Assembly: GCA_029582155.1 (NCBI GenBank)
Contig: CM055896.1
Location: 10,748,987-10,812,986, forward strand
Length of the DNA: 64,000 bases
Direction: 5' to 3'
DNA from: Panopea generosa
Taxonomy: Eukaryota > Mollusca > Bivalvia > Adapedonta > Hiatellidae
A program made the translations under genes and the position numbers. The notes beneath the pieces were generated by a model. That model had not been told where the DNA came from, did no database searches, and saw only the letters and a program-made list of their open reading frames with translations. This document shows, piece after piece, positions 1-64,000 of this stretch; within the stretch, counting starts at the first letter, position 1, and each line of letters begins with the position of its first letter.

Positions 1-326
1 AATATTAACGTATTATCTTTCTCACACGTCATTAATTGCTTCTTCAGACACATGTCGAATTAAATAACTCGGCAAACACCCACAATGTCCTTCTGTGACA
101 GATGAATGTTTTGTCTCTTGCTTGATACAGCAGCTGTGATCGAAGTCTAGGTCGTATTATCGTGAATAAGCAAACAAATCACTTATTTCCGAAGCATTCC
201 TCTACTTATAAAATGCTCATCGCCATACGTCAAGTGTATTTATCTAGCAAGGCGGCGATAAAAAACACTGTCTATTAATAAACCAGTTTATTTTAGAATT
301 ACCTTCCTCTGTTTTTTTCTCATATA

Positions 327-504
327 TAGTCAAACCTGTCCTAAGCAGGCAGTCAAGGGAAGGATTAAAAGTGACCTTTTAAGACAGGTTGTTGCTTAAT
401 ACAGGTTAATTTGCTCCGAAAGCACAGAAATGGGAAATGACAAATGTGGCTGTTTAAGACAAGTGGCTGGTTAATAAAGATTACCGCTTACACAGGTTTG
501 ACTG
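327..504 (+). mobile_element. MITE family A, copy 1
   Basis: A 178-bp element with terminal inverted repeats (start close to CAGTCAAACCTGT, end ACAGGTTTGACTG) flanked by TA on both sides (325-326 and 505-506). The interior has no coding capacity. TIR plus TA duplication fits a Tc1/mariner or pogo/Tigger-driven MITE; the driving transposase is not in the window. Homologous copies lie at 7522, 9606, 23842, 37690, 58825 and 59913. Confidence 0.75.
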
Positions 505-506
505 TA

Positions 507-1008
507 TGTACATTATTTAAACAAAAGCCCGTTGAAACTTGTAAGAGACTAACAGCATACCGCAAGCTTTTTTAATATAATACCGTACTGTAATATTTTC
601 AAGGCCAATCATCTGCCAAATATATATAAAATCATCGAATTCATTTCTCAAAACCTAAACTGTTCAAATGCAAAAATTCTTATTTGGGTCTTATTTCGGT
701 CTGTCTGCACCATATTTTTTTATCTGTTTTACATGATTCTTGGTATTTGAGACGAATACCATTAGGAAAGACAGCTCAAGTTGAGCGATTGCTTTATTAC
801 GTAATAACTATATACTAGTGTTGCTTGAGTATTCCAATATATTGTTATTACTTATATTGGACAGTAGCTAAGCCATCCATTCAGAATTGGACACACTTGC
901 CGGTATCATCAATCAAATAGTAAACAGACTGTGTGGGAAATCATCACTAAGGTCATCGTGTCTTGTAGCTAGTATTTCCGTCCGGTGTGTTATTTATGAT
1001 CAATAGCC
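507..1008. other. No gene seen
   Basis: AT-rich sequence without coding signal or recognised repeat. The same holds for 1-324. Confidence 0.6.
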
Positions 1009-1085
1009 GGGCCCGCTTAGCTCAGCCGGTAACGCGTGTGACTAATAATCCAGGGGTTATGCGTTCGAATTTCCGCCCGGTAGAA
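1009..1085 (+). mobile_element. SINE family 1, tRNA-like head only
   Basis: tRNA-like head (GGGCCCGCTTAGCTCAGCCGG with an A-box, then CGTTCGAATTTCC as B-box, closing CGCCCGG). The SINE body does not follow; a GTTGTATG..AAAATGTGTGT near-repeat follows instead. A full copy starts 114 bp downstream. Confidence 0.6.
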
Positions 1086-1198
1086 AGGAAATACATTAAT
1101 AAGAAACAACAATGTCGTTGTATGATAAAATGTGTGTCGTTGTATGTTAAAATGTGTGTGTATGTCATTTCCGATAGTTTCTTTCCATCCATTAACGC

Positions 1199-1465
1199 CG
1201 GGCCCGGTTAGCTCAGTCGGTAGAGCGTCTGACTATCAATCCAGGGGTCGTGAATTCGAATCCCCGCCCGGCAGCAGTCTCCGTGATGATTGAAATACGA
1301 TATTGTGTCTTACTATCATTCGTCTCTCACCGCTGATTCAAGTGGGAAAGTTATCAGTTACTTGCGGAGATGGGGTGTGTTCGAGTACCGGTTAATCTTT
1401 AAGGATCCCAGGAAACAGTGGTTAGGTTAACTGATCGTCTGTTGGCTCTTGATAGAGGCTAAATG

Positions 1466-1497
<32 letters not shown>

Positions 1498-1500
1498 GTC
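1199..1500 (+). mobile_element. SINE family 1, full copy
   Basis: About 300 bp: tRNA-like head (1199-1273) with A-box TTAGCTCAGTCGG and B-box ATTCGAATCCCC, a body beginning CAGTCTCCGTGATGATTGA, and a (TCAA)n tail at 1467-1500. The head cannot be a working tRNA gene because it runs straight into the repeated body. It is a tRNA-derived SINE of a type common in bivalves; I do not assign a published name. Related copies lie at 13910, 23410 and 32268. Confidence 0.8.
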
Positions 1501-2350
1501 AATATTATCAAGATAATTAGTATGCAGCAATTGCTATACTTTTATGTTTATTACTGCGTGGGCAACACGGCATTGTTATATCTGTTTTTACAGATTTACC
1601 ATTTACACCCATGAACGCATACTCATGTAAAATTATTAATGTCAAAGTATTAGACTATCTGAAACTCAAATTTAAGACTTTAAGATTTTTAATAAAACTT
1701 GTGAATTCAGCTCAAATTAGAAATATAAATAAAAAACAATTTCGGTTGCTACAGATATTGACGTATGCTAGCCAAAATTCTTATTTACTGTATATAAACG
1801 CTAGTACTAGCTAGGCAAAACTTTCATTGAACGTAAGTTCTGACTTTCTAATGTTCTCATTAAACGTAATTACTAGCCAGGAAAAAAATCAGAAAATAAA
1901 ACCTTTCAAATGGGAAATTTATCATTTATTTGCGGAGATGTGTGTGATCGAGTGATCCCAGTAAATAGAAAGTTATGCATAAGAACACGACGCCAAACAA
2001 TCAAACAAACAAATATATTGTTGATTCAACATGTTGATTCCAATTTCAGTCATTCGTGTACATGAACTAATACATGATGTATGTACGAGCACGTAATTCG
2101 TGGAAATTCTCCAAAAACTAATGTTGATGATGCTTGAAAAGTACTTAATTGGCAGTTAGTGTTAGATTGTTGTATCACCAGCTGTCTATAAACGTTGTTT
2201 ACGTCGATTTACTGATACAGTGTTATATTTTGAATAAACATGTTACAGTACATAATTACATCAATTCTTTGATTCAGGTGGATAATAAAGATTCACTCCG
2301 CGATGTAATGTTAACTTATATTTTGGAAAATATTTCATGATATAATCTAT
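1501..2350. other. No gene seen
   Basis: AT-rich, with only short chance open frames. A weak echo of the SINE family 1 body (gggaaatttatcatttattt, gcggagatgtgtgtga) lies at about 1911-1980. Confidence 0.5.
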
Positions 2351-2970
2351 CTAATGTAATGACGTGTATACACAATATAATGACGTTTCTACATAATGTA
2401 ATAAACAGTCTACATAATATAATAAAGTATCCACATAATGTTATAATGTATCTACATAATGTAATGAAGTATCTACACAATATAATGACGTATCTACATA
2501 ATGTAATAAACAGTCTACATAATATAATAAAGTATCCACATAATGAAATAATGTATCTACATAATGTAATGAAGTATCTACACAATATAATGACGTATCT
2601 ACATAATGTAATGAAGTATCTACAGAATATAATAAAGTATCCATATATTGTAATAATGTATCTACATAATGTAATGAAGTATCTACACACTATAATGACG
2701 TATCTACATAATGTAATGAAGTATCTACAGAATATATTAAAGTATCCACATAATGTAATAATGTATCTACATAATGTAATGAAGTATCTACACCATATGG
2801 TGACGTATCTACATAATGTAATACACAGTCTACATAATATAATAAAGTATATACAGAATGTAATGAAGTATCGACAAAATGTAATAAAGTATCGTCATAA
2901 TGTTGTAATGTATCTACATGATATAATAAAGAATGCACATGATATAATAAAGAATGCACATAATACCTAT
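2351..2970. repeat. 21-bp minisatellite with 105-bp higher-order unit
   Basis: About 29 units of 21 bp of the form GTATCTACATAATGTAATGA, arranged so that five variant units make a 105-bp block repeated about four to five times, with more diverged units at the right end. The period is a multiple of three and lacks stops in three frames, so long open frames appear on both strands; I read none as a gene. Confidence 0.92.
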
Positions 2971-3235
2971 AAAATGGACCACATAAGACAGCTATGGCGT
3001 TCCATACTAGGCTGATGGTGAATTAACACAGATCCATATGTATAGAGAGTATATTCTTCGAATTTCACATTTTTTAGCAATTGGAGTTGAATTTTTGTTT
3101 CAAACTGCATATAACAAACACTTTTTGGAAATGTTTTTTTTGTCAATTAGATGTATTAACAATAATGTAGTAGTATGCAAGATGATAATAAAGGCAATGC
3201 ATTGGTGACTGCATTTTTGAAAACAAAGATTCTCT

Positions 3236-3273
3236 GAGCCCCAGAGCCCCAGAGCCCCAGAGCCCCAGAGCCC
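3236..3273. repeat. 8-bp GC-rich tandem repeat
   Basis: GAGCCCCA repeated nearly five times in AT-rich surroundings. Confidence 0.9.
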
Positions 3274-4114
3274 TCTTGCGGCTTTTATATGGCAGTTGGG
3301 GCTTTAACATACGCATAATAACATATGTCTGTTATAACGATAAAATAAGGCAATTGTAGTGTTGCCTTTATTCATCAAATTTTGGACATATATTTTTGAA
3401 AAATCAAAATCTGTGCATAATTGTTTTGTGAGGCATTCTTCAAATATATATGTGCATAAATATGTGTTTATATGTGTATGTGTATATTTTACTCTAAACG
3501 AGTTGTATTGCTTTTTTTTTTATAAACATGGAATAGCAAAAGGATTGGGCCACAAATTATCCAACATTATAACTGGCCCTTCCAAACAACAAATTATTTA
3601 CATAAGACAATCGAGATGACAATGTGTATATATGGATTACATATAAAAATCAAATTTGATATGGAAATGGTAGAGTATATAAAAAAATGGTAAATTTAAT
3701 TGTTTGTCGTTAAATATAACTATGTTTGTGCATGTATCTCTATGGACTTTCAGTCTAATGTATTTTGAAATAAACTTCAACTACACCTAATTAAACAGAT
3801 TATTGTTCTGGATTATCTCTAGGGGAGGAATGGTGGGAATGCTTCCTCCTTGCACATGTCACATTTTTAAAAACCAATTCATGTTTCCACCTTGATGAAA
3901 CACAGACAGGGAAGATGTTTCAATGAAAGTAATAACAGGTTTTATTGAGAGGGAAGAAATTTTTTGATTCAGTGTTAGTATTATTTGTGGTTATTTGGGA
4001 TCATGGGGCCTATTTAATGTGGTTGGAAAATTAAATACTGCGTAAGCCAGCGGTAGGGTTGTAGGTATGGGGGATTGTGGGGGATTGTGGGGAAAAGTGA
4101 CGAGTTTTGCATAT
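3274..4114. other. No gene seen
   Basis: No recognised feature apart from a small GGGGGATTGT duplication near 4070. Confidence 0.55.
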
Positions 4115-4265
4115 GTTTATTAATTTAAGCTCGATTATGCAGAAAGCTCAGAGCTCATGTGAATCACTGTCAGGTCCATGTCCTGAGTAACCCGCATGTT
4201 GTTTTTTGAAAGGCCATAGAATCCAGCTTGGGATCGAACACGCGACCCCTGACCTGCCAGATGCA
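4115..4265 (-). mobile_element. SINE family 4 fragment
   Basis: Minus strand: GGTCGCGTGTTCGATCCCAA (B-box), CTTTCAAAAAACAACATG, GAGCTCTGAGCTTTCTGCA and ATCGAGCTTAAA, parallel to the copy at 43598. The A-box end is lost. Confidence 0.58.
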
Positions 4266-4309
4266 TTTAACTGTAAAATAACAAATATTATAATTATTGA
4301 AAAGTTAAT

Positions 4310-4505
4310 ACATGGTACTTGTAGCTTCCTCGCTTGACGCTTGACGGTCGGCCCGCAGTCAGATTTACCTGACTGGATAAGGCATCATACCACATGTCTG
4401 CAGCACGATACTCCAGTGCACGAAATATTGCCTCAAATAGACACCGTCATAATATGACTGAAAAACTGTTGAAAGCGCCGCTAAACACCATACAACAACA
4501 CATAA
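4310..4505 (+). mobile_element. SINE family 2, headless copy
   Basis: Body and tail of family 2: cttcctcgcttgacgc, cggcccgcagtcagatt, gcacgatactccagtg, atagacaccgtcataatatg and gaaagcgccgctaaacacca, then a CAACAACA tail. The tRNA-like head is missing. Confidence 0.7.
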
Positions 4506-4607
4506 CCATTACAAAAACACGTCTAGCACCACTGTGTAGTATGTGGTCCTAATGGACCCTTTTGTCAATTATTATCATCTCCCCCAACACATGCCATGTG
4601 GATCAAT

Positions 4608-4672
4608 GTTGTCATTATTTCTAATAAGTGTTTCATTATTTCTAATTAGTGTTTCATTATTTCTAATTAGTG
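4608..4672. repeat. 21-bp tandem repeat, three units
   Basis: Three copies of a unit around TTTCATTATTTCTAATTAGTG. Confidence 0.85.
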
Positions 4673-5712
4673 TTATCACAGAGCTCATTTAATTTGATTA
4701 AAATACAGCAATTAAGCCGGTGATAAGGGGCGTCAAATGTGGAGTATGTAATAATACCCCTGATGTTTAGACTAAATAAAACAGAAATTGCTATTTTTTA
4801 GTGACGTTTTAATACGCTTCCAAGAGATCCGCTTATTAACTTTCATTGAATTATCAGGCACTCAAATCTGTAGCAAGCGAGGCCGACGTTCTTTTATTAA
4901 GCAAAATATGCGGTTAAAGTTCTAGGTTAATAGAACGTCTGTGACCTGAAGTTTCAGAAATACTTAAACTACAATGGTTTATCATATAAAGGGGCATTTG
5001 ACAGTGCAGAAATTACTTTAATTCACGCCAACGCTTCAAATCAATCATAACCTAAAACCGTATTGAATTATTAATACCAGAGAGTTAATATCCGAATTTC
5101 TAAAATAAATAAGGTTAATTTTGTTATTAAAGTTTTCATGGCATGCTAATATAAGTACAAAAGTTTTTAAACAATAGCTTTAATATATAAGTATCAATTA
5201 ATTAGAATTTCCTCTAGACGATAAAATTAACTACTTCGACGAAGTGTACCGCAAATGTGTGTTTAGGATGCCTGTTAACCAATCACCGGAGTTACGTCAC
5301 TTTCCGAAATAGAGACGAAATTAGGCATCTTTATACGCACTGTTTGTAGTTTCATATTTGCATCAATCAACATAACACTTTCCAACGATATGGAATATGT
5401 GAACATTTATCAAAAATGCCTGTGAACCTCTTTAATGTCTGTTAAATATGATCATGTAAACATGTTACACACTTTGGCACCAGCACCTATTCGTGACAAC
5501 AAGAACATAAAGACAGATGCGAAACTATCCGTTAACGCAATGCCTTGTATTCTGACACGTTGATTGGGATGCACATAAAATTCCAATACATCATCTGCTA
5601 TGTGTCATATTACAATATCGTTACGGAAGTGTGAGGCATTGAACACATTTAGCATAATACGGAAATAAGCCCTGACTTTACCATCTGATATTAGTCCTGT
5701 GGTTGTACTAAC
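4673..5712. other. No gene seen
   Basis: AT-rich. No coding signal before the candidate minus-strand exon. Confidence 0.55.
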
Positions 5713-5821
5713 CTTACATTGTCGTAATATAATTGCAAACTCCTTCCCATATTTCGCTGTAAATGACACTGTGTATTTTTTTAAGATGTCCGGTCGAGAT
5801 ATTTTGTCAGGAGTCGTTAAT
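5713..5821 (-). CDS. Candidate internal exon, unknown gene
   Basis: On the minus strand a T/C-rich tract ending CCTTCAG (AG at 5823-5822) is followed by a 109-bp open block, then AAG/GTTAGT, a good donor at 5712-5707. After one leftover base it reads 36 codons, including TPDKISRPDILKKYTVSFTA and KYGKEFAIILRQCK. The composition is protein-like (mixed charge, G, P, C) and stands out from the AT-rich surroundings. The open frame continues on both sides (5605-5859), so splice sites are not needed to keep it open. No partner exon was found and no family recognised. It may also be a remnant of a mobile element. Confidence 0.28.
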
Positions 5822-6930
5822 CTGAAGGACGAAAAATCAAATGTTTTGGAAAAAAACATACAACGTCATTTACAATGTAAAAATTGAACTATATGATACA
5901 ATATGCAATGCTAACTGTCAAATGAATGTATGCGGATATTGCTTGTATGTCCACCCGTCCGTCTGTCCGTCCGCCTATCCCTCTTTCTATCTCACTCATA
6001 CACTATTCTCAACTCTTCTCTCCAAATCCAGTCGAATATTCTATCTCTCTTTTGATCCAGTCTCTATGGATGCAGGAGGCTATTTCATAAATCTATGTTA
6101 TACTGGGCGTTAGATCTAGACCATTACACATTCTTTCCAAAGTCAATATTTCCCGTTTCAAGCACACATATCTACGTCATTCTGTTTTAGATTTATTCAG
6201 AAAATTAATATCATGCTCCTCTACACCAACTCAATACAACAGATGTTCTAGCATCCGTAAAACCCGATTTAGCTTACTGGGGTTTATTACGACGGATATT
6301 AAAGTTAATTACCCTTGTCTTCCATAAACTAAGTCACTTCCACGCATCAAGAACTTCTTGGAAATGGATTAACTTAGAATAGAAGCTAAAACGCCATTCA
6401 CGAGACCAAAACGTTTAAATCTTTTATACCCGTCAGGATATGTCTTTCAAATTGGTTTGATGTTTAGTTTGTTTTATGTAGGGTTTTCACCTGCTAACAC
6501 TTTTAAAGGTCCAGCGCACATTGAATGAGGAGATTACAAACGTTATTATGATTATAACAATATTGTTATATGTGCTGTGCTATAAGTTTTTGAATAAAGT
6601 GTAAAACGCGTCCTGTATGATTTCTAAAAGTTATTTTAAGAACAAAATTACAGTCATGTTATCAAAGGAGTTTGTACGCTCCCGAGGCGTCGGTTGAGTA
6701 GTTCCATATCTTCCATTTACGTAAAGAGGTAATCGTACACTGACTAGGGAGCGTAAGAAGTTTGGTATTGTACATTTGATGGTGTCTGAGTGATTATATA
6801 TTACCTTATTATTACCACGGTTGACAGTAAGCGTGTTTTTCAACGCAAGATAATCTGCAAGTCAAAACAAACAAGTCAAAGTTTCCTTTACTATGATACA
6901 GAGTACCAGCAGCTAGATTACAAAGCGAAG
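5822..6930. other. No gene seen
   Basis: Short chance frames only; a C/T-rich stretch with a CCGTCCGT pattern at 5952-5975. Confidence 0.55.
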
Positions 6931-6946
6931 TTGTTGTTTTTGTTGT

Positions 6947-7011
<65 letters not shown>

Positions 7012-7033
7012 CTTGTTGTTCTTGTTCTTGTAA
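6931..7033. repeat. (GTT)n microsatellite, SINE tail
   Basis: Near-perfect GTT repeat of roughly 30 units with a few C or extra T changes at its edges. It is the A-rich tail of the adjacent minus-strand SINE. Confidence 0.9.
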
Positions 7034-7325
7034 TGTGTTTAGCGTCGCTTTCAACAATTTATCAGTTATATCGCTACGGTGTATTCTTGAGACAGTATTC
7101 TGAGCGATGTCACACTGAAGTATCATGCCGCAGACACATGCCAACCCCTTCTCACTATAATGACATGCGACCAACCAGACCAAAAACCATCATCTAAATG
7201 CTGAGCGTCAAACGAAGAAGTTTCTAGTACCATTTTTTCTACCAAGTCTTCGGTATGACTCGACCAGGGATCGAACCCACGACCTTCCGCACGCGAGGCA
7301 GACGCTCCCTAGACCACCGCTGCGG
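6931..7325 (-). mobile_element. SINE family 2 with expanded (CAA)n tail
   Basis: On the minus strand: tRNA-like head CGCAGCGGTGGTCTAGGGAG and B-box GGGTTCGATCCCTGGTCGAG (7325-7250), body with GGTCTGGTTGGTCGC, GGCATGATACTTCAGTGTGA and GTTGAAAGCGACGCTAAACA, then the tail. The tail is a CAA-type array seen on the + strand as (GTT)n at 6931-7033. Polyvaline and polyglutamine frames across it are artefacts of this tail. Confidence 0.8.
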
Positions 7326-7521
7326 TATTTACGAAGCGAATTCCAGTCTGAGCTAGAACAAAACAAAAAAGATAAAAAATGAAATCTCGTCAAAAATATT
7401 CAGGTGTCAAGAAATATACGATACAGAATTATTGACGTTTAAAAAGTCTACCATAATTTATGTCTTTCATTTGCAAATGTAACTTAGGCCGTTTTTTGTA
7501 ACTATTTGATAAATAGCTATA

Positions 7522-7666
7522 CAGTCAAAGTAAGGAGCAAAACTCGCGTTAGAAGACAGGTTGTTGCCTAATACAGGTTAATTTACTCTGAACGCATAGA
7601 AATGGGGATAGAAACTATGGCTGCTTAAAATTGGGGCTGTTTAACAGAGGTGTCTGCTTACTATAT
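7522..7666 (+). mobile_element. MITE family A, copy 2
   Basis: Starts TA/CAGTCAAAG and shares the family's inner blocks (aagacaggttgttgcctaat and gcatagaaatgggg). It is shorter than the other full copies through an internal loss, and its right inverted repeat is eroded. Confidence 0.6.
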
Positions 7667-9605
7667 GAATAGGTTATATCTCATTCACGTTGATTAACAC
7701 ATGTTTACCGTAGTAATGCCTTTATTTTATTCATGTTTTGGTTAATATCTCACAAACGCATGCAAGGACCTACACAAAAGTTCGGTATACACACATGCTT
7801 ATTATAGACGAAATCAACCCTGTCGAACCTTACTAAAATCCTACATGAATTACATATGGCGTTCTTGAACTAATTACCAAAATATGGAACTAATCAGTAC
7901 ACATGGCAAAATTGAATTGTTAAAGTGACAGGTTTTATACCAGTCGGAAATACATCATAAAATAGCTGGACATATTTATCATAAAACTCACCCATAAACT
8001 TTGAAATAACTTCTATTTTACGAAAAGCCATAATTATAATCGACAACAACATATTTAAATTTGTGAATTTAATATAAAACACATTTATGACAAATTATCT
8101 ACCAAAATGTTAATGTGACCAATTTTGAATTTTAGTATTTTTGATTTGTTTCCAGACACGTGGCACTATAACACATTATTTAATACTGCATGGTTTATAC
8201 TAAAAACGTGCCCGATGATGACTTTACGACGTCATATCTACAAACAGACGAGCGGTTATGTGTGATAGATATTCGAACATTAAGATTTTAAATGCTTTCT
8301 AGATCAGAAAATTAAAAAAAATAAACAATATCAATTCAAAATAGCTGGCAGTCAATCAATGTTACATACGAATTTGAAGATGCACGTAAAATGGAATGTT
8401 ATGACGACAGTTACAATATTAAAAGTGTCAATGATCGCACTTAAATATATACCACGGAAGAGGAACATAATGTGTTATTTATGCCGGTATCTCGTTTTGT
8501 TTTTTATAAATGAAAATGTCTGAAAACTATTCGGTAATAACTTTGCAATTAAACCTCTTTTATATTGGCTTTGGTTTTAGTTAAAGTTATAAAATACCCT
8601 GTCGAAAAGAAGAAAATTGTAATAAAAGATATTTCTGAATTCTTCAGCGAGTGATTCTGTATTTTTTTTATTAACATTGCACCCTTAAGCAATTTGAAAA
8701 TAGTTCCGCAAAATAAGTTATTTCCGAAAGAACGTAATTACTGTCTCAGAATATCAGTCAAATGAAATTGCAATGATACTTGTCGGTGTTCAAGTACGTG
8801 GCTTCAAAATCAGCATCAACAAGTGAAAATTGTTCTATTAAAACCTTGATTATTGGCGTCATGCTGTAAGAGAAACGAAACCAAAAAATGGCTAATGAGT
8901 ATTGCATTTACATTGTTTCATCAAGTACTCGTGCGCGTCCGCTAAAACCCAATCAAATGCATGTTATCACGCCATTTCTTATTATACAGACATGATCAAA
9001 TGCATCATCTGGCAAATAAATATTGACTATGTCCTTGTAGTACATCATATTTTGTGTAAAACTTTGTATTCACTCATATTTTAGTTGTTGTATTGTTGAA
9101 GAAATTGAACAATATGCATACACGTGTGAAATAAATCAAAATGTTTAATTCTTCGTTGTGCATGGAATACCGTGCAACCCATACATACATATGTTTAACG
9201 AATAATTGAAATGTTCGTCGGGGATAAATTATTTGAAAGTGCGTTAAACGTGTTGGACGAAACTCGCCTTGTATTGATAAACTGAAACCGTTATGTTAGT
9301 AACTGTGCGTCCATTCGTATATCCATGTTGCATAACTATATCCGTGAACTTATAAGTCACGTGATGTAATAGAAGGAGTATGCCCATTTCCAGCTATATC
9401 TAGAAAAAATAAAGCTTGTTAATGTTTCAAATGTTTCTTAAAGGTACGTTTAGTGTTTTCATATGCTCAGATTTCATACAAACCTTTACATTAGTATATG
9501 ATGGTTGGGACTGAAAAGTCAAGTCAAGAAAAACAAACATGACTGTGCCATTTTCAAATTAGTTAAAGCACACTCGTGTTTGTTTTTCTTTGACTAAATG
9601 TAATA
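7667..9605. other. No gene seen
   Basis: AT-rich sequence between two MITE copies, with no recognisable coding region. Confidence 0.55.
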
Positions 9606-9784
9606 TAGTCAAATCTGTCTCAAGCAGCCAGTTAAGGGAATGAAGAGAATGACCTTTTTAAAACCTGTTGTTGCATAATACAGGCTAATTTGCTCTAAAT
9701 ACATAAAAATGGGAAATAGCAAATGCGGCTGCTTAAGACAGGTGATTGCTTATTAGAGATGACCGCTTACGCAGGTTTGACACA
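9606..9784 (+). mobile_element. MITE family A, copy 3
   Basis: About 179 bp, same orientation and inner blocks as copy 1; left end TA/TAGTCAAATCTGT, right end CGCAGGTTTGAC, with the last bases changed. Confidence 0.7.
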
Positions 9785-10539
9785 TGTAAATTACATTCAG
9801 TACGTATATGTAGTGACATTAAAGGTCGTAGTGGATCATCAAATATGTTATCAATAGATATCTACATTTGTATCCTGTGTACTGACGTAGCTGTTCCAAA
9901 AATAAATAATCTTAAAACAAATCTTGTCTGTAAAAGAGAAAACAGACAATAAACAATCAATATCATGCCATAAAATACATCTCCGTCATCTAAAAACATT
10001 GACAAACCATACATCCACATGACGAACCGAAAGTAATTGCTGACAAACACTCATCGGATCATGATGATGTATGATTTGATATCCTGAAAACTGATTCACA
10101 TTATAAAATTTTATGAAACGAGATTCTGATCGGTGATTTGTGTAGGAAGTTTTTTATAATAATCATAATCGTTAGATTGTCTGGGAATGTTATTTATCTC
10201 TTAAACACGTCTGACCAGCTTAGTTTACGTATATTCAATACGTGCTAAGTCAGACGAAATCACAGTCCGGGCATAATCGCGGCAATAACGTTCATCAGTT
10301 AACAATTGACTTGTAAAGTAATAGGACGAACGTGTCATAACAACTGCTTGTGTTTCGAAACACGTGTAAATATGTCTAGGTACATGCATTATTTTAATAT
10401 GATGTTTAACGTCATCGTCAAAATATGAACATCAGAATTGTCATGACCATTGCTGTTTATCCATATTTTGATATTGACATGCGCAGTGACACATTGCTAA
10501 TTATTTATTATTCATAACATAGTTGTGTCGTTCAGCTGT
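9785..10539. other. No gene seen
   Basis: Nothing recognised. The LINE 5' end may begin within its last part. Confidence 0.5.
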
Positions 10540-10759
10540 ATCATACGCAGGCTGTGCAGAATACTTTGATATACTTGCGTGCAGTCGCTGACCCGTTACA
10601 TAATTTTGCCGTTCATTTTTCACAATCATGGACGGGCATCTTTAGCTTTGGGCATAGATTTGGATACAATCTACCTTGTTCGAGATTTGCGATAGATTAT
10701 GTATTGATTAAAATGTCATACTAAGTAAGTAATTGTAACGGATGTGACGCCATAAAACA

Positions 10760-11251
10760 ATGAAAGAGTTGTTTATGTTTCTTGAGTTTATATTTACCAT
10801 CGCAGGTTTCTATTTCAAATTTACTTCTGTTTATTTTCAACAAAGTATTGTCAATCTCCAATGTGCTATGGTCTTCCTGTTATTAGTCTTGATGTCAGGA
10901 GATATTGAGACAAATCCCGGTCCCGACTTTACGGATACTACTAACACACTAGGTGCTATTTCAAATATCCATTTAGATATAAGGAGCATTATCCATAAAT
11001 TTGATTTTGTTTCCCAAAACTTTACTGATATTGACATAATGTGCTTTACTGAAACTCATCTTAACAACTTGGTAACTTCTGATGATTTAGTTATTGATAA
11101 CTTTGACGGATGTATCTACAGAAAATATTGTACTTCTCATTATGTTTCAAAGACAATTAAGTCGAAAAGACGTACGGATTTCGAAAGCACAGTAGTCCAT
11201 GCAATATGGGTAGAGATTTGTTACAAATCGTCTTCCTTTTCTACTGCGTAA
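10760..11251 (+). pseudogene. LINE ORF start: hydrophobic leader, 2A motif, truncated endonuclease
   Basis: A 163-residue frame. Residues 1-45 are strongly hydrophobic (MKELFMFLEFIFTIAGFYFK, then VFLLLVLM) and look like a signal or membrane sequence. Residues 46-55 are SGDIETNPGP, matching the 2A consensus D(V/I)ExNPGP; ribosomes skip the G54-P55 bond in proven 2A sequences. After it come endonuclease-like motifs: NIHLDIRSI, then FTETHL with the expected catalytic Glu, then VHAIWVEI, after which homology stops. 2A-like sequences are known at this position in non-LTR elements of sea urchins and molluscs, where some leaders act as signal peptides for dual targeting. Whether this copy's 2A is active is untested; the element as a whole is broken. 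Confidence 0.85.
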
Positions 11252-11379
11252 TATATATCGTATATTAATTAGCTGTAGGGCAAGATCTAGTAGGTCACAG
11301 AAATTTAAAACTAATTAAGGGTACAATTTTATATTCTTTATGTATTTTAAATAAGTCTATTCGTGAGAAATCTTTTCCA

Positions 11380-13061
11380 TGTAACTGGAAACACACACTT
11401 GTTATGCCCCTTTATAAGAAAGGCGATTCATCGTGTGTTAGTAATTACAGACCTATTTCCCTGTTAAGTTGTATTGGTAAACTTATGGAACGTTGTGTGT
11501 ATAAGTATATATATAATTACCTTATCTCTTATACATTCAGACAATCAGGTTTTTTAACTGGTCACTCCACTGTATACCAATTAATCGACATATACCACCA
11601 AATTTTAATTCAACTGACTCTAAACTTAACACTTGTATGGTCTTCTGTGGTATTTCTAAAGTATTTGGCCGTGTTTGGCACAAAGACCTTCTATTCAAAA
11701 TGCAACAATACGGTATAAATCGTAAAATCTTAAACTGGTTCAATAACTATCTTTCAAGTAGGAGCCAAAAGGTATTTGTCGGCACATCCTCTTCTCATAC
11801 AATGTCCATCAATGCTGGTGTACCACAGGGGTCTGTCCTGGGTCCATAACAATTTCTAATTTACGTAAATGACATAGCAGACAATTTATTAAGTCTTGCA
11901 CTTTTGTTTGCAGATGGCACTTCCTTAGCGAGCTGTGCTACAAATATATCAGATCTTGAAGGTAAAATAAATCACGATCTAATTATGTTATCTGCTTGGT
12001 CAAAACAGTTGTTAGTTACATTCAATCCCTTGAAAACTGAAGCAATATTATTCACATCTAAAAAAGTTCGTAATCTTCACTATTGTTTGAAAATATTCCT
12101 GTAACATTTGTTGAAAATCACAAACACCTGGGCCTTACAATCAGTAATTATGGTAAATGGCACGCTCATATTGAGAATATAATACAGTCTGCATCCAAAA
12201 TTCTTGGCATGATGAGAAAAGTTAAATTTAAAATACGTAGGGACGCTCTTAATCAAATTTATATATCATTTATTCGCCCAATTTTAGAATACACCTTGGT
12301 ATTGTGGGATAACTGTAACTGCTACGAGAAAGACAACTTAAAAAAGTCAACATGAAGCTGCCGGAATTATTACTGGCACAACAATATCAATATCCATTTC
12401 AAAATTATATAAAGAAATTGGCTGGTTATCTCTATCAGACAGAAGAAATTATCAAAAATTGATATTAGCATACAAAATAAAACATGGTATGACACCAAAC
12501 TACTTAATATATTTATTTCCCGATACATTTAGTAACAGAACAACATTCTATCTTAGAAACTCACAAGATCTTGATATCATAACCAGACGAACTGAGCTCT
12601 TTGCAAATTCTTTCATTCCATCAACAGTTTCGTTGTGGAATAAACTATCAGTTAGTTTAAGTGAAGCACCATCATTATCAATATATAAACGAAACCTTAT
12701 AAATACTTGTTTTCATCCAGTTTTAGTTCCAAAACACTTTAACCACGGTAAACGAATATTATCTGCACAGCATGCAAAACTTAGAAATAATTGTAGTAAC
12801 TTAAAGCATGATCTTTACGTTAATCATATAGAAAATTATCCAACATGTATCTGTACGCATGGAGTGGAAGATGCTGAACATTACTTTTGTAACTGATTTT
12901 TTTTACAACAAAGAATTGAATTATTTCAAAACACAAAGTTGTTCCATCCACTCAAGGTCAAAAAGCTGTTATATGGATCAGACGATCATTCATATGAAGA
13001 CAACATAAATCTCTTCGAAAGTGTTCAAACTTTCATACACGAATCCAGAAGATTCCAATAA
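11380..13061 (+). pseudogene. LINE reverse transcriptase and C-terminal region, broken
   Basis: Recognisable RT blocks in order: LVMPLYKKGDSS and NYRPISLLS (11404-11470), FRQSGFLTGHST (11537 on), VFGRVWHKDLL with the first catalytic region changed, INAGVPQGSVLGP (about 11810-11849), LLFADGTSLA (about 11897-11935), LLVTFNPLKTE, then ENHKHLGLTIS and a thumb-like region with RPILEYTLVLWD. The catalytic box reads FADG instead of the usual (F/Y)ADD, which should kill polymerase activity. The C-terminal part (12459-12896) ends in a CxC...HxxxxC-like cluster (CICTHGVEDAEHYFC) typical of the tail of this group, followed by an in-frame stop and about 50 more codons to TAA at 13059-13061. At least four frame changes or stops break it. 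Confidence 0.87.
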
Positions 13062-13289
13062 TTAATTTCGTTTCGAATTTTGTTTTTTCTCCTCTGACTC
13101 TGTAACAGCTACCACGTCATAACCGATCGCATTAATATCAGTGACCAACGAGGTAATACTTTATATACATATATGTGTGCGTGTGTATATTTTTTAATAA
13201 TTTAATATTTCATTTCATTTAAAAAAAAAATCAAAAAAATTTCAAATCATAAAATATTATGATTCCTGCTATTTAGTAAATATCCAACA

Positions 13290-13405
13290 TACATGCATAC
13301 GTGTGTGCGTGTATGTATGTTTGCATGTGAATGTCTGTGTATATATGTGTGTGCGGGCGTGTGTGAGTATGTGTGCGTTCGTGCGTGTATTCGTGTGTGT
13401 TTGCG
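13290..13405. repeat. GT-rich low-complexity stretch
   Basis: Irregular GTGTGTATG/GTGCGTG words inside the LINE 3' UTR. Confidence 0.8.
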
Positions 13406-13909
13406 TGATAACGCATGTATATTTTCTAACTAACTACACTTTATGTAATTCATATTGACTTGCCAGGAATGTAATATATCTTAACCGTCGTTAAAAATTG
13501 CAAAATATAGTTGAAAGGCAATGGGGCCGAATCTAATGTTGAGAGAACTTGTGGGCAGACCCTTTTGCCTTAAATTGTATTTGACTTACAATGTATATGT
13601 ATGATAAATATTGTAATATGTGTTTATTTGGCAATAAAATATGTTTAAACTAAAATAAAACAATGGACGATATGCATACAAGAGTTGTGCGTGATTTTTA
13701 ATGTTCTGTTCATCGACCTTAATTAAGGATGTAACACATATTTAGCTATGCATCGGTGCTTGGTAATTGCAAAAACATGGTGGTGTTAATTCAGGGCATT
13801 ATTTATATAAATAAAGAAATTAACTTTATTTGTCTTCTTATATCAACTTATATGTAACGAGTAAAGTTTACACGAACTTCTACAAATAACATTTATTCAT
13901 TAAATATGT

Positions 13910-14208
13910 CGGGTCCGATAAGCTCAGTCGGTTACGTGTCTGACTATTAATCCAGGGGTCGTGAATTTGAATCACCGCCCGGCAATAGTCTCCGTGATAA
14001 TTGATATACGACATTGTGTATCATTATTTTTCGTCTCTCACCGATGATGATTCAAGTGGGGAAAGTTATCAGCTAATTGCGAAAATGGGGTGTATTCGAA
14101 TACTGGTTAACCTTTCAGGTTCCCAGGAAACAGTGGTTTATTAACTGACCGTCTGTTAGCCATCGATGGCATAAAATGACGTTAAATATTCAATAAATCA
14201 ATCAATTA
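13910..14208 (+). mobile_element. SINE family 1, full copy
   Basis: Same head, body and AATC-rich tail as the copy at 1199, including gtctccgtgataattgatat, tcgtctctcaccg and ggcataaaatgacgttaaat. The tRNA-like arms have drifted. Confidence 0.8.
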
Positions 14209-14884
14209 GGTGTGTATTTTTTTCTAAATATCTTGTGCGTCTTCATGTATGTGTTCATTTTAGAGTTGCTAATTTTAACCATTAATGCTAAACATAAACA
14301 TCCTATATAATAATGTTACATGTGTAAACCATAGCGTTGTGAAAAGACATATGTCATAGATTCTGCTAAAACACCATATATGGTCAGTTAATGAGGTAAT
14401 TGATTATGCATGGACAAATTATACACATTTTAAGCACGTAACTCTCCTTGCGTTATACTTTCAGTATACAAATAGTTTGACACTCAATTATTGGCATTAT
14501 CGTGTTTGCCCATAACTTCAACTGACGTCATATTTGATCGTTGCTCAATGCTGCAGAACAATTGATAACTCAACCTGCTTATAAATTATACCAAATGTCA
14601 ATATTGGTTAACAAATTTCAGAAGTTCATGATATTTTAAATGCAAATATTTGTCTACAATAGTTACGTATATATCGCTTGTAAAATGTCAAATTATAGTT
14701 TTTTTCCAAATAAACAAACATTAAAGATAATTAACTGCACGCAGCACATTTGCATTTTATCCCGGCTTGGAGTTTAATATTTGATGTTTTTAAATTAGTG
14801 TTTACTATAATTTTAAAACAAATAAAAGTTTATAATGAATCATAGACGCGCTGCTTGTTAATAGTCTAAAAATAGTCTATCACA
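14209..14884. other. No gene seen
   Basis: AT-rich, no recognised feature. Confidence 0.55.
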
Positions 14885-14902
14885 AGACCTGATATCAGGT
14901 CT
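14885..14902. repeat. Perfect 18-bp palindrome
   Basis: AGACCTGATATCAGGTCT is its own reverse complement. It lies about 25 bp before a promoter-like cassette. Confidence 0.9.
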
Positions 14903-14927
14903 GTTTGAATTAGCGGGAAGTTCTATG

Positions 14928-15093
14928 CTGCCTGTCCCACAATTCATATCAAATGAACGCTTACTAAACTGTGACGTCATTCAATCTTACAGTTGAAGCA
15001 ACTGACCAATCAGCGTGTTCAAATGTGGTTTTCACAACATTGCTATTTAACTGAACCAACTTGGAGAGATGGGTCCATTCTACAGACTAAGTT
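14928..15093 (+). promoter_or_regulatory. Promoter-like cassette, copy 1 (CRE, CCAAT, TATA)
   Basis: Contains a full CRE (TGACGTCA, about 14972), a CCAAT box (GACCAATCAG, about 15004) and a TATA-like CTATTTAA (about 15042), spaced as in a class II promoter, with a conserved ACAGACTAA about 35 bp downstream where transcription would begin. The whole block recurs at 51059-51227 with the same order and spacing. No convincing coding frame follows it. It could be the promoter of a mobile element (LTR-like or other) or a duplicated gene promoter; the sequence does not decide. Confidence 0.55.
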
Positions 15094-15262
15094 GTTAATG
15101 TATATTTTCTTCATTTAGTTTTAAAAGTGAACACTTACAAAATTTTATTTTACTATTTTATCTTTAGGACTATGCTATAACAATACAAATGTCATAGTTG
15201 ATAACAGTACATAACATACATAGTGGTCGTGATTGTATTGTTATTCAAATAACATAAAACAT

Positions 15263-15540
15263 AGTCGTGGGTTCGCGCACTGATCTGGTCGTATCAAAGA
15301 CGTGAAGAAAAATACTACTAGAAACTTCCTCGCTTCGATCTCAACATTAAAAGGATAGTTTTAGGTCTGGTCGGCCAAGTGTCAGTATAACGTGACTGAA
15401 TGGGGTATTATTGCATATGTCGGCGGCATGATACTTCAGTACCACAGCGCTTAGAATACTGTCTCAAGTAGACACCATCGTGATATAACTAAAAAAATGT
15501 TAAAAGCGACGCTAAGAACTATATAACCAACCAAAATAGT
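15263..15540 (+). mobile_element. SINE family 2, 5'-eroded copy
   Basis: B-box region GTCGTGGGTTCGCGCAC, then the body (aaacttcctcgcttcgatct, ggtctggtcggccaagtgtc, gcggcatgatacttcagt, gtagacaccatcgtgatata, aaaagcgacgctaagaac). The A-box half of the head is not recognisable. Confidence 0.7.
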
Positions 15541-16086
15541 ATTCGCTTCTGCTACGTTTGTGCTTCAAATATATATTTTATATTATTTATAAAGGTAACT
15601 TGTTATTAACAGAATTATTGAATTGAAGAACGTTACGTTCAAACAGTTGTTGTTGTATGATCAGTCAGGACCCACACGGTCATTTTAGTACGCAACCCTG
15701 CTCACTTAACGACAGCGTAGCAACGGTGAAAATAGTCCAGTTTCAGCATCGCAAGCTATTTTGGTCGCCATTTTTTGGGGTAAATTACGGGGGGAAATTG
15801 AAATTGTGGTCTCAATACCACGATTTCAGCTTGATGTTCGATTCGGAAAAATTTATAATAATAAAAGAAATGCTGGAATACTTTAAAAATGTAGAATAAT
15901 TGCTTTGTTTGGTCAAAATATCGATTTTAACCCGCACAAAGGCCACTTTTTATGCTCCACTGTTTCGCCGTTCTTGAAAATCGCTCATTTTCGATTCACG
16001 TTTAGGCTATTATACGAATGTGTTTTTTTCTTTTTTTATACATGTGCTATAAAATCAGAGCTTTAAGTAAGTCTGCCACATTTTGG
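15541..16086. other. No recognised gene; 80-codon frame
   Basis: An open frame at 15657-15899 (+) has a mixed composition (VQFQHRKLFWSPFFGVNYGG) but no family I know and no flanking splice signals that convince. GC content is slightly higher than around it. Confidence 0.35.
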
Positions 16087-16295
16087 ATGTTTAGCGTCGC
16101 TTTCAACATTTTTTCAGTCATATCGCGACGGTGTATACTTGAGACAGTATTCTGAGCGCTGTCACACTGGAGTATCATGCTGCAGACACATTGTATGATA
16201 CCCCACCCAGTCATATTACATTAACACCGGGCCGACCAGACCTAGAAATTTCCGCATCAGAGGCGGACGCTCTACCACTAGACCACGCTGCGGTA
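16087..16295 (-). mobile_element. SINE family 2, internally deleted copy
   Basis: Minus strand: head CCGCAGCGTGGTCTAGTGGT with a well-kept A-box, then a direct jump into the body (TTTCTAGGTCTGGTCGGCCC), the B-box part being lost, then the usual body to GTTGAAAGCGACGCTAAACA. Confidence 0.72.
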
Positions 16296-16789
16296 TATGT
16301 TCAAACAGAACTATGTTGAATTATTTCAAATTTCATGTCATTATTTCACTAAAAAATAGACGAAATATGGACTGTTTTCATCTTTAATTTGCGTTCCATA
16401 CCCCCAAGTGATAATTTTCTCAGATACTATTAACCATTACAACAACAATGTCATACGATCTAAGAAGCAGTCGTTAAAAAGGAATTCCATATTATAGCTC
16501 CGTGTTTCTCCGTCATTTCTAATTCCATGGAACCACGCAATCGTGAAACATCGGATATTTCCGTATCCTCTGTATAATACATCTCGTGTATAGCTTTAAA
16601 ATACACCGACGTTATTCGCCTGTGTTACAAGTCTGTGTTCATTCGCGTGAAAGTAACATATTATATATCCGTCATTAAGTTGAATATATGGTGTTATTAT
16701 ATCGATTTTTACAGGTATGAAATGGAAGTTGATAGTAATCACATTTAAAACATCCGTGTTTTTCTTCCTCCCAGACTATAATAAAAGTC

Positions 16790-16890
16790 TCTGGCACAAC
16801 TTCCGGGTGGCATAAGGGGGCCGCCATTTTATTTTATCATGTGACTGAAAGTAGTTCCAAAATGGCGTCTTATTATGTAAGAGGTATATT
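16790..16890 (+). promoter_or_regulatory. ETS/YY1 promoter-like segment with possible first exon
   Basis: In 100 bp: ACTTCCGG (ETS/GABP-like, about 16799), GCCGCCATTTT (YY1-like, about 16821), TCATGTGAC (E-box, about 16838) and CAAAATGGCG (YY1-like, about 16858). The last overlaps an ATG at 16862 in good context: M-A-S-Y-Y, then GTAAGAGG, a donor-like site. This mix is typical of TATA-less housekeeping promoters with a short first exon. No downstream exon was found. All motifs are short and could coincide by chance. Confidence 0.35.
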
Positions 16891-17374
16891 TCGTAGCATA
16901 AAGGCCGAGGTGGTCAGACTGGGCACCACGATGCTCATTCAATATTGCTCGAGAATAGACACTGTTCACGTCTGCACCAGGGGGCGTTAGGAGTGTAACA
17001 CGTTTTTTAACTTCTAATGATCGAACGTATTCAATAAAACCCATTCTGCTTTTCTCTCATTAAATTGCGTTCTTGTCTTCAAATGGATAATTTATCACAT
17101 ATTATTTGAACCAGTGTTATATGATTGCCGTCAGTGCTTTGAGGTAAGAACATGACAGTTATACTACTATCAAATTGTTATATCGATGTGTCTTTCACAT
17201 GGATGTATATTAATTGTTGTTTCCTTTTTAAATAAGCATATATTTTGCTCTGGTTGTATTCTATGACATGGAGCTGTTGATGTTCCTTATTGTCCCAGTT
17301 GTCGTTATATAGGAAAGAATGGTCACCAAAATAAACCCGAACTGCATTTTACTCTATAAAATGAACATAATTTT
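16891..17374. other. No gene seen
   Basis: A faint class II tRNA-like A-box (GGCCGAGGTGGTCAGA) lies at 16902 but without a good B-box. Otherwise nothing. Confidence 0.4.
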
Positions 17375-17955
17375 CAGTTATATTTGGATTTTTCCGTTAG
17401 ACCATTTCCAGGTTGAAATTAAGTTATCCTTCTTCTCTAAGTAATGCTTCTCTAATCAACTTTTTAACAGTTGTCGGTATTTCGGATTGTTTGTCCCAGA
17501 CAGACATGATACAGCGGTAAAGCTCTCCTTATTCACCTTTCAATCAGAACCGCTGTCTGACAAGATTATCACATAGTTATAGTTTCTGAAGAAAGTGACT
17601 GGGAAATATTTAATGGTAAGATAGACAATAGACTGTGCCATATTTATATAACCGCATTTCTCTTTCTTATGTAACTAAAGAGGTTCCATTAGCTATGGTA
17701 GATAAATATAACATTCAATAAAGTGAGTAACTGCATCATAACAAAACTATATCTCTATAGCTTGTCAAAGCGTTATCAATCTCATAAACCGATGACGGAT
17801 TTGCGGATTGAATATCTATCAACGTCATTTGTCAGAGAATGATATGACGGGGCTACTTTTATAACCATTGTATAGTTTTATGATGTGACGATCGAGAAGA
17901 GCGAGGTTGGAGGTACCCGTTAACCAGGTTTAAGCTCCACAGCGGTGGATTAGCA
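17375..17955 (+). repeat. Dispersed repeat R1, copy 1
   Basis: About 580 bp homologous to 20338-20935 in the same orientation, 3 kb apart: shared blocks include ctctaagtaat, caatcagaacc, gtctgacaagattatcacat, gttagatagacaata-like and gaggttgg...taccaggtttaag. No coding frame or TIR was noticed. The right end continues into sequence that also matches 31551-31660. Confidence 0.75.
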
Positions 17956-20337
17956 ATTGATCAAATACGGTGATACCTATTACCACTTCTTTTGCTTATA
18001 ATTCTATATTTAAATTTATTATGATTATCGTCCCTGTTGGACATACATTGTATCATTGTTTGTATTTAGTATTGGAAAAACAGAGAAAATTCTCGGAAAA
18101 TGGCGTACTATATCAAATGTTTGTTTCTTCATTTGGTCGTGTACTGCGATAGCAAGATATCTTTTTATCATATTTCTTTTGATCCCAGACTCATAGTGAG
18201 TTTGTCTCTGGGTGTCATTAATATTTGATTCCAGCGAAGCACAAGTCAAAATAGTCTTACTGATGAGTTGAGATAATATTTAATTCTATTTTATTTATAT
18301 CAAATACAGAAATAAACCAAATCACAAATCGTTAAATTTAATTTCAATGTACGCAACATGACAGTTTAAGACATGTAGTTCAAAAACAAATACAGCATTT
18401 ATATATTTTCAGTTAAAAATATACACGTGTATAATTAGTAGTACCATATCTAATGAAAACCACTGTTAAGCAATAGGTGAAACAGGTGTTAGAATAAGTT
18501 ATTACAAAGTAGATACAGCATTCTTTATCCATATTAGTACCCAACCATATGCCATATACAGAATAAAAATATCTAATAACTATCCAATGTAGATGCATTA
18601 ATATTTTCTGAATAGAATTTGCAAGTACGCTATGCGTTGGTATATAAATATATATATAGTGCGCCATCTTATTTATTTATCATCGGCGATGTCGTGGGTT
18701 TGAGTCAAGGTTAGTTTAATTGTTTAGGGAGTTTTTTTTATAAAAAAATGTAAGAAAATGTAAATTTCAACAGGAGAATAAGCTGTCAATGGGCACTGAC
18801 ATCATGAGGCACTCTCTGTCAATAAAAATGAATACCATGACTCAACTGTGTTTGAAACGGCATTGCACTCATCAACATGTCTTATTTAATTTTCCCAAAT
18901 TACATTTCATTTACTTGCCAATTTTGAAGTAATGGTGAAGTAATCCGTAATATTCTATTTGTTTGATAGAGGATTGTTAACCATATGACAGCTTAATCTT
19001 TCTTATAGTTTATTACAAAATTATTTGAGGAGCTCACGTGTCTGCTCTGCAACAACTCTACTAGAGTGTTACGTAAACACATTCGTTATCGTTACATTGA
19101 TGTTTGGCAGACCAGCAAGATACATCAAGATATACCATGATATTGAGAGATACAACAAGATATATCAATTGAATGATAATGACGACACACATGCAAAAAA
19201 TCGTTGCTTGCGTATTCGCTGCTTAAACTAATATGATAACTAGTTCTTTAAAAAAGTTCTTGATAGCAGGCAAAACATACTGATTAACGGTCTTTATCAG
19301 CTTCGGATGTACTGTTTTGCATTTTTTTTTCCAGTATTAGCAATTGTATGTGATGTCCAAAAACGACATACATTTATTGTTTATGACGTCATATGTCAGC
19401 AGGAAGTTCATAGCTTGTGTTTTCTATTTACCGATTCTGGCCTAAGAACTCAGCGTATTATTTATCGCTATAGATGTGTTAAGAAATAAAAAAAGAGACA
19501 CGGTGATGTGATGTTAACAGAATAAAATAAATAATGTATGATAAATAAGCTTAATGAGCTATGAACATACGTGTAAACAGCAAGATTGTTTTGGTTTATG
19601 CGAAGCCGTCCAGGCGGCATAATGTTAGTTCATATCTCATGAACTAGCTAAAACTACAATTCATTCCCCGAAATAAAAAAAAATGTTGATATAAAGTTTT
19701 ATTCACTCGAAACGTTCTACATTACTAAATATATAATTTATAAAAAAATTGTTCCAAAGACTATATTTGAAACGATGCATTTGGTAAACATATAATAAGT
19801 CTTAATGTAAAACGACTAGCGATAGGGTTTACGATGAAAATTTGGTTTGATGGTTACAGTTAATGGATGAAAAGAAACTATCGCAATAACATGCACACAT
19901 TTAACATACAACGACATTGTTGCATCTTATTATTGATTTCCTGTTAAAATCAGTGTATATTATGCTTTTGCCGTATTTTTTTAATAACAACTGATTGCTT
20001 TTCGCAATAGTCACAATTAAATAATTAAATAAGATAGTTTACTTAACCCCACAAAAAAAACATGGGTCGTTTTCACCAACCATGCTTAAGGATATTCTTA
20101 GATTTTAACTCAAGAATGAAAGTTTAAAATACACTTAGAGACCATTTATTGAGACCAAAATCTGCAAGCATGTAGGAACACCTAATATAAAATCAAATAA
20201 ACTCTAACAAGTGTTATATCTGTAATGGTAAACTATATATCTAAAGTTGAAAGTTTCAAATGTACGTCTAAAAATATTCTCAAGAATGATTAGTGTATAA
20301 GACTTCCTTCGTTTTTATTATACATGTAAGAAAGTAA
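17956..20337. other. No gene seen
   Basis: The first part continues repeat R1. The rest is AT-rich without recognised features. Confidence 0.5.
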
Positions 20338-20935
20338 ATTTCTTTTATATTTGGGTTATTTTCCTTGATATCATTTTGAGAGTGGAATTAAATTGCCCAC
20401 CTCCTCTAAGTAATATTTCTCTCATCAAGTGCTAAATAGATGTTTGTATTTCGGAGTGTTTATTGCAGACAAATTATACAGAGCAGTAACACTCTCTTTA
20501 TTGCCCACTCAATCAGAACCCCTGTCTGACAGTATTGTCACATAGTTAGTTATTTCTGAAGAAAGTGTCAGGATCGGATCGAATATATTTCATCATGGTT
20601 AGATAGACAATACATTTTGCAATATCTTTATAACTTCATTATTTTATTCTTAAGTAACTATAGAGGTTTAATAAGCTGTGGTAGATGGATTCAATCAAGT
20701 TTATTAATGAACAAATAGATCATAAAAATCTTTATCTCTATGACTTGTCAAATGAATATCAAACCAAGACCGCACAAACAGATGACGGATTTGACAATTG
20801 ATTAACTATTAAAATTGCATTTGTCTGATGGGGTTACTTTTTTTAATACTTTCTTATTTTATTGTATGATAACCGAGATGATCGAGGTTGGGATATCCTC
20901 GTTTACCAGGTTTCAGTTACCCTGTGGTGGCTTTG
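20338..20935 (+). repeat. Dispersed repeat R1, copy 2
   Basis: Second copy of R1, clearly diverged. It ends just where a palindromic tandem array begins (20938); the sequence that follows R1 copy 1 is absent here. Confidence 0.75.
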
Positions 20936-20937
20936 AT

Positions 20938-21345
20938 TTTGTCCTTCGCTATATTTTAACGATGCACCGCTATATTTTTATCAATGCACCGCTATATTTT
21001 AACGGTGCACCGCTATTATATACCGGTTGACCGATAAATAAGTAACGGTGCACCGGTAATAAATCGTCGGTCCACCGTTAAAATATAGCGGTGCATCGAT
21101 TAAAATATAGCGGTGCATCGTTAAAATATAGCGGTGGAACGATAAAATATAGCGGTGGACCGATAAAATATAGCGGTACACCGGTATATAACGGTACGTC
21201 GATATATTATAACGGTGGACCGCCGCTTTTAACGATGGATCGATATATTTTAACAGTGCACCGGTATATTTTATCGGTGCACCGTTAAAAACAAATATAT
21301 CGGTGCATCGGTATAATAGCGGTGGACCAGTACCGGTACTTTTGA
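20938..21345. repeat. Palindromic, direction-switching tandem array
   Basis: About 19 units of roughly 21 bp built from a palindromic core (CGGTGCACCG or CGGTCCACCG) and an arm TATATTTTAA or its complement. The arm points one way at 20945-21015, the other way at about 21070-21180, back again at about 21230-21285, and reverses once more near 21300. Open frames here on both strands are by-products of the period. Confidence 0.85.
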
Positions 21346-23409
21346 CCCTGATCGTACACCATAGCGAAGGCGGTGACTACATTGTCTCTTCTCCTGTATA
21401 CATGCATTATGTTAATGCTCATGTAATGGCTTTTACCTGTGAATAATATGTCCTCTGTTTGATCAATACCCTTTTAATTTTGGTACTGAAATTAAAGAAG
21501 AAGTAAACAAAAGCAATACGATTTACATATTTCTCGAAAAATACCTGCTTCGTGTATTATAAATCTGTTTTTCTCCGCTAAATTGTGTTCTGTGTGTCCA
21601 AGGGATATTTTTTTATCTTATACATGTATCTTACCCTGGATCTCTACCAATAAATAATAAAAAATATCACAGGGTCGTGAATGTCACCAATCGTAAAAAA
21701 TGTTTATTTCTGACGAATTAGAATATAGTATTTCCGGAAGGTTGAACATATTTGATTATTTAAGATTCCCTTAAAGGGATGATACTGGCAAGTAACACAA
21801 ACACCCTGTTAATCCAGACTTTTCCTGTATGCAGTGTGCACAAAATAATGCTTATGTATTGACGTATAATCTTTATTTACTTGAAAGTTATCAAATTAAC
21901 AGTAATTGAGTATTGGGCAAAACTTTTATACGTCCCGCAATAAAGTATTGCGCAATGTTGACATTGAACTTCGTAAACTTCCCAAACAAAGCCTCGACAA
22001 CGAGATCGGGAACGAATCTTCACGATGTTATCCGATGATTGATCGGAAACCCGAAAGCGGTTCGTTAAAATGGTGAATGTAAACAAAAACAAAAACGTGG
22101 CTCCAGAAACTCGATGTTTGTAATAAAGAGGTTATGCAATTAGACACTTTAGACGCGTATATCTCTAAGTTATAAGTATCTTCAAGCTGGGCGTGTGTAT
22201 TTAGGACAGGGAATTGACGGTAATATGCCAATATAACCCCTTTAAAAACTTTCGGATTGCATTTGCTTTGAACGTTGCTCATGTAAGTTCATATTTAAGG
22301 AACGTTCAACAAATAAAGTTAATTTAATATAATAAAAAATAAAATCTAATTGAAAAAAAATATTTTTGCTCCTGAAACTCTTTTCTTAACGATGCATTTG
22401 TTAAACATATTATTCCATCGGCATTGCATCCCAAAGAATAACGAGTACGGTTGGGATGCTACCATGAATATATTTTTTGGTAGTTACATTTAATGGATGA
22501 TAAGAATTTATCGCAAATGACATACACTTACATTAGCCTAATAAATCGTTCCTAATTGTCCACATCATTACTTTTCACTTAGTCTACTAAACAAGCAATT
22601 TGCATACCTTAAATAACGTGCGTTTATCTGCAATGATAATTATTGCGGCGCTAGCAAATGATAGGTATGAAGTTTTTATATAATAACATGAAAGATGGTT
22701 ACACGCGTTTAAATTTAACATTAATTTAAGTCACTCAACCGTTTCTTCATCCGACAACTGGAATTACGTTTTCATCTGGTTGCAACATCCCTGGTGCAAC
22801 TTTAGAAATTGTTCTGGCAAAAAAACGCTCAAATATGCAACTTAATGACGTTTACAGAATTTCATCTGCCAATAAAAGTTGATTACGGGATTTAATATTT
22901 GCTCCATTAACAAATAGTATCTTAAGCTTGGCATGTTTCTATTTAATAATGTAAATATGATTCATCCACATCACTGCTTCATTATTAAGTGTGTTTTTCG
23001 TCAAAAACTGATTTTGGAAGAAACCCATTCAACTGTGACAAGATCGGCAAATCATGAACTTACACAGTTTTATGAACTTTAAATGTAAAATTATCACAAT
23101 GTGTTTGTTTATATCATAGCAACGTAATACATTGTAAACAAAACAGTTGGATACTGAATGAGAACGAGTGACTGCAATAATCGTAGCAGCAGAGGTCGTA
23201 TAAATATAAAACAGTTTAGTCAGCATCAGTATTTCCCGTTCTTGATTAATTATATCAAATCTATGTCATGCCATTGGATTCTTGGTTGACAAGATAAATT
23301 GTTGTTTTTTTCAAAACTTTAGAAAAGTAACTATTAGTAATTTAAAAATAACACTGGTCATTTTGTTATGACAATCTCAGATACAAAGGAAAGATAACAT
23401 GTTTATCCT
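21346..23409. other. No recognised gene
   Basis: A stretch at 21930-22280 is less AT-rich than its surroundings, with minus-strand frames of 71 and 84 codons that overlap in different frames. No domain recognised. Confidence 0.4.
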
Positions 23410-23708
23410 TTGCGGGCCCCGTGAGCACATCTGTTTATTAATCGGGGGGGGGGGGGGGGGGGGGGGGGCGGGGGGGGGAGGGTAATGAGTCCAGTTGGCT
23501 ACAGTTGCCGTAAGGATTGATATACGACATTGAGTCTCATTGCGTCTCGTTAGTATTCGTCTCGTATCATGATTTAAAATCATGGGAAAGTTATCAGTTA
23601 TGGCTGTGTTCGAGCTCTGGTTAACCTTCCAGGATCCAAGGAAGAGTGATTATATTAAATGATTTTATATTGGCCCTTGATGGCCTAACAATTGTACTAA
23701 ATATTTAA
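23410..23708 (+). mobile_element. SINE family 1, copy with poly-G expansion
   Basis: The body from 23498 on (gtaaggattgatatacgaca, ttcgtctcgta, tggttaaccttccaggatcc, ggcccttgatggcctaa) is clearly family 1. The head is eroded and holds a run of about 36 bases at 23444-23479 that is G except for one C. It probably grew from the CAGGGG of the anticodon/variable region. Confidence 0.65.
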
Positions 23709-23841
23709 AAAAAATAAATTTGTATGAATCTATAATATTTCTTGCTAACGAAACCAGAAATAGAAAGCAGTAGACAGTCGAGTTATCACTGAATAAGTGA
23801 TAAATAACTGCCATACAAAAATGGATTATCAGATCAATATA

Positions 23842-23915
23842 CAGTCAGACCTTTGTAAGTGGTCACCTCTAAGCAGCCACTTGTCTTAAGCAGCAATATT
23901 TGCTATCTGAGTATT
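23842..23915 (-). mobile_element. MITE family A, fragment
   Basis: Reverse-orientation end fragment: CAGTCAGACC, then gtggtcacctctaagcagcc and acttgtcttaagcagc, matching the complement of the right end of the full copies. The rest is missing. Confidence 0.5.
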
Positions 23916-24869
23916 AGAATATCATACTGTGACATATTATAGACAATGTCGCGTCCTCATCTGCGGCGTTGTGTTTTAAACTCTTTGTCAAATTCATTAC
24001 GCACTAGACATAAGGCCGCAATGCCATATGTTTGCACGTGTATTTATTTGAACAAAATATTAATTTGTGTTTACGCTGTACTTAATTGTGTGTTTATCTT
24101 TTCAAATATAGAATTGGACTAGTCTGTCCACCTAGAATTACAATCTACAACATCTCCTCCGGCAAGACAACTAATTCTACCAATTGTGCAATGTTATTGT
24201 TATCGTGATATATATAATCTTAAAAAATCTTCGTAGAAAAGTCAATGAAACATACATCAAGCTCCGTGTTTTGTGTTTAAATTCAAGACAATTATCTACT
24301 ACAGCCGAACCGTGAGATTCTCCTGATGAACTGCCTGCTTCTTTATATTGCTTTCATTTTAAATGGCTTGGAACAATGATTCTAAATCTGTGGCCATGTG
24401 TATTGGAATAAACACACACTTAATGCTACGTTTTGTATACTGTTCAGCGGATTGTATATTGCCATTAGCCGCTGTGTTTAGACAGGCGCATACTGACTTA
24501 ATAATTACATATTCTAAAAGATGTGTCATTTGCTACTTTAGAAACAAATAGAAACTCTTGACTAAACATCAATAAAATTTAAAGCAAAATAAAAATACAA
24601 TCTTTGACAAACAATTTGCATATTTTGTAAATCAACGATACATATACTTAAATTGTTACATTTAATGCTTCGAATTGGCAATTTGACTTGAATTTAAAGC
24701 GTTGTTCAAGGCACATTTCCATATTTTCAATAGCATTACATGTATTTTCATGTAATAAAACTTTTAAGAGAAACTTTAAAAATACAACCACAAATTGTTG
24801 GGTATAGTATTGTTTAGCTGTGATATTTGGTCTACAAACGAATACATCAGATTTGTATTCCGTCCATGA
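23916..24869. other. No gene seen
   Basis: AT-rich, only short chance frames. Confidence 0.55.
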
Positions 24870-25120
24870 ATGGACACTGATCTAGGGTAGAGCATTGAAC
24901 CAAGGATCGGATTGTCGTGGGTTCGATCCTTCCCTACGGTTATATCATCCCATTGGTGCAAGAAGGTACCAAGTGCCTTCTTATTTTATATACACTTGGT
25001 TACTTATTGCACCAATGGGACGATATGTGGTGTTCTTGAGCAAGACATTCCTTCTCCATATGCTTAGTACTGATTCTACCCAGGAAGATTTCGAGCATTA
25101 TTTGTACCGGTTGTAATAAC
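24870..25120 (+). mobile_element. SINE-like element with tRNA-like head and inner hairpin
   Basis: Head from about 24880 with ATCTAGGGTAGAGCATTGAA (A-box-like) and GTCGTGGGTTCGATCCTTCC (B-box). A long hairpin (24949-25019) follows directly, then TGGTGTTCTTGAGCAAGACA and GTACCGGTTGTAATAAC. The last blocks are ones I associate with molluscan SINEs. No second copy was found in the window, so the family and limits are uncertain. Confidence 0.55.
24949..25019 (+). other. Long hairpin downstream of tRNA-like head
   Basis: Arms 24949-24975 and 24993-25019 pair at 24 of 27 positions (CCCATTGGTGCAA against its complement, then CCAAGTG), with a 17-base loop. The size is that of an animal pre-miRNA. 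It may equally be part of the SINE. Confidence 0.6.
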
Positions 25121-25582
25121 TTTTTTCGCAATCGAAATAAGATAAATAAGTGTAAACTAATAGAAACGGAGCTTATTGACTTGATGAAATTCCGTGATGT
25201 TTAGCGTTATTACAAGTGCCTTCACAAAATCTCAAGCATGTGCCTATCCATCTCACTAAATCCGTGTATATTTCAAACATTTTAATTATACCGCAAACAT
25301 AACAGATGGAACATTTGTGAAAAAAGATCAGGTATACTTGAACCTGTAAGAAGTAAAATCAATACTATCTTTACCACCATGTGTTCACTTTCATCAGAAA
25401 TCTTTACACAGGTATCATTATATGTCATTTTCGTTATATCTACATCTAATTTATAATTTCGAGAGTTTCTTTAGCTTAACTTGTTATCAGCGAGGAAGAT
25501 AAGATAAACATTAAGTGTAACGTCAGATGCAATTACTCTTCAAATTACCGACTTGACTACAGGAGCTGTTTATTACAATGCA

Positions 25583-25652
25583 CCCAACATGCTCTCATGA
25601 GCAAGGGATGTATCCAACATGCTCTCATGAGCAAGGGATGTATCCAACATGA
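25583..25652. repeat. 30-bp tandem duplication
   Basis: Two exact units containing CCAACATGCTCTCATGAGCA plus a partial third. Confidence 0.9.
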
Positions 25653-26969
25653 TTCTGTTTAACGAATTTAAATAAAACATTTATTTAAATTATTTAAATG
25701 TTCATCCTTTCCTCCATCTGACAGTTAGAATTACGTTTGCATCTGGTTTCAGTGTCTCTGAGTTTCATTACAAATAAGATCAATTATGGCTGATAGCATA
25801 CACTATGACGTCAGTTGAAGAAAAATACTTTTTTATATATTTTTCTTTTTGTAAATTTAACAGGCTGCAGTGCGTCTGTTTGTTTACCTTAAAGCGATTG
25901 GAAACAATTAATTGGCTTCTTTAATTAGGTTTATAGGTACTCAATTGTGTATTAGTTGCATAAGAAACAAGGATTTCCCTCTTTATATACACCGATTTAT
26001 GATGAACCCAATTGAATTGATTGTACATATTTATTTTTGCTCGCAAATAATACATAGCAAAACGTAACTCAAACATGTATAGATCATTATTTAAGAAACA
26101 ATACCATAGACAGTGTATATATTTTTTGATTTTAAGAATTTATTAATTTTATAAATTTTATTTATACAGTTATTATGCTACTCAATTCCGCTTAAATAGA
26201 AAAAAAATAAAGGCAATCAAAACAGGAACGATCAGTTTAAACTAACAATGTAAATTAGAACATTTTTAATTCATAGAACCAACTATCTCCAGATTCAAAC
26301 AACAGCAACCGGCTATACCTTATATCACTTACTTAATCTGGGTTAATTATCTGAGGCTCCCAGATAGGATGCTGCCGACACAGAGGAAGAACCGTGTTTA
26401 ATTAGGTATGTTGAATATGTTCCCATCTGCCAGCTGTATTTTACAATATGTCAATAGGCAAAAGTTGAAACATATCTACAATTGTATTAATTCGCTGTTA
26501 TCAGGAAACAAATCTGAACAGAAATAGAAATTGCCAGAAACGGTCCTGAGTGTAATATTGAAAGGAACGATGTGAACTGAATAGTTCTGCTTGTAATTGA
26601 ACTCATTAAAAAAGTGTGTGTTGCTTATATTACTGAAATTGAAACTGATAACATTTTTTTTTTTCAAATCATGAATATGTTTTTCGGAATTGTTTGATAC
26701 ATCTCTTATCTCTTACATTTTGAAAGATAGTCTAGTCAAAAATTCAAAATAAAGTTAACTTTGATATTAGAGTTTGAATAATAGATAAAGGTTTTGTTGT
26801 TTTATTGATGAAATGTTATGATATTTTGCCATGGGAATTCGATTCGTTGTTCGTTATTCCCTGAAAATAAATTCAATTGATTAAATGAGTATATAAGTTT
26901 AAAATAGAAATCCGAAATGAAATTTAGAAACAATGGATATTAACTTAAGTTTTAATTATATCGTATCGT
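25653..26969. other. No gene seen
   Basis: AT-rich, no recognised feature. Confidence 0.55.
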
Positions 26970-27345
26970 TCCATATACTCATGTGTCATATCGTGTTGTT
27001 TTGTATAAAATATTGTTGTATTGTATCGTAGTGTATCGTAAAAGTATACTGGTGTATTGTATCGTAGTGTGTCTTAAAATTATAGTCTTGTATCATATCA
27101 TGGTGTATTGTATACCACAGTGTTGTATTGTATCGTGGTGTATCATAAAAAGTAATAGTGTTGTATTGTATCGTGGTGTATTATATATTACAGTATTGTA
27201 TTATATTGTATAGATGTGTATCATAAAAAGTAATAGTGTTGTATTGTATCGTGGTGTTTTATATATTACAGTATTGTATTATATTGTATAGTGGTGTATC
27301 GTAAAAACATTAAGTATTCTCGTATCGTGGTGTATCGTAACAGAA
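26970..27345. repeat. TATCGTGGTG-rich minisatellite with 78-bp unit
   Basis: Degenerate repeats of GTATTGTATCGTGGTGTATC. The clearest period is 78 bp, e.g. aaaaagtaatagtgttgtat at about 27147 and 27225. Confidence 0.85.
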
Positions 27346-27481
27346 TATAAAATCACGTATTGAAAAAAAAACTATTAAATATCAATTGGAATGCATTGAT
27401 TTTTTTCAGATAATTCGATTAACATTTGAGATGATTACAGAAAAGCATACATACAATACTCTAAAATTATATACTTTCAAC

Positions 27482-27765
27482 GCAGCGGTGGTCTAGGTGT
27501 AGAGCGTTCGTCTTAAATGCGGAAGTGCGTGGGTTTGATCCCCCGGCGGGTCATACAAAATACTTGAAAAATGGTACTAGAAGTTTTCTCGCTTGGCAGT
27601 CAGCATATAGAGAATAGTTTAGTTCTAGTCGGCCCGTTGTCAGTATAATGTGGCTGGGTTGCGGCATGATACTTCAGTGTGGCATCGCTTAGAAGTAGAG
27701 TCCCGATATGACCTAAACATTGTGAAAGTTGGCGCTTATAACCATACAACCAACAATCAACAAAT
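27482..27765 (+). mobile_element. SINE family 2, full copy
   Basis: Head GCAGCGGTGGTCTAGGTGTA with A-box and B-box GGGTTTGATCCCCCGGCGG, linker acaaaatacttgaaaaatgg, body tagttctagtcggcccgttg and gcggcatgatacttcagtgt, tail region with CAACCAACAATCAAC. Confidence 0.78.
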
Positions 27766-28849
27766 GTACGAGTAATTCAAAACTAGCGAGTAATGAATGT
27801 AATCGAATATATGAGATCTGTTCTAATGTAAGGATATATTTAAAATGCATACGATCAATTTGAGTAATTCAGCATCTGGAGAAGACGATCCATTGCACAC
27901 TTTTTAACACATTTAGAGTTCATTGGAATGCACGAACTGTACCTGGGTTCGGTCTTGCATTAGTTCTGATAATACTTTGCGTTTGGATAATTAAGCTATG
28001 ATATCCCCTGCATTCCAAGCTAATTCATCCTCTCATCAACATAGCACACAATCACTCCACTGTGATGCAGTTCGTTAACAACGCTATCCAAGAACGCCGT
28101 GGTTTTAGATCAATTAGGATTACAACTGTTTCAATAAATGCATTTTTATTTGAAAACCAAACTGTTTCCCACCAGTAAAGTGTTTTACAGACATTCAACT
28201 CTTTTCAATTGTTCCTGATCTGGATGGATTAGTTGGAATTTTGGAGTCTTGGATTGGAACCATATGTTATTTTTAGATATTTATATAATGTATCTAAAAA
28301 TCTGGTTTGCAGTAAACCTGTATTAATTAGACATTTGATTACAAAGTTTTCTGATGATTTTGTGATAAAATTTCTCTCGCGTAAACAAAGTTTATCTATG
28401 CAATTATCTGTTCATAATAGCTAGTTCAGAGTTTAAATCAATTTGAAAGAATTACATTTAAGTCTAGAAAAAATATTCAAATCAAGTGCTTAGGCTTAAA
28501 AGATTAAATGTATACTTTTTTCTAGTATTTAACGGATATGAAAAAACATAAATGTGTATTGTCGTAGACATTCGGAACGAATAGTGCGTGAATTGTGTTT
28601 TTTTTTAATTCCTAATTCTAGATCACATGCGTTTATTTATAACGAGACACGTTTCGAAAACGTGTCAACCACAAAATATTGTTTTATTTAATATAATTAG
28701 AAACGCATATGTGAGCACTTTCAATCCTCTTAAAGCACCAACACATTGTATACGTTCTCTTTAAGATAAAATCATTTTTAAAGTTGTTTTTAAATTTTAC
28801 AACAAACACTAAAACTAAATATACGACGATAATAATACATATTGTAAAT
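27766..28849. other. No gene seen
   Basis: Only a 21-bp near-palindrome, GACACGTTTCGAAAACGTGTC, at about 28645. Confidence 0.5.
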
Positions 28850-29360
28850 AAGCTACGAAAATGGCAATAACATCAAATTTACATAGTGACAATATTTTTA
28901 CAGATATATTAATATCAATATTATAACATTACATATATGTAAATATCAACACATTTACTAACAAATACTTTAACATAAAAATGCCATCACAGATATATAC
29001 ATATCAATAAACTTGCGTATACTGTATATACACATCACAAAACCGTTACAAATGTATGACTAACACGATACCAATACATACATAAACGTATATATCTATT
29101 AATACCATTACATTCATATAAATAACAATATGATCACAGATTTATCAATATCAATACAATCACATAGATTATACTATATCAATACATTACCTTTACATAT
29201 AATATAATCGGCACACTGCTATAACATATACAAGCGGCACAATGCTATTATATGTCTATAAATGCAATTATATTACACATATATTGATATCATTAACCAA
29301 AAACACATTTATATCAATAACAATTGCATGACATATATATATATATCATCACATATCAAA
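28850..29360. repeat. AT-rich degenerate repeat region
   Basis: Irregular reiterations of ATATCAATACA/TTACATATA-type words; no fixed period found. Confidence 0.55.
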
Positions 29361-31409
29361 TACGTGAATTAAAATGTGTTTAAAGTTATAGGTTCAGTAA
29401 TGAAGAAATTCGTCGCTCAGGCTTTTTCTAACGTCATTACAACAATACCAGTGATGTTTAAAACAAGTGCAAAACACCCCGAAAAATTGTTATATATATA
29501 TAAACTTTAATAGTAAAGGTTGTCTTTCAAAACAACATTTAAGGTAAATATTAGTGTTCACTAATATCACTAATTGAAAAGGGTCAACAATTCTGTATGG
29601 AACACACATTAGTACAGTTCGTCTGGAGGTTACAGCAATAATCGAATACTACATCAACAACGAGCGATCGGTACATTAACAGTTGACTGCGGCGGACAGC
29701 CATATACATAAAGTCAGACACAATGGTCAACATAAAAAAATAAAAAAGGATTGAGAATTTCTTATATCGTAATCGACTTTATCTACTATGAATAGTATTT
29801 TGTTCAGTTAGAAATGTTTTGATAATGACATTGGCGCACAGGGTAAAGTGTTTTCTTTATTTTTCCTTTATACATTCATGTATGTTTTTTTTCTCATTAT
29901 CACCGCTCTAACTCAGTACTAGCTGACATAAATGTCTTGGTAATAGCCGCGAAATATAACACACATATAAAAATCATATACGTTTCCGTTTTAAATGCAC
30001 AGTCTAAGCAACAAATCCACGTTAACAGTCTTATGATAGACTGGTGGTGTCATTATTTGTTTTAATATACCTCCGTAACATATAGCGGTATTTGATTTTA
30101 TAAAATAAAAACATTGTGTTGTACCAGTCTACTGCTCCAAATGCACGTGTATTAATGGGCATCTAAATTTCTTGAGAGGTACATTAAGCTTATGGTCGTG
30201 AACAAAATGAAACGAATGTTAACATTTATTCATTTATGCAATGACAAAAGAAATGTAAAAGAAAAGTGTTTAAAACGAAAATGTGTGTGTATTTATATAA
30301 GCATTATTTAGATTAAATACATATATAACCAAAAAGAATACACATTTTATCATTGTTTTTGTTATGTGGTTCCATTAAGAATTTCACAAATCCCTGAAAA
30401 CATCTGTTATCACCTTTTATTACTGACTGTTATCGAATTTCGTATTAACCGTATAGTCAGCAACAACGAATTCAAGGTTAACCTTATTCTGAATTCAACT
30501 AGATATTATGCAAAATAAAAATGCAGTTAACACCTGTTTGTTAAGTCTGTAGTGATTTATAAAGCCTCTTGTCGAGTATTTGTCTAGCTTATTAGTTCTT
30601 TTAAGTGAATTCGTTCAACGGTCTTAAAGATCTTTATTCAAATCCCCGAGCGAGTGAACTATCGTATTTGGCCATCGTTTTATCCAGAACGTTTTATTTC
30701 GTGGAGAGTATTGACAATTACATTTTCTTCATCCATTCATTTCTGGCTGTTGATAGAATACGGCATTGCATCAATCTAATTGCGTTTATTATGTTAACAA
30801 AGTTTCCAACCTTAACATACAAATGAATTGTATTGGTAACAGGGACGAGGGGATGACCATAAAGTTTATAATCAAAACCAAACTTGAATAGTAGTTCCTA
30901 AAATACATGTTTTTATAAAAATGAAATCGTACGTATCTAGTCATTAATGCTTTCATAGTTAATTCATAATAAAGTTTGGTATTCCAATATACAATTTAAC
31001 GAGTTTGGTGGATATTTTGTTTTTTTCAAAATAAGCGCAATCGTTACGAAAACCGCGGAAAAGGAATGTGTTATATAACGTGATGATTTGATAACAAACT
31101 CAAATCAAGTAATTTAAACGTTACAGCGTGTTTATGTGTTTCAATCGAATCAAAACAGACGTGTTCAAAACATTTAAACAACATACATGCTATTTAATGT
31201 ATTAATTACTAATGTACATTTGTCAAAATGAAGTTCATATTTATCTACAAATCTATATTACTACTCTTATGATAGAAATGTTGTTTTTTTTCAAATAATT
31301 TATATCTCGATACATTTCAGGCAGACAACATGTGAATTAGTGAGGATTCAGCGTCTAATAACCGGTCTGAAGATATTTGTAAAATAGCGATAACACTAGC
31401 AAATATTTT
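29361..31409. other. No gene seen
   Basis: AT-rich. No coding signal. Confidence 0.55.
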
Positions 31410-31525
31410 ACCTTAATACCGTTGTGGCCAAACCCTTTTGCCTTTATTTATTTCCTTATATGCTTGTGATATGCATATGTGTAAATATTTGCAATAATAT
31501 ATGTTAAAACTAAATTAAACCTGAA
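31410..31525 (+). mobile_element. 5'-truncated LINE 3' end
   Basis: About 115 bp that aligns by eye with the last part of the LINE 3' UTR at 13550-13660: both share acccttttgcctt, a gtatatg/gcatatg stretch, a run around ttgcaataa, and end in taaaactaaa(a/t)taaa. This is the expected shape of a heavily 5'-truncated CR1-type insertion. It has decayed more than the 3' UTR of the long copy. Confidence 0.6.
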
Positions 31526-31550
31526 TACAGGAATGACAGATGCAACAAAG

Positions 31551-31660
31551 AGACGAGCTAGGTTGGGTGCACTTGTTAACCAGGTTTAGATCCAAAAATT
31601 AAGTGTTATAAAGAATGATCTAAGGCGGTATCCCAGTTGTGATTTCTTCATATATTTATT
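31551..31660 (+). repeat. Dispersed repeat R1, right-end fragment
   Basis: GAGCTAGGTTGGGTGCACTT, GTTAACCAGGTTTAGATCC and gatctaaggcggtatccca align with 17893-17992. It directly follows the truncated LINE 3' end. Confidence 0.5.
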
Positions 31661-32119
31661 ATAAGTATTATTTTTTGTTTGGATGTCTGTATCCTTAAAC
31701 ACTTACGTTTCATGTTAGTCACGTGTTTTATGTCTGGCTGATTGCACAGATGCATCCAATTCTTTCTGATATTGACACCGTTTAAACTGTCTCCGTCAGT
31801 TAGTGACGGTTATTGCTTAACAAACTATGACTTTGTTGAAATATAAAGGTAAACTAAAGTATACTAGTTTAGAATTTTAGTTTAAGAGAGTCCAAACATG
31901 ATAACTAAATGCGTGCCATAAATAGATAAATAAAATAAAACAGTTTTAAAAGAAATATGTGTTTATGTAAACAGACAGTGTATTGTTTTAATAACACCTG
32001 ACTACACCTTATAATTCATAGTCCTCAATTGATACGTACGGATGAATTCAAGAATTTAAATTGGTGTCATCAATATACACGGTCATTTTTGCAAAATACT
32101 AAACAAATGCGTGCAATTT
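31661..32119. other. No gene seen
   Basis: AT-rich, no recognised feature. Confidence 0.55.
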
Positions 32120-32290
32120 CGGGTTAGAACATGGAAGTATATTGTCGATTTCTACAGAAGTGTAGTACTCCTTCGAATGGTTGTCGGGCACAATTATCTC
32201 AATCGGGTTATAACATGATTGGATACTGTCGATCTCTACAGAAGTGTAGTACTCCTTCGAATGGTTGTTGGGCCCAATTATCTCAGTCGT
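32120..32290 (+). repeat. 84-bp direct duplication at a SINE border
   Basis: Two copies, 32120-32203 and 32204-about 32290, sharing ctacagaagtgtagtactcc and ttcgaatggttgt. Each runs from unique flank into the start of the SINE head, so the duplication followed the SINE insertion. Confidence 0.75.
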
Positions 32291-32518
32291 TTGCGTATCT
32301 GACTGTCAATCAAGGTGTCGTGAGCTCGAATCCCCACCCGACAACAATCTCCGTGATGATTGATTTACAACATTGTGTCACATTATCATTCGTCTCTCAC
32401 CGCTGATTCAAGTTGGAAAGTTGGTGTGCTCGAGTACTAGTTAACCTTTCAATATCTTAGGAAACAGTGATTAGCCCTCGATGGCATAAAATGACGCTAG
32501 ATATTCAATCAATCAACC
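32268..32518 (+). mobile_element. SINE family 1, copy with duplicated 5' end
   Basis: Head GGGCCCAATTATCTCAGTCG, B-box GAGCTCGAATCCCC, body from atctccgtgatgattgattt and tail caatcaatcaa. The first bases of the head and its 5' flank are duplicated upstream. Confidence 0.75.
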
Positions 32519-34089
32519 GAATGGCTGTCAGGTCCATTTTTGTCACGTTTATCACTATGGTTAAATCATCAAGCCCTGTAAGGCTCCAGGGTATAAAACC
32601 CAGTGATGGCAAGATTATAACCCCTATAGTCTATTGTAAGAGGCGACACATTAAGTATTAGATACAATCTACGGAAACTCTGCAGTTCCGCAACTTTAAA
32701 GTTTTTTGTTGTATCCTTTATATCTTTTGTTGGATTTTCAATCTGTATGTTGATTGTGTTGTTTTGGTCATGGATAGCAAACGTGGCTTCGTATTACCTG
32801 TTGTCGTTATATATATAATCTATGAACTATGATATGTTGATAGGTCGTAATACCTCTCATCGTTTATCATTTGAAATTTTGATTAACTCAAGAATATACT
32901 TTTTATGGAAATATATTTATTTCTTCTATTTCTCTTTTCACGAAAGAGATATGTTAATTAATATGAAGATGCCACATTGTGTTACGGTAATACGAAATAT
33001 ATGGTTTGTGTTTAATTCAACGTATGGACTATATCTATTTTTCTCGTTTCTATTATTAAAATGCAATAAGTAAATAAATAAATTCTTTATTTATAAAGGA
33101 TGACTCAATTGAAAAAAAAAATCTTCATTAAGTACAACAAAAACAAAGAAATATATCAATGAAATAGTATAATCGCAGAACTGTATTGATCTTAAAATAT
33201 ATCTAAGAAAAGATTGGATATAAAAGAAATGGTATACTTTAACTAGTCCCGGAGGATAACAAATGATATAGTGACGCCTAAATCATGACAGAATTAACAC
33301 GATTGGCCGCATACTTCAAACTAAGTTGTTTATCTGATAAATACATTTGTATATCTGACGGGCTGGTATTTCCAGCGGCCATTATCTCTCTTTTTTTTTA
33401 AATAAATAATAACCTTGTTTGAAGTTAAAGTTAACATTAATGAAAGAATAGAAACAATAAAACACTTCACCATTGTTTTCGCATGTCAGTAAATTGATAA
33501 AGTACCTACAGGGCGAAAGATAACAATAGCTGTAATACTACAGACTTACACAATCACTTGGCTTTGTATGTAATTATTGGCTATGGAAATTGGTTTGATT
33601 CTATATCCTTTCTTGCAAAAATGAGTTTTGTTTAAACGATATAAAGTTTGTATTAATGAGCATTATGTTTCCTGAAAATATTTGGGAACTTTGAAATAAC
33701 AATCTCAATAGTTATAAATGTACCATAGTTGATAGTTTATCAGATTCGAAATAGAACGAAACAACACAAAACTAATTATTAGCAGTTGTTCAATTGTTTA
33801 ATTATCTTTATATAATCATAAAGTGAAATGTTTATACAATGTCATATGCTTTTACGGATTACATAATACAGCTATTTTATTTGACTGTAGCATACATGGC
33901 AGCTAATTATCAACATATCAAAACAAATGAACAAATCATCTGAAAAACATATATAGGGAATTACAAAGTTAACGTACGTATGTACACATATATCAATATA
34001 CTTTACATACAATGTATGGCTAGACTGAGAGTGAAATCAAGATTTTTTGTGGGTTTTGTTGAAATATAGAATAACCTAAAAACATAGAT
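32519..34089. other. No gene seen
   Basis: AT-rich. An open frame of 83 codons at 32822-33073 is aromatic-rich chance sequence. Confidence 0.5.
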
Positions 34090-35575
34090 ATTTATAATTA
34101 AACATTAATCTGTGTTTTGATTAAACAGTGCTTGCCCCTTATAAATGCTTTATAAATAGATGTTGCTAGTTTCCTGAGTAACCTTGTATATTGTATATTT
34201 AAATTTTCCACAAACTTAAACATACTTATATTTCTTGTGTAGTATGTAGGTATGTATAGCAGTCTTATTTCTCTATAAACATCGCATTTTAAAACGAAAT
34301 GAAACTCGTCTTCAATATCTCTGAATGCACATAACATACAAAAACTTCAATTCCTTGGAATCACTGGACAACAATGACTACTCTGTTCAATTCTTAAATT
34401 ATGCAAATTTTGTCTTAATGTTGTTAAAGTTTGTCTATTCTTAAGTTTCAGTATTTTATCCAAGCATGGTACAGATTCAAATGTTTGTCTTTATGTTTCT
34501 ATGTAATGACAACGACATTTGCATACCCTCTCTTCAGTTTGATACATAGGTGTCTTTAAGTCGCAGTTTAAACACAGTAAAAAAACGCATTTAAAAGTAC
34601 TGAGCCAGGAAACTCCTATACCTCTCCAAAACCATTTGATTGTAACATATATTTAATTTTTGAAACCCAGTTAACTAATCCCTTTGACATTCTTGCACAC
34701 AGTTCTTTATATACCTGATATAAAATGCAGTTATTTTCTCAACTGCTCATTAGCTTAAACCAATATTTAACAATTTTATACTTTCTGTTGATAGACAGAG
34801 GTACTCTTCCGGTTTCGCCATATACGGATAAGTCACATGTTGAGGGTTTCACACCTAGTACCCATTTGCACATTTTTTATGTACGCGCTCAATATTTTGT
34901 GCTATAAACAACCCCCATACCTCACTTGAGTAACGCAACACTGGCCCAACAAAAGCATCAAATAAATTAAACAATATATTTACTGGCGCCTTGATCTTTC
35001 TTGTCATGTACAATAGACAGCTCATCGACTTAATTGCTTTATCGGCCATAGAATTTGTCGCTTGGCAAATAACCCTCCACTCGACATTTTTAATCCAAGA
35101 TAATTGAAACAGTTTACAATTTCAATCACCTTACCAGCGTATGTCCACAATTCATTTCGTGCAAGTTGTCCACTTTTCCTGAAAATAACAACTTTAGTTT
35201 TTTCAATGTTAACAGATAAATTCTAATCTTCGCAATTATGTTCTAGTTTACTCAACGGCTACTGGAGTCAATCGGTGCTAATGCATCGTCTGCAAAACAG
35301 AGCAGGTAAATTAAAAGTTTGTAGTTGATCAAGCGTTATGTTCTCTAACGTGTTTCTTGAGGTTTATTTTCCAAATCGTTCAAGAAGAATGAAAATAAAA
35401 TTGGACTACTTATCTCCCCTTGGGATAACCCAATCTTGCTCTCGAAGAAATCTGACAAATTAAACCGATTTTGACGCACGATTCACCGCATTGTACATCG
35501 GCCGTATTACTTTTACTAGCTTGCCGTTTCATTGCGGTTCTATCGAAGCAAGGCATGTAATCTAAACCGGTTTAA
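34090..35575 (-). mobile_element. Second LINE fragment, reverse transcriptase to C-terminal Cys/His region
   Basis: On the minus strand, from high to low coordinate: KLVKVIRPMYNAV (about 35510-35550), GLSQGEISSPILFSFFLNDL (about 35360-35425), LLCFADDALAPIDSS with an intact FADD catalytic box (about 35280-35310), VNIEKTKVVIFRKSGQLA (35160-35210), NCFNYLGLK, then MADKAIKSMSCLLYMTRKIK and PVLRYSSEVWGLF with IERVHKKC (34855-35049), LVNWVSKIKYMLQSNGFGE (about 34620-34690) and a C-terminal CAFRDIEDEFHFVLKC cluster (34098-34337). The GLSQGE box and IERVH region differ from the LINE at 10.5 kb, so this is another family, of a kind I associate with bivalve and cnidarian genomes. It lacks the endonuclease and N-terminal RT and has several frame changes and stops. 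Confidence 0.85.
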
Positions 35576-35661
35576 TGAGTGGATGCTTCAAACAAAATAT
35601 CAAATAGCAACAAAATGTCAGACGAAAATATTAGTAATTTATCAGAAAATGTATAATAATA

Positions 35662-35939
35662 CGAGGGGCGTTCAATAAATAATGTTATTCGTCCCTTAAC
35701 TTTTAAGTCGTTAACATGTAAATCGTGAAATTTCACAGTCAGATAGATTTATTTGTTTTGCATCCATCCGTTGATACCAATGAACAGACTATAAGACATA
35801 TTTCGGAAGTTATAAAAAAATGAAAACGTGCATTTCTGTTAAAGGAGATTATTTTAAAGGTATAGACCAAATATTATAAAGATAATATTTGCTGTTTTTA
35901 TTTTATTACTAATGTAACAATACTTATTGAACGCCCCTC
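35662..35939. mobile_element. Mariner-type MITE
   Basis: 278 bp with terminal inverted repeats: CGAGGGGCGTTCAATAA at the left and TTATTGAACGCCCCTC at the right, flanked by TA (35660-35661 and 35940-35941). The GAGGGGCGTTCAA ends are those of a known mariner subgroup. The interior is too short for a transposase and shows no DD(D/E) domain, so this is a non-autonomous deletion derivative. The ends still match nearly perfectly, which suggests a fairly recent insertion. It lies just beyond the second LINE fragment. Confidence 0.82.
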
Positions 35940-35941
35940 TA

Positions 35942-37027
35942 CATGTACAAGAGAGCATACACCCTATCTAATGTTTCAATATGTACACTGCATGATTAAA
36001 AATAAAAATAAATAATTTGCTTCTTGTTCTAAATGTCACTTTACCATTAGAATAGAATATAAGTATGTTATTCACATTTCTATGTTTTAACAAACACAAT
36101 AAATTAAACAAAAGTGAACGACAATAGACGCAAGTCAGCATTTAACCGACTCATGACATGACAAACCGAAGTATACTAATGAGCTGGAATAGCACAAACA
36201 GCATTCAGAAACGAGTGATACTATAGCCTATTGGAAGCAAGACCCATTTATTTTACCAATTAAATCAATTAAGAACAGTTTTCTAGAAATAAACTTTATC
36301 AGAAGCGAAGTTTAAGTGCTCAAATGTGCAATTATTCTAGCTAGCATCATAAACATTTGCATCTAATTACAACAGGTAGGTATGGCGTTACATAATGATT
36401 TGATTGTGGATAACACCGGCAGAGAAACATGCTAAAAAGTAACAAATTACAAATAACTGTTTGTTGTGTGTGGCGCACAACAATTGCCAATTATCTTCAA
36501 TTAAAACCATGCTGGGAGACTATATACGTTTACAAGGAAGGCTTGTTTATGTATTCTGTAAACGAAATAGACGATATGTCAGTAGAAAACGTCGAATCAA
36601 CTGTTTGACTATGAGCTTTACAAGAAAAAGAACACTTCCCTTTATTTAAAGAGTGACGATCTTTCTACTTTACTTAATGTTTCTGGGAACTTCCTCTCAG
36701 CAACATAGTGAATGTAACATATGTACACAATACACAGTTCACAATTCAGTATGTTGAAACGGACGTAAACAATTAATCTGTTTCAGCTATGTTCAGGTCT
36801 CACTGTACAGTTAAGTTTTATATTTGTTCTATCTATTTATACAATAAGGTCTAGGATTTTCTCCGTAAAATACCAGGAATGTATCAGCATATTAAAATGA
36901 ACTTTAACTGGTAGGTTGACCAGCTTGTATTTTTATAAAAAATACAGTGCATTCATAACTTAAGATTTGATTTATCTCCAGCATTGGTGTCACGTCATGT
37001 CCAAGTAAGTCCCCTGTAAACCTTGTA
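35942..37027. other. No gene seen
   Basis: No recognised feature. Confidence 0.55.
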
Positions 37028-37298
37028 TTGCGTTTTCATATCTCTTATTGTGTTGCATTTTCATATCTCTTCCTGTGTTGCGTGTTCATATCTCTTCCTG
37101 TGTTGCGTTTTCATATCTCTTCCTGTGTTGCGTTTTCATATCTCTTCCTGTGTTGCGTTTTCATATCTCTTCCTGTGTTACATGTTCATATCTTTTCCTG
37201 TGATGCGTGTTCATATCTATTCTTGTGTTACATGTTGATATCTTTTCCTGTGTTGTGTGTTCATATCTATTCTTGTGTTGCGTTTTCATATCTCTTGA
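37028..37298. repeat. 25-bp minisatellite
   Basis: About 11 units of TGTGTTGCGTTTTCATATCTCTTCC with variants (TTACATG, TTTTCC) towards the right. The period is not a multiple of three, so each reading frame cycles through the same three peptides; no gene is implied. Confidence 0.93.
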
Positions 37299-37689
37299 GT
37301 GTACGATATAACATCACCTGTCAGTACAAAAGTCGGCCACTTACGTAACGCATTACGTGCTTATCTTGTAATTACGTATCACCATGCTACTTATATACTT
37401 GATGTAACGTTTATAATTAAAACTGCTGTTTAATCTCCCCTTTCATATATAAAATATTGCTTTAGGTAACGGAAAATATAAGATTCTAATTATTTTCACT
37501 ATCAGTAACAGCGATACAGTAAACAATCAGACAAGATACACCCTTTTTTTTAATTAATTAGAGTTAAATTATTGTTTTCTGAGACATAATACGATGATTT
37601 TATGACGTAATGGGATATGTCTTTTAATCAAATTGCTCGTGTCAATATCATCATGAAACATAGAGTAGTTAACCGATTGAATGGGACGA

Positions 37690-37769
37690 AAGTAGTAGGA
37701 TTGCTGCGACATGTGACTGGGTAATAAAGATTTGAGGTCTTTTACTCATCTGAATTTGACTAATACTGT
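37690..37769 (+). mobile_element. MITE family A, decayed right end
   Basis: Matches the right half of copy 1 by eye: gacatgtgactgggtaataa against gacaagtggctggttaataa, and ends ttgactaatactgta against the TIR ttgactgta. Strongly eroded. Confidence 0.4.
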
Positions 37770-38535
37770 ATTAAAATAGGACTGAAAGTAAATCAGGACT
37801 TTTCTTTATATAACGAACTGCCGTTTCGGAGTATTGTACATGTACCACAACCCAAGCTTATTTATCGGATTTTAATTGATTTGAATCTGCCATCATTGAT
37901 AGATGATATTTTTCATTTTTATTTATGAAACCAAATCAAAATATATAAAATAGTCCATGTTTTTTTCTTTATAAAAAGAGAGGCTGCAACTCATACTAGA
38001 TTGTTAACTTAGGTGATAATGTCGATATTATTTAATGATCATAATCGACACTTTTTTTATTGCATATTGCATATATCGTCATTCATATTTTTTATGCAGA
38101 AACATTTCCTCTATATTTCTCTAGTCACCCTTCTTCGATTTGATTTGAATTTCAGGAGATCTGCATTATCATATTAATATACGGTTGCTACAAAATATAG
38201 TGTTCCATATCGAAGTTATTATTCAAATACAAATTCATAACATTAAAGCCATTTAGTAAAGCTAAATAGCGACTCGATGTATGAATGAACATTAAAGTTC
38301 GAACTTTAGTAAGTCACCAGTGATTATAATATAGTAGTACTTGACGCAAATTGTCCTATATTGAGTAACATATTTAATTATGCCAAGCCACAAGTAGATA
38401 AGATCGTATTTTGGTACTTATACTTGACTGCACACTGTATAGTATGACAATTTTTTTTTTCAATCGTTATGAGTATTGGGAATGATACGCAACCTTTAAA
38501 TGCTAAGAAGGAGTGAATACATCATATGGTGTCAT

Positions 38536-38577
<42 letters not shown>

Positions 38578-40150
38578 AAAGGTTAGGTATGAATAATATT
38601 TAGCGTAGGTGAATATTATTCATATTCATTGCACAAATTCCTCCTTTAGATAAATGTTCATATGTGATGAAACCGAGAAGAACAGCATTCATCTTGGATT
38701 AAAGGCGAGATTCACGATCCCACCCCCTTCACCACCCCACAAAACTGGCCCTTTTTAATACAATGAAATTAATCCTTAAATTTTGTATAATTTTATGACA
38801 ATTAAGTTTTTTATTTATTCTTTTAAAAAAGTATAAATTTTGTTTTTTAATTTTACAAATATTGCTTAATGCCATATGTTTACGCATTTCTATAAGTATA
38901 TCATTGTTTTGACAGTAATGGCACTCTTGCCACAAAGAAACATGTACACATGTTACTGAGAGTGTACTGCACAATAATCAGAATAAATATCTTTGTGTGG
39001 CAAGAATGCCTTCACAATGAAAAATATTAAAAGTGAAAAATAGGAAAAAATTTGGTGAAATGAACATTTTCCATAATTTTAACCGATTTTTGGAGTCATT
39101 TTATGAATAGAAAAAAAAAATTGAAAGATAAAGTATACATATTTTGAAAGCATAATTTATATTTAATACAAATATGCCAATTTCTGCTGATAAAGAAGTA
39201 TTTAAAAAAAATGCATTATACAGGGCCGATAAAAGGGCTTCGTTAACCTGGTCCTTTAATTGACAAAGATGATACAAACAATAGTACTAATACATCCATT
39301 CAGTCCCTAGGTTTAACGGCTGGTTGATAGATTTGCAAAAGGTTACTATATTAAGTAACAATTGTGTTATAGGTAGCTGTGTGCTAATGTAGTGCCTGTC
39401 TCATTTGATAAATCTATAATCATGATGTATAGAAAGATATTAACTTTTTCAGACAATTATTACTCCAAATCTCAAATAATTCACAATTTTCCAGAACACA
39501 TGCACTTCAAATCGTCTAATTTACTAGACCTGAAGTGTAGCATAATCAATTATTTTGTACAAAAGTAGAAATAATGTTTGTCGTAAAGAATTAAGTTGTA
39601 TTTTTACATAAAACTGCCAAGAAGTAAACATCACATAAATGGCAGCGAGTGTACACCATGGGATTTGACATATGCGAATATATTGCTATTATAGACGATT
39701 AGACGAACTGCTGTGCTTTTTATATTCTTTATTATGAATGAATAACCAATAACACTAGTCTTGTGTTTCGTTGATTTATGCATTCAAGGTTTGCGGTTTG
39801 TAGATTTATGTTTTTTACGACCTTGATTTTCGTTCTTTTTTTCTCCCAATGATTATAGGGGCCCTGTCTGTGTTTCACTACACGGTTGAATGCTGCTCTT
39901 TGATTTATATGAAATAAGGTCTAGGAATACCACAGTAAATATAATCCACAAAGATAATATGTTTTTAAGTATTTCTTTCCAGTAGCAGGAGTGTATTCAC
40001 ACATGAAAATGCACAATAATTTGTTGCTGACTATTTTGTATTATAAAGACAGTGCAGTGACTCCCCTAAATTTTGTTATGAAAATGTCCGCAAAATGCTC
40101 AATAAATACATCCATCTGTTAAATCCTAAAATTTCACTTCTTTAACACCA
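37770..40150. other. No gene seen
   Basis: AT-rich apart from the GA microsatellite; no coding signal. Confidence 0.5.
38538..38574. repeat. (GA)n microsatellite
   Basis: About 18 GA units. Confidence 0.95.
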
Positions 40151-40215
40151 GTGATGTCTTATTGCAGTATATGCTGTGTCAGCTGTTGCTTTACTCTTCT
40201 GCAGTAAGACATCAC
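40151..40215 (+). other. Pre-miRNA-sized hairpin
   Basis: Arms GTGATGTCTTATTGCAG (40151-40167) and CTGCAGTAAGACATCAC (40199-40215) pair over 17 positions with one G-T pair, around a 31-base loop. It stands in otherwise featureless sequence. Nothing else shows it is processed. Confidence 0.45.
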
Positions 40216-42928
40216 AGCCCCTATGAACCATTTTGAAAATATTTCGAACCATGAAGAATTTTTACTTTCACAAAAACGATGCACAGCTGTGCAGTGAAAC
40301 GTTTGGTTATGTGTCCATTAAGACGCCCATGCGAATGTTACTTATATCCATGGCAACCTCATTATTGTTTTAATAAACAATACATTTCAATAAGCAATAT
40401 TTATTGTATATATAAAGTATATATAAAGTAAGCAAGCTAAAGTAGAATTAAATAATTTGTAAAAAAATCATTTTCCCGTTTGTTTTTGTATAAACAAGCG
40501 ATTTGAACAATACGTTTTTGCAATGTTTTACCTACTGAATTATAATTGGCGTTATTGCATGCGAATGGTCGTGAGTTCGATTCCTGACCGAGTCATATAA
40601 TCTCAGAGCTAGTGGGTGTTTATTTACCTTTTTTCCAAAAGGCGGCTTTCTTTGATTTGTGACAAAACGCACCAACTTCCTTTAGTACTAAATAAATTTT
40701 CTCAACAGTGTTTGAGAGAATAACCATTACTTATAAAACCTTTCTATATCAACAGCGCCACCCATCAAATATTGAGTTTAATCAGGTTGCATGTATACAC
40801 TAATACAATATCAAATTCAATGACACGGTGATTATTTAGATATTATTTTTCAAATAACACAACACACACCTGTTAACATCTCTCCTTTGGCTATTATTCA
40901 AGGAACTGCCAACATGTAGTGAATAAAGGTCAGAAAATAGTGTCTCAGTTAATAATTGATTATGGAAGTGACAGATGTTAAATTTGAGTTACCTGAAATA
41001 TACGGGGTTTTTATCAGATCTCACAAACAAAATGGAACGGAACTGTGGCCAGGTGCAACACACTTTTCTATTAAAGAATGTAATGTACATTCTTTTACCT
41101 AAACGTCACAGATGTTGGAATCAAATGTACAGAACGAATAGATCAACAGATACGGGTTTGCATTCGCTACGATATGACGATGTGTATGTTCCCTGAACCA
41201 CCCACAATGCAGAAATTAACATCATCGTATGTAATGTTGCAACTACAGCGAAAGTACGGACGTGGCTTATTACTCCTTTATTCATTCCAATCTAAAACTA
41301 CTTAATGTGTTGAGAAGATTCCAAAACAGACTTGCTTTGAATTTATTTTACCATTTAATCTTAATTGCCTGTTTAATTGTTTAATCATGATTTGCGTATT
41401 AATGCTATACATAAACATTATATATTTAAAACAACATCAGTAGTATATTATATACTGTATTTAACTGACCGACGTTGCACTACGCGGCACTTAACTCCAT
41501 TATGCATTGCATGGAATTATTATCCGTTCCGTTATTTTCTATTTAATTTTAAATTATATTCTGTTATTTTGTATCATTATTATCGTACCATTTTGCGCCG
41601 TATCACACCATATTCATATAAACATATACACCTTACACTAGCATGCTTTGACAATTCTTCAGGATGATTGCATTGTTTCTTTCTACAATAATCTTCTGGT
41701 CACATTCTTTTAATGTGAACGTTCAATATTGTTTTACTAATTTTCGTCTGAAATCATTAGGCGTAATTAAAATGTGATCGAAGTCATCCAACAATAGCAA
41801 CAATTTGATCAACCTCAGTAGTATTTTCCTGCAGTAAATGTTGTGAAACATCTAAACAATATCTGTTTTCACAGAACATTAGTGTAGGGTTAAGTATACT
41901 TTAATTTTGAAATTTGCTACCGTTTATCAGTTTTTTAATGGGCTCACATTTTTAACGGCGATACCGAAGGTATTCTGGGCCTCAAATTGTGCCAGTTCTT
42001 CACTTAGGAACGCATTCTCCTCTGAAGAAAATGATGTCATACATGGGCAATATATAAAGAGCATCAACTGCAAAAGCACCGAAAATTAACAGCTCAAAAC
42101 GGCTGTTTACACTGAACTCCATTGTAAACAAATGGTGTAGTAATACATAGAACGCAAAAACGGGGTAATTTTACCGACGGTATATGCAATTTTGAATAAC
42201 CGCAAATCTAGAAACACCAACCAATGAAATCACAGGAAATTTCTGAAGAGTGTTAGAATTATTTCTTAAATCTTTATATCGAAAAATCATGATACTTAAA
42301 GTACGAATAAATATTTTATTCTATTGTCGGCATGTTCACGTTCAGTTTTCAAAGTTCAGGTCCAATAAATATTGAATTTTGTATATAATTACTTTCTCGA
42401 TTATCCTGGTGACATATAGGCCCAATGGGCCGAATACCATACAATTACCAATTGTATACATGTTAAACATAATGAATGTATGCACATGCTTCAATAATAA
42501 ACATGTAATTGATTCAAGTACTACGACATGCGTTAAACATTTTAGTTTCAGAGTTGGAAATAGGACGACCACGATTTTATACATAAAAATGTATAACTGT
42601 ATATTGACAATACTTCAAAAAGACAAGATATTTTTTATTTTCGATATATATTTTAACTGTTAGATCTTATATAGAATACATGTTAAATGTCTAAAAACCT
42701 TGATTACAAGAGAACTGCAATAAAAAATGCATGTTTGCTTCTTATACATTAGGCACATGGTATAATGCATTGTAGTCATTTATAATGCATGATTCTTTAT
42801 AATTCCCCGACGTATCATTAAATAATACATTCATTCAAAATACACGCATACATGCTTTTCTTCGATTTGCAAGCATATCAGTATTATTCGATACAACAAT
42901 TCAAAATACTGCTTTCTTTTATTTTCAG
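40216..42928. other. No gene seen upstream of receptor exon
   Basis: Probably receptor intron if the earlier exons lie further left. I found no TM1-TM2 exon (no LGNxxV or NxxLxxLAxSD reading) here. Confidence 0.5.
40560..40600 (+). mobile_element. tRNA-like T-arm fragment
   Basis: GGTCGTGAGTTCGATTCCTG followed by ACCGAGTCATA matches the B-box end of SINE family 2 heads. No A-box or body is seen. Confidence 0.4.
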
Positions 42929-43294
42929 GGGTATCAGTCAATGTGAGTTGCTTCACTCTGGTAGCCATCTCGTTGGAGCGCTACTTCGCCATTTGCCGTC
43001 CTTTACACTCTCGGAAATGGCAGACGCTCAGCCATTCCTATAAAACCATTGCCGTGTGTTGGATTGCAGCCTTTATTTTATCTCTACCGATAGCGGTATA
43101 TACAAAATATTGGACATCACCCTGGGGGAATGCGTTTTGTCGGGAACAATGGCTAGACCCTGGCTGGTATAAGGCCTACACTATACTTCTAGATTTTGTA
43201 TTGGTGCTGTTGCCGATCACAATCATGTCCGTGTCATACGGCAAAATAGCTCACACCCTTTGGAGCGGCATGAAGATGGATAAACAGGAAATGG
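42929..43294 (+). CDS. CCKR: Cholecystokinin/sulfakinin-type receptor, exon with TM3-TM5
   Basis: Internal coding exon of a class A peptide GPCR, a plasma-membrane receptor that couples neuropeptide binding to G proteins. The start follows a polypyrimidine tract and AG at 42927-42928; the end precedes GTAAGG at 43295. Both junctions are phase 1, giving 122 residues. It encodes the end of TM3 with ISLERY in the DRY position, then CRPLHSRKWQTLSH in intracellular loop 2, TM4 (AVCWIAAFILSLPIAVY), extracellular loop 2 with the disulfide cysteine (NAFCREQW) and TM5 with its conserved proline (LLPITIMSVSYGKI). The SVNVS...LVAISLERY and WQTLSH stretches are those I know from CCK and sulfakinin receptors; orexin or NPFF receptors fit less well. 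In human CCKAR this part is split into two exons; here it is one. TM1-TM2 are not seen upstream in the window. Family assignment is from remembered sequences, not a search. Confidence 0.93.
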
Positions 43295-43369
43295 GTAAGG
43301 AATCTTTTTTAATTGAGTTTAACGCAGTTTTCAACACATTTCAGGTTATATATCGCATATCCAGTTTTA

Positions 43370-43545
43370 TTTATGGAAAAAGACCTTAGAATGAATCCGA
43401 ATAAAACCACCGTTCTTACGTAAGTAACTGGCAAATTTCCTCACATAAGGTTTTTGGAGCGAGCAAGAATCGAACCTACGACCTTAGTGGTGAGAGGTTA
43501 GTTTTTGTGAGACGGCGCTTTGGACCACTCGGCCACTGAGGACCC
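43370..43545 (-). mobile_element. SINE family 3 (tRNA-Ser/Leu-like head), in receptor intron
   Basis: Minus strand: head GGTCCTCAGTGGCCGAGTGG, a long variable arm, and B-box AGGTCGTAGGTTCGATTC (43545-43455), then a body with TTTGCCAGTTACTTACGTAA and GAACGGTGGTTTTATTCGG. The long arm marks a class II (Ser/Leu) tRNA origin. The same body and head start lie at 54841-54960. Confidence 0.72.
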
Positions 43546-43597
43546 TCAGTAAGGATAATTTACATATTTCAGTTAATCTTTTTTTTTTATTTAAAAC

Positions 43598-43805
43598 GGG
43601 GCAGATGTTAAGTGGATATACTGTTGTCCGTTCAAGTCAGAGGTTGTGGGTTCGATCCCAAGCTCAAACTGATGCCTCTCAAAAAACAATACTCAATACT
43701 TTTCTCCCTAGGTTTCAAGCTCGAAAGCGGTCATAAAAGCTCTGATCTTTCTTCGAAATCGAGTTAAAGTATTAGTATAACCTAAATAAGTAAGCTTTAC
43801 AAAAA
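43598..43805 (+). mobile_element. SINE family 4, in receptor intron
   Basis: tRNA-like head with B-box GGTTGTGGGTTCGATCCCAA, body with TCTCAAAAAACAATACTCAA, AAGCTCTGATCTTTCTTCG and ATCGAGTTAAAGTATTAGT. A minus-strand relative lies at 4115-4265 with the same blocks. Confidence 0.6.
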
Positions 43806-44220
43806 TGTGAAATTATTATCAACCACTCATAAACGCCATATTCCATAATATATTTCCTGTATGATCTATAGTCAATTTGTTAAATAAATGAATTCTTATT
43901 GGCCAGAATTGTACCTCACTGAACAAAATACTATTGAACAGTTTTACTTTGGGTTTTGCAAATCTTTGTATAACATAACGATATACCACGGTTACTAAAA
44001 ATAGCTGTTGGGAATTCCAAGTATGAAAACTGAGATGTTGTATTCAGATGGCTGTCAACTAGAGATTCGCGTCCGATTTCAGCAAAACTATCGATAATAA
44101 AGATGCCGATACGATAAAAAAGGCAACTTTCAATCAATTAATATATTCCAACATTATTTACGAAAGAAACAATTGAATGACTAGTTTGAATATAAAAAAT
44201 ACAACATACATTGATCATGG

Positions 44221-44300
44221 TCTGTCTTTGGCCGAGTGGTGTTAAGACGTTGAACTTATGCAAGATTTGTTTTCCGCCATGTTTTGAATCCCACCCGGAA
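44221..44300 (+). mobile_element. tRNA-Ser/Leu-like SINE head remnant
   Basis: TTTGGCCGAGTGGTGTTAAG carries the class II tRNA A-box, followed about 50 bases later by TTTTGAATCCCACCCGG in the B-box place. It has decayed. No body was recognised. Confidence 0.45.
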
Positions 44301-44841
44301 AATGTTATTTTCAATATCTTTTTTTCAGGTTAAATTTTTTTTATTCTCTTATTTAAATACTATTGTTACATAAAATATATAATCTTAACTTGGTGACATT
44401 TTGTCATTTCTCATACTAAAAAGCAAAAAGTCCTAAAGACTCAATATTCATTAATTTATATTTTAAATAATACCACATCGGTCAATATTAATTTTTCTGA
44501 TGCATAGCACATCATATTGCACAGCTGAAAAGTCCATACTTGTATAATAGAGAGTTCAAAATGAGACGAGATTTTGGAAATACTTAACAAGGATTTATAT
44601 TCTATTTCAATACACAAAGTGATATTTTGCAGTAGTGTTATTGATTAGTATACAACTGCTCGACAATTATAATAATCATTTGTTGTTATGGATTATGAGA
44701 GGTTTCTTTATGCTGGTGTCAATATTTGAATGTCGACCGTTAAGGATATTGTGAAAAACAGGCAATGTCTCAATAATTTCCGGACAAGCCTAGTATATTT
44801 ACTGTAATAATTGGATTTATTTTTTCGTTGTTTTTTTTCAG

Positions 44842-45425
44842 AGTCTCAGAACGGACATTGTCATATGTACAAAGGAGGTGAAACCCAACGACAGCAGTCG
44901 CAGCACTCGGTGAATTACAAGGATGGATTCGGTCGCAGTATCGGACCAAGCGAAATTGAAGAACTAAATAAAAGTCGAAAGGTTACCTCAGCTACCAAAA
45001 TGAGATACGACACAAGAGGAATAAGACAGACTAACAATGAAAAAAGCAGAGCAGCAAAGAAGCGAGTAGTCAAAATGTTGTTTGCTGTAGTATTGGAATT
45101 CTTTATTTGTTGGACTCCTTTGTTCTTCCTACAGACGTGGATAACTGTAGACAGAGGTCATGCTAAGTTGCACGTTCCAGAAATACTTCTCACAGCCTCG
45201 TTCTTTATGTCGTACGTGTCCTCATGCTGCAACCCCATCACATACTGTTTTATGAATAAGAATTTTCGAAATGGATTTTTGTCAGTGTTTAGGTGTTGTA
45301 GATGTAGAAAAGTTGTTAGAAGTAGAACTGAGATGCCTTCATATTATCACTATAGTTCCGCAAGGACAGGGGTAAGTCAAATATCATCATATGACAAGGT
45401 CAAAGAGGATTCGGATGAACTTTGA
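44842..45425 (+). CDS. CCKR: Cholecystokinin/sulfakinin-type receptor, last exon with TM6-TM7 and tail
   Basis: Terminal coding exon of the same receptor. It starts after a T-rich tract and CAG at 44839-44841; the split codon joins the upstream exon in frame. It gives 194 residues and stops with TGA at 45423-45425. In order: a hydrophilic, lysine/arginine-rich intracellular loop 3 of about 80 residues; KSRAAKKRVVKMLF leading into TM6 with the CWTP switch motif; a short extracellular loop; TM7 with SSCCNPITYCFMN (the NPxxY motif); helix 8 (NFRNGF); a cysteine cluster CCRCRK suited to palmitoylation; and a serine/tyrosine-rich tail ending DSDEL. AKKRVxxML, CWxP and SSCxNPxxYCFMNxxFR are all close to CCK receptors. 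The frame is intact in both exons, so the gene looks functional here. A perfect donor-like GTAAGT lies inside this exon at 45372. Confidence 0.93.
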
Positions 45426-47073
45426 TTTATCGAATTATATTATGCATTATGTGAGTTATGGTTGTGGCAATGGAGCAGACAATTCAGTACCCATTATTTT
45501 CATTGTGAATGTATTGTATTTATGCCATTGAATAAGAGCAAGGAACAAAAGAACAGAACTTTAAATAATTTACTTTGTAAAACAAATTTGACAATATTTT
45601 CATTTAAATGCACGTTTGATCGTTCTGCCAGTCTTAAAACTGTATCCCCAACCCACTAGCTATTTTGAAGCTATTTTGTAGTAGTTAACGAAACTTTTTT
45701 TATTTATTCTGTATTGTTGTGAAATGGTAAAAGTAAAAACTTCTGGAAACATGTTGGCTTGTTTGTCATAAATATGAAGTTACATTATAATGTTATGGTG
45801 TTAGCAACGCGCTAAAGTAACACCATGTATATTAAATATGATACAGTTTTCTTACAACTGTCAATATAAAAGTTGGTTGGTTCTAAAAAAAACAAGTTAT
45901 AATTACTTAAAGACGTGATTAATGTATATGAATGTGAAAATATAACCAGCTGGGAAACCTTGGTTACGCTAATGAGAGAGTAAATTAAAAAAACAACATT
46001 TGATTTATTTGTTTTACTCTTTCAGTAATGAAAATCTCATTTTTATTTCTCTATGGAGCTAACACAATTGCTCGTATACAGTTAATGAAAGCTATCATAG
46101 CGTGAGCGCATTCATTAGTTAGATTTATTTAAAAACGTTAAACGTCACACAATTGCACTATTCATTATAAACAATATCACTTTTAAAGCAATATTAAAGT
46201 ATCCAATAGTAACTATAAGTTTTTAGAGGAACATCAAGTAGTCATCAAAATAGTCTGTGTTCAGTTGTTCAGAGCACAGATTAGCTAAACGCCACGTTAA
46301 GATGGATTCACGAATCATGTTGTTTTTTTGTTGTTTTTTTCCATTTAAATTTCAAGGTTAACAAATTAATTGCAAGCGTAAAAAAATATTATTGTACTTT
46401 TATAACCCTTTGCCCGTGATATGAAAACTTCAAAATTTAAAGATACTAAGGATGCGAGAATTCACCTAATGGAGCTTTAGCCTACCGGAGCTTTGAACAA
46501 CTCAGCTCAGATAAATAAATACGTTATCTTTAGAAACTCAAACGGTTACAGCAGTTTCTGGTGTAAGAATCTCCTAGTCGTTAACAATGGGTAACATATG
46601 TATGATGACATTAGTACCAACATCTATCAATTAGTTTATAATTGATTGATTTTTATTATACAAAAGTTTCAGCTAGATCGGATTAAAAGTGCGATCGTAT
46701 TAGAGGTTGTCCACGAATACATTGATCACCATTCGTATGAATCACTTAAAATATACGTTTGGGACAATATTTTTTTCCGTTTTAACCTTCCATTGATTTT
46801 CTACATCCACTTCTATGGACTTATTTACTTTGCAATTTTAATCAGCTATACCTATATATATGTACCTGTAAAAAACAGCAAACCAATGTATTTTTGTTAG
46901 AAATTAGACACATAGTAACAATATGGAGCACATCTGTCTTCAATTTCAAACAGTTAACTGTAAAATGTCCAAATGGGAAACACGCCACGGAAAACAGATA
47001 TACAATCATGCATGTTTCAATAATTCAAAATGAATTATGTATTTTTCAAATAACTTAATTCAACGTTTTTCAG
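45426..47073 (+). other. Receptor 3' UTR and downstream sequence
   Basis: Begins as the receptor's 3' UTR; no single poly(A) signal could be chosen. No other coding region was recognised. Confidence 0.5.
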
Positions 47074-47185
47074 AGCTTTAAAAGAAGTCCTTGAAGATAA
47101 CCGGAAGGATCGACAGAAAAATAAAAGCACAGACGGCGTGCAGAACGAAAGAACTTATTTTCAACCAATTATGCATTTTATATGA
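47074..47185 (+). CDS. Candidate terminal exon, unknown gene or alternative receptor tail
   Basis: An exon-like block preceded by a pyrimidine-rich tract and CAG at 47071-47073. After one leftover base it reads 36 codons to a TGA at 47183-47185. The peptide is charged and balanced (ALKEVLEDNRKDRQKNKSTD near the start, then QNERTYFQPIMHFI), unlike translated AT-rich noise around it. An AATAAA lies about 130 bp downstream. It sits 1.65 kb after the receptor stop on the same strand. If joined at phase 0 to the internal receptor donor at 45372, the reading would instead be SFKRSP and a stop. I recognise no family. It may be a chance reading. Confidence 0.3.
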
Positions 47186-47984
47186 CATTCTATTATTTTG
47201 TTCTCTTTTAATATCATTATTAGAAAACGATAACCTCTAACAAATGATATTGTCGGAGTCTAGACTCGAGTAGGGACCTCGGGGAAGATTGGTTTTGTCA
47301 ATTGAGTCATCATTTATAAATAAATAATTCATTTACTTACTTACTTACTTACGTACGTACTATAAAAGATAAGATTAAACTGATTTACATTATTATAATG
47401 TTAGCATTTGTTTGTTTACGTGTATGTCGTGTTTTGGCTTCATCGAGTGAGCACTGACATTCTCGCAAGTGGCGAAAGAACGTGTGAGAATGCCAATTTC
47501 TGTATTCACGAGTGAAATTAAATAGATATAACACTGTCACAAACAATTTCAGTTGTATTTTTGAAATTACCATTTTTGATCATACTATCTGAATAGAAAA
47601 TTTACCAAATATATTTAAAAAAGAAATCGTAAAAAAGCAAGAAAAATCAGTGAATTCATATTCCCCGCTCATAAAGGCAATGGACTGAACAATGTAAACA
47701 TTACTTCTGGGTGTGGGCACTGTGACACTGCATTATAACACCTGAAATGTAAAAAATATGATAGTAACTGTATTGTAATGTTAGAAATAAAAAATCTAAA
47801 GCGAACAAAAAAATTGAAAGAGGGGTGACGGTGTGACCCAGTTGGTCTTGACCTTTAAAGTAATTGGCCCTAACAAATAAAGGAATTTCTTTTCCTGACG
47901 GCATCCTCATAAGCACATTCAAGATGGCAGGTGCTGTTATTCAATAATAATAGGCCGAAATAGGCCTGAATGTAATTTCTTTAA
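47186..47984. other. No recognised gene
   Basis: Holds an AATAAA near 47317 and the TTAC microsatellite. A minus-strand frame at 47701-47922 has no known domain. Confidence 0.45.
47331..47361. repeat. (TTAC)n microsatellite
   Basis: Short TTAC run degrading to GTAC. Confidence 0.85.
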
Positions 47985-48612
47985 ACAGATCAAAATGCCA
48001 TAATTCAGTAAGAAATTATTAAATCAGAACATCAAATATACCGGCACATAATCTGGCTATTTACAGCAAGTTTCATTTGAATTGGTTAAAACTGTGGGAG
48101 ATGTTGTGTCCACATGGTGATGATCTTATGTGGAATGTTAAAAATAAGTTAAAATCAGAAAGGGCCATAACTCAATAAAAAATCATTGAATAAGAGCACC
48201 TAGACCGCACAATCATATTCAGATTATGTACCTGCTGTACAGCAAGTTTTATTTACATTTGGTTTAAAACTGTGAGAGGAGTAGCGTCCGCATGGTTGTT
48301 TGCCCAAAGTTAAAGAAACAAAGGGTCATAACTCCATCAAAAATCATTTTTCGGAACTCCAATATCACAGGCAAATATTCAAGTTTCATTTGTATCGCCG
48401 GGTAAAAACTGTGAAAGGAGTTGCGTTCGCGATGTCGTTAGTCAAAAGTATCGTATATGGTAAAATATAAGTTAAAAGAACAAAGGGCAATAATTCCATT
48501 AAGAATAATTTAATCAAAATGCCAAGACCACAGGCACATGTTCAGACAATGTACTTGCTGTACAGCATGCTTCATTTGAATCGATTTAAAACTATCGGAG
48601 CAGGTCAATTTA
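47985..48612 (+). repeat. 161-bp tandem repeat, about four units
   Basis: Unit starts at 47998, 48164, 48325 and 48486 on the phrase GCCATAACTC. Each unit holds the block acagcaagtttcatttgaat, then aaaactgtgagaggagttgc. Units are clearly diverged. A repeat of this wording is, as I recall, widespread in molluscan genomes; a single-unit echo (GGGGCATAACTCGGGC) lies at 62648. Confidence 0.8.
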
Positions 48613-51058
48613 AAAAAAAAATTACTTTTATTAACGTTTCATGAAATAGACACGAATACATAAAAGAGAAAATAAGGTTACATTATGAACCGCATCATTT
48701 TATCTTTTAAACTGCAAACATATTCACATTATATGCTTGCTGATTAACTGTAAACATATTCACATATTTACCTTCTTAATTGTATATCTAACCGAATATA
48801 AATCTCATCAATTTTACCATATAAACAATATAAAGAATATACCCAGCTTGGGACATTTTAACGATTAAATGAAATATTTCTCTTTATTTTGTTTTATTTT
48901 TGTTGATACTGTGTTATTTTGTTTGTTTTATTTGTTTATTAACTCAAATATATACAATAAAAGCAATTGTTATTTATTTTCCCTTCATATTGTCTTTTAT
49001 GATTTATTCATTTTTCAGCCAAGTAAGAAATCATATGACAAACATGAGATAGCCATCAAAACAGTATGCACAAAAACCATATAATTTATTATAGAATAAC
49101 ATAAAAAGTACAATATATACAGGTGTAACCCCACCATTGACTGTTTGAAGGCTTGGCATTTCATAGAGAGACCCAAATGAAAGAAGTGAAACTTACATTT
49201 TAATGTTTGTCAACCTTTGCATAACCAAAATATGATGTGAAAAGTAGGGGCCATGTGTCATATTAGATATTTTTTCTGCTCAGTGTGTACACTGTTGACA
49301 AAATGGAAGTAGTCTTCCGAAATAATTTAGTTATACCGCAATTTCAAAGCATCATTTTAAAAGCATAATTTGTTTTTTCGAAATTCACAATTCAAACATG
49401 ACAATGTTGTCAAAATGTTCATAATGCAAACAAAAATGCACTTTTAAAGAAGAAGGAACAATGCTTATTCGTAACCGCCATTATGCGACTACCCCACAGA
49501 GGCACTTCCTTATTCCGGTGGTACTATGTGATTACATGCTAATGTGAAATAAATCGCTACAGAGAAACTTAAAACCCTGCTTAAAACGCGTGTAAACCAT
49601 CTCACACAAGCGGCACATCATAAAACAAGACATCATATTGCCGTAGTAAAACATAAACATCTCAAAAGTCTGGTCGGTTTATATTTGTGAAGCATGCTTA
49701 AACGTGGATTTCATTCATTTAATTTGTCATTAAAAGCAATAGTTAAAAATACATGTAATACAAAGTGGGAAACTTTTGATGATTCAAGGAGAAATACTGA
49801 CATAAAGTATAGATGCTTAGAGCACACAAAGCCATTGCAAGTTAAATATATAATTTGGTGATCCAAGGATTATAACATAGATTTTAATCATTCGGAAATA
49901 CCAGAAAAATCCCACACCTGACGTGTATATACATGTAACGACGGTGTAAGTTTGATATTAATCTAAATATGTGTCCTAGAAATAATATAAATCAAAACAG
50001 CATTTTTTTCGAAAATTCATATAATGAATTTCACCGGTTTAACTACACATCTATTGTATTTGGGTTATATACACTTTGGTGAGGAGTTGGCAACAACATT
50101 ATTGTATTTTTATCGATTTTATTCAGTCTCATCATTTAAAATTACAAATGGCGACGATTATACTAAGGGGTGTAACTATTTAACACATGTACATGTAAAC
50201 ACTTATAATAAACACGAATTACAAGAATTGTTACAAATTTATTATCTACATATTCTTTAGATCATCCTATGTTTGTTTAGTCATTATCCAATGATAAATG
50301 CGGGTGCATAAAAAATGGTTCACATAACACTTGTAATACGTATCGGACCAAAACGCAACGAAAGGCCTATGTCTATTTCCCACAGTGTTTAGGATAATAT
50401 TTATTTATTTAAGAAATTGTAGTCAATAATCTTTAGAATGTGAAACAAAGACAAAACTCTAGAAAGTTTCAGATATACAATTGATATCTGTTTTGTCTCT
50501 AGAGTTGTATTTATTTATAAAACAAACATATAAATGTCAGTAGTTGAATTTTGTGAACAACAGACGAATAGATAAAATTCATAACTGCGAAAAACGGTAT
50601 TTGATTCAAATGCAAAGAAAATATGCACATGTCAAGTTGATGGCTGTTTTTGTTTTCATGCTTTTATAGAGAGCTTAAATATGTTATATAACATGGCTGT
50701 TTTTGATAATTCAAGGGCAGAAATTAATCAACCGATTAAGCCAATTTTAAAGTTGTCCAAGATGTTGTGTTTATAGAACTTTATTGTTTATAATTGATGG
50801 GGATACAATGACGAATTCAGGTGCTGGAGTGCGCACAGGCAAATAACACAATATTTGATCATTTAAAGACCAAGACTAAGACAATAATCGAATTTTGGCT
50901 AGTTAGATATGCTACAGGTTCTATGGTTTTAAACTTGCAATGTAAGTCTATCCCAGGACATGATATCTCCCATATCTAGTTTATAACCCTCCCCCACTCC
51001 CCCCCCCCCCCCCCCAGCCCACCCCCTCACCCCGGTATGAAAAAGCAAAAAGCACTTT
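48613..51058. other. No gene seen
   Basis: AT-rich. A small hairpin (CAGATAT/ATATCTG) lies at about 50470. No coding signal. Confidence 0.5.
51000..51016. repeat. Poly-C tract
   Basis: A run of about 16 C within a C-rich stretch at 50990-51033, just before promoter-like copy 2. Confidence 0.9.
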
Positions 51059-51227
51059 GCCTCCCCCACAATTCATAACAATTGAACACTGTCTAAACTG
51101 TGACGTCATTCAAACTTTCAGTTGAAGCAACTGACCAATCAACGTGCTCAAATGTGGCTTGCCCAACAATGCTATTTAACGGCACTAAATGAGAGAACTC
51201 AAGAGTTTTACAGACTAAAGTTTTGTG
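51059..51227 (+). promoter_or_regulatory. Promoter-like cassette, copy 2 (CRE, CCAAT, TATA)
   Basis: Homologous to the block at 14928: cccacaattcat, CTGTGACGTCATTCAA, CAGTTGAAGCAACTGACCAA, AATGCTATTTAAC and ACAGACTAA are conserved, with drift between the boxes and none within CRE or CCAAT. An open frame of 86 codons (51336-51596) lies downstream but shows no recognisable domain. Confidence 0.55.
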
Positions 51228-51744
51228 AACGGCAAGTAAAAAACACAGGTTTTTGGTGCATGTTAACTCATAACTCAGACATTTACTTTTTCAATTAGTG
51301 CAGAAGATACAAATGAAAAACACAGTGTATAAAGAGTGAAAGATAACGATGGACGAAAGACGGTGTACAGGATAATTTACCTTGAACGTTTTGTTTATTT
51401 GTTGAACAGAATTTCTTGCAAACGTTTTTTAAGATATGTATATAGGTTGATATATATCTGTAAAAAAATGTTCTGCCCACTAAAGTTAGCGGAGTGTAAT
51501 TGTTTTATATCCAGCAGAGAAAAATGGAAAAAAATAACGGAAACGCGTGACATGAAAATTACTGCCAAATATAAGTTCATTTTGTACAATATCTAAAAAT
51601 TAAAATATGATTTTCTATCAAGTTGTTGTGGGTAAACTAGTTATATCTTATACACAATAGAATCGTATTACTTTTATGATTTATAACATGTACAAATGAA
51701 ATAAGGTTTATATATTATACGTCACATACAACAACTAATTTTGT

Positions 51745-52115
51745 ACTGTTCTTCATATAGAGACATGCACTGGATACATTACCAATGGTTCTAAATCTGT
51801 CTTGTTCTTATAGATAGTCCTCTGTTGGTCCAATAATGAAGAAAAACAACATAGGGTTGACGAGGTTGCTTTTTACAATTTCATTACGCATCTTTAAACT
51901 GTTAGGGCTTCATCAAACAGTTCTCAATGTCATCCAAACTTGGCAAAAATCATTAAAATTTTCCAATGTTCCCGTATGCACAAAGAAACTTGACATTTAA
52001 TTCCTTTTAAAAAGAAAATCCCAACCGCTTTACACTGCTCTAATTTCTTAGGCGTAAGAACCTTGTTACTGTCATGTAAGGGGGTAATTCTTAAGTGAGA
52101 CCTTGAAATACATGT
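51745..52115. repeat. Dispersed repeat R2, copy 1
   Basis: About 370 bp homologous to 61284-61672: shared gttggtccaataatg/tttggtccaaatatg, catagggttgac, tgtcatccaaac, ttccaatgtt and a common end near gtgagaccttga. No TIR or coding frame stands out. Confidence 0.75.
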
Positions 52116-54840
52116 GATGAATAAATATTCCATATTGTAAAAGCAGATTTTAAACGGATTAATAGGATTAATGTTATGTTAATGCAAAGAACAATTCGCA
52201 TAATAACAAAAGATATTCTAGGCCATTACTGGCAATTCCTTGAACTACAAACACATGTGAACATGCAAGAACATCTTATACTCTTCGAGGACATGTATCT
52301 CTATATAATCCTTTGTCCTCCTAAATATATGAAACAAGATTCCTAATGTTTTTCGTTCTCATTTATCAACCGAAGACAGATGAGAATCTTTTCTGTAATC
52401 GAATGGTTATCACGACTGGTGACCAAGGAATCAATCTCATCAATTTGTGTACCAGTAATTGCATGCCAGAAAAACATACAGCCCTATCCCTCATTCGACA
52501 TTGTACTAAGGCTAATTTCATTAAAAAATGTGTGATCGCCATTGTGTTTCTTGTGTTCAAAGACTTAGTGAAAACAGAAATCCCGCAGAACATTGGCTTC
52601 AAAGTGTTAATTATATACAGATGTACTTTAAACTACCATATTACATAATGATGAATTACAAATCGTAAAACTTCCTGTTGTATGCATGTTTACCTTTTAA
52701 ATACACAGATGTTATCTCAATTGTCATTTTCTCCAAGGCTGTAGGATATTTTTGCAATTATATCAAACCTAGACATGATCATATATATATGTACATAGGA
52801 AACTATTCTGATATTGCGATTTTCACATATTTCATTATAATTGAATCTGTACTTTACTTAAAAGCCTCATCATTAAACTTCTGAAATGCACATTTTTTTA
52901 TATTAACACAGATGATGGCTATTAAATGTGTTTATAGTATTGCTAAAACCATTCCTGCAGACCCATTAGTGACTGTTTTCAAAAAAGTGATACAAAATAT
53001 AACTTTGATCGAAATGTGTATTTCCTAAACGGGCGGACCGAGCTTTTAACTTTTGTTTACATTTTTGTAATTTTGTTATGACTCGGTTGCTTTCGGACTG
53101 TATCTCCACCAATGTTCGGAAGTACGAAAGTGAATACATGTATTTTGATGCGCACATATTCAGATTCTCAGATTCGGCAAAGAAGATATAGAAGACAGAG
53201 AGACATCACTTTATGATCATTAATAACATAACAATGGTAGAAAATAAGACAACTTTACTCTCTGGAGATTTTTTATTATACAGTTGGGGCATAATGAAGT
53301 GTTATACATTTAGGTGATGTAACAGTTTATTTTTAAAATAAGCGGACTGCAGTAGAAGTGTGCATATTAAAACCGTTAGATAAAGGGTTCGTTAACAATA
53401 TTCGTAAAGTTACCGCTTGACTACATGTAACACTATGCATCGTTACTGGGTTTTCTTTTTTTTAGAAAATGAAAAGTGTTGTCTAAAAAAACTTTTTCGA
53501 GCGTAGTAAGAATTATATTTTTTATACGCACTGAGAAACAATGAGTACCGAATACTAGTTTGGTCTGGTGACTCTTGCTAAGGATCCACCCTCGCATATA
53601 CACTTGAAACTATTGCACACGCTATTAAGTCACGATTTACTTGTTGAGAGGCTACCAAGGGTTGTTTGTTTAGTACACTTATTATGTTTCCCTGCAATGA
53701 ATTTGCTCGTGGATTTCAGTTCATTAATACACTGAGAGGGAAAAAAGGGGCTGTTCTTAAAATCTTCAACCGCAAGCGGTTATTTAATTTCTAACCACAT
53801 CCCTTACAGCTCCCCATACTATGTTTCTCTCTGAAATGAATTGGTCGTAAACTACCGAATGACGCGTTAACGAACAACCTTCGTAACTCACTCTTTTCTG
53901 TTGAAGGTTTTTTTCGAAAAGAGACGAACATTTATTTGTAAACAAAATCCGTTGTTAACTACTAATAATGTGCTTTATAATTATTTTTTCCCTTGCAAAT
54001 GTTCTCAGGGATCAAATAAACATGTATTCTATCATCTGGAAGAGTAAAACCGACTTAAATAAAACTTAAAACGACCGTTCTGGAAGTTTAATGAACCTTT
54101 AAAAATGGTTGTCTAAACATATAGTTTTTCTTACATTTACTTCCGCGAAAAATAATCCAATGCACGAACCTAAATTACAAAATATATATTTAAGAAAATG
54201 TTTTAGTTTAAGGGCTAAATTGATATGAACAAAATTATTTAAAACTGCCATGTCTCGATTTTGTCAAATTGTTGATTAAATTTGATTTTGTAAGAATTCT
54301 GAAAAGTCTGCGACGTTTACAGAGGTCATTGAAGGACAGTGAACCCGGGAATAAATGATGCTTTCTAAGTGAACAAAAACATGGTAATATAAAGCATGGT
54401 TGTATGTAATCAATGATTACATTCAGAAGCTAATAGTATCCGTCGTTGTTTTGTCTAGAGACAAAAACATACACATTGCATGACCCGACACGAAACGGAT
54501 TAGGTTTCTATTAATCTAATTAAGCTCAAATTACTACGTCTAATTACTCTGAAGTATAAACACTATTCTGAGTTACAGGCTTTTATACATTATGAAGAGG
54601 TATAAAATAATAAAACTACATACGTTATGCTGCTGTTGATCTACAATGGAACATTATACACTATACTCGTTTTGATAATGAATATTTTATATAACAACAA
54701 TTCTGTATATGAACATTAGTCAATCAAGCGGATGTGTAATAAGTGCCGTAGTTTGGATGTAGAATATTCACACGACGGGCAGGAGTGAATTTTCTGAACG
54801 GGGTTTGATGTTATTTTCTTAACACATTTAAGATTCGTAC
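52116..54840. other. No recognised gene
   Basis: Overlapping frames of 100 (+, 52346-52648) and 78 codons (-, 52366-52602) occupy one less AT-rich stretch, possibly an old repeat. The rest is featureless. Confidence 0.4.
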
Positions 54841-54945
54841 GGCATATCAAGTTTTATTGGTGGAGGAAGACCTCTAAATGAATCTGAGTAGAAACACCGT
54901 CCTTCTTAAAGTAACTGGCAAACTTTCTCTAATTTTTTGAGCGAA
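54841..54945 (-). mobile_element. SINE family 3 body beside the 37-bp minisatellite
   Basis: Minus strand: GTTTGCCAGTTACTTTAAGA, GACGGTGTTTCTACTCAGAT and AGGTCTTCCTCCACCAATAA match the body of the copy at 43370. Its head runs into the minisatellite. Confidence 0.65.
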
Positions 54946-56092
54946 CGAGACTCGAGACTACCAATTTAGTGATAAGATGTAAGTGATCTTGAGACTGCCA
55001 ACCTAGTAGTGTGATGTAAGTGATCTTGAGACTGCCAACCTAGTGATAAGATGTAAGTGATCTTGAGACTGCAAACCTAGTGGTGAGAGGTAAGTGATCT
55101 TGAGAATGCCATCCTAGTGGTGGTGAGATGTAAGTGATCTCGAGACTGCCAACTTAGTGGTAAGTTGTAAGTGATCCTGAGACTGCCAACCTATTGGTGA
55201 GTTGTTAGTGATCTCTAGACTGCAAACCTAGCGGTGAGATGTAATTGATCTCGAGACTGCCAACCTTGTGGTGAGATGTAAGTGATATTGAGACTATCAA
55301 CCTAGTGGTGAGAGGTAAGTGATTTCGAGACTGCCAACCTAGTGGTGAGATGTAAGTGGTCTTTAGACTGCCAACCTAGTGATGAGATGTAATTGATCTT
55401 GAGACTACCAACCTAGTGGTGAGATGTAAGTGATCTTGAGGTGGTGAGATGTAAGTGATCTCGAGACTACCAACCTAGTGGTGAGATGTAAGTGATCTCG
55501 AGACTACCAACCTAGTGGTGAGATGTAAGTGATCTCGAGACTACCAACCTAGTGGTGAAATGTAAGTGATCTCGAGACTACCAACATTGTTGTGAGATGT
55601 AAGTGATCTTGAGACTACCAACCTAGTGGTGAGATGTAGTGATCTTGAGACTATCAACCTAGTGGTGAGATGTAAGTGATCTTGAGACTATCAACCTAGT
55701 GGTGAGATGTAAGTGATATCGCGACTACCAACCTAGTGGTGAGATGTAAGTGGTCTCGAGACTATTAACCTAGTGGTGAGATGTAAGTGATCTTGAGACT
55801 ACCAACCTAGTGGTGAGATGTAAGTGATCTCGAGACTACCAACCTAGTGATGATATGTAAGTGATCTTGAGACTATCAACCTAGTGGTGAGATGTAAGTG
55901 ATCTCGAGTCTACCAACCTAGTGGTGATATGTAAGTGATCTCGAAACTGCCAACCTAGTGGTGAGATGAAAGTGATCTTGATACCATCAACCTAGTGGTG
56001 AGATGTAAGTGATCTCGAATCTACCAACCTAGTGGTGAGATGTAAGTGATCTCGAGACTGCTAACTTAGTGGTGAGATGTAGTCATCTTGAG
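54946..56092. repeat. 37-bp minisatellite derived from a SINE head
   Basis: About 31 units of roughly 37 bp, consensus GACTACCAACCTAGTGGTGA then GATGTAAGTGATCTCGA. The unit corresponds to the B-box/variable-arm part of SINE family 3 as preserved at 43463-43495 (CTACGACCTTAGTGGTGAGA, GGTTAGT). Right end at the sequence cacctcagcctcggagg. Some units are shortened (near 55441, 55638 and 56080). Confidence 0.88.
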
Positions 56093-58824
56093 ACTGCACC
56101 TCAGCCTCGGAGGAACATAAGAATGAAACGATGGCATTGAATGTTTAGGTTACTCCAAGATAGAACCTCACAGTTTATTCCGCCACAACGCATGAAATAT
56201 GATATAGATTCAAATATTGGGACCACTGACATAATTCAAATTACAGGCTATTTTATTGGGACCATTCAGTATGAAAATAAGCAATCTTGACATTCTCCCT
56301 TCTACATCAACGTATTTTAACTAACTGAGTAAAGTATATTCAGTATCTATAACGGTTTTAGAAAGAGCCCAAAGGTGGAAGATTAAATCCATATTCCATA
56401 ACGACTCCCTTCACATAAACAACATGTCACATCCTATTGTACTTCATCGATGTGACTTTATATAAAACTTATATATTTTATTGTTTGGATTTATTTGATT
56501 AATTGGCAAATCTAAATCTTCTATTGGTGCACCTTATTGTAAATGCGTGATTTACATATATATAACTATATGTATATAAAAACACAAAAATGCAACAAAA
56601 TATACCAATCTGCATTGCATATCATACTAAATATTCATTAGTGTTCATTTACATATAATGAAATGTTATATTTTCGGAATAGCCAAGCACACTTCGAAAA
56701 CTGCTTAGATGTTGTCATTCTTTCTGAGCCAATAAAATCGCTCAGATTTTTTTAAAAAATATAACATCATTTAATATAGAACGACATGACCGGCAAAAGA
56801 TGTCAATATATAATTAATCAAACTAAGCCGGTAAGAAGTTACATTGAAATGTTCTACTTCTAGCCTTAACCTTTACGCAATAAAACATACTAGTGTGTTA
56901 TTGAATGTAGTGTGTTTATACATAGTTCAATACTAAAAGCAATGTAGTACTGGCTGCTCAAGCCAAAAATCACAGATTCGGTCCTTTGGCCTCTCGAAAC
57001 CAGCACTTAGTACTTGTTCAACCAGGGTTATGGACTAGAGGGTGATTAATTCAAATTCTAAGTTGGTATTGCAATCGAGATAAAATACATTTATATAAAG
57101 AAATAACCTAAATATAAAAAATATTTCCCAGAAATGTGCTGTATCTTTAACTAAATTTTGAAGAATACTGATTTGATTCCTTCAAAAGTATGGCTTGTGT
57201 CAATATTGAGCTTCCATATCTATCCATACATTTGTAACTTTCCTCTGTATATATACGAAATGATATATCAGTTTGATATTTCATTAACGAATTACGTGTA
57301 ATAAGACAACAACAACATGCAATATTTTAAAAATGCTTGATGAATTATAACATCCGTCCCGAACTAACTTATGACACACATATAGAGTAGCATGCATTTG
57401 GTGATTTTCATGTTAAGCAATAATTGTATTAGAAACATCAAAGTTATAATACATATATATGTTTGATATTTAAAATACATTGCAATGACTGAACTCGTAC
57501 AGGAATGCTATTCACAAAAATACAATTTAAATGTTACATGTTTATTTCTACTTTTGTAACACGGTTGTAGATAGAAAATGTCATTACTTACATGATACAT
57601 AAGCAAACCGAATTTGTCTTAACATGTGTTATTGTACGTTTTAACAAATAATTGACGTCTTAAATTTGAATAAAATTGCATGAAAAAAAATCATTTCAAC
57701 TTTAACGGAATATAATAAATATAGTTTACACGTGCGCTGGATAAGTTTACATATTAACCACAACACCTTGATTGATAAATATTTACTTCAACATTTATCT
57801 AAAATGATGAGAATATCTAAGAATGTACATGTGCATCATGCAATTATATACAAACATCAATTTACTGCGAATTTACCAAGTCTAATGCAAACAGTTTAAA
57901 CAAATTTGAATATTGTTTATATAACTTATAACGTATTGTGAAACGTTTCTACAAATATCGTGCACGTTAGAGGAACGATTTGTTTGGCATCCAACGCCTC
58001 ATTATCATTGATGCTGTGCTTTAATCTGAGTGAATGAAGTGCATTTATTTGCACAACTTATTATGTAGTGATATCTTGATTCAATTAATTATAAAAGCTC
58101 ATGGAAATGTCTTTATTTTCCCATTTGCCAAATCTTGTTAAAGCATTATATTAAAATGTAATTTTCATGCAGAGAAGTTTCTGCACTAGTTCATAATTAT
58201 TACCAGTTTGCTATTTTGCATTAATGCACTAGAGACCGGGCCGTGTTCCACAAAAAAACTTAAGATAAAATTCACCGCACGTCAATTTGACAATATCCTC
58301 GTTGGTTGTTCAAATGTTGATAAATGTTTAAATAATTGCACGATTTGAGCCAAAATTTGGTTCATTTGGATGAATATTTAAAACATTATTAATAACTGTT
58401 GGTTTACGTTTTCCACTATGTTTGTCAATTTGGGATACAAAAACGATCATTTGAAGAAAAAAATGCTTTTTATCCCAAAATTAAAGTACAGACCACCTAT
58501 TTAGATTTGTGAAATATGCTTAAGTTAATAAAGATAAAGCACCAGCATGGGATCTATGTTAATTAAATGATAGGAAAGCATTCGAATAAAACATTCTAAT
58601 ACTAATGGGTACAACCTTCCAGACGTCTAGATATGTTGTTGCTATTTTACATACAAAACATCTGTATGAACAGAACACACAATAAATGTCAGATTGAACG
58701 TTATCGCATCGATAACACACATATGAAAAAAAATCAGAATTTAAAATATAGACACAAACATATTATCATACGCTAGAATATAAGTTATGTATAACAGTAT
58801 TGTATGTTTAAAATTACTGATATA
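56093..58824. other. No gene seen
   Basis: AT-rich; nothing recognised. Confidence 0.55.
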
Positions 58825-59012
58825 CAGTCAAACCTGTCTAAAGCAGCAACAGCAAGTCAAGGAAAGGTGCACAAGTGGCCTTTTAAGACAGGTACATGTA
58901 TTGCTTAATGCATGTTAATTTACCCTGAAAACATAGAAATGGGAATAGAAAATGTGATGGCTTAAGACAGTAGGATACTTTATAGAGGTGACTGCTTACA
59001 CAGGTTTAACTG
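58825..59012 (+). mobile_element. MITE family A, full copy
   Basis: The best-preserved copy: 188 bp, CAGTCAAACCTGTCT at the left, CAGGTTTAACTG at the right, TA on both sides (58823-58824, 59013-59014). It contains the family's inner blocks, including tggccttttaagacaggt and acatagaaatggga. Confidence 0.75.
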
Positions 59013-59117
59013 TATGTTGATGAAAAAAATGCTACATGTATGATCAGTATGTATGATCATTCTTAATGACATATATTTATATTAATTGCATTTTATTTCT
59101 CAAAGAAAAACATTTGC

Positions 59118-59345
59118 AGCTGGGCGGAGTTATAAAGGACCAAGTGGTATTTCATTGGTTGCATGATCTGGTTTTGCTGGTGCGCCGTTATGATGTCACG
59201 AGATTCACGTGACGTTTGGCGTTAGGTACCAAAAAAATTTCGTGCAATCATTCATTGTGTTGACAATGTCGCTGTTACACTGAAGACACTTTCCGTGTAG
59301 CTTCATGAGTAATGCCTGCATTTTTATTTCAAAATGGCAAACTAC
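59118..59345 (+). promoter_or_regulatory. Promoter-like segment
   Basis: Within about 100 bp: GGGCGG, TTATAAAGG (TATA-like), ATTGGTT (inverted CCAAT), TGATGTCACGAG and CACGTGACG (CRE-like and E-box). An ATG at 59334 (M-A-N-Y-V-T-V-W-C-K) reads only about 15 codons. There is more CpG here than in the surrounding DNA. No gene could be linked to it. Confidence 0.3.
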
Positions 59346-59912
59346 GTAACAGTTTGGTGTAAAACAATCAGAAAGTAAATGTAAATTTAAGACTAGTATT
59401 AAAAGTCCAGATTTGAGTTATCATCGAGTAATTAAAAAAAAATAAGTCTTGTTTAATATTGCCATAGCTAATGTTTTTTATCACCAGATCAAGACAAAAA
59501 TATATTCTTAATCTTAAACTGGAAAAATGGGCGTCTGATTCATATTTATACCATGGTTTGCTCCTGACAGTGAGTTCATTAATAAAAGTGACTTTGCAAC
59601 TATGTTTTGCCATGCGTCTAATGCTGTTATGCCATTCCCTCAATATTGGTTAGACAACTATGATTGCACAGATGTGGATGTCAGTGTTAATTTAATAACG
59701 ATACTAACATTAAAAGCTTTTACTACACTATTGCTAACGGAAATATATGGCATACAATTTCATTTTGTAAATTGTATTAATATGTTGTAAATCCAGACTA
59801 AGTTTAACTAGTATACACATCTTTATATTAATAAGAAAATAAGAAAAGAACATGCATGCCCAATAGGAGACATAGCATTCACAAGGAACAGGTATCAAAA
59901 TATAATAAACTA

Positions 59913-60024
59913 CAGTCAAACATGTGCCAATGGTCACCTCTATTAAATAAACACTTGTCTTAAACAGCCACGTTTTTTAACCATTATTTTAGCTTTAAAC
60001 AATCTCTATTAAGATATTTGACTG
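59913..60024 (-). mobile_element. MITE family A, internally deleted copy
   Basis: 112 bp between TA pairs (59911-59912 and 60025-60026), with TIRs CAGTCAAACAT and ATTTGACTG. The inner block tggtcacctctattaaataa is the complement of the right end of the other copies, so it lies in reverse. It is a shorter internal-deletion form. Confidence 0.6.
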
Positions 60025-60026
60025 TA

Positions 60027-61283
60027 TGTTAATATATGACATATTTAAAATAGGCCTTGGTAAAATATATAGAATAACTCTTGTAAACTTTGGCTATGTA
60101 TACTTTATATAAACGTATAAATAGAGACTATATCCCGTAAACTTGAGATGTATCATCTCTTTACCACTTTCATAGTCAAACTTCTATGACTAGATAACAC
60201 ATACTGATTGATTCATTCGACTTAAACACCAGTTGAACATTCTCTAAATATGTCTAAGATTTAGATAGAATATTTATTTGTTTACCTTTTATTGAAATGA
60301 AGATTATTAAGACTAGAATTGAGATAGTTTAAACATATACATATTAAGTGGTTGTCCAATCAAAGAGATATTTAAAGAGCATGAAGGAATACAAATACAT
60401 TAAAGGTATCCTTTTATTTCATGTTATAAGATTATAACGTCTATACATATAAAACGCAAACTGTGTTACCTTTACATCTAAGCATTACGACGGGGTTGAA
60501 TTTAAACGCGTTTTGAATAGATATTGAACATTCAGGTCTGATTGCGCAAACAAGCTCTGCTATAACGTTCATGAATATCACATAATTAAACTTCAATCAT
60601 TCATTTTATTGTAATATAACCGAATAAAAAGAGGGCGTGTTCATGTTTATTTATTTTTCAGATGATTTATAATTGATGCCGGATGTTAAGAAATAAACTA
60701 TCTTAAACTAGCAATAAAACTTATTATAATTACGTAAACACGGATTTCAAACATAATTTCAGATGTAAAGTATTTGCAGGAGTATGCGATTTTTAACTAG
60801 GGTGAGTCAGAACCAATCTGCAGTTATAGTTAAGTTGATGTTTAAGTTAATGACTTGTAATTAGTAGTTAATGGAGCAAGTTTATAAAAATCAATCACAA
60901 AGAATATAAATGTTAAGATTTTGACGTATTCATCATTTAATCAACGTTTATTTGAATCACTTTGTAAGAGTTATTGGGTTTGGAATGTGGGGTTTTCTGC
61001 GATATTTTGTCTGGTTTTGACATTATTCCAAAGTTCAATGTCAAATAAAATATACTTGTATTTTGATGTTAAATACTTGCACGAAATACATTCAGTGTTT
61101 GTAATGATTAGAGTAGATAACATTGGTCAATCTGGCCAGGTTTATGACGAAAATGTAGTAGAAAATGTTTGGACCAGAAATCACGCCTTCCTCTCGGCAG
61201 TCAGATGCAGCATTCACATATTTTGAACTGTTATACGTGAAGTTGGTACTTGACGTCTCACACATAAACTAATTGTGTAGTCT
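60027..61283. other. No recognised gene; 101-codon frame
   Basis: A + frame at 60921-61226 starts from TTG and has a hydrophobic patch (FSAIFCLVLTLFQ) but no recognisable domain or promoter. Confidence 0.35.
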
Positions 61284-61672
61284 TCTACATTTAGAGACAT
61301 ACACTTCTGGAACACTGAACATTTTAAAAGTGTCTTGTTTCCAGAGACAGTTCTCATTTGGTCCAAATATGCAGGAAAAAATATGGGGTTGACCTGTTTG
61401 CTTTTTTATAATTTCGAAGCTTTGATGACACCCCGTGTACTACTATTTTTAAACTGTAATATCTGCATCTAACAGTAACCAATGTCATCCAAACATAGCA
61501 GAATTCATAAAGTTGTTCCAATGTTCTCATGTGTACAAAGATATTTGACCATTTTAAGCATTTCCAACAAAAATTATGACCAGCCATTTACACAGCTCTA
61601 ACTTCGTGGGCGCAACAACATTGCTACTGTCGCTAAGGGGAAGTAATTGCTACATGTAAGTGAAACCTTGAC
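61284..61672. repeat. Dispersed repeat R2, copy 2
   Basis: Second copy, same orientation, about 9.5 kb from the first. It carries about 40 extra bases near 61425 (ttgatgacaccccgtgta). Confidence 0.75.
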
Positions 61673-64000
61673 GGAGTAAATATTAATTTTAGTGTTATAT
61701 AAAAGTCTTTACTCGTGTACGTGACAATTGTAAAATGTAATATACTAATGATTATTTATTTTATATATATATGACGTTACATGTCAGATTAACCTCTTGA
61801 ATAACACGTTAGCGTTACACATTTTACATAATACATAATTTGAATTTTACTAGACTATTTTTACACAAAACTAGATCTTTATTATATATAAACTGAGCAT
61901 TTGTTTTATTCTTTTGAGTAATTTATGCGCGCCTGAAAGTTTTTTATTTTCGTAATCGTTATTTGATATTTTAAACATATTTTGTTATCTTTTTCATTTT
62001 CATCCGTTGTAGAAGGAATCTCCTTTTTTTTAAATAATTTTAAAGAATTCAGTATTGTTTGAATGGATTAATTTATCATATATCTCATATGTAAAGTATA
62101 TAGATGAAATCATAACAATAGAATTACAGATTTTTGGGATCATTTTAGATACACGTTCATTACGTATGATACTCGTTTTTTTAAGATAATTAACTATTTG
62201 TGGGTAATATATTTTCAACATCCAAACAATTAGGAAGGTAAGGTTCTGGATACAATTAATTTAAAAATGTTCCAACGGCATTAAATTAAAGATTTATAAA
62301 TTATTCAAAACGCAAAGTAGCACTTCTAAATGTCTTCCCATGAAAAGTTGAAGCTTTTAAATAATGATGAAAAAAATTAACAGCCAATTACCCTGTATAT
62401 GAAACGATTGAATAGAAACAACAAAATGCACATATTAAAAATGCATGGTTTATAATTAAAAACCGCGTAGAATTAATGATAAATGCGTTTTGTCAAAATC
62501 CTTTTAAACTGAACTGTCGTAATTTATTTTCATTTACAATTGATTAACTTTTAATTTAAATTGTTTCTGTTCCAGCAGTTTAGATTAAATTGAAATATTC
62601 CTTTACACCGTATGATTTAAACATTAGTATCGTTTCTATACTGCAAAGGGGCATAACTCGGGCAAATAATTAAGTTAAACCATAATATGTGTTGATTCGA
62701 ACCCAATCTGGATGTTGAAAGATTAACAAATAATGAATGTGACCACTTTACCACATCAGCAGTTTTACATGCCGTAAACATATCTCCTTACTCTGGCAAT
62801 GTGTTGTTATTATCTATGATATCTTGGAATTATCATGGAATTCATCTATTATTGCTTGACATTGTGCCAAATTAGACATATAATCATAACTTTAGTACAA
62901 TGAATAAAATCATAGAACAGTGTTCATTTATTTTACTTAGTTTGGCAGACTCACGTCACTTGCTAAATGCAAAAATTTATTTACACGTAATGCCATTAAA
63001 ATATGTTGCCCATAGTGTTCGGATAAACACATATGAAAATTAAAACAAATTTATTGAAATATAATCTATTTAAATTTAATTAGTCATCTATGGAAGTATT
63101 GTACTACTTAAATAATCATATAAACAATGTTGTTGTGTATATAAAACTAAATTCCAAGGGTTCACGTAATCAACAATTATCCTGAAAGTAAAAACTCAAT
63201 TACCGTTACTCTATAACACGCAATCATACACTTACAGAAAAAACTCACACAGTTATGGGAAACAATTGGCAATAGCAATTCAGACAGTTAGGAAAATCAA
63301 CTGACATCCGATATTTACACTGAGTCATACTAACGACACACGGAGTAGAAAGCAAGTTTGATGTAGACTGTACCAATAAAAACAGAAAGTTGGGTTGACA
63401 TATTTATTTTCTAATTCGCTCTGCTCAAACGAAAATTAATCATTTAGTTTCTTTTCAAAGTAAACTCAGGGTATTAAAGAGAACAAGACACGGTATAGGA
63501 GTGACATTTGCATTACCGTTGTAACATATTGTTACAGTAAATATGCACAAAGCGACCTGCAAAACATCCTGTCATAATAAAAGCATCAACTAAAACTTAA
63601 GTTTGTATGCGCACGAAGCACCCTTGTCCTGCAATGGTTATATGTCAATATACAAACTCAAATAAAATATAACCTTATTTAAAATATCAACATCTGACAG
63701 AAAGTGTATACCGAATTTCAAATATAATAATTCAACTCTATAACAATATCGACTCCATTAAACTGTTATATACAGTTTAACACACCACATAAACGTCATG
63801 TTTTCTTTTCATGTACTTTAATTTGACCTCTTTTGGGTGGTGGTAGAGGGAGATCTAATGAAAATATGTGTAAACAACGTAATTATTCGGTAATGTCAAT
63901 GACATGAGAAGGAGAGTGCCTACACATGTATCACTTATACATTTAAATATATCATTCCGCGTGTAACTTACAATGACAACAATGTACTTAATGTAATAAA
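61673..64000. other. No gene seen
   Basis: AT-rich to the right edge. Apart from a single unit-like echo of the 161-bp repeat at 62648, nothing was recognised. Confidence 0.55.

Follow-up and report, generated by a model that had tools for sequence, protein, structure and literature searches.

Is the 2A-like core that stands behind a short hydrophobic stretch in a decayed LINE of Panopea generosa a chance match, or does it come from an element in which StopGo has a job to do, and if so what becomes of the peptide in front of it? The core lies in what is here called the window, the whole 64,000-nucleotide stretch that was analysed, where the 55 codons of 10760–10924 (+ strand, as for all features below) end in SGDIETNPGP, residues 46–55, as a sequence-only reading of this DNA had said and translation confirms. 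The core itself, 10895–10924, is the one occurrence of [DGCN][VI]ExNPGP in the six frames of the window. To judge from the sequences compared, what the window holds is a dead single-ORF LINE copy, and in the intact members of its family StopGo likely frees an 86-residue leader from the endonuclease–reverse transcriptase (RT), a reading in which we have good confidence.

A truncated copy and its intact relatives

The window element is a dead, 5′-truncated copy of a LINE. An 11-bp sequence, ATAAAACAATG, is present in the window only at 10752–10762 and, as an exact repeat, at 13655–13665, and the two flank a LINE copy (10761–13655, by blastn of the fetched copies against the window) that is both 5′-truncated and internally deleted and is ~90–94% identical to other copies over the longest aligned piece (blastn; 9 of the 39 copies listed). 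All 39 of the other scored copies begin with the second or the fourth base of the query, that is at 10761 or 10763; upstream of 10761 none of the 9 listed copies (39 were aligned) matches the window, which reads ATGAAAGAG where the intact copy L012 reads TTGAAAGAG. The 11-bp target-site duplication and the truncation at 10761 are hallmarks of LINE insertion, here of an ordinary 5′-truncated one, and so the ATG at 10760–10762 is target-site DNA, the end of the duplication, and is ruled out as the element's start. It was there that the sequence-only reading had begun the leader; the ATG-started leader of 45 residues is only apparent, a product of the truncation and the duplicated target site, the intact leader having 86 residues and a conserved polar N-terminal box. 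The true start of the leader is 32 codons upstream, at the box MGNDxxxWRVAIGxF, and the Met of the window corresponds to leader residue 33.

What survives in the window is the 3′ part of the leader (10761–10894, residues 34–77 of the intact family, the N-terminal box having been lost by truncation), the core, as identified by translation and comparison with other copies, and what is left of the N-terminal part of the AP-type endonuclease domain (10925–11261), recognised by homology to the L012 frame. At the junction of an internal deletion (11261–11263, by blastn) ~1005 bp are missing, L012 1518 to 2523, and beyond it a decayed remnant of linker, reverse transcriptase and C-terminal region runs from 11263 to 13061 (blastn; the end was placed by eye), with 6 stops in 11403–11849. 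The AP-endonuclease-like domain that had been proposed to follow the motif is present as this homologous remnant, and is not there as a whole domain, given the ~1005 bp deleted and the lack of any Pfam domain match in 10760–11158; nor does the decayed window copy itself encode a single polypeptide that has both an AP-like endonuclease and an RT. Just 3′ of the LINE, 13911–14209 has by eye the tRNA-like head and AT-rich tail of a tRNA-like SINE. Farther on, 31422–31514 matches the 3′ end of the LINE family at ~80%, and is a short 3′ fragment or an element that shares its tail.

What does an undecayed member look like? From 111 candidates 40 were scored, and the 39 copies besides the window were fetched. 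Eight of the 39 have an uninterrupted frame of 1149–1183 codons, and in seven of these the whole 86-residue leader is present, the eighth, L018, having it only from residue 12, being truncated, with a frame that enters other DNA upstream. The intact order is 86-residue leader, GDVETNPG/P, endonuclease and reverse transcriptase. The L012 frame begins MGNDINSWRVAIGMF and continues through leader, GDVETNPGP, Exo_endo_phos (2e-06) and RVT_1 (1.9e-32; both Pfam), so that one polypeptide has both the AP-like endonuclease and the RT, as in an APE-type non-LTR retrotransposon; six PDB matches of the RT are to R2-type and other reverse transcriptases. In 29 of the 39 other copies the core is GDVETNPGP, and in 10 there is a substitution, stop or indel: GDVETNSGP (3), GDIESNPSP (2), GGVETNPGP, GDVKTNPGP, GDVETNRGP, a stop and a 1-base deletion. 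The earlier proposal of a LINE that bears 2A/StopGo is borne out by L012 and its relatives, related copies sharing both leader and core. The family seems to have been active recently, since L012 and L028 share 99.4% identity along 4.9 kb. A ~98-codon 5′ frame of several copies, considered as a conserved upstream ORF1, was rejected because it begins within a simple-sequence (GAT)n array. In L012 such an array (positions 1–185) lies ~0.7 kb 5′ of the ORF start, and several other copies match it.

One leader before different proteins

A search of the genome with an 88-residue leader+2A query (150 scored of 661 candidates) extends the leader beyond the window family. Among the matches listed, diverged families match leader+2A nearly full length at 37–49% identity, and at least 11 of their copies have a 1150-codon frame. 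The 20 leaders picked by their match to this query give no independent count of the box. A set of 20 motif sites of different spelling, taken from 100 listed genome sites, has it in frame at nine (L048, L051, L052, L054, L056, L057, L061, there without its Met, L062 and L065); the other 11 have no readable in-frame box, being decayed, truncated, PHD-type or DVERNPGP repeat, or having another leader. For 13 loci with an in-frame box, chosen from the fetched leaders and the motif sites together with L012 and L090, M1, R9, G13 and F15 are present in all 13 and D4 in 12, and the leaders including 2A are 53–89 residues long. The box can be written M-x-x-D-[ILV]-x-x-[WYH]-R-x-x-[IV]-G-x-F. A profile of seven long-leader families recovers the box in six further families at exactly the same N-terminal offset, with 1–3 of 20,000 shuffles as good per further family, in a test that is post hoc, as the families were chosen because the box had already been seen. 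In L012, L065, L062 and L054 the Met of the box is preceded, 2–5 codons upstream, by in-frame stops. This box, with a putative StopGo core, heads several diverged LINE families.

The cores themselves vary. NVELNPGP, with N at p12, is present in four of five fetched copies of a sister family (L074, L075, L077 and L078; L076 has NVELKPGP), and L090 (1–174; one copy read) has CVEQNPGP, with C at p12. The latter core escapes searches for D(V/I)ExNPGP. The leader of a relative, L083, ends in DIAENPGP, which is outside the expanded StopGo core set of PMC12846837 and counts against release by StopGo. A scan of IMG/VR with one leader gave eight pattern stretches and no relative.

What follows box and core is not always the same protein: some frames bear an endonuclease, and at least one of the families read encodes an ORF1 protein of LINE-1 type and then, in a separate frame, an endonuclease. 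The short leader of L051 and its relatives continues, by eye, into endonuclease-like sequence; among the matches listed for a short-leader query (150 scored of 2144 candidates) at least 24 copies have a 1121-codon frame and at least 3 one of 1123, lengths which suggest a single endonuclease–RT frame. Some short-leader matches, e.g., G000:C9:28977135, align only from NPGP on (residues 50–162), a pattern that replacement of the leader would give. In L062 and L054 the leader precedes a coiled-coil protein. That of L062 has a coiled coil and an RRM and is a homologue of LINE-1 ORF1p (PDB 2ykp, 3e-06; Pfam Transposase_22 0.0068, below gathering score), and an endonuclease frame (3.2e-08) comes after the ORF1 stop codon, while the partial frame of L054 gives sub-threshold coiled-coil matches only, and the protein of L090, which has no Pfam match, resembles that of L062 by eye. 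ORF1-type relatives (131 matches; 150 scored of 603 candidates) include, among those listed, at least 5 copies with a 367-codon frame (98–100% identity), at least 9 with one of 370 and, for the L090 family, at least 10 with one of 476. In L060 and L058 2A stands before a PHD-like finger (PHD 0.0026 in L060, below cut-off) and the leader is a different one.

Is it the peptide that is being kept? Between families A and B identity is 69% in the box, 38% in the rest of the leader, 60% in the last 15 residues before 2A, 89% in 2A, 52% in the endonuclease (EN) and 66.5% in the RT, and the fast divergence of the middle leader residues counts against a conserved leader. For A and B leader+2A has pS 0.62 and pN 0.35 (box 0.44 and 0.18; 2A 0.44 and 0.10; EN 0.78 and 0.33; RT 0.78 and 0.24), and three other between-family pairs have pS 0.64–0.78 and pN 0.31–0.37, synonymous sites between families being near saturation and the pS/pN ratios rough. 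Within families, five pairs have pS of 0.00–0.14 and pN of 0.02–0.10, close to each other, with more non-synonymous change in B/B2, which is expected of dead copies and lends no support to selection. The preponderance of synonymous change that the sequence-only reading had looked for is thus found between families and not within them. Among same-residue pairs of degenerate codons in the 13 chosen loci, 339 have a different codon and 194 an identical one, and the box arginines are encoded by CGT, CGC, CGA, AGA or AGG; because codons differ while residues are kept, selection acts on the protein.

Release of the leader and the alternatives

From the motif and its upstream context we infer that StopGo is probably active here. 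In PMC12846837, Leu-rich LLLLSG-like StopGo contexts with G at p11 and Asp at p12 are described for viruses, the p12=N and p12=C core variants, tested as RNA-virus variants, have over 95% activity, and cellular genes are said to use StopGo only rarely; compared by eye with its contexts, the LLLVLMSG that precedes D[VI]ETNPGP fits the Leu-rich (A/S/C)G type. StopGo would block formation of the Gly–Pro bond while the leader is still inside the ribosomal exit tunnel, the leader would be freed as a separate peptide, and translation would go on, with the downstream endonuclease–RT beginning with Pro. With protein-level selection keeping its N-terminal box, the leader would be more than a spacer, and it is probably a separately released product needed by several LINE families. 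As to function and location, we infer that the leader may be a small accessory product from the first ORF and that it probably associates with membranes. A wider proposal is offered tentatively, as one that falls somewhat short of probable: the leader would be a third LINE protein, its module of box, hydrophobic stretch and StopGo heading the first ORF whether that encodes endonuclease–RT or L1-type ORF1p; the accessory peptide, associated with membranes, would be released at ~1:1, and LINE lineages would have retained the module or traded it among themselves.

Could the motif be instead a chance match in a decayed repeat? This is scarcely conceivable. In the genome searched (1.474 Gb, 39 contigs) a degenerate DNA pattern that encodes G-D-[VIM]-E-x-N-P-G-P has 791 sites and the reversed control none, where base composition leads one to expect ~5e-7 in the window and 0.01 in the genome. 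The 791 are inflated by repeats, DVERNPGP and close variants being 45 of 100 listed sites, and on account of this abundant repeat the notion that all 791 are 2A elements was dropped; since two in-frame stops just precede its motif in the three of three copies sampled (L050, L091 and L092), it is not counted as functional 2A, and it does look like chance or relic. However, GDVETNPGP recurs in the window family as given above, the intact frames run through the core, by which chance is refuted for that family, and families at 37–49% leader identity share the core. It is also quite improbable that the box is kept mainly as DNA or RNA, e.g., as an internal promoter like Pr77 of L1Tc, with the leader peptide a by-product. 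Third-position conservation is higher in the box (0.58, counting Met and Trp) than in 2A (0.35; six families), an excess that leaves room for an overlapping nucleic-acid function, and trypanosome L1Tc has internal promoters at its 5′ end (PMC4748587). Yet the same residues are found at fixed positions from different codons, including both CGN and AGR arginines, and Rfam at gathering score finds no family, and no HDV-like 5′ ribozyme, in L012, L018, L048, L051 or L054.

Membrane or dual targeting of the leader is plausible as a prediction, and in its full form has the leader as signal peptide or anchor, such that failure of StopGo sends fused endonuclease–RT or ORF1p to the secretory pathway or membrane and success leaves it cytosolic. 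There is a precedent in SpNLR2A6 of a sea-urchin NLR (PMC4981915), net charge is positive in all 13 leaders, the best 19-residue Kyte–Doolittle window in the seven long-leader families is 1.26–2.05 for the first segment and 1.47–2.19 next to 2A, and the N-terminus of the PHD-type L060 is by eye signal-peptide-like. Dual targeting of this kind is nevertheless rather unlikely to be what the leader is for. The hydrophobic run adjoining 2A is accounted for by StopGo context alone and, because it is part of the known Leu-rich context, is by itself no evidence of secretion; in the short leaders of L051, L052 and L056 the pre-2A windows are only 0.83–1.43. One further hydrophobic segment is present in the seven long leaders (in the six others none stands out before the pre-2A stretch), and their best first window starts 22–37 residues in, behind the conserved polar box. 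A late hydrophobic window behind a polar box is unusual in a cleavable signal peptide, and a secreted endonuclease–RT would seem to be without clear use.

Relation to known systems

With release of the leader by StopGo as the preferred reading, how does it stand beside what is known? The 2013 work of Odon et al. reportedly describes 2A-like sequences in APE-type non-LTR retrotransposons of the clades Rex1, Crack, L2, L2A, CR1 and Ingi, the core reportedly being in frame in LINEs which often have a single ORF. The likeness is the in-frame 2A-like core in LINEs, and what may set the present elements apart is a conserved N-terminal box common to endonuclease-first elements and an L1-type-ORF1p element. 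In L1Tc/ingi of trypanosomes, the subject of work by Heras et al. in 2006, 2A is reportedly in frame with the element's proteins, as it is here. Pr77, together with an HDV-like ribozyme, lies at the 5′ end of L1Tc, whereas the five loci here gave no Rfam match.

The 2A signal sequences of SpNLR (PMC4981915) resemble the present ones in having a hydrophobic leader at the N-terminus that closes with D(V/I)ExNPGP, whereas theirs are of 26 residues and belong to host immune genes, and those here are of 53–89 residues including 2A and belong to LINEs. ORF1 is modular in CR1/L2 lineages, where single-ORF, PHD and Transposase_22 (L1-type) first ORFs occur (PMC4120745, of which the main text, as far as available, has no mention of '2A-like' or '2A sequence'); here leader and StopGo precede such ORFs. 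No description of the leader box was found in the open-licence literature searched, which does not show it to be unpublished, and the sole match of five box peptides in literature text was a calcium-channel study. In one genome, then, several LINE families have the peptide 5′ of StopGo itself conserved before different downstream proteins, and this shared leader makes a concrete question testable, namely what the job of the released leader is. Natural NVELNPGP (p12=N) and CVEQNPGP (p12=C) in cellular elements extend the RNA-virus variant set of PMC12846837. 2A in LINEs is known; what is added here is a leader box common to several families, the finding that this box can stand ahead of ORF1p, and LINE cores with N or C at p12.
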